In this document: positions 1-37,422 of the stretch, one piece after another | Layout: each line of letters opens with the position of its first letter | How positions within the stretch are numbered: position 1 is the first letter of the stretch | From: an uncultured Alphaproteobacteria bacterium | Lineage (GTDB): Bacteria; Pseudomonadota; Alphaproteobacteria; HIMB59; GCA-002718135 | DNA: 37,422 bases | Reading direction: 5' to 3' | Assembly (NCBI GenBank): GCA_902619045.1 | Contig: CACNCX010000006.1 | Coordinates: 1-37,422, forward strand | Made by a program: the position numbers and the translations under genes | The notes under the pieces: generated by a model | Told to the model about the DNA's origin: nothing | What the model saw: only the letters and a program-made list of their open reading frames with translations | The model's database searches: none

Positions 1-32
1 TCAATTTTAGGTCTATTATATCTAGGTATCAT
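1..32 (-). CDS. purB: Adenylosuccinate lyase, N-terminal fragment (runs off the left edge)
   Basis: Reverse complement of 1-32 reads ATG ATA CCT AGA TAT AAT AGA CCT AAA ATT = MIPRYNRPKI, close to the typical bacterial PurB N-terminus MIPRYSRPEM. Only about 10 codons are visible. Confidence 0.6.
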   Translation of the reverse strand, partial: MIPRYNRPKI

Positions 33-41
33 TTTTTCTAC

Positions 42-836
42 TTATACATCCTTTATTGGAAAAGCTGTATTATTTTTAGATAATGTAAATATTTCATTTC
101 CTTCATCTGTTATTCCAATTGTATGCTCGAATTGAGCAGATAAAGATTTATCTTTTGTTACAGCTGTCCATCCATCATTTAGTATTTTTGTTTGCCATCC
201 ACCTAAATTAATCATTGGTTCAATTGTTAAAAACATTCCAGGTTCTAACATTGGTCCCTCACCTGGTTCTCCAAAGTGTAAAACACTAGGTGGGGTATGA
301 AATTCTTTTCCAATTCCATGACCACAAAAATCCCTTACTACAGAATAACCTTTTCCTTCTGCAAGTTTCTGAATTTTATTTCCTATATCACCAATATGTT
401 TACCAGGTTTAGCTTCACTAATACCAATTAATAAAGATTCATAAGTTATTTTCAAAAATTCATAATTTTTTTTATTTGTCTTGCCTGCAACAAACATTCT
501 GGAACTATCACCATGCCAACCGTTTAGAATAACTGTTACATCTACATTTACCATATCACCATCAGATAGAATTTTTCTTTCAGAAGGAATTCCATGACAA
601 ACAACATGATTTACAGATGTGCAAACTGATTTTGGGAAACCTTTATAATTTAAAGGAGCTGGTATTGCTTTGTTTTGAATAATTTGATCATGACATATGT
701 CATTTATTTCTTGAGTGCTTATTCCTGGAACAATCTTTTCACTTAAAGAATCTAGAACATCAGCAGCTAAAGAGCCAGCCTCTCTCATGCCCTCAAAATC
801 TTTTTTCGTATGTATTGGGATATTGTTGTTTCTCAT
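42..836 (-). CDS. map: Type I methionine aminopeptidase
   Basis: 264 aa ORF with MetAP motifs (VNHVVCHGIP, NVDVTVILNGWHGDSSRMF, GHGIGKEFHTPP, EPGMFLTIEPM, FEHTIGITDEG). Confidence 0.95.
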   Translation of the reverse strand: MRNNNIPIHTKKDFEGMREAGSLAADVLDSLSEKIVPGISTQEINDICHDQIIQNKAIPAPLNYKGFPKSVCTSVNHVVCHGIPSERKILSDGDMVNVDVTVILNGWHGDSSRMFVAGKTNKKNYEFLKITYESLLIGISEAKPGKHIGDIGNKIQKLAEGKGYSVVRDFCGHGIGKEFHTPPSVLHFGEPGEGPMLEPGMFLTIEPMINLGGWQTKILNDGWTAVTKDKSLSAQFEHTIGITDEGNEIFTLSKNNTAFPIKDV

Positions 837-893
837 TTAAAAAATAATTACTTACGATTAATAAATAATATATAGAAAATATCAATTAATCAT

Positions 894-1640
894 ATGAGTT
901 CTTTTACTGCAGGAGTTATTATTATTGGTGATGAAATACTTTCTGGTAGAACTCAAGATACAAACTCAAATTATATTGCAAAAAAATTATTAGAAGCTGG
1001 TATTAAGTTAGAAGAAGTTATTGTTATTCAGGATGATAAAAAAACAATAATAGAAAATGTTTTGAAATATAGCTCTAAATATTCTTATGTTTTTACTACC
1101 GGAGGAATTGGACCAACTCATGATGATATAACTTCAGAAAGTATATCTGAAGCCTTTAATTTACAATATGAAACAAATAAAATGGCTTTTGAGCTTCTTG
1201 AAAATTATTATCCAAAAGGTGAATTTAATGAAAGTAGGCAAAGAATGGCCAAAATGCCATTTGGTTCAGAGCTTATTTTAAATCCAATGACTGCTGCACC
1301 AGGATTTATTGTAAAAAATATTTATGTTTTACCCGGTGTGCCAGAAATAATGCAAGTTATGTTTGAGGAATTAATTAAAAAAATTAAAAAAGGTAACCCA
1401 AAACTTGTTACAACAATTAATACTAATTTATACGAAAGTAAAATTGCAAAAAATTTAAAAAATATTCAAAACAATTATAAAAATGCATCAATCGGTAGTT
1501 ACCCATATTTTAATCTTGCAGCTAAAACAGGTGGTGTTAACATAGTTGTTTCATCATGGGATATGAAATCTATCCAGCCAATAGTTGATGATATAACTAA
1601 GATGATTGAATTAAATGGTGGAAAAAGTTCTATAGTTTGA
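894..1640 (+). CDS. CinA N-terminal / MoaB-like molybdopterin-binding domain protein, without the C-terminal PncC domain
   Basis: GDEILSGRTQDTNSNYIAKKL and FTTGGIGPTHDDITSE are typical of the CinA/MoaB fold. The ORF is only 248 aa. Confidence 0.85.
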   Translation: MSSFTAGVIIIGDEILSGRTQDTNSNYIAKKLLEAGIKLEEVIVIQDDKKTIIENVLKYSSKYSYVFTTGGIGPTHDDITSESISEAFNLQYETNKMAFELLENYYPKGEFNESRQRMAKMPFGSELILNPMTAAPGFIVKNIYVLPGVPEIMQVMFEELIKKIKKGNPKLVTTINTNLYESKIAKNLKNIQNNYKNASIGSYPYFNLAAKTGGVNIVVSSWDMKSIQPIVDDITKMIELNGGKSSIV

Positions 1641-1656
1641 TATTAGTCCAAAATTA

Positions 1657-1741
1657 GGCCTCGTGGTGGAATGGTAGACACAAAGGACTTAAAATCCTTG
1701 CCCTTTTGGGAGTGCCGGTTCAAGTCCGGCCGAGGCTACCA
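1657..1741 (+). tRNA. tRNA-Leu (anticodon UAA), CCA encoded
   Basis: 7-bp acceptor stem GGCCTCG/CGAGGCT (first pair G-U), anticodon stem AAGGA/TCCTT with loop CTTAAAA (anticodon TAA), long variable arm, T-arm CCGGTTCAAGTCCGG, then A-CCA. Confidence 0.95.
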
Positions 1742-1752
1742 ATCTCTAAATT

Positions 1753-2127
1753 ATGTTTGCTTTTATTACCATTGGAACAAATAATTTAAAAAAATCATCT
1801 GCATTTTATAGTAAAATTTTAAAACCTCTAAAAATTAAAAAAGTTTTATCTCATAATCGTTATTATGGTTATGCTAAAAAAGAAACTCCTAAAAAAATTG
1901 AATTATACTTGATTAGACCTCATAACAAAAAAAAAGCAACCATAGGAAATGGTACAATGATTACTTTTAAAGCTAATTCTAAAAAAACTGTTAATGAATT
2001 TTATAAAATCGGAATTAGTCTTGGAGCAAAAGATGAAGGAATGCCTGGGCCCAGACATGGTAAAGATTATTATGCATATTTAAGGGATTTAGATGGTAAC
2101 AAGATTTGTATTTTTAAAAAAATTTGA
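1753..2127 (+). CDS. VOC (glyoxalase/bleomycin-resistance) family protein
   Basis: FITIGTNNLKKSSAFYSKILKPL at the N-terminus and GKDYYAYLRDLDGNKICIF at the C-terminus match the VOC fold. Confidence 0.85.
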   Translation: MFAFITIGTNNLKKSSAFYSKILKPLKIKKVLSHNRYYGYAKKETPKKIELYLIRPHNKKKATIGNGTMITFKANSKKTVNEFYKIGISLGAKDEGMPGPRHGKDYYAYLRDLDGNKICIFKKI

Positions 2128-2129
2128 TC

Positions 2130-2888
2130 TTAAAAATTAAATTGTTCATTCAAAATTTTATCTTCAATAGAGTGTTTACTATCAAACAATACAGTGCATT
2201 TATTTTCATCTGAAGAAACAATATTGACTCTACTAATATCTCTAAATTCAACATTGTCTGCAGTTACGCTAGATGAGCGTTCATCATTATTTAACACTTC
2301 AAAATCAATTTTACTCATTTCAGATAACAGAGCACCTCTCCATCTCCTTGGTCTAAAGGCACTGATTGGAGTTAATGCAAGTATATTTGAGTCTAAAGGT
2401 AGAATACTACCATGTGCGGATAGATTATAAGCTGTACTTCCAGCTGATGTAGATAACAAAACGCCATCACATATCAATTCTTCCATTTTTACTTTCTCAT
2501 TTATTTTGATTTTAATTTTTGATGCCAAATGAGTCTGCCTCATAAGAGAAACTTCATTATATGCATATGCCTCAAAGATTTCATTATTAACACTTTGTGC
2601 AGTCATTTTTAATGGTTTAAAAGTAGATTTTTTAGCATTGGCAATCATGTCATTTAAATTTTCATTACTAAGATTATTCATTAAAAACCCAATTGAACCA
2701 AAGTTTATTCCAAAAAATGGTTTGTTTAGTTTATTAAAATTATGAAGTGATTTTAAAAGTAATCCATCTCCTCCAATTGGAATAATGTAGTCGGCATCTT
2801 CCACAGAATTTTGTCCAAATAATTCTGTTAGTTTTTTTTCTGTATTTTTTGCCTCAGGATTGTTTGATGATAAAAAATGAAATTTCAT
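2130..2888 (-). CDS. nadK: NAD kinase
   Basis: IIPIGGDGLLLKSLH (GGDG motif), GINFGSIGFLMN, DGVLLSTSAGSTAYNLSAHG, LTPISAFRPRRW. Confidence 0.93.
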   Translation of the reverse strand: MKFHFLSSNNPEAKNTEKKLTELFGQNSVEDADYIIPIGGDGLLLKSLHNFNKLNKPFFGINFGSIGFLMNNLSNENLNDMIANAKKSTFKPLKMTAQSVNNEIFEAYAYNEVSLMRQTHLASKIKIKINEKVKMEELICDGVLLSTSAGSTAYNLSAHGSILPLDSNILALTPISAFRPRRWRGALLSEMSKIDFEVLNNDERSSSVTADNVEFRDISRVNIVSSDENKCTVLFDSKHSIEDKILNEQFNF

Positions 2889-3880
2889 TATCCACCTGTT
2901 ACGTTCATATGTCTTTTCATATATTTATTAATTTTTTCTCCAATCATAAAATCATGTTGTTTTGGTTTAATATTAAGAGCAAACTTAATTTTTTCTTTTA
3001 TATAATCATCACTATAATCTTTTCTCATTATTTCTCTAAAATCAACAAAGTCATTCTGACCAAGGCACATGAAAAGTTTACCAGTGCTCGATATTCTTAC
3101 TCTATTGCAAGAGGCACAAAAATTATTTGTTAAAGGACTTATAAACCCAATTTTATTAGAAACTAAATCACTAGTATAAAATCTTGCTGGACCTCCAGTA
3201 TTATAATCAATTTTAGAAAATTTATATATTTTGTCTAGTTTTGAAAAAGTATCAGATAATGAGATAAACTGATATTCTCTTGATATATCTGTTTCTTCCA
3301 TTGGCATTACTTCGATAAATGTAAGATCAATTTTTTTATTACTAGTCCAATTTATTAATTCTTCAATTTCATTTTCATTAAAATCTTTAATTACTACAGT
3401 ATTAATTTTAATTTTTATGTTGTTATCGAGTGCTTCATTAATTCCATCAAAAACTTTTTCAATATTTCCAAATCTTGTTATTTTATTATATTTTTCAGGA
3501 TTAATTGTATCTAAAGAAACATTAATTCTATTAATACCATTTAGCTTCAGTAGTTTGGCATATTTTTTTAATAATGTGCCATTTGTTGTCAGTGTTATTT
3601 CCTTTAGATTTGTTTTTTCTTTTTTGGTATTAAGTTTTTCAATTAATTTTATAATATCATTTCTTACCAAAGGCTCACCCCCAGTTAATCTAATTTTTTC
3701 AACTCCGAGTTCTATAAAGTTGTCACATAATCTTTCAATTTCTTCTAAAGTGAGTATGTCTTTTCGTGGGAGAAATTGCATTTTTTCTTTCATACAATAA
3801 ACACATCTCAGATCACATCTATCTGTAACAGATACTCTTAGATAATTTACTTTTCTTAAATACTGATCAATTAGTTGCAT
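2888..3880 (-). CDS. moaA: GTP 3',8-cyclase (radical SAM)
   Basis: LRVSVTDRCDLRCVYC (CxxxCxxC), RLTGGEPLVR, C-terminal cluster motif CASCNRVRISSTGKLFMCL, terminal GG. Confidence 0.96.
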   Translation of the reverse strand: MQLIDQYLRKVNYLRVSVTDRCDLRCVYCMKEKMQFLPRKDILTLEEIERLCDNFIELGVEKIRLTGGEPLVRNDIIKLIEKLNTKKEKTNLKEITLTTNGTLLKKYAKLLKLNGINRINVSLDTINPEKYNKITRFGNIEKVFDGINEALDNNIKIKINTVVIKDFNENEIEELINWTSNKKIDLTFIEVMPMEETDISREYQFISLSDTFSKLDKIYKFSKIDYNTGGPARFYTSDLVSNKIGFISPLTNNFCASCNRVRISSTGKLFMCLGQNDFVDFREIMRKDYSDDYIKEKIKFALNIKPKQHDFMIGEKINKYMKRHMNVTGG

Positions 3881-4064
3881 TTATATTAATTATTTTTAAT
3901 TCAACTTCTCTAGGGTTAATAGTTTTTTTTCCAACATTTTCAAAATTAATTGTAACGATATTATTAATACATGATTGTACTTGACCAATTCCCCATTCTA
4001 TTTCTTTGCTGACATTTACAACAAAAGTACCTGGTGTAAGATCACCTATATAAAAATCTGACAT
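3867..4064 (-). CDS. DUF3553 domain-containing small protein
   Basis: 65 aa; GTFVVNVSKEIEWGIGQVQSCINNIVTINFENVGKKTI resembles the DUF3553 pattern. Confidence 0.65.
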   Translation of the reverse strand: MSDFYIGDLTPGTFVVNVSKEIEWGIGQVQSCINNIVTINFENVGKKTINPREVELKIININATN

Positions 4065-4073
4065 TTAAAAAAA

Positions 4074-4508
4074 TTAACTAATTCTTTTTTCTGCTTTTTC
4101 ATGCATTTCTTGAGCTTCTAAACTCAATGTTGCAACTGGTCTTGCTTCTAATCTTTTGATACTAATTGGATCACCTGTTTCATCACAATAACCATAAGAT
4201 CCATCTTCAATTCTTTGTAGGGCGGCATCTATTTTATTGATCAGTTTTCTTTCTCTGTCTCTTGTTCTGAGTTCGAATGATCTATCTATTTCTTCAGATG
4301 CTCTATCAGTTATATCGGGTTTTGCTTCGTTTTCATTCTGAAGATTAGTTAGAGTCTGAGATGATTCCTTAAGTAAATCATTTTTCCAACTCACTAATTT
4401 TTGCCTAAAATATTCTTTCATTTTGGCATTCATGAATTTTTCTTTCTGAGTTGGTTTATAATTTTTAGGTAATTTAGTCATAATTTTAAAAAGTTGCTGA
4501 TTTATCAA
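4074..4508 (-). CDS. dksA: RNA polymerase-binding transcription factor DksA
   Basis: DRASEEIDRSFELRTRDRERKLINKIDAALQRIEDGSYGYCDETGDPISIKRLEARPVATLSLEAQEMHEK is the alphaproteobacterial DksA pattern. Confidence 0.93.
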   Translation of the reverse strand: MINQQLFKIMTKLPKNYKPTQKEKFMNAKMKEYFRQKLVSWKNDLLKESSQTLTNLQNENEAKPDITDRASEEIDRSFELRTRDRERKLINKIDAALQRIEDGSYGYCDETGDPISIKRLEARPVATLSLEAQEMHEKAEKRIS

Positions 4509-4595
4509 ATGATTTTATTTATTCAAGCAATATTGAAATTTTATTAATTATAAAAAATTCATATTTTTCAATATTTTAATCAAATTTTCGTAAAA

Positions 4596-4610
4596 GAACA
4601 AAAATAGAAC
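4596..4610. promoter_or_regulatory. Candidate SOS/LexA operator, GAAC-N7-GAAC
   Basis: gaac aaaaata gaac, 86 bp upstream of the recA start. Its reverse complement is GTTC-N7-GTTC, the direct-repeat LexA box known in alphaproteobacteria. Confidence 0.6.
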
Positions 4611-4621
4611 TTTTAAAAATA

Positions 4622-4636
4622 GAACAAAACGTGTAC
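4622..4636. promoter_or_regulatory. Second candidate SOS/LexA operator, GAAC-N7-GTAC (one base off the direct repeat)
   Basis: gaac aaaacgt gtac, 60 bp upstream of the recA start, with the same 11-nt half-site spacing. Confidence 0.55.
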
Positions 4637-4695
4637 AAGTAAACATGATTTGCAAGAATCTTAATAAAAACATAGGAAATTAATGGAGAAATTAA

Positions 4696-5808
4696 ATGTC
4701 TCAAGCTAAATTAAAAGTAGTAAATAACGAAAATTCAATGGATAAAGAAAACAGAAGTAAATCTCTAGAAGCCGCTGTAAGTCTAATAGAGAAAAATTAT
4801 GGAAAAGGCTCAATAATGAAATTGGGCTCTAAAACAAACGTAGATATTGAAGCAATATCTACCGGTTCATTAGGGCTGGATATAGCACTTGGTATTGGAG
4901 GAGTTCCAAAGGGGAGAATTATTGAAATTTATGGACCTGAAAGTTCTGGTAAAACTACTTTAGCTACTCATATTGTTGCAGAGTCACAAAAACAAGGCGG
5001 CAATTGCGCATTTATAGATGCAGAGCATGCTCTAGATCCAGCATATGCAAAGAAATTAGGTGTAAATTTAGAAGAATTATTAATTTCCCAGCCTGATACA
5101 GGAGAACAGGGTTTAGAAATTGCTGATTCTTTAATTAAATCTGGAGGTATTGATGTGCTAATTATTGATTCAGTTGCAGCACTTGTACCAAGAGCTGAAT
5201 TAGAAGGCGATATGGGAGATTCTTTACCTGGTTTGCAAGCTAGATTGATGAGTCAGGCTTTAAGAAAACTTACAAGTTCAATTGCTCAATCAAACACTCT
5301 AGTTGTATTCATAAATCAACTTAGAATGAAAATTGGTGTTATGTTTGGTAGTCCTGAAACAACTACAGGGGGTAATGCTTTAAAATTTTATTCTTCTGTT
5401 AGAATGGACATTAGAAGAATTGGAGCAATTAAAGATAAAGATGAAATAATTGGAAATCAAACTAGAGTTAAAATAGTTAAAAATAAAGTCGCGCCTCCAT
5501 TCAAAGTTGTTGAATTTGATATAATGTACGGAGAGGGGATATCTAAATTAGGTGAATTAGTTGATTTAGGTGTCAAAGCAGAAATTATTGATAAATCAGG
5601 ATCATGGTTTGCATATAAAAATACTAAAATAGGACAAGGTAGAGAAAACGTTAAAAATTTTCTTAACGACAATCCTACTATAGCTAAAGAAATAGAAAAT
5701 CAAATTCTACAAAATGCTGGAATAGTTGAAAAAGCTATGATGGAAGGAAAAGTAGAGAATAAAGAAAAAGAAAAAGAAGCTAAAGAAACTGAAGAAATAA
5801 AAGAATAG
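4696..5808 (+). CDS. recA: Recombinase RecA
   Basis: [83 protein letters not shown]. Confidence 0.99.
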
Positions 5809-5826
5809 TAAATATTATTTTTGTTT

Positions 5827-5855
5827 AGCGCCTATTTCAAAATAGGCGCTTTTTT
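5827..5855 (+). terminator. Rho-independent terminator downstream of recA
   Basis: AGCGCCTATT-TCAA-AATAGGCGCT perfect 10-bp stem followed by a T run (5850-5855). Confidence 0.9.
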
Positions 5856-5893
5856 ATTTAGACAATAGAGTTTTCAAGTTATAATACCTTTAC

Positions 5894-8566
5894 ATGAATT
5901 CTAATCAGATTAGGTCGACATTTCTAAATTATTTTAAAAAAAATGGACATGAGGTTATTCATTCTAGCTCTCTAGTACCAGATAATGATCCTACACTAAT
6001 GTTTGCTAATTCTGGAATGGTGCAATTTAAAAATATTTTTACAGGTAAAGAGACTAGAGATTACAACAGAGCGACTACAGCTCAAAAATGTGTAAGAGCA
6101 GGCGGTAAGCATAATGATTTAGAAAATGTAGGATATACGACAAGACACCATACTTTTTTTGAAATGTTAGGTAATTTCTCTTTTGGAGATTATTTTAAAG
6201 AGTTGGCCATAGAACTAGCTTGGAATCTGATTACCAAAGAATATTCAATAAATAAAGATAGATTATTAGTAACTGTTTATTCTGATGATCAGGAAGCTTT
6301 TGATTTATGGAAAAAAATAGCTGGATTGTCAGAACATAAAATTATTAAAATAAGTACTTCTGATAATTTTTGGTCAATGGGTGAAACTGGTCCTTGCGGT
6401 CCATGTTCTGAAATATTTTATGATCATGGTGATAAATACGAAGGAGGCCCTCCAGGTTCTCCAAACGAAGATGGTGATAGATTTATTGAAATATGGAATT
6501 TAGTATTTATGCAATATGAGCAAATATCTAAATCTGAGAGAATAAATCTACCAAAACCCTCCATAGATACTGGGATGGGATTAGAGAGAATGACAGCTCT
6601 TCTAGATGGTTCTAACGATAATTATTCAACAGATTTATTTCAACCGATTATAAATGAATCAACAAAACTATGTGGCGATGAAAATTCAATAACAAATCCT
6701 AGTCACAGAGTAATAGCAGATCACTTAAAATCCTCCTCTTTTTTAATTGCTGATGGAGTAATGCCTTCAAATGAAGGTAGAGGATACGTCTTACGAAGAA
6801 TAATGAGAAGGGGAATGCGACACGCTCATTCTTTAGGTAATAAAGAACCTGTATTCCATAAGCTATTCCCTATTTTTTTAGAGGGAATTAAAAATTCATA
6901 TCCTGAATTAGATAGAGCAAAAGATCTCATTACTAATACATTAATGAATGAAGAAACTAAATTCAAGGAAACTGTTGAAAAGGGAATTAAAATTTTAGAT
7001 GAGGAAATTTCTAACTCAACAAATATATTTAATGGAGAAGTAGCATTTAAATTATACGACACCTATGGATTTCCCTTAGATTTAACACAAGATTATTTGA
7101 AAAGTAAAAATATTGAAGTCGATATAAAAACATTTGAACAAAAAATGTTAGATCAAAAGGAAAGAGCAAGACAAAGTTGGAAAGGTACAGGAGACATCGA
7201 GGATGAAGGCATTTGGTTTGAAATAACTTCTAAAATAGAACCAACAGAATTTTTAGGATATTCTGATATGGAAGCTGATTGTAAAATAATTTCAATCATA
7301 TCAGAAAGTAAGTCAGTAGATAAAATTAAAAAAGATCAAGAAGCAATTATAATATTAAATCAAACACCTTTTTATGGAGAAAGTGGTGGTCAGGTGGGAG
7401 ATCATGGTTTTTTTGAAAATGATAGCTTTAAGTTTGAAGTTATGAATACTACAAAAATATTTGGAAACTATTTTCTTCACAAAGGTAAAGTAATTAGTGG
7501 TGAATGCGAAATTGAAGATACTATTAAAGCAAGCATTAATACAGTGAATAGAGATTTTATTAAATATAATCATTCTTCAACTCATTTATTACATGCTGCT
7601 CTAAGAAAAATACTGGGCAAGCATGTCACGCAGAAGGGCTCACTTGTAAATTCAGAAAAACTTAGATTTGATTTTAGTCACAATAATCCAATTGAAAAAG
7701 ATCAACTCATGAATATTGAAGAAATTGTAAATGATCAAATTCAAAAAAATGGAATTGTTGAAATAAAAATTGTGGATCAAAAAAAAGCTATTGAAGAAGG
7801 TGCGATGGCATTGTTTGGAGAAAAATATAGTGATGAAGTAAGAGTAGTAACAATGGGTCAAGAAAATGAATCATTCTTTTCAAAAGAACTATGCGGAGGA
7901 ACTCATGTTCTTAAATTAGGGGAAATAAGTAAATTTAAAATAACTAATCAATCTAGTGTTGCGTCTGGAATAAGAAGAATAGAGGCTGTATCTAATGTTG
8001 CAGTAGATAAATATATTAAAGAAATAGAAAAAAATTTATTAGAAAAAAATAAAAACCAAGATAATCAAATTGAAGACTTAAAGAATAAAATTAAAAAGAT
8101 TAATTCTGATTATAATTTTAAAAATCAATCTGAAGACAAAGGTTTGTTAATTAAAGAATTAATTCAGATACACGAAAAATTAAAACAAAATATGTCTATA
8201 TCAAAAAATATTGATAATATTGTTGTAAAAAAAATCAAAGAATTAAATTTCATATACTTGATTGCTGAAGACTACCCTAATAAATCTTTGAAAACATTTA
8301 TTGATGAGCAAAAAAAACAATATAATAAAAATAGTGTTTCGTTAATAATTTCAAATAATAATAACAAACTATCTATAGTGCTAGGAGTTACTGAAGATAT
8401 TACAGACCTTTTTGATGCTTCAAAAGTAATAAGAGAAATTTCGATTATTCTAGGTGGCAAGGGTGGGGGTGGTAGAAAAGATCTTGCTCAAGGAGGAGGA
8501 TCAGATGTTAGTCAAATTAATGAAAGTATAAAATACGTAGAAGATAAATTAAATTCTATTAGTTAA
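5894..8566 (+). CDS. alaS: Alanyl-tRNA synthetase
   Basis: [79 protein letters not shown]. Confidence 0.98.
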
Positions 8567-9767
8567 TTTGAAAATTGTTTTTTATTGCGCTTAAAAAATC
8601 TTGAGTGTTTAACCATTTCTGATCTTTGTTAATTAATATTGCTAGATCTTTTGTCATTTCACCATTTTCTACAGTTTTGATACACGTTTCTTCTAATTTT
8701 TTAGCAAAATTTATTAATTCATTATTACCATCAAATTCTCCTCTAAAACTTAAACCTCTTGTCCAAGCAAAGATTGATGCAATAGGATTAGTTGAAGTTT
8801 CTATACCTTTCTGATGATTTCTATAATGTCTTGTAACAGTTCCATGTGCTGCTTCAGCTTCTACTGTTTTACCATCTGGGGTCATTAAGACACTTGTCAT
8901 TAAACCTAGTGATCCAAATCCTTGAGCAACAGAATCTGATTGAACATCTCCATCATAATTTTTACAAGCCCAAATAAAATTACCTTCCCATTTTAAAGCT
9001 GAGGCCACCATATCATCGATTAATCTATGCTCATAAACTATGTCTTTTTCTTTAAACTTATTTTTAAATTCATTATCAAATACATCCTGAAATAAATCTT
9101 TAAATCTTCCATCGTAGACTTTTAAAATAGTATTTTTAGTAGAAAGGTAAACTGGCCAACCAAGGTTAAGTCCATAATTAAAACATGCTCTAGCAAAGTC
9201 TTTAATTGAATTATCTAAATTATACATTGATAGGGCTACACCAGGTTTTTCAAATTCATATACATCTTTTGTAAAACCTTCAGATCCATCTTTAGGTTCA
9301 AAAACCATTTTAAGAGTTCCTGGTTTATTAATTAATGTGTCAGTCGCTCTATATTGATCACCAAAGGCATGTCTAGCAACTACAATTGGATGATTCCAGT
9401 TTGTAATTATTCTTGGAACATTTTTGCATATAATTGGCTGTCTAAATATTGTTCCTCCCAGTATATTTCTTATTGTTCCATTGGGAGAACGCCACATTTG
9501 TTTTAATTTGAATTCCTCTACTCGATTTTCATCAGGAGTAATTGTTGCACATTTTATTCCTACACCATATTTTTTCACCGCCTCGGCAGCATCTATTGTG
9601 ATTTGATCATTTGTCTCATCTCTTTTAATCACTCCAAGATCAAAATATTTGATATCTATATCAAGATAGGGCAAAATTAATTGTTCTTTGATGTACTCCC
9701 AGATGATTCTGGTCATTTCATCTCCATCCATTTCAACTACAGGGTTTTTAACTTTTATTTTTGCCAT
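8559..9767 (-). CDS. icd: NADP-dependent isocitrate dehydrogenase
   Basis: [73 protein letters not shown]; 402 aa homodimeric type. Confidence 0.95.
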
Positions 9768-10306
9768 TTAATTAATATATTTTTTAATTGATCAACCGTA
9801 TCTATAATGTGAAAACTGTTTTGTAAATTTTTATTTGAAAAATTTTCATCTTCAAAAAATTTAAATTGCTGAAATAGATTATCCCAGAAATTATTTTTAT
9901 TAAAAAATATTATTGGCTTATTATGAATCCCCATTACTTTCCAAGATACAACTTCTACTATTTCCTCTAAAGTACCTGTTCCTCCTGGTAATGCTAAATA
10001 CGCATCACCTAACTCAAATAGTAACTTTTTTCTTTCAGACATATTATCCACTATTTTTAATTCATCTATATTTTCAAAAATTATTTCTCTTTCAGATAAA
10101 AAATTTGGAATAACTCCCGTAACTCTATTTTTATATTTTTTTGCAGTCTTAGCAACCACACCCATAATACCAACTTTTGCCCCACCGTAGACAATATTTA
10201 TTTTAAATGATGATATTAATTTGCTAATTTCTTCTGCATCTTGATAATATTTATTACTTAATTTATCTGAAGATGAGCAATAGACAGTAATAGATTTAAT
10301 AGTCAT
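9755..10306 (-). CDS. LOG-family (TIGR00730-type) putative nucleoside monophosphate phosphoribohydrolase
   Basis: [37 protein letters not shown] (PGGxGTxxE motif). Confidence 0.93.
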
Positions 10307-10332
10307 AAATTTAAATTTTTATTAGAAAAAAT

Positions 10333-13300
10333 TTAACTAGAAATTTTATTCTTATACCAATTCTTAATGTTTTCTCTAAACATTAATGCTGATGGCGTTA
10401 CAACTAATGTAAGAAATGTTGCAAAAAGTAGTCCAAATACTATAGCTGTTGATAATTGAACCCACCACTGAGTATCTGGCGAACCTCTGGTTATTTCTCT
10501 GGATATAAAGTCAACATTTGTCATTGTAACCATTGGTAACAATCCGAGTACTGTTGTAGTTGTTGTAAGTAAAACTGGTCTAAGTCTCTGTGCTCCTGTT
10601 TTGATAATTGCTTCTCTTATACTAGATGTTTTAGTCTTTAAAAAATCAAATGTATCAATCAATATAATATTATTATTTACAACTATTCCAGCAAGAGCAA
10701 TTACTCCAACTCCTGACATAACAATACCAAATGGCTGTGCTGTTACCATTAGACCTATAAAAACACCAGCTGTGGACATTACTACTGCAAAAAGAATTAA
10801 GAATGCACTATAAAAGCTATTAAACTGCAAAAGAAGTATCATTAGCATTAAAAATAAAGCTACACCAAAAGCACCTGTTAAAAACTCTTGAGCTTCTTTT
10901 TGGTCTTCATTTTCTCCTATAAGTTCTGCCCTTACTTTATTATCTAATTCATAACGTGGTAAATCTAATGTTCTTCCTCTCCAAGACGGAGCAGTATCTG
11001 AAATTCCTAACACGTACTCAAGTTCTTTTACTTTTCCATCCGGATAAGTTCCAGGCTCTACATCTGCCTGAATATTTATAGCATTTTTTGAGTCTACTCT
11101 AATTATATTTCCTGTTCTACTATTTGGAACAATTTCTACAAAATTGGATATTGGAACTAAACCATTTGAAGTAGTTACTCTTAAGTTATCAATTCTATCC
11201 AATGTTCTTCCTTCGTTTGGATAACGAAGATAAAGTGGTATACTTTCATTACTATCATCAGGTCTATATTCACCAAGTTTAAGACCGTTTGTTGCAAGTT
11301 TAATTACATTACCAATTGATGTAATGTTAGCTCCAAACTTAGAAGCTTGTTTTCTATCTACATTAATTTCCCATTCTATCCCAGGTGCTGGTAAATTATC
11401 TTCTACATTCATTAACTTTGGATAACTATCCATAAATTTTTTAAGCTTAATTCCTTCAGCAATTAAAAGTTGTTTATTATCACTGGTTAATTTAATGTTA
11501 ATTGGTTTACCTTCACCAGGACCACCTTGTTGTTCTCTTGACTCTACTTTAATCCCATTGATGCTTTTTGTGGCTTCCAAAATTTCTGCAAGAATTACTT
11601 TTGATTTTCTTCTTTTATCCCAATCTGTATATTCCAAACTTATTGATCCAATAAAGTCTTCTGATGCCTCTGATTGTTCACTTACATTTCCACTTAAAGA
11701 ATAAATATTTTTAAATTCTTGTCTTTCCGATTGAAGTTTTAAAATAATATTCTCAACTCTTGATACATAATCTTTTTTTTCTTCAACTGAGAGATTACCT
11801 CTTGCAAAGACTACAATTTTTGCAAGATCTGGTTCAACATCTGGGAAAAATTCTACACCTTCTCCAACTTTAGTATAGGTGTAGTTTACAGCAACTAATA
11901 TTACTAAAGCACTAATCATCACCTTTAAAGGATGAAATAATAAGAAGTTTAATACTTTTGCATAAAATCCAACAAAACCAGTTACGTTTAAAACAGGTTC
12001 ATTTGATTCTGAAGATAAGATTTTTGCATTTTTAGAAACTAATTTATCTGTAGAATTTACATTTTCTGAAATTTTATAAACTCTTGGTATAATTCTTATA
12101 AATACAAATATAAATAAAGCGAAGCTCAGTAAATATTTTCCAATTGTTATAAATAAACTAAAACTTTCAAGATTTAATAATCCAAATCCATAAGATAATA
12201 GATTGTAAAAAATTAATGATATTAGTAATGGTACAATAAATTGCAGAAGTATTCTTGAAACAGTATTTAAAATAGATCCTAAAACTGGGACAAACAGTAA
12301 TGCCATAAACAAAGAAGATATAAGAACGCATATAAGTGTAATTGGTAAATATTTCATAAATTCACCAGCTATACCAGGCCAGAATATTAAAGGTAAAAAG
12401 GCCGCTAGGGTAGTTGCAGTCGATGATATAATTGGTAGTGACATTTTTTTTGATGCGTTTGCGAAAGCATCTTTTACACCAAGACCTTCTTTCATTTTTC
12501 TATCTGCATATTCAACAACAACAATTGCTCCATCGACTAATAGTCCTACAGATAAAATTAGAGCAAATAATACTACTATATTAATAGTAAAACCCATTAC
12601 AGACAGAGCTAATAAACCTGATAAAAACGATCCTGGAATAGATACACCAACTAATAAACCAGATCTAACACCTAATGCTCCTAAAATAATAATTAAAACA
12701 AGAATTATAGCTGCTATGACGTTATTTTGTAGACTATTTAACATAGTTTTAATTCCTTTTGATTGATCATTTCCAAAAGAGATTTCAACATTTTCAGGAA
12801 AACTTTTAGCAGTAATTGCAGTTATTCTTTTTACTTCTTCAATAGTATTTATAATATTTTCACCAATTCTTTTGGAAACATCAATAGTTATTGAATTAGA
12901 TCCATTTACATTTGCATAAGATTGCCTATCTTCGAATGTTCTTTTAACTTCAGCTATATCTCTGAAAGTAATAACTGAGTCTCCGTTAGTTTTAACAGGA
13001 GTATTTAATACATCTTCAATAGTTTCGTATAAACCTGGAACTTTAATATCAAAACTTCCGTCACCAGTGTCTTGACCACCAGCAGATACCATTTTATTAT
13101 TTTCTCTAACAATATTAATAAGACTCTCAAGATTGATGCCATAGCTATCAACTGCAGTTGGATTAATTAATATGTCAACCTGCTCATTTCTTTTTCCGCC
13201 TATTTTAGCTTCTAAAACACTAGGAATTGTTTCTATATCATCTTGCAAAATATCAGCTAAATCTTGAAGAGTTCTATTAGGTACATCTCCGCTTAAAGAA

Positions 13301-13728
13301 ATGGATAAGATAGGAAATGTACTTATGTTAACTTCGTTAACTGTTGGTTCATCTGCTTCACTAGGTAGATCACCCTTAGCTCTATCAACTTTATCTCTAA
13401 TATCAACCATAGCTTGATCAGAATCAAATCCAGCATCAAATTCTAATAAAACATTACCGCCACCTGAATAAGCTGTTGACCTTACTTCTCTTACTCCTTC
13501 AACAGTTTTAACTTCATCTTCAATTGGTTTAACTAAAAGTCTTTCAGAGTCTTGTGCAGAAATACCATTTTGACTTAGTGAAATATAAACTATTGGTATG
13601 CTTACATCAGGAGATGATTCTTTGGGCATTGTGATATAAGTAGATGCACCCGAAAAAATAATAAAAATAAGTATTCCCATGAAAACTCTGGAATGGCTTA
13701 TTGCATAGTCTATAATATTAATTTTCAT
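10333..13728 (-). CDS. RND efflux transporter permease (AcrB/MexB superfamily)
   Basis: 1131 aa; two RND repeats (VYISLSQNGISAQDSERLLVKPIEDEVKTVEGVREVRS, GLLVDGAIVVVEYADRKMKEG, ALAGIVVNNNIILIDTFD, RLRPVLLTTTTTVLGLLPM). Confidence 0.95.
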   Translation of the reverse strand: MKINIIDYAISHSRVFMGILIFIIFSGASTYITMPKESSPDVSIPIVYISLSQNGISAQDSERLLVKPIEDEVKTVEGVREVRSTAYSGGGNVLLEFDAGFDSDQAMVDIRDKVDRAKGDLPSEADEPTVNEVNISTFPILSISLSGDVPNRTLQDLADILQDDIETIPSVLEAKIGGKRNEQVDILINPTAVDSYGINLESLINIVRENNKMVSAGGQDTGDGSFDIKVPGLYETIEDVLNTPVKTNGDSVITFRDIAEVKRTFEDRQSYANVNGSNSITIDVSKRIGENIINTIEEVKRITAITAKSFPENVEISFGNDQSKGIKTMLNSLQNNVIAAIILVLIIILGALGVRSGLLVGVSIPGSFLSGLLALSVMGFTINIVVLFALILSVGLLVDGAIVVVEYADRKMKEGLGVKDAFANASKKMSLPIISSTATTLAAFLPLIFWPGIAGEFMKYLPITLICVLISSLFMALLFVPVLGSILNTVSRILLQFIVPLLISLIFYNLLSYGFGLLNLESFSLFITIGKYLLSFALFIFVFIRIIPRVYKISENVNSTDKLVSKNAKILSSESNEPVLNVTGFVGFYAKVLNFLLFHPLKVMISALVILVAVNYTYTKVGEGVEFFPDVEPDLAKIVVFARGNLSVEEKKDYVSRVENIILKLQSERQEFKNIYSLSGNVSEQSEASEDFIGSISLEYTDWDKRRKSKVILAEILEATKSINGIKVESREQQGGPGEGKPINIKLTSDNKQLLIAEGIKLKKFMDSYPKLMNVEDNLPAPGIEWEINVDRKQASKFGANITSIGNVIKLATNGLKLGEYRPDDSNESIPLYLRYPNEGRTLDRIDNLRVTTSNGLVPISNFVEIVPNSRTGNIIRVDSKNAINIQADVEPGTYPDGKVKELEYVLGISDTAPSWRGRTLDLPRYELDNKVRAELIGENEDQKEAQEFLTGAFGVALFLMLMILLLQFNSFYSAFLILFAVVMSTAGVFIGLMVTAQPFGIVMSGVGVIALAGIVVNNNIILIDTFDFLKTKTSSIREAIIKTGAQRLRPVLLTTTTTVLGLLPMVTMTNVDFISREITRGSPDTQWWVQLSTAIVFGLLFATFLTLVVTPSALMFRENIKNWYKNKISS

Positions 13729-13733
13729 TGAGA

Positions 13734-14975
13734 TTAGTTTATTGTTTCACCAATACTAATATATTCTTGTCCACTTACAATTAAATTTACTGTCTCAGGT
13801 AATCCAGAAACCCACATGCCATCTATTGTATCCTTAATTGTTTTGGTTGGATAGAAAGTAACTTTATTATCATTATCTACAGCTTTAACGCCTACAGTCC
13901 CATCGTCTAATAAAGTTAATATAGAAGGTGGTATTTTGTGAGCTTTAAGCTCTGAACCTTTGATAAGAATTTTAGTTGTTATGCCACTTTTATAAGAGAG
14001 ATCTTTGTTATCAGCTTCAATAGTAATTTCGAATGTTCTAGTACTAGTTTCAGCTGAGGGAGAAATGAAAGATATTATTCCATTTTTTTTAATACCATTA
14101 CTATCTTCGATTAAAGCTTTAGTACCAACACTCACTTTATTTACATCAAATTCAGATAAATAACCTTCAATCTTGATAGGGTCTAAGTCAATTATAGTAA
14201 ATAGGGGAGCGCCTATTGAAATGAATTCAGTTTCCTCAACCATTTTTTCTGAAATAATCCCATCAAATGGTGCCTTGATATTAGTTTTTTCTATATCAAG
14301 TTTTATGTTCTTTAAAATTGATTTTACATTTGAAATTTGAGCTTCAAGGTTTGCTAAGGTAGATTCAAATTTTATTTTAATATCTTCTCTATCAGCTTGA
14401 GCATTGGCAAGATTAAAAGATGCTAAACTTAATTTTGATTTTGAGCTTAAGCCTTTATCAATTAGTTGTTTTGCAGATGCATATTCAATTTCATACAATT
14501 CAATTCTTTCAACATTTTGTCTAAGTAGATTATCTCTGTTTTTTTCATTTAAAATTAGTTCTTTATTAAGTCTTTCTAAATCTTTTTTTGCACTAGAAAG
14601 CTTTTCATTTCTATCCTCTAGTGAGATTGTAATCATTTGATCATTTTGAGATACTCTATCTCCTCTTGCAAATTGAATATTATCTATATTGCCAGATGTT
14701 TCAGATTTAACATCAATTTTTTTATTATGAATAGTTTGACCTTGTAATTCAATAGATTGATCAATTAAACTGGAAGTAAATACCTTTGTTTCAACAGAAA
14801 ATGTAAATTCTTCATTATCATTATTTTCTGTATCTTGAGAATATGAAGTTTCTGTTTCAGTCCTAGTTTCTGTATCATCGTCTTGAGCAACAACATTGTT
14901 TGAAAATTGACCAGAACCAATCCATCCAACAACAGCGGCAAGTATTATGAAAGCTATAAATATTGATCTTTTCAT
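13734..14975 (-). CDS. RND efflux periplasmic adaptor (membrane fusion) protein
   Basis: N-terminal hydrophobic anchor, long coiled-coil region, IKAPFDGIISEKMVEETEFISIGAPLFTIIDLDPIKIEGYLSE barrel-lipoyl motif; directly upstream of the RND permease. Confidence 0.92.
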   Translation of the reverse strand: MKRSIFIAFIILAAVVGWIGSGQFSNNVVAQDDDTETRTETETSYSQDTENNDNEEFTFSVETKVFTSSLIDQSIELQGQTIHNKKIDVKSETSGNIDNIQFARGDRVSQNDQMITISLEDRNEKLSSAKKDLERLNKELILNEKNRDNLLRQNVERIELYEIEYASAKQLIDKGLSSKSKLSLASFNLANAQADREDIKIKFESTLANLEAQISNVKSILKNIKLDIEKTNIKAPFDGIISEKMVEETEFISIGAPLFTIIDLDPIKIEGYLSEFDVNKVSVGTKALIEDSNGIKKNGIISFISPSAETSTRTFEITIEADNKDLSYKSGITTKILIKGSELKAHKIPPSILTLLDDGTVGVKAVDNDNKVTFYPTKTIKDTIDGMWVSGLPETVNLIVSGQEYISIGETIN

Positions 14976-15044
14976 TAAATATCGTACATGTCATATATAT
15001 TAAAGTTACTAAAAAACAATTTTTTGTTAGCTTTATTATCTTTT

Positions 15045-15644
15045 ATGAAATCAAAAAACTGGCTTAATAGACAAAAAAATGATCAGTTTGTAAAGAAAGC
15101 TAAACATTTAGGGTATATAAATAGAGCTGCGTTTAAACTAGAAGAGATTGAGCAAAAATATAAAATAATTGAAAATTCAAAAGAAATACTAGAGCTTGGA
15201 TCTTCTCCAGGAGGTTGGACTCAAGTCATCTTAAATTATAATCCAAATACTAAAATAACCTGTTTTGATTTATTAGATATGAAAATGAATAATGAACGTG
15301 TTACTTTCTATAGAGAAGATTTTTTAAAATATAATTTTATTAATTTAAAAAATAAATTTGATTTAGTTTTATCTGATGTAGCACCAAATACCACTGGTCA
15401 TCAATCAACAGATCATCTGAGGATAAGTCAATTAATATATGAAGTCATAGACAGATTAGAAATAATATTAAAAAAACAAGGTTCATTTATATTCAAAATT
15501 TGGAAGGGAGAGGAAGAAAAGGAAATTATAATGATACTTAAAAATATTTTTGATAAAGTTGATTATTTTAAACCAAAATCATCAAGACAAGAATCAAGTG
15601 AAATATTTATAATATCAAGAGGATTTAGATTGAATGAAGAGTAA
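15045..15644 (+). CDS. rlmE: 23S rRNA (uridine-2'-O)-methyltransferase RlmE/FtsJ (the supplied ORF starts at 14988; internal Met preferred)
   Basis: MKSKNWLNRQKNDQFVKKAKHLGYINRAAFKLEEIEQKY, LELGSSPGGWTQVIL, LVLSDVAPNTTGHQSTDH. Confidence 0.93.
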   Translation: MKSKNWLNRQKNDQFVKKAKHLGYINRAAFKLEEIEQKYKIIENSKEILELGSSPGGWTQVILNYNPNTKITCFDLLDMKMNNERVTFYREDFLKYNFINLKNKFDLVLSDVAPNTTGHQSTDHLRISQLIYEVIDRLEIILKKQGSFIFKIWKGEEEKEIIMILKNIFDKVDYFKPKSSRQESSEIFIISRGFRLNEE

Positions 15645-17187
15645 ATTAGAAACTATTTTAATTGTAGATTATGGATCTCAATACACACAATTAATAGCAA
15701 GAAGAATAAGAGAGTTAGAAGTCTTTTGTCTAGTCTATCCTTTTAATAAAATTACGAAAAAAATTTTAAATGAAATCAAACCATCGGCATTTATATTATC
15801 TGGAGGACCTAGATCAGTACTAGACATAAATGCTCCTAAATTAAATCAAGAAATTTTAAAAATGAAAAAACCAGTTTTAGCAATTTGCTATGGTATGCAA
15901 TTAGTAACAAAAAATTTGAAAGGTGTAGTAAAACGCTCCACGCATAGAGAGTATGGTCACACTATTATAAATATTAAAAAAAAATCACTTTTATTTAAAG
16001 GAATTAAGAAACAAAAAATCAAAGTATGGATGTCTCATGGAGATAATATCAATAAAATACCAAAACTTTTTTCAATAACTTCTTTATCAAATAATAAAAT
16101 TATTTCATCTATTGAAAATTATAAAAATAAAATTTATTGCCTTCAATTTCATCCTGAGGTCTATCATACAGATTTTGGTTCAAAAATAATTAATAATTTT
16201 GTTTTCAATATTGTAAGTATAAAAAATAAATTCAAAATTCAAAAATTTATTGAAAATAAAGTATCAGAATTAAAAAATGAAATTAAGAATAAAAAAATAA
16301 TCTGTGGTTTATCTGGAGGTGTAGATTCCACAGTTACTGCATATTTATTAAGCAAAGCCGTTAACAAAAATCTCTATTGTATTTTTGTTGATCACGGTCT
16401 TCTAAGAAAAAATGAAGCTAACGAAGTGAAAAAAATTTTTTCCAAAAAATTTGGCAAAAACTTTACTAAAATAAATGCTTCTAATATTTTTTTAAAAAAT
16501 TTAAAAAATGTTTCTGATCCTGAGAAAAAAAGAAAAATTATTGGCAAAACATTTATAGAAGTTTTTGATAAAGCAGCTAAAAAAATAACAAATGTAGATT
16601 ATTTGGGGCAGGGGACTCTTTATCCTGATATTATAGAAAGTATTCCATTTTTTGGAGGTCCAACAGCTAAAATAAAAAGTCACCATAATGTTGGGGGCTT
16701 ACCTAAAAAAATGAAATTAAAAATTGTGGAGCCATTAAGAGAATTATTTAAAGATGAGGTAAGAAATGTTGGAAGGCAATTAAAAATAGATAAACATTTA
16801 CTTTTAAGACATCCTTTCCCAGGTCCAGGTTTAGCAATCCGAATACCTGGGGTAATTGATAAAAAAAAGATCTTAATTCTTCAAGAGGCAGATCATATTT
16901 TTATAGAGTATCTAAAAGAGAAAAATCTTTATAATAAAATTTGGCAAGCTTTTGTTGTTCTTTTACCAGTAAAATCAGTAGGTGTTATGGGGGATGAAAG
17001 AACATACAATTACTCTGTTTCACTTAGAGCTATTACTTCAGTGGATGGAATGACAGCGGATTTTTATATGTTTACAAATAATCAATTAAAAGAAATATCA
17101 TCTCGTATAATTAATAATGTTAAAGGTATTAACAGAGTATTATATGACTTTACATCTAAACCCCCTGGAACCATTGAGTGGGAATAA
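15634..17187 (+). CDS. guaA: GMP synthase (glutamine-hydrolysing)
   Basis: GATase motifs (LSGGPRSV, AICYGMQL, QFHPEVYHTDFG), ATP-PPase P-loop GLSGGVDSTVTAYLL, C-terminus RVLYDFTSKPPGTIEWE. Confidence 0.98.
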   Translation: MKSKLETILIVDYGSQYTQLIARRIRELEVFCLVYPFNKITKKILNEIKPSAFILSGGPRSVLDINAPKLNQEILKMKKPVLAICYGMQLVTKNLKGVVKRSTHREYGHTIINIKKKSLLFKGIKKQKIKVWMSHGDNINKIPKLFSITSLSNNKIISSIENYKNKIYCLQFHPEVYHTDFGSKIINNFVFNIVSIKNKFKIQKFIENKVSELKNEIKNKKIICGLSGGVDSTVTAYLLSKAVNKNLYCIFVDHGLLRKNEANEVKKIFSKKFGKNFTKINASNIFLKNLKNVSDPEKKRKIIGKTFIEVFDKAAKKITNVDYLGQGTLYPDIIESIPFFGGPTAKIKSHHNVGGLPKKMKLKIVEPLRELFKDEVRNVGRQLKIDKHLLLRHPFPGPGLAIRIPGVIDKKKILILQEADHIFIEYLKEKNLYNKIWQAFVVLLPVKSVGVMGDERTYNYSVSLRAITSVDGMTADFYMFTNNQLKEISSRIINNVKGINRVLYDFTSKPPGTIEWE

Positions 17188-17324
17188 TATAAATAATTGA
17201 TTTTGTTATATTTTTAAATTTAAGATTTATGTATGCATTTTAAGAATTACTAAATTGCCTATATCGTATTATTAATAAAACACATTTAAACTAACCTCAG
17301 ATTTAAATTAGGAGGTATAATCAA

Positions 17325-18302
17325 ATGAAAATATTTTTAATATTTATTACTTCAGTTCTCTTATCTTTCAATAGTTTTGCAAATACTAAAATATCTTTTG
17401 CTTTAGATTGGAAATTTGAAGGACCAAGTGCACCTTATTTCTATGCAATAGATAAAGGACATTTTGGTGAAGAAAATTTAGAAGTTGAAATATCTGCGGG
17501 TAAAGGATCCTTAGATGCAATTCCAAAGGTTGCAACAGGAGCTTTCCCTATTGGCTTTGCAGATATAAACAGTTTAATCAAATTCTTAGATCAAAATCCT
17601 GGAGCGCCAGTTATGGCAGTTATGATGGTTTATGATAAACCTCCATTTGCAATTGCTGGAAGAAAAAGTCTTGGTGTTACAACTCCATCTGATTTAGAGG
17701 GAAAAATTCTTGGTGCGCCACCACCTGATGGTGCATGGGCACAATTCCCACCATTTGCTTCTGCAAATAATATTAATGTTGATAATATAACAGTGGAGCC
17801 AGTAGGTTTCCCAACAAGAGAACCGATGTTAGCTGAAAAAAACGTTGATGCTATAACAGGATTTTCATTTTCAATGTTTTTAAATTTAGTTCGTCTTGGT
17901 GTTCCTGAGGATGATATATCAATAATGTTGATGGCAAACTATGGATTAGAATTATATGGTAATGCCATAATAGTTAACACTGATTATGCGGATGCAAATC
18001 CTGAAATAGTTAAAGGTTTTTTAAAAGCTGTATCTAAAGGATGGACTGATGCTATGAAAAATCCTGAAGAAGCCGTGAAGAGCATGGTTGAGCGAAATCC
18101 AGCTGCTGATTTAGCTTTAGAAACAAGAAGATTGATACTAGCAATAGAAGGAAATGTTAATACTGATTACGTAAAAGAAAACGGTATGGGTAATATTGAC
18201 ATTGCAAGAATGGAAAAAGCTTTAGGACAGTTAGCAGAAACATACGAATTCACATCTGATCCAGAGATTTCATCATTTTTTACCGATAAATATTTACCTT
18301 AA
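17325..18302 (+). CDS. ABC transporter substrate-binding protein, NMT1/THI5-like (substrate unknown)
   Basis: N-terminal signal peptide (MKIFLIFITSVLLSFNSFA), then ISFALDWKFEGPSAPYFYAIDKGHFGEENLEVEISAGKGS; AGGAGG ribosome-binding site. Confidence 0.9.
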   Translation: MKIFLIFITSVLLSFNSFANTKISFALDWKFEGPSAPYFYAIDKGHFGEENLEVEISAGKGSLDAIPKVATGAFPIGFADINSLIKFLDQNPGAPVMAVMMVYDKPPFAIAGRKSLGVTTPSDLEGKILGAPPPDGAWAQFPPFASANNINVDNITVEPVGFPTREPMLAEKNVDAITGFSFSMFLNLVRLGVPEDDISIMLMANYGLELYGNAIIVNTDYADANPEIVKGFLKAVSKGWTDAMKNPEEAVKSMVERNPAADLALETRRLILAIEGNVNTDYVKENGMGNIDIARMEKALGQLAETYEFTSDPEISSFFTDKYLP

Positions 18303-18310
18303 TATTTTTT

Positions 18311-18337
18311 TATGGGGTAGACTATTTCTACCCCATA
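18311..18337 (+). other. Perfect intergenic hairpin between substrate-binding-protein and ATPase genes
   Basis: TATGGGGTAG (18311-18320), loop ACTATTT, CTACCCCATA (18328-18337); no T tract follows. Confidence 0.8.
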
Positions 18338-18352
18338 TACTAATCATAACTT

Positions 18353-19126
18353 ATGCATATCAATATTGAAAAGGTTTCTCATCAATATGAAACTAAACAA
18401 GGTATGCTTCCTGTTTTAAAGGATCTTTCCCTATCAATTAAAAGAAAAGGTTTTACCGCTATAGTTGGACCTTCAGGTTGTGGAAAATCTACAATAACTA
18501 GATTAGTCAGTGGATTAATTAAACCAACTCAAGGTAGTATTTTTATTTCAAATAAAAAAATTACATCCCCACTTTCTACTGTAGGAATGGCTTTTCAAAA
18601 TCCAGTTTTGTTAGAATGGAGAAATGTAATTAAAAATATAATTCTTCCACTTGAGATAGTATCAAAAAATATGACTTATAATCAAAAGAGATCGAATGCA
18701 TTAGATCTGCTTAAGTTAGTGGGATTAGAAGAATTTGAAAATAATTTACCATCTGAATTATCTGGTGGGATGAAACAAAGAGTTTCACTTTGTAGATCTT
18801 TAGTTCATAGTCCAGAGGTCTTAATTTTAGATGAGCCTTTTGCAGCTCTAGATGCATTTACAAAAGAAGATTTGTGGGATGTTATGCACAAATTAAAAAA
18901 AGAAAGAGACTTCACATGTATTTTAATAACTCATGATTTAAGAGAAGCTGTTTATTTAGCTGATCAAGTAATTGTTTTATCCGGGAGACCAGCTTCATTA
19001 CAATACGACGTTAAAACTAATTTTAATGAAGAAAAAAAACTCTCTGATTTATATTCATCAGAAGTATCACAATTACTTGCAACACTTAGAAATCAAATCG
19101 AAATAGCTCAGAATAAAAATGATTAG
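18353..19126 (+). CDS. ABC transporter ATP-binding protein (TauB/SsuB/ThiZ-like)
   Basis: Walker A GPSGCGKST, signature LSGGMKQR, Walker B LILDEPFAALDAFT, H-loop ITHDL. Confidence 0.95.
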   Translation: MHINIEKVSHQYETKQGMLPVLKDLSLSIKRKGFTAIVGPSGCGKSTITRLVSGLIKPTQGSIFISNKKITSPLSTVGMAFQNPVLLEWRNVIKNIILPLEIVSKNMTYNQKRSNALDLLKLVGLEEFENNLPSELSGGMKQRVSLCRSLVHSPEVLILDEPFAALDAFTKEDLWDVMHKLKKERDFTCILITHDLREAVYLADQVIVLSGRPASLQYDVKTNFNEEKKLSDLYSSEVSQLLATLRNQIEIAQNKND

Positions 19127-19877
19127 AATCAATAATTTTATTATACCTTTATTTAGCCTTATAATTTTTTGTTTGTTATGGGAATTGTTGGTTTGGTATA
19201 ATAACTGGCCAAATTATAAAATGGCTTCCCCTTCAGATTTATGGCCAGCATTTTGGAAATTTAAACATCTCTTTTTAATTTACGGTTGGGAAACTTTTTG
19301 GAGAACTGTTGTAGGATTAATATTATCTGTTTTGGTAGGATTAAGTTTGGGTATTTTGATGGGGTTTTCAAAAACTATTAGAATAGGCTTATATCCTATT
19401 CTTGTTGGTTTTAATGCTATTCCTAAAGCAACAGTAGTTCCAGTAATTGCATTAATATTTGTTGGTATGCACAATATGAATACAATTATAATTGTAATTC
19501 TTATTTCATTTTTCCCCATCTGTGTTTCAATTTCGATTGGATTGTCAACTTTGGAAAGAGAATATGAAGACATACTTTTATCTTTAGGTGCGAATAAATT
19601 TGAGATTTTTTATAAAATTGCTTTACCAAAAACATTACCAGAATTTTTTGGAGCATTAAAAGTATCAACAACACTCGCTTTTATTGGAACTAATTTGATG
19701 GAAATTATTGAACCCCATGGAAAAGGATTAGGACATTTGTTTGATAGTGGAAAAATTAGCGCAGATTATCCGTTAATGTTTGCAGTATTGATCACATTGG
19801 CTGTTATGGGAATATTTTTATATTATATTGTAGTTTATCTTGAAAATATTTTTGCTGGTTGGGCCATTAGAAAATAA
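19119..19877 (+). CDS. ABC transporter permease (TauC/SsuC/ThiX-like)
   Basis: Multiple hydrophobic segments plus EYEDILLSLGANKFEIFYKIALPKTLPEFFGALK (EAA loop); overlaps the ATPase ORF by 8 nt. Confidence 0.93.
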   Translation: MIRINNFIIPLFSLIIFCLLWELLVWYNNWPNYKMASPSDLWPAFWKFKHLFLIYGWETFWRTVVGLILSVLVGLSLGILMGFSKTIRIGLYPILVGFNAIPKATVVPVIALIFVGMHNMNTIIIVILISFFPICVSISIGLSTLEREYEDILLSLGANKFEIFYKIALPKTLPEFFGALKVSTTLAFIGTNLMEIIEPHGKGLGHLFDSGKISADYPLMFAVLITLAVMGIFLYYIVVYLENIFAGWAIRK

Positions 19878-19931
19878 AGTGTAGAAAGATAAAGTTTAAT
19901 AATACAAAATGTTAAATAAAATCGTTAATAT

Positions 19932-20261
19932 TTAATTTACTAACTTAAAAATATTTCGATTTAAAGATGATATCAGTGCGTCTAAACTTTCAAATTTCTT
20001 GTTTTGATTTTTTGATTTTAAATTATAAAAAATTTTTCTTTTTTTTCTCTCAAGTGATTTGTTTAGTACGCATTCTGGAGCTGCTAGACTATGTTTAAAT
20101 ATATAAAAAAATGCATTATTTTTATTAAAATCAATAGCATAGTCTTTCCATTCTCCATTAGAAACTCCTTTAGAATAAAGATTTAGGATTTTGGCGAGTT
20201 CATCTTTGGAAAAGTAGAGATTGTGATTGTTAGTTGAAGCACTAGATGTTACTAAGCCCAT
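19932..20261 (-). CDS. DUF2794 domain-containing protein
   Basis: LYFSKDELAKILNLYSKGVSNGEWKDYAIDFNKNNAFFYIFKHS matches the alphaproteobacterial DUF2794 pattern. Confidence 0.8.
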   Translation of the reverse strand: MGLVTSSASTNNHNLYFSKDELAKILNLYSKGVSNGEWKDYAIDFNKNNAFFYIFKHSLAAPECVLNKSLERKKRKIFYNLKSKNQNKKFESLDALISSLNRNIFKLVN

Positions 20262-20285
20262 AAATTAAGAATATAACAAAATTTT

Positions 20286-20837
20286 ATGCCTGTAAATGCT
20301 CCAAATGATAATTTAGATGTATTAGCACCATCATTTAATCTTAAAAATGTTGATGATCAGATGGTTTCTTTAGATAATACAAAAGGATTAAATGGCACTG
20401 TGATTGTTTTTATTTGCAATCATTGTCCATATGTTAAAGCAATTGCAAGTAGATTAAAAAAAGATGCTGATGAGTTACTAGAGCACTCAATAAATACAAT
20501 TGCCATTATGTCTAATGACGTAATTAACTATCCCGATGATTCATTCGATAATATGAAAATTTTCTCTGATAAATATAAATTCAATTTTCCCTATCTTTAT
20601 GATGAAACACAAGAGGTGGCAAAAAATTATAATGCTGTTTGTACTCCAGATTTTTTTGGTTTTGATAAAGACCTTAAATTAAAATATAGAGGTAGAATAG
20701 ACTCAGGTATTATGAATACAAATCAAAATTCAAATATTGAAAGAGATCTTTTTAATGCAATGATTAAAATCAAAAATGAGGGAGTAGGTCCAAATAATCA
20801 AATGAATAGTATTGGTTGTTCAATAAAATGGAAATAG
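20286..20837 (+). CDS. Thioredoxin-like / AhpC-TSA family redoxin
   Basis: VFICNHCPYVKAIASRLKKDADEL and YNAVCTPDFFGFDKDLKLKYRGRIDS. Confidence 0.85.
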   Translation: MPVNAPNDNLDVLAPSFNLKNVDDQMVSLDNTKGLNGTVIVFICNHCPYVKAIASRLKKDADELLEHSINTIAIMSNDVINYPDDSFDNMKIFSDKYKFNFPYLYDETQEVAKNYNAVCTPDFFGFDKDLKLKYRGRIDSGIMNTNQNSNIERDLFNAMIKIKNEGVGPNNQMNSIGCSIKWK

Positions 20838-20838
20838 T

Positions 20839-21501
20839 ATGAATCAAGAGAATAAAGATCAAAATTTATTTAAAAAAATACAAAATTTTATTTTTAATAA
20901 CTACATACAATTAATAATTTCATTTGTAATTTTGCTAATTATATTTATTGGCTTTCAAACATATAATTATTTTAAAATTCAAGATATTAAAAACTCAAGT
21001 ATAAGTTTTTTTGATATTACCCAAGATGATCAAAATGATTTAAGTAGTTTAGAAAAATTAATTGATGATGATAATATTTTTTCTATTTTATCAAAATTAA
21101 AATTAATTCATCAAAATAATCAAACTAAAAACTTTAGCTACTCTAATGAATTGTATAAACAATTACTTGAATCATCAAATTTAGATGATCTTTACAAATC
21201 GGCTATCGCTGCAAATGCTTCATACACAATGATTAATGCATCGTATGAAGAAAATACTAATAATTATTTAAATGATATATCAATTTATATAAATAATATT
21301 AACGATGAGTTGGATAGTTATTTTTCTATAAAAAAAGAATTAGAATATTTATTAATCATTACAGAAATTGATTTAAATAAATCTGAATATAGTAATTCAA
21401 AAGCTTTGGATAAATATAATGAAATACTTAATTCAAGCTTAGTTTCTGCCTCTACAAAAGAAAGAGTTAAAAAGATTCATGAGTTTCAGCTTTATAAATA
21501 A
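20839..21501 (+). CDS. YfgM-like (TPR, SecYEG-ancillary-type) membrane protein
   Basis: Single N-terminal TM (IQLIISFVILLIIFIGFQTYNYF), helical C-terminus, and position directly upstream of a BamB-like gene and der. Confidence 0.6.
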   Translation: MNQENKDQNLFKKIQNFIFNNYIQLIISFVILLIIFIGFQTYNYFKIQDIKNSSISFFDITQDDQNDLSSLEKLIDDDNIFSILSKLKLIHQNNQTKNFSYSNELYKQLLESSNLDDLYKSAIAANASYTMINASYEENTNNYLNDISIYINNINDELDSYFSIKKELEYLLIITEIDLNKSEYSNSKALDKYNEILNSSLVSASTKERVKKIHEFQLYK

Positions 21502-22723
21502 AATATCGTTATATCTATCTTTCATATTTATTTTTTCATGTCAGGATACGATTTCATCATTAAGAAATAATGAAAATATAGTTTCTGAAGATTATACCTT
21601 TCAATTAGAAACAGAAGAATTTTTAGATTTTAGTTTTTTTGAACAGTACGCAGATAACATAATTGATAATTATACACATAACGCATCTGACTATAATTTT
21701 ATAGATAAAGATTTAGCTGTATTAAAAATTAATAACTATCAATCAAAATATAACAATATGGAGCCGATAAATGTTATATACCTCGATGAGAGTATTTACT
21801 CATTCAATAAAGATGGGGAACTTCTAAAGTTTGATATTAATAATGGAAAGTTAATTGAAAGAATTAATATTGATTTAGATCAAGAAAAAAAAGTACCTAT
21901 ATCTTTTTCTCTTTATAATAATGATTTTATTATAGCTTTTAAATCAGGAGAATTAGTTAGGATTAACAAGTCAGGACAAGTTATTTGGATATTTAAAAAT
22001 AAAGATTTGTTAAATACTCCAGTCAAAATAATTGATGACTATTTAATAATATTATATCCAGAAAAAATAGTTTTTTTATCAATTTTAAGTGGAGATATAA
22101 TTTATGAGAAAACTTTTAAATCAAGTAATATAATTCAATCTTCAGGAGGTAAGATTGTAAATTATTTTAATATCATTTTCTTTATACTACCTAATAGTGA
22201 ATTTAATTCATTAGACACATATTTATTCGAGGAGCATAGTTTCAATTTTGACAATATTGAACTTAATACTTCACTTAATAATCTTAAGGATCAAATACAT
22301 CTTTACAAAAATTTTCTAGTTTATTTTGATGATGGAAATATTATTCATACTTATGACATAAATGAAAACAAGTTTATATTAGTTGATTTTAGAATAAATA
22401 ACTCGTCTTCAGCTGTTTTATTTAACAATTCACTAATTTCTAAAAATGATAATTTTGTTGAATTTTATAATATTCAGAATGGAAATTTATTCTCAAAAAT
22501 TAATATTAACAAAATACTGAATAAAAAATCAAAAATAATAAACTCTTTAATCATAAATAAAAATATGCATTTATTTACTGACAATGGTGAAATAATTATT
22601 TTAGATCAAAATCTTGAAATTCAAGAAACGGTTAATCTTAAAATTAAAAATATTAATAAAGTTTATAATTATCAAAATAAAATTTTTATAAGTACTGAAA
22701 AAGGTATTACTTACATTTATTAA
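21479..22723 (+). CDS. BamB-like outer-membrane assembly lipoprotein (PQQ/beta-propeller repeats)
   Basis: Signal with FIFSC lipobox-like site, repeated propeller blades (ESIYSFNKDGELLKFDINNGKLIERI, LVRINKSGQVIWIFKNKDLLNTPV), and position upstream of der. Confidence 0.7.
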   Translation: MSFSFINKISLYLSFIFIFSCQDTISSLRNNENIVSEDYTFQLETEEFLDFSFFEQYADNIIDNYTHNASDYNFIDKDLAVLKINNYQSKYNNMEPINVIYLDESIYSFNKDGELLKFDINNGKLIERINIDLDQEKKVPISFSLYNNDFIIAFKSGELVRINKSGQVIWIFKNKDLLNTPVKIIDDYLIILYPEKIVFLSILSGDIIYEKTFKSSNIIQSSGGKIVNYFNIIFFILPNSEFNSLDTYLFEEHSFNFDNIELNTSLNNLKDQIHLYKNFLVYFDDGNIIHTYDINENKFILVDFRINNSSSAVLFNNSLISKNDNFVEFYNIQNGNLFSKININKILNKKSKIINSLIINKNMHLFTDNGEIIILDQNLEIQETVNLKIKNINKVYNYQNKIFISTEKGITYIY

Positions 22724-22724
22724 A

Positions 22725-24014
22725 ATGAATATATTAATTATGGGAATGCCAAATGTCGGCAAAACATCACTTTATAATTTAATTACAAATAAAAATAATA
22801 ATATTATTCATGATACCATTGGCACAACAAGAGATTGGCATGTATCGCCTCTTAAATCAAATAGTAATATTGATGTGTATGATACACCCGGAATAATTAA
22901 TCAAAAAAGTTTAGTAACAAAGAGTGTTAGTAACATAATAAGGAAAATAGATATTTTTATTTATGTTATTGATTATAAAGATGAGAATTACTTTATAGAT
23001 AAAGAATTGATCAATGAATTAAGAAAATTTAATAAGGAAATATTAGTTATTATTAATAAGGATGATAATTTAAAAAAAGATAAAAAAATTGATAACCTTG
23101 GTATAAAGAATATTTTTTTTATCTCATGCTCACATAATATAGGCATCGATGTCTTTTTAGAATTTTTATCAAAATATGATGCTAAAGATAATAAGTTAAT
23201 AGATTACGATTTTTCATTAGGTTTATTTGGTAAAACAAATGTAGGGAAAAGTACTCTTTTAAATAAATTAGTAGGATTTGAGAGATCAATTGTTAGCAAT
23301 CAACCAAAAACTACAACTGATATTGTTTCTTCTTCATATAAATTTAAAGGTAATACATATTCAATTAAAGACACTGCAGGTTTAATAAAAAAAAATAAAA
23401 TTGATAAAAATAGTCTTGATTTTTATGTCACAAAAAAAACTTTATCAATTATCAATGAAATTAATTTAAATATTTTCCTTATTGATATTGAACAAGGCTT
23501 TGATACTCAATCTAAAAAAATATTTAATTTAATTTATCAAAAATCTAATATTTTATTATTTATAATTAATAAAACTGATTTAGTTAAAAAAAATAAAAAG
23601 AAAGTAATTAATGAATTAATTAAGGATATTAATTATGAATTTTCTCAATCTAAAAATATAATTATTATACCAATTTCAACACTTAATAAAAAAGATATTT
23701 TATTTTTAAAAAATAAGATTCGTGAACTTATTTTAGAAATAAATAAAAATATACCAACTTCACAAATTAATAAGTGGTTAAATCATGTTGTTGAAAATAA
23801 TTCTCACCCAAGAATAAATGGAAAAGAAGTTAAATTTAAATATGGCACTCAGGTTTCAAAAAATCCTTTAACAATAAAAATTTTTTCAAACTTTTCTAAA
23901 GAAATATCTAATTCATATAAAAGATATTTGCTTAATAATTTTTATAATTTCTTTAAAATTAAAAGTAGAAATTTAAAAATTTTATTTTCTAAAACTAAGA
24001 ACCCTTATGATTAG
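22725..24014 (+). CDS. der: Ribosome-assembly GTPase Der/EngA
   Basis: Two tandem GTPase domains (GMPNVGKTSLYN / DTPG / NKDD and GKTNVGKSTLLNKL / DTAG / NKTD) and a C-terminal KH-like domain. Confidence 0.95.
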   Translation: MNILIMGMPNVGKTSLYNLITNKNNNIIHDTIGTTRDWHVSPLKSNSNIDVYDTPGIINQKSLVTKSVSNIIRKIDIFIYVIDYKDENYFIDKELINELRKFNKEILVIINKDDNLKKDKKIDNLGIKNIFFISCSHNIGIDVFLEFLSKYDAKDNKLIDYDFSLGLFGKTNVGKSTLLNKLVGFERSIVSNQPKTTTDIVSSSYKFKGNTYSIKDTAGLIKKNKIDKNSLDFYVTKKTLSIINEINLNIFLIDIEQGFDTQSKKIFNLIYQKSNILLFIINKTDLVKKNKKKVINELIKDINYEFSQSKNIIIIPISTLNKKDILFLKNKIRELILEINKNIPTSQINKWLNHVVENNSHPRINGKEVKFKYGTQVSKNPLTIKIFSNFSKEISNSYKRYLLNNFYNFFKIKSRNLKILFSKTKNPYD

Positions 24015-24017
24015 TAA

Positions 24018-24563
24018 TTATTGATCTGTACTCGTATAACTCTCAATAAAGTTATTATTATATTCAGAAATTTGCATGAGAATATTTGAATTTTCTACAA
24101 AAAATAAATGAAAATTTTTCAATATCTCAACATCATTATTGTCAGTTAAATACAATACACTACTGTAAATTATATATGAAAATAGAATACCATATAAGAT
24201 TCCAAAAAATTTATCGAATATCACTCCTAAAATTTGTTTATCTAAATCACTATTTAAAAATTTTCTTATTCTTTTTAATATAAATAAACTAATTAAAAAA
24301 ATTATTGGTATTGAAATAATTATACTTACAACGCTTACAAACTGTTCAAATCTTTGTAAAAAATTAATATTTAAAAGTTGTTCGCTTAAAAAATTTGAAA
24401 GATATTGATAACTATATATTGTTACAAATACAGAACCAACCCATGTTAGTAACCCTAATATAGAATTAATGAATCCTTTCCAGAAACTAAAAATAACAAT
24501 TACTGCAGTTAAAATTAATACTACATAATCGAAAAATATTAATTCAAAGTTTAAAAAAGTCAT
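24018..24563 (-). CDS. CvpA family membrane protein
   Basis: Four hydrophobic segments with DYVVLILTAVIVIFSFWKGFINSILGLLTWVGSVFVTIYSY, typical of CvpA. Confidence 0.85.
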   Translation of the reverse strand: MTFLNFELIFFDYVVLILTAVIVIFSFWKGFINSILGLLTWVGSVFVTIYSYQYLSNFLSEQLLNINFLQRFEQFVSVVSIIISIPIIFLISLFILKRIRKFLNSDLDKQILGVIFDKFFGILYGILFSYIIYSSVLYLTDNNDVEILKNFHLFFVENSNILMQISEYNNNFIESYTSTDQ

Positions 24564-26911
24564 TTTTGATATTTCATTATTGATGGTAAAGTAATTAGTA
24601 CTCCTATCATAGCAAATATCATTGCTAAACTAGTAAATAGACCAAAATAAACTGTAGGAACAAAGTTTGATAAACAAAGAGTAATGAACCCTGCAGTTAT
24701 TGCAATAGATGTAATTAAAACTGCATTACCTACAGTTAAATGTGTTTTTTCAATCATTTCACTTTGATTTCTACCTAATTTTAGATTTTCCTTGTAACGA
24801 TAGATATAATGTATTGTATTATCAACGGCTATACCAATTGATATTGCTGCAATTGTAATTGTCATTATATCAAGTGGTATTTTAAGTAATCCAATTAAAC
24901 CAAGAATAAAAGTTGAAGCAAAGATATTTGGAATTATTCCAATTATACTTAATTTTAAAGATCTAAATAATATTACAAACATTATAAAAATAGCTAAAAT
25001 TACAAAACCTAAGGATTTTATTTGTGAGCTAAATAAAGATTTTAACATGTTATTATATAATACTAATAGACCGTTAACTTTAAATTCTTCCAAGTTATCA
25101 AATTCATTCAATAAAAAAGAATTGATGTCGTTAATAAGATCATTTCTTTTAATATCTTTCGAATCTTTGACTCTTGTAGAAATTTTTATCATGTTTTTTT
25201 CAACATTTAGATAAGGATCAATTAAATCAGTTTTATAATCAATAGGTATTTCATTATATAATACTGATAATTCAAACATTGATAAATCACTTTTGTTTAT
25301 TTGATTTGCTGTATCTATAAGTGAATAAATTGAAGTAACTTTCCCAATTTCTATTCTACTTTCTAAAAATTGATGAACAAATTTGATTGTTTCAATTTTT
25401 TCATTTGTGAACCAAATATTATTTTCTTCTTCAAACAGATCATCTGAAAAAAAATCATCTTCAATTTCTAAATCATCTTCTTCTTCAGTTTTTATTGTTG
25501 TATCAGTTATTTGATCATCATTTTTGAATTTAAGAATAATGTCTAATGGTGTAGTTCCACCCAATTCATTATCTATAAGATACATTCCTTTATAAATTTC
25601 TGTATTTTTTTTAAAATATTTTATGAATGAGTTTTCAACATTCAGATTGGTAATGCCATATAGAGATATGAAAAATATTAGAAAGTTTAATCCAAGAATA
25701 TATTTACTATTCTTATATGCAAAAGGATAAAAAGATTTTAAAAAACTTAAATTTAGAGAATAGCTTTTTTCCTCCTTTGAAAAGAAAGAAACAATTAGAG
25801 GTAAGATTAGAAATGATGAAATTAAAACTATTAATAATGCTATTATCATTATAATTCCAAAATCAATTACAGGTTTAATATCTGATAATACTAGTGATAC
25901 AAAAGCAACAATTGTAGTTAGAAAGGTATAAAAACAAGGCCAAAACATCATTCTAAAATTTTCAATAATTTTTATATCCCTTTGTAAATAATTATTCATT
26001 ATATGAACATTCATAGAAATAGATAAAACAAACATTAATGATAAGAAGTTTGCTGAAACTGCTGTAATTTCAAAATTAATAAAACCAGCTAAACCTATTG
26101 ACAAATAAACTGCACTAATTGACGTAAATAAAATAGCAAATACCCATTTGACTCTTCTAAAAATTATGAAAAGAATTAAAATTATAATTAAAAGTACAAT
26201 TAAACTGAATGTTAAAATATCATTTTTTACATAAGAAATAACATCACTTGATATCATTTCTACCCCACCTAAATAGTATGTAAAATCTTTGTTGCTATTA
26301 GTAGTAATATTTCTTATTTTTTTAATTAATTCATTTCTCTCTTTGTCTATTTCTGTTTTTATGCTGTAATATTTTCCTTGAGTTAGGTATAAATTTTTGT
26401 TTTCTTTAAGATCAAGTGCTTTATTGTTTTCATTAAGGAAAATTACAATAGAAGTTATATTTTTATTCTCATTAATAATTTGATCGCTATAAATAGGACT
26501 TTTTGCAAACTCATTTAAAACATCTTTAATTGCTAAATTTGTATCTATTATAGTTTCATAATTATCATTTGCTAAATCTAAAAGGTTAGTTTCATTTAAA
26601 AGAAGAATAGGGGCTTTATTAATATTAAAAACAGAATACACCTCTGGTAATGCCGATAATTCTTTGCTTATATTTTCTATTTCATTTAATAATAACTTAT
26701 CTATTTTATCATTACTTTTAATAGCTATTACAAGACTATTTTTTGTAGGAAATACATCTTGATAATAAGAAAAATATTTAAAATCTTCATCTCCTTGTGA
26801 TACCAGACTATCTGAAGACGCATCAATTCTGAAATCTCTTATATAAAAACTTGTAAATATTAACGATGCAATGAAAAAAAATAATAAAATGATTTGTAAT
26901 TTTTTACTCAT
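24560..26911 (-). CDS. MMPL/RND-family transporter (HpnN-like)
   Basis: 783 aa; N-terminal TM, two RND membrane domains (FLSLMFVLSISMNVHIMNNYL, ISIGIAVDNTIHYIYRYKENL, GNAVLITSIAITAGFITLCLSNF). Confidence 0.88.
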   Translation of the reverse strand: MSKKLQIILLFFFIASLIFTSFYIRDFRIDASSDSLVSQGDEDFKYFSYYQDVFPTKNSLVIAIKSNDKIDKLLLNEIENISKELSALPEVYSVFNINKAPILLLNETNLLDLANDNYETIIDTNLAIKDVLNEFAKSPIYSDQIINENKNITSIVIFLNENNKALDLKENKNLYLTQGKYYSIKTEIDKERNELIKKIRNITTNSNKDFTYYLGGVEMISSDVISYVKNDILTFSLIVLLIIILILFIIFRRVKWVFAILFTSISAVYLSIGLAGFINFEITAVSANFLSLMFVLSISMNVHIMNNYLQRDIKIIENFRMMFWPCFYTFLTTIVAFVSLVLSDIKPVIDFGIIMIIALLIVLISSFLILPLIVSFFSKEEKSYSLNLSFLKSFYPFAYKNSKYILGLNFLIFFISLYGITNLNVENSFIKYFKKNTEIYKGMYLIDNELGGTTPLDIILKFKNDDQITDTTIKTEEEDDLEIEDDFFSDDLFEEENNIWFTNEKIETIKFVHQFLESRIEIGKVTSIYSLIDTANQINKSDLSMFELSVLYNEIPIDYKTDLIDPYLNVEKNMIKISTRVKDSKDIKRNDLINDINSFLLNEFDNLEEFKVNGLLVLYNNMLKSLFSSQIKSLGFVILAIFIMFVILFRSLKLSIIGIIPNIFASTFILGLIGLLKIPLDIMTITIAAISIGIAVDNTIHYIYRYKENLKLGRNQSEMIEKTHLTVGNAVLITSIAITAGFITLCLSNFVPTVYFGLFTSLAMIFAMIGVLITLPSIMKYQK

Positions 26912-27959
26912 ATTTTCTATAAACTCTTTTTCCTATAGAGGTCATAATTTCATTAGGTATAGTTTTGCATAATTTTGCAAATTTATCTATTTTATGCTCG
27001 TCATTTATAATGTCCAAATACATTCCTATATTCAAATCATGACTAGATTTTGAAATATCTACAGTAAATGTATCCATTGAAATTCTACCAATTATCTTAA
27101 ATTTATTTTTTTTAAAATAAACATAACCTTTATTGCTTAATGATCTAGGTATGCCATCCTCATAACCAAGGCCTACAATTGCAACTTTGATTTTTGTTTT
27201 TGATTTATAAGTTCTATTATAGCCAACATATTGGTTTTTATTAATAAACTTAATTTGTATAATTTTTCCTTTTAAACTAACTACATTTTTAATTCTTTTA
27301 CCTAATTTTTTATTTTCAAAACCTCCATAAATACCTATTCCTGGTCTAATCATGTCATATAAATATGATTTATGTAAAATAGCACCATGAGAATTAGCTA
27401 AACTAAAAATTATTTTATTATTATTAATTTTATTTTTTAATCTAGTAAAAATTTTCTTTTGTTTTACATTGTAATTATTACTATATTCATCAGCGCTTGA
27501 TAAGTGACTTATAATTAATTGTATATTTTTATTTTTAAAATTTATTTCTTTTGTTTTCTCTATTGGAATTCCCAATCTATTTATTCCTGTATCGACATGA
27601 ATGGCAAATTTTAATCCAGTATTCTTAATTCTAATATATTCCTCTATACTATTAATTACTGGAATAAGGTTTGAATTAAAAAATCTTTTTAAATTGTAAT
27701 CTTGTATTCCATTTAAAATAAAAATATTTATTAATTTGTTTTTATTTTTTAATTTTAAACCTTCATCTAATGTAGCAACAAAAAAATGTTTACAGCTATT
27801 CTTTAATAAGAGATTAAATACTTTTTTATCTCCCAATCCATATGCATTTGCTTTAATTGTTGGTGCAACAATTAAGTTTTTCTTTAATTTTTTGAAAAAA
27901 TTATAATTATAGATTAAGTTATTTGTGTTTATATTTAAGATACCACTTTCTTTAATCAC
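26904..27959 (-). CDS. alr: Alanine racemase
   Basis: IVAPTIKANAYGLG (PLP lysine), HVDTGINRLGIP, MIRPGIGIYGG, YNRTYKSKTKIKVAIVGLGYEDGIPRSLSN. Confidence 0.95.
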   Translation of the reverse strand: MIKESGILNINTNNLIYNYNFFKKLKKNLIVAPTIKANAYGLGDKKVFNLLLKNSCKHFFVATLDEGLKLKNKNKLINIFILNGIQDYNLKRFFNSNLIPVINSIEEYIRIKNTGLKFAIHVDTGINRLGIPIEKTKEINFKNKNIQLIISHLSSADEYSNNYNVKQKKIFTRLKNKINNNKIIFSLANSHGAILHKSYLYDMIRPGIGIYGGFENKKLGKRIKNVVSLKGKIIQIKFINKNQYVGYNRTYKSKTKIKVAIVGLGYEDGIPRSLSNKGYVYFKKNKFKIIGRISMDTFTVDISKSSHDLNIGMYLDIINDEHKIDKFAKLCKTIPNEIMTSIGKRVYRKYE

Positions 27960-29452
27960 TCGATAATATTATCATAATCTTTCGATGTTAAGTCACTGAA
28001 TTTTGTATAATTTGCATCAAAGTGCATTTTTATTGATCCAATTGGGCCATGTCTTTGTTTTGCTATAATTATTTCTGCTTTATTATAATTTTCATTAGTT
28101 AGTTGCTGCCACCTTGAGACTCTTTCATTGTATTTCATATCATCTTCTTCGGATTTTCTAATTGGCTCTAATCTTTCTAAATAATAACTTTCTCTATATA
28201 TAAACATTACAACATCGGAGTCTTGTTCAATTGTACCACTTTCTCTTAAATCAGATAATTGAGGTCTTTTATCCTCTCTTTGCTCAACTTGTCTAGAAAG
28301 TTGGGATAAAGCAATAATTGGAATATTTAACTCTTTAGCTATAGATTTTAGCCCTCTTGTTATTTCTGATATTTCCTGAACTCTTCCATCATTTCTATTG
28401 TTTGATGAAGATGACATTAACTGCAAATAATCAATAATTATTAAGTTTATATCATGTAATCTTTTCAATCTTCTTGCTCTTGCTCTTAAAATAGGAATTG
28501 TTAAAACAGGATTATCATCAATTATTAAATTTAAGTTTTCTAAATCTGCAGATGATTTAGCTATTTTATTAAAATCATCTTTATTTAATTCTGCCTTTCT
28601 CATTTTATCACCAGAGATTTTTGTGCGTTCTGCTAATATTCTTGTTGCAAGTTGCTCTGAAGACATTTCTAAAGAAAAGAAAGCCACCTTACCCCCATCT
28701 ATAATTTTCTTATTTCCAAATTCATCTTTTTCTTCCTGATATTTATATGCACAATTAAAAGCAATATTAGTGCCCAAAGCTGTTTTTCCCATTGATGGTC
28801 TTCCAGCAATAATAATTAAATCAGATTTATGTAATCCCCCTAATTTCTTATCTAAATCTTTAAAACCTGTCGGGACACCTGCTATTTTACCCTCTCTTTT
28901 GTATGCTTCACTTATAATATCAACTGCCCCCTGAAGAGCATTGCCAAAGTTAATAAAAGATCTATCTGTATTTCCAGATTGGGAAAGGTTATATAAATCA
29001 TTTTCAGCATTCTCAATTAGATCTTCTGCTAAAATATTATTTTCCGAGCCTGTAGTCTGGATGATATTATGTGCTACTCCAACTAGATTTCTTTTAATAT
29101 ATAAATCATAAATTATTTTAGCATAATTATAAGTATTTTGAGTTGAAGGAGCGCTGTCTTTAAGCTGATTTAGAAAATTTAGCTTATTATAATTGTTATT
29201 ATCATCCGGAAGATAATTTTTTAGAGTTATTGGAGAGACAAGTACATTTTTTTCTAATAAGTTTTTTATTGTTGAAAAAATAATCTTATTTGTTTCGTCT
29301 ACAAAATGAACTTCATTAAGAAAATCTGAAACTTTTTCATAGTTTCTATTATCCCATAATATACACCCTATAAGAGCTATTTCAGCCTCTATATTGGAAA
29401 AATTAATTTCATCTGAAGAATTTTGTTTAGAATTTATTAATTCAACAGACAT
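27956..29452 (-). CDS. dnaB: Replicative DNA helicase DnaB
   Basis: IEAEIALIGCILWDN, DLIIIAGRPSMGKTALGTNIAFNCA, FSLEMSSEQLATRILAE, IIDYLQLMSSS, LSQLSRQVEQREDKRPQLSDLRESGTIEQDSDVVMFIYR. No intein seen. Confidence 0.98.
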   Translation of the reverse strand: MSVELINSKQNSSDEINFSNIEAEIALIGCILWDNRNYEKVSDFLNEVHFVDETNKIIFSTIKNLLEKNVLVSPITLKNYLPDDNNNYNKLNFLNQLKDSAPSTQNTYNYAKIIYDLYIKRNLVGVAHNIIQTTGSENNILAEDLIENAENDLYNLSQSGNTDRSFINFGNALQGAVDIISEAYKREGKIAGVPTGFKDLDKKLGGLHKSDLIIIAGRPSMGKTALGTNIAFNCAYKYQEEKDEFGNKKIIDGGKVAFFSLEMSSEQLATRILAERTKISGDKMRKAELNKDDFNKIAKSSADLENLNLIIDDNPVLTIPILRARARRLKRLHDINLIIIDYLQLMSSSSNNRNDGRVQEISEITRGLKSIAKELNIPIIALSQLSRQVEQREDKRPQLSDLRESGTIEQDSDVVMFIYRESYYLERLEPIRKSEEDDMKYNERVSRWQQLTNENYNKAEIIIAKQRHGPIGSIKMHFDANYTKFSDLTSKDYDNIIE

Positions 29453-29535
29453 TAATACTAAATAAACTATCTAAAAATAATCAACAACAATAAGAAAATA
29501 ATTTTAGTTAATAAAATATTAATAGTGTGAATAAA

Positions 29536-29979
29536 TTAGTTTTTATTTACTTGGATCAGAAATTCTTCAGCAATATCCTCGTAAGGATTGATTTCAATAG
29601 TATGCTCACCAATTGATTTTATCTGATTTTTAATAACAAGGTCATCAGATTTAACCTTAAGGTTATTATCAGATAAATAATCTATTATTTCTTTTTTTGA
29701 GATGGATCCATAAAGTTGATCCTTCTCATCAGCCTCTCTACTAAAATGTATTTTAATTTTTCTTATTTCTTCAAGTAATTTTCTTGCTTCAGTTAGTTTT
29801 GCTTCTTCTTTTATTTTAATCTCATCCTTTATTTTATCATAATGCTCAATATTTTTTTTATTTTCTCTAAGCGCCATATTATTAGGGAATAGGTAATTTC
29901 TAGCATAACCGGGCTTTACGGAAACTATATCCCCAACTTTACCTAATTTTTTTATAGCTGTTGTTAGAATGACTTTCAT
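29536..29979 (-). CDS. rplI: 50S ribosomal protein L9
   Basis: [36 protein letters not shown]. Confidence 0.97.
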
Positions 29980-30251
29980 TGCGAATATGATTTATTTGTA
30001 TATGAAATTAGCGATAAAAAACGCGCTCTCTTTATTGCTTTAGATAATTCTTTTTGTTTTTTCTTTGATACACCTGTTATTCTACTTGGAATAATTTTAC
30101 CTTTCTCAGTAATGTATCTGGATAAAAGTCTTATATCTTTATAATCAATTTTAGGTGAATTAGGTTGACTAAATGGACAAAATTTTCTTTTATTTTCAAA
30201 TGGGGAGTTTGATTTTTCCTCTCTTTTATTTTTAAATTTATTTTTTTTCAT
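29976..30251 (-). CDS. rpsR: 30S ribosomal protein S18
   Basis: [61 protein letters not shown]. Confidence 0.96.
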
Positions 30252-30564
30252 AATTTAGTATGGTTGGAAGTTCTTGATGTTCATTAACTTTTATGAATAT
30301 GTGCCTTAACAAATTTTCAGATTGGTTTAATTCTTTAGTTATATCTTTGATAATTTTACCAGAAGCCTCAATTTGAAAAAAATTATAAAAAGCTTTTTTA
30401 AATTTATTAATACTGTAACTTAAATCCCTTAAACCCCAATTCTCTTCATTAACAATATTTGCAGATTGTGATACAAGCTTAGTTTTGAAATTCTCAATTT
30501 CGGATTTTAGATTAGTTGTTGATAATTCAGGATTAAAAATTAAAACTACTTCAAATTTATTCAT
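30238..30564 (-). CDS. rpsF: 30S ribosomal protein S6
   Basis: [56 protein letters not shown]; upstream of rpsR/rplI. Confidence 0.95.
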
Positions 30565-30651
30565 AAAACTCCATGGTTTATCTTATAAATATAAATCTAT
30601 AAGAGAAGTTGAACTTGCATATATTAAAATTTTAAAATAAATCAAGCTTTA

Positions 30652-31566
30652 ATGACAACTTTTGTATTTCCAGGACAAGGAAGCCAAAATATTGCTATGG
30701 GCAAGGATTTTAATGACAATTTTAAAATCGCTAACTTGGCATATCAGGAAATAGAGGACTACAGTCAAATCAATGTAAGAAAAATAATATTTGAAAATGA
30801 AGGAGGTAAATTAGATTTAACTCAGTTTACTCAAATATGTATTTTCGCAACTTCATATGTTATTTTCAAAACATACTTAAATGAAACAGATTTCCAATTA
30901 AATAATATCAATGTTATGATGGGTCATTCCCTTGGAGAATACACATCCTTAGCTTGTAGCAATAAAATAAGTCTTAAGGATTGCTCAATTATTCTTAAGA
31001 AAAGAGGTGAATTAATGAATAACGAAGTAATTGAAATTGAAACAGGAATGGCTGCATTGATTGGAAAAGACTCAAATTATGTTCAAAAAATTATAGATGA
31101 TAATAATTTTGATTTAGAAATTGCTAATGATAATTCTCCGATGCAAATTGTTATATCAGGTGCAAAAAAAGAGTTAAATAAAAGCAAAGATATATTTTTA
31201 AATAACGGTATTAAAAAGTTTGTAGTATTAAATGTTTCAGCAGCTTTTCACAGCAAATATATGCTTAAAGCACAAGAAATGTTAAAATTAGATATTGATA
31301 TATTAAATTTTTCCGAAAACAAAATTAGAATTATTTCAAATTATGATGCAAATATTTACAATGACAATGCATTTATAAAAAAAAATTTGCAATTTCAAAT
31401 GGCAAATAAGGTTAGATGGTCTGAGAGTATTAAAAAACTAGAGGAAATTGAAGAAAAAAATATTATAGAAATTGGTCCAGGAAAAGTTTTAAGTGGTTTA
31501 ATTAATAGAATATCAAAAAATTTTAACATTAAATCAATTAATGAAATTGGGGATTTATCAAAATGA
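30652..31566 (+). CDS. fabD: Malonyl-CoA:ACP transacylase
   Basis: FVFPGQGSQNIAMGKDF, MGHSLGEYTSLACSN, AAFHSKYM, EIGPGKVLSGL. Confidence 0.96.
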   Translation: MTTFVFPGQGSQNIAMGKDFNDNFKIANLAYQEIEDYSQINVRKIIFENEGGKLDLTQFTQICIFATSYVIFKTYLNETDFQLNNINVMMGHSLGEYTSLACSNKISLKDCSIILKKRGELMNNEVIEIETGMAALIGKDSNYVQKIIDDNNFDLEIANDNSPMQIVISGAKKELNKSKDIFLNNGIKKFVVLNVSAAFHSKYMLKAQEMLKLDIDILNFSENKIRIISNYDANIYNDNAFIKKNLQFQMANKVRWSESIKKLEEIEEKNIIEIGPGKVLSGLINRISKNFNIKSINEIGDLSK

Positions 31567-32294
31567 ATGAAATTAAAAAAATTTTTATAACGGGTGCTTC
31601 TGGAGGTATTGGTTCAGCAATTTGTAAAAAATTTATAACTAAAAACTATACCTTAGTTTTAACTGCTTCATCGAATGAAAAAATTAGTAAATTAAAAGAA
31701 ATTTATGGCAATGATAATTTTTATTTCAAAGTAAATCTAGCTGACTCTGAAAATCTTGATATTTGCTTAAATGAAATTGCAAAAAATCATAAAGATATTT
31801 CTGTTATTGTTAATAATGCTGGCGTTACTGAAGATAATTTAATATTTAGAATGAAAGATGATCAATGGAATAAGGTTATTCAAACAAACCTAAATTCAAA
31901 TTATCAAATAATTAAATCTTTATTACCTAATATGCTATCTAAAAAATATGGAAAAATTATTGGGATTTCTTCAATTGTTGGCTCTACTGGTAATCCTGGT
32001 CAAGCAAACTACGTTGCTTCAAAATCTGGCATGATTGGTCTTTATAAATCAATTGCTTCTGAAGTTGCAAAAAGGAATATTAATGTCAATGTAATTTCAC
32101 CAGGATTTATTTCTACTAACATGACTGAAAATTTAAATGATCAACAAAAACAAACTTATCTTTCAAGGATACCAATGTCTAGATTTGGAAAGCCAGAAGA
32201 CATTGCTAATTTAGTATATTTTTTAGCTATAGAAGATTCTTCTTATATAACTGGTCAGAATTTCCATGTTAACGGTGGAATGTTGATGGTTTAA
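31563..32294 (+). CDS. fabG: 3-oxoacyl-ACP reductase
   Basis: FITGASGGIGSAICKKF, VNNAGVTEDNLIFRMKDDQW, YVASKSGMIGL, SPGFISTNMTE, GQNFHVNGGMLM. Confidence 0.95.
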   Translation: MNEIKKIFITGASGGIGSAICKKFITKNYTLVLTASSNEKISKLKEIYGNDNFYFKVNLADSENLDICLNEIAKNHKDISVIVNNAGVTEDNLIFRMKDDQWNKVIQTNLNSNYQIIKSLLPNMLSKKYGKIIGISSIVGSTGNPGQANYVASKSGMIGLYKSIASEVAKRNINVNVISPGFISTNMTENLNDQQKQTYLSRIPMSRFGKPEDIANLVYFLAIEDSSYITGQNFHVNGGMLMV

Positions 32295-32298
32295 TTGG

Positions 32299-32326
32299 TT
32301 GACATACATTGAAATAATAATCTAAA
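32299..32326 (+). promoter_or_regulatory. Candidate sigma-70-type promoter upstream of acpP
   Basis: TTGACA (32299-32304), 16-nt spacer, TCTAAA (32321-32326) in the fabG-acpP gap. The -35 is consensus; the -10 is weak. Confidence 0.35.
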
Positions 32327-32351
32327 AAGCATTTATTATAAGGAGAAAATT

Positions 32352-32585
32352 ATGAGTGAAATTCAAGATCAGGTAAAAAAGATTGTTGTAGATCATTTGG
32401 GTATTGATGAAGCAAAAGTTGTTCCAGAAGCAAAATTTATAGATGATTTAGGCGCAGATAGCTTAGATACTGTTGAACTGGTGATGGCATTTGAAGAAAA
32501 ATTTGGTATTGAAATACCTGATGACGCTGCTGAAACTATTCAAACAGTTCAAAATGCAATAGATTACATTCAAAGTAAAAAATAA
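32352..32585 (+). CDS. acpP: Acyl carrier protein
   Basis: [51 protein letters not shown] ribosome-binding site. Confidence 0.98.
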
Positions 32586-32604
32586 AACTCGATAAGCAGG
32601 ATTT

Positions 32605-33855
32605 ATGAGAAGAGTTGTAGTTACTGGAATGGGTTTACTCACGACTCTAGGAAATAATTTAGATACATCTTGGGATAACTTAATTAATTGTAAATCTGGA
32701 ATTAAGAAAATTAACCATTTTGATGTTTCAGACTTACCTTCTAAAATAGCAGGTTATATTAATAATAATCCAGAAGATGAAAATTATTTTAATAAATCAT
32801 CTTTTTTGGAGCCAAAAGACCTTAAAAGAAACGATAGATTTATACAATACGGACTTTTAGCTGCAAAAATGGCTATAGAGGATGCCGGACTTATTAATTT
32901 ATCTGAAGAAGAAAAACTTAAAGTTGGGGTTTCTGTTGGATCAGGAATTGGTGGACTTGAAACTATTTATAATGGATCTCTAACAATAAATAGTAAAGAC
33001 AATAAAAAACTATCACCATTTTTTATTCCATCATCTTTAGTAAATCTCTTATCAGGTCAAATTTCTATAAAATTTGGTTATAAAGGACCAAATCATTCAG
33101 TCGTTACTGCCTGTGCAACAGGTGCTCATTCTATTGGAGATTCTGGTGAATTTATTAAAAGAGGTGCAGCAGATGTTATGATTGCTGGAGGATCTGAAGC
33201 AGCTGTTTGCAAATTGGGTATTGCTGGTTTTTGTGCAGCAAGGAGTTTAAGTACCTCTTATAATGATAGACCTGATGAAGCATCTAGGCCTTGGGATAAA
33301 GATAGAGATGGTTTTGTTATGGGTGAAGGATCAGGGATAATTGTTTTAGAAGAAATGGAACATGCAAAAAAAAGAGGCGCAAAAATTTATGCCGAACTAA
33401 TAGGATATGGAATGTCAGGTGATGCCCATCATATAACATCCCCATCTGAAGATGGTGACGGAGGATTTAGGGCTATGCAAGAAGCTTTAATTATGGGCAA
33501 AATTCCATCAGAAAAAGTCAACTATATAAATGCTCATGGAACTTCAACCAAAGTAGGTGATGAAATTGAGCTTAATGCAATACAAAGATTATTCAAACAT
33601 AATATTTTTGTAAGTTCAACTAAATCATCTATTGGACATCTTTTGGGAGCTGCTGGAAGTGTTGAATCAATTTTTTCTATTATGTCAATTAATAAAAAAA
33701 TTTTACCCGCAACTTTAAATTTACATAATCCAATTGAAACTAGTAACGTAAATTTAATTCCAAGTATACCTTTGGAAAAAGAAATAAAATATGCCTTAAG
33801 TAATTCTTTTGGTTTTGGAGGAACTAATACTGCATTATTATTTAAAAGTATTTAG
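32605..33855 (+). CDS. fabF: 3-oxoacyl-ACP synthase II
   Basis: RRVVVTGMGLLTTLGNN, VVTACATGAHSIGDSGEFIKRGAADVMIAGGSEAA, NAHGTSTKVGDEIE, SNSFGFGGTNTALLF. Confidence 0.97.
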   Translation: MRRVVVTGMGLLTTLGNNLDTSWDNLINCKSGIKKINHFDVSDLPSKIAGYINNNPEDENYFNKSSFLEPKDLKRNDRFIQYGLLAAKMAIEDAGLINLSEEEKLKVGVSVGSGIGGLETIYNGSLTINSKDNKKLSPFFIPSSLVNLLSGQISIKFGYKGPNHSVVTACATGAHSIGDSGEFIKRGAADVMIAGGSEAAVCKLGIAGFCAARSLSTSYNDRPDEASRPWDKDRDGFVMGEGSGIIVLEEMEHAKKRGAKIYAELIGYGMSGDAHHITSPSEDGDGGFRAMQEALIMGKIPSEKVNYINAHGTSTKVGDEIELNAIQRLFKHNIFVSSTKSSIGHLLGAAGSVESIFSIMSINKKILPATLNLHNPIETSNVNLIPSIPLEKEIKYALSNSFGFGGTNTALLFKSI

Positions 33856-34777
33856 TTTACTAATAGTTACTCTCTTAATTACATTTTTTTTATACACTTT
33901 CTATGTTCTTAATAAAGACCTTGATATATCTGAAAGATTAATAATAATTAAAAAAGGTGAAAAAATTGAAAATTTTCTAAGTCAAAATATTAATGATCTT
34001 TCAAAAATAGAATCAATTATTTTAAATTCCTATTTCAAAGCATCAAATATATTATTGAATAAATTTATTCATTTTGGAGAATTTAATGTTGAGAGTAATG
34101 TATCTGCAATAAATTTATTAGATATAATATCTAATCCAAGCAATATTATAAATAGAATTACAATTGTTGAAGGGTGGACAAATAAACAACTTAAATTTGA
34201 ATTATCAAAATATTTTAAAAATATAAAAAATGTTCCTTATGAAGATATAATTGCTGATACTTATTTTTTTGAAAAAAATTCTAATTTTGAAACATTTATG
34301 GAAAATCTAATTACAACTAAATCAAAATATATGAATAATTTTAAAGATAACATCGTTTATAAAAAATTTACAGAAAATGAAATAATGATTATTGGCTCAA
34401 TAATAGAAAAGGAGGGTTTGGGTACGGAAGACAAAAAGAAAATTTCTTCAGTAATTTTAAATAGACTAAATAAAAATATGAAACTTCAAATTGATGCAAC
34501 TGTAATTTATGCAATAACTAAAGGACAATACAATTTGAACAGAAAATTATTGTTTAAAGACTTAAAAATAGACCACCCTTTTAATACATATATTTATAAA
34601 GGCTTACCTCCAAAACCCATTTCATATGTGGGAAAGGAAACTCTTGATATAATATTTGAAAATTATAAAACTGATTTTTTGTTTTATTTTTTTAATAATT
34701 CTTTAAATAGACACATATTTTCTAAAACATACTCAGAACACAAAAAAAAATTAAATGAATACAGGAATAAAAAATAA
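33809..34777 (+). CDS. mltG: Endolytic murein transglycosylase MltG (YceG-like); true start uncertain
   Basis: N-terminal TM, IMIIGSIIEKEGLGTEDKKKISSVILNRLNKNMKLQIDATVIYAI, THPFNTYIYKGLPPKPIS-like region (DHPFNTYIYKGLPPKPIS). The ORF opens with TTG inside fabF. Confidence 0.9.
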   Translation: MVLEELILHYYLKVFSLLIVTLLITFFLYTFYVLNKDLDISERLIIIKKGEKIENFLSQNINDLSKIESIILNSYFKASNILLNKFIHFGEFNVESNVSAINLLDIISNPSNIINRITIVEGWTNKQLKFELSKYFKNIKNVPYEDIIADTYFFEKNSNFETFMENLITTKSKYMNNFKDNIVYKKFTENEIMIIGSIIEKEGLGTEDKKKISSVILNRLNKNMKLQIDATVIYAITKGQYNLNRKLLFKDLKIDHPFNTYIYKGLPPKPISYVGKETLDIIFENYKTDFLFYFFNNSLNRHIFSKTYSEHKKKLNEYRNKK

Positions 34778-35384
34778 ATTAATCATAATCTCATCTCCAT
34801 CAGGTGCTGGTAAAACAACACTATGTAAATTATTGATTAAAAAAATGAAAAATATCAATCTTTCAATTTCTTACACATCCAGGAGTAAAAGATTAAATGA
34901 AGTTAACGGAAAAGATTATTATTTCGTATCCAAAAAAAAATTCGAGAATCTAAAAGAAAAAAATTTTTTTATTGAAACTGCAAAAAATTTCAACAATTTA
35001 TATGGCTCTCCATATAAAAATATAAATAAATCTATAAAAAATAATCAACATATTTTATTTGATATAGATTGGAAAGGCGCAAGAAAAATCAGAAGAAATT
35101 ATAATAAAGAAAACATTTTAGATTTCTTCATACTTCCACCATCTAAATCTGAATTAAAAAGAAGATTAAAAAAAAGGGGAAGGGATAATAATATGGAAAT
35201 TAATTTAAGATTATCATATGCTATCGAAGAAATGAAACACTATAATGAATATAAATATGTTCTAATTAATGATAATGTAAAAAATACAGTTGAAGATATA
35301 ATAAAAATAATTGAGTACAATAACTTAATTAGTAAAAATAAAAAACTACTTCAATCAAAGTTAAATAAAATTATAAATCCATAG
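34755..35384 (+). CDS. gmk: Guanylate kinase
   Basis: LIIISSPSGAGKTTLCKLL, SISYTSRSKRLNEVNGKDYYFVSKKKFE, ILFDIDWKGARKIR. Confidence 0.96.
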   Translation: MNTGIKNKLIIISSPSGAGKTTLCKLLIKKMKNINLSISYTSRSKRLNEVNGKDYYFVSKKKFENLKEKNFFIETAKNFNNLYGSPYKNINKSIKNNQHILFDIDWKGARKIRRNYNKENILDFFILPPSKSELKRRLKKRGRDNNMEINLRLSYAIEEMKHYNEYKYVLINDNVKNTVEDIIKIIEYNNLISKNKKLLQSKLNKIINP

Positions 35385-36083
35385 CAATTCATCTATTGTT
35401 AATTGATTAACTCTTTTATTTAGAATGATATTTTCTGTTTTCTTTATTTTAAGATTTTTATATATTTTTTTTCTAACATTTTTAAAAATTATATCTGCAA
35501 AATTATTAGCTTTGTTTATATCTACATTTTTATTTTTAAATTCAAACTTTACAACAGTTGATTTTATTTTAGGTTGAGGAAAAAACACTTTTGGTGAAAC
35601 TTCAAAATGTCTTAAATAAGATGTCATAATTCTTGTTAAAAATTTATATTTATTCATATTATTAATATTATAATCAAATTTTTCTGCTACTTCCTTTTGA
35701 ATCATAAATACCATTTCAACAATATTTTTATTGAAGGTAAATAAATACAAAATTACTTTTGTACTAATATTATATGGTAAGTTAGAAATAATTATTAAAT
35801 TTTTAAATTTGTTTAAATTTAGTTTAAGAATATCACCTTCTATAATCACTATTTTTTTATTATTAGAATATTTTTTTTTTAAGAAAGTTATTAAGTTCTT
35901 ATCTTTTTCAATAATATATAATTTTTTTGGCTTATTTACTAAAATATTATCAGTCATAAACCCATAACCTGGACCTATTTCTAAAACCGTATTATTTTTT
36001 AATTTTGCTAAATTAACGATTTTTTTTGAAATATTTTTGTCTTTTAAAAAATTTTGACTAAGTGATTTTTTTGCTTTTATCAT
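35361..36083 (-). CDS. rsmA: 16S rRNA dimethyladenosine transferase RsmA/KsgA
   Basis: AKKSLSQNFLKDKNISKKIV, VLEIGPGYGFMT, IISNLPYNISTKVILYL, MVFMIQKEVAEKF, FFPQPKIKSTVVKF. Confidence 0.96.
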   Translation of the reverse strand: MIKAKKSLSQNFLKDKNISKKIVNLAKLKNNTVLEIGPGYGFMTDNILVNKPKKLYIIEKDKNLITFLKKKYSNNKKIVIIEGDILKLNLNKFKNLIIISNLPYNISTKVILYLFTFNKNIVEMVFMIQKEVAEKFDYNINNMNKYKFLTRIMTSYLRHFEVSPKVFFPQPKIKSTVVKFEFKNKNVDINKANNFADIIFKNVRKKIYKNLKIKKTENIILNKRVNQLTIDELLWIYNFI

Positions 36084-37044
36084 TAATTTTTCTATTTTTC
36101 TTAATTTTCTTAATTAAGTTGTAGCAATTTAATAATGAGAGATTAGAAATATTTTTAGACCCAATTAAATTATAAGCTGTACCATGATCTGGAGATACCC
36201 TTATAATACTTAGGTTGCCAGTATAATTGACTCCAGAGAATTGACTTATATATTTAAAAGGTATTAGTGCTTGATCGTGGTAAATAAAAATAAAACAATC
36301 GTACTTTTTCATATTACTTTTAATTAACATACCGTCAGGAGAAATAGGGCCATCAATTAAAATTTTTTTATTTTTTAATGATTTAACAACTGGTGTAATA
36401 ATCTCAATTTCCTCTCTACCAATTTTACCACTTTCCCCTGCATGAGGGTTAAGTCCAGATATTATTAATTTTGGTTTTGTAATTTTAAAATCAATTTTTA
36501 ATGTCTTATTTAAATTTTTTATTTGATTATATAGTAATGTTTTGTTTGAAATTGCTTTAGAGATATCTTTTACTTTAATATGGGTAGTTATTGGTGAAAT
36601 TATTATTTTTTTATTAAATAATATCATATTAGAATACTTTTTCTTATCCAAATTCTGAAAATATTCTGTATGCCCTATAAATTTTTTATCAATTTTGTCT
36701 TTTATCAAATCTTTTCTTAAAGGAAGAGTAATTATACCAATACAAATATTTTTAATACAAAATTGATAAGCAAATTTTAGTGACTTATAGGTGTTCTCTT
36801 CATTATTTTTTGCTTTATAAGAAAATATATTTAAGTAGCCATTTTTATAATTTAATTTTTTGGATTTTTCATCAAGAAGATTTATTTTTAAATTAATTTT
36901 TCTTTTTTTTAAAAAAATTTTTAAAAAATTGATATTTGTAAATAAAATAATTTTATTTATTTTATTTTTTTTCAATAATTTTATTAATATTTCAATTCCT
37001 ATACCATTAATATCACCAATAGTTACCGCAGTTAGATTAGTCAT
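36058..37044 (-). CDS. pdxA: 4-hydroxythreonine-4-phosphate dehydrogenase
   Basis: GHTEYF, ITTHIKVKD, ISGLNPHAGESGKIGREE, GPISPDGMLI, FIYHDQALIPFK, VSPDHGTAYNLIG. Confidence 0.93.
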   Translation of the reverse strand: MTNLTAVTIGDINGIGIEILIKLLKKNKINKIILFTNINFLKIFLKKRKINLKINLLDEKSKKLNYKNGYLNIFSYKAKNNEENTYKSLKFAYQFCIKNICIGIITLPLRKDLIKDKIDKKFIGHTEYFQNLDKKKYSNMILFNKKIIISPITTHIKVKDISKAISNKTLLYNQIKNLNKTLKIDFKITKPKLIISGLNPHAGESGKIGREEIEIITPVVKSLKNKKILIDGPISPDGMLIKSNMKKYDCFIFIYHDQALIPFKYISQFSGVNYTGNLSIIRVSPDHGTAYNLIGSKNISNLSLLNCYNLIKKIKKNRKINDKSKKIT

Positions 37045-37422
37045 TTATAATAACTAAATTATATATTTTAGAATAATCTTTAATAAATTTTTTTTCAATT
37101 TCATCTACATTTAGATTTATCAATTTATTAAGATTTAAATTATTTAATATTTTTTTATCAAATGTAATATTGCATAATATAACATATATATTTTCTTCAT
37201 CATTATTGAACTTAATATAATCATTTATATTAATAAGTTTAGTCTTTATTTCATTATTTAATTCTGTAAATTTATATTCTTTACTTATAATATTTGCTTT
37301 GTTACTCAAATTAGTTAAATTATTACATTTTAAATCATTATCACTTAAATCCAATTCAGATCTTACACTAAATATGGTTCCATTTATTCCATTAAATGTT
37401 TCAAAGCCTTTTTCTATAAATA
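37037..37422 (-). CDS. surA: C-terminal part of a SurA-like periplasmic chaperone/PPIase (runs off the right edge)
   Basis: The frame stays open past the listed TTG start to the window edge (…EKGFETFNGINGTIFSVRSELDLSDNDLKC…). The lptD-surA-pdxA-rsmA order is classical and the C-terminal layout fits SurA, but sequence similarity is weak. Confidence 0.55.
   Translation of the reverse strand, partial: FIEKGFETFNGINGTIFSVRSELDLSDNDLKCNNLTNLSNKANIISKEYKFTELNNEIKTKLININDYIKFNNDEENIYVILCNITFDKKILNNLNLNKLINLNVDEIEKKFIKDYSKIYNLVIIND

Follow-up and report, generated by a model that had tools for sequence, protein, structure and literature searches.

The 41 bp at positions 4596–4636 of the window, which is the whole stretch of 37,422 nucleotides analyzed here from an uncultured alphaproteobacterium of the HIMB59 lineage, raise the question of whether recA is under SOS control in a streamlined, uncultured ocean lineage and, if so, which other genes share that control. 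The initial annotation described three GAAC half-sites and one GTAC in this element, and a direct read confirms them (GAAC at 4596–4599, 4607–4610, and 4622–4625; GTAC at 4633–4636). They form two repeats, GAAC-AAAAATA-GAAC (4596–4610) and GAAC-AAAACGT-GTAC (4622–4636), which lie 60–100 bp before recA with a distal-to-proximal offset of 26 bp, that of the recA element of the genus. The features of the region are as follows.

4074..4481, − strand: dksA, divergent neighbor bounding the intergenic region (TIGR02420, 150 bits)
4596..4610, + strand: distal predicted LexA operator GAACAAAAATAGAAC, GAAC-N7-GAAC, ending 85 bp upstream of the recA ATG
4622..4636, + strand: proximal predicted LexA operator GAACAAAACGTGTAC, GAACAAA-N4-GTAC, ending 59 bp upstream of the recA ATG
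4644..4649, + strand: tentative −10 element CATGAT
4685–4688, + strand: recA ribosome-binding site GGAG
4696..5808, + strand: recA, the predicted controlled gene (370 aa; ATG at 4696; TIGR02012, 561 bits)

The start of dksA is probably the ATG at about 4481, with TTG 4508 as the alternative, and no separate role for dksA in the 41 bp element was identified. The −10 element is proposed from its position and its conservation in the genus and at some SAR11 loci; a simple sigma-70 consensus scan detected no promoter on the recA strand. Were CATGAT the −10 element, the −35 element would lie at 4621–4626 and overlap the proximal operator.

The motif alone is not rare, since the single GAACN7GAAC in the 37 kb window compares with 0.37 expected from shuffles. 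Genome-wide, GAACN7GAAC counts do not exceed those of a reversed-pattern control; the excess over background that the initial annotation had proposed to test is missing, the boxes being found at specific promoters only, and genome-wide enrichment was dropped as evidence. Within the 187 bp dksA–recA gap, a single GAACN7GAAC occurred in 0.075% and two GAACN7GWAC in 0.0005% of 200,000 dinucleotide shuffles, and both boxes together in none (0/200,000). The significance of the recA boxes stems from their position, not from the frequency of the motif.

When the recA upstream regions of relatives are aligned, both boxes are retained: GAACAAAAATAGAAC-N11-GAAC-N7-GTAC is present in all 51 intact recA promoters of the genus (44 distinct sequences), two further loci that fail to match being cut by contig ends and not counted as intact. 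The distal box is identical in sequence across these 51 promoters and the spacing between the boxes is fixed, while the bases directly 5′ of the third GAAC vary. The recA promoters of the sister family (f2) retain no clear box, and none was found at its lexA or mraZ. At f2 umuD, GAACAAAATATGAAC overlaps the start codon, and GAACAAA[AG]TATGAAC is found there in 7/7 loci (L386–L392); f2 lexA encodes a protein of 192–198 aa directly after moaC- and moeA-like genes.

The proximal box can be followed far beyond the genus. Among 80 alphaproteobacterial recA loci (L277–L356), GAACN7GTAC lies within 300 bp upstream of recA in 61, from many orders, and the reversed control pattern in none (0/80). Most of these matches take the form GAACAAA-N4-GTACA, SAR11 recA loci carry GAACAAAATGTGTAC, and the distance to the recA start in the sample is mostly about −54 to −135. 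Conservation at the 61 loci is sharply bounded, comprising two 4-mers at an 11-nt pitch plus AAA, with diverged flanks. A GAACN7GAAC, GTTCN7GTTC, or GTTCN7GATC site occurs at 46 of the 80 loci and is combined with GAACN7GTAC at 31; in other orders, the offset from one site to the other is most often 18 or 68 bp, vs. 26 bp in the genus of the window. The initial annotation gave the coordinates and sequence of the second box correctly as one base off the motif. The box is nonetheless not a weak or degenerate copy, because GAACN7GTAC occurs in 61/80 alphaproteobacterial recA regions; by sequence comparison, it is a class-wide recA operator form with its own consensus. The proposal that one operator had been duplicated, made from the two occurrences of AAAAATAGAAC (4600–4610 and 4615–4625 by direct read), is not supported in view of this class-wide consensus and of the variable bases before the third GAAC: the AAAAATAGAAC/AAAAATA repeat is not conserved and therefore provides no evidence for duplication.

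The search for lexA suggested by the initial annotation gave a divided result. No LexA was detected in the 974 kb assembly to which the window belongs, but this assembly is 53.6% complete, and the absence was therefore dropped as a refutation of SOS control. A LexA DNA-binding domain match is present in 89 of the 121 genomes searched, among them all 14 relatives that are at least 90% complete; part of these matches are weak and probably represent other proteins. The LexA of congeners scores 178 bits against TIGR00498 (cut-off 111), and has LexA_DNA_bind and Peptidase_S24 domains; inspection by eye shows an Ala-Gly cleavage site together with the Ser and Lys residues that a LexA capable of self-cleavage should have. 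In the organism of the window, lexA presumably lies in the part of the genome that the assembly lacks. In two genomes, lexA follows apparent trp genes and moaC (assigned by eye), in a gap of about 70 bp. One contig (G034:C13) bears two lexA copies in opposite orientation (3458–3643 and 22332–22517), probably an amplification or assembly artifact.

Similar boxes are found at a short list of other genes. In congeners, the lexA start is preceded, a few bases away, by GAACATATATAGAAC, or in one case GAACGTATATAGAAC; the pattern is GAAC[AG]TATATAGAAC in 23 distinct contexts, in 14 of which GTTCTTGTTTTGATC adjoins the box. In the window's own genome, GAACAAAAGTAGAAC lies 63 bp upstream of umuD-umuC and is conserved in the genus. 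This umuD box stands midway between umuD and a divergent gene, with 63 bp on each side (L011:577–715, G000 contig C14), and the divergent gene, which resembles an alanyl-tRNA editing protein, might share its control. An nrdA-like gene with an ATP-cone domain has GAACAAATTAAGAAC 98 bp upstream in the same genome, and relatives keep both half-sites with variation in part of the spacer. In congeners, GAACATACAAAGAAC or a similar sequence lies about 61 bp upstream of mraZ, adjoining an array of CCCAT repeats similar to MraZ boxes; several members of a divergent subclade have a degraded second half-site. At congener loci L178–L207, this box lies between the CCCAT array and the end of what by eye resembles an RNase P RNA gene. 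The lack of mraZ in the window's own assembly is consistent with incompleteness. The spacer preference of the boxes is A/T-rich, about AGAACAWAWNWAGAACA.

G069 (near-complete), G022, and G053 each contain six exact matches to AGAACAWANNNAGAAC. By coordinates and sequence, five are the lexA, recA, umuD, mraZ, and nrdA boxes, and the sixth, read out for G069, lies inside an mnmE-like coding sequence. The conservation of AGAACAAAATAAGAAC, which lies in a reading frame of 428 aa that by eye resembles MnmE, was attributed to coding and not counted. The expectation that other SOS genes carry the motif thus holds for lexA (in congeners) and umuDC (also in the window's own genome), but not for uvrA or ssb: in a matrix scan, the best matches at these two genes reach at most 8.5 bits, lie about 210–240 bp upstream, and apparently fall inside a neighboring reading frame, and both were ruled out as regulon members for want of a box. 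In the window's genome, uvrA is split into two overlapping frames (G000:C5:16996–19739), probably by a sequencing or amplification frameshift. The predicted LexA regulon of the clade is therefore small and excludes uvrA and ssb, on the basis of pattern searches, rather than a matrix scan, for genome-wide targets, by which weak members may have been missed. The chances are about even that the reach of LexA has shrunk to about five operons (lexA, recA, umuDC, nrdA, and mraZ, possibly with the division/cell-wall cluster), leaving excision repair and ssb outside and placing dNTP supply and cell division under direct SOS control.

Taken together, these data suggest that the 41 bp element is a tandem LexA operator of recA, which would be SOS-controlled (probability about 0.93). 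In favor are the conservation of both recA boxes, the like boxes at lexA and umuDC, and the cleavage-competent LexA sequence of relatives, and the view in the initial annotation that SOS-like operators precede recA is supported by the retention of both boxes in relatives and by lexA in the genus. Against are the failure to find LexA in the 53.6% complete assembly, genome-wide counts not above control, the lower score of the proximal box, and the lack of clear boxes at f2 recA. Two of these points could also be explained if the half-sites were chance products of AT-rich DNA or relics without a regulator, since GAACN7GAAC is not enriched genome-wide and the partial assembly has no lexA; such an origin is extremely improbable, as it is contradicted by the 0/200,000 shuffles, by strict conservation in the genus, by lexA in complete relatives, and by the box at lexA and umuDC.

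A more serious alternative is that the distal box alone serves as a LexA operator and that the proximal GAACAAA-N4-GTAC is a recA core promoter element, or an element for another factor, resembling an operator by chance. The deviating GTAC half-site would agree with this, as would the matrix score of 12.7 vs. 21–26 for other sites (the matrix being built from those other sites) and the overlap with the probable −35 region. An operator fits better, in that what is conserved at 61/80 loci is a pair of 4-mers at the LexA pitch plus AAA, at start distances that are spread; moreover, nrdA in two divergent members has GAACAAAACATGAAC, one base from the recA form GAACAAAACATGTAC. We consider this alternative unlikely. 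Less likely still is a partial role for LexA as an activator of recA besides that of repressor, as has reportedly been seen in a Rhodobacter species. In its favor, the two operators are differently placed, the distal one upstream of the probable promoter, whose position is itself deduced; against it, the proximal box overlaps that promoter.

Under the preferred reading, a tandem operator for repression, LexA dimers in an undamaged cell would sit on both the distal (4596–4610) and the proximal (4622–4636) repeats. With the proximal box at the probable −35 region, LexA bound there would cover this region and so keep RNA polymerase off recA. Upon DNA damage, RecA filaments on single-stranded DNA would trigger self-cleavage of LexA, and recA, lexA, umuDC, nrdA, and mraZ would be switched on.

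The recA element itself would represent ordinary, classical SOS control of a known kind. The initial annotation had considered an SOS-controlled recA to be worthy of note in a streamlined genome; such control is normal in the class and shows signs in SAR11 too, and is thus not surprising here. Novelty may lie in the composition of the regulon, where the predicted control of mraZ and nrdA by LexA and the lack of a box at uvrA and ssb are modest extras. In the literature on the clade, we found no binding or expression data and no paper treating SOS or lexA. The findings matter in two ways: a working-looking SOS circuit, with a short list of predicted targets, is retained in an uncultured ocean lineage with a streamlined genome, and the widespread GAACAAA-N4-GTAC could serve as a simple marker for SOS control of recA across Alphaproteobacteria, including SAR11.

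The closest counterpart of the proximal site is the recA SOS box of Rhodopseudomonas palustris, reportedly described by Dumay in 1999 as GAACN7G(T/A)AC. The proximal site has the same form and is likewise met upstream of recA, but here a distal GAACN7GAAC accompanies it, 26 bp upstream. As the initial annotation recognized, that distal repeat is the published alphaproteobacterial LexA motif GTTCN7GTTC/GAACN7GAAC (PMC3091678), also described in Caulobacter (PMC12700426). The half-site, the 7-nt spacer, and the direct repeat are the same in both, and the motif is likewise placed at lexA, recA, and the operon of a translesion polymerase; unlike the core regulon cited in PMC3091678, which includes uvrA and ssb, the clade has no box at these two genes, and its spacer is A/T-rich. 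A LexA site before mraZ is shared with gut metagenomes, where it was confirmed by gel shift with Bacillus subtilis LexA (PMC3998124). Because the site here is an alphaproteobacterial direct repeat beside a CCCAT array and differs from that bound by B. subtilis LexA, the two mraZ links are probably independent. In phage-infected SAR11, recA, lexA, umuD, and umuC rise together (PMC12753301), which supports a comparable circuit in another marine group with streamlined genomes.
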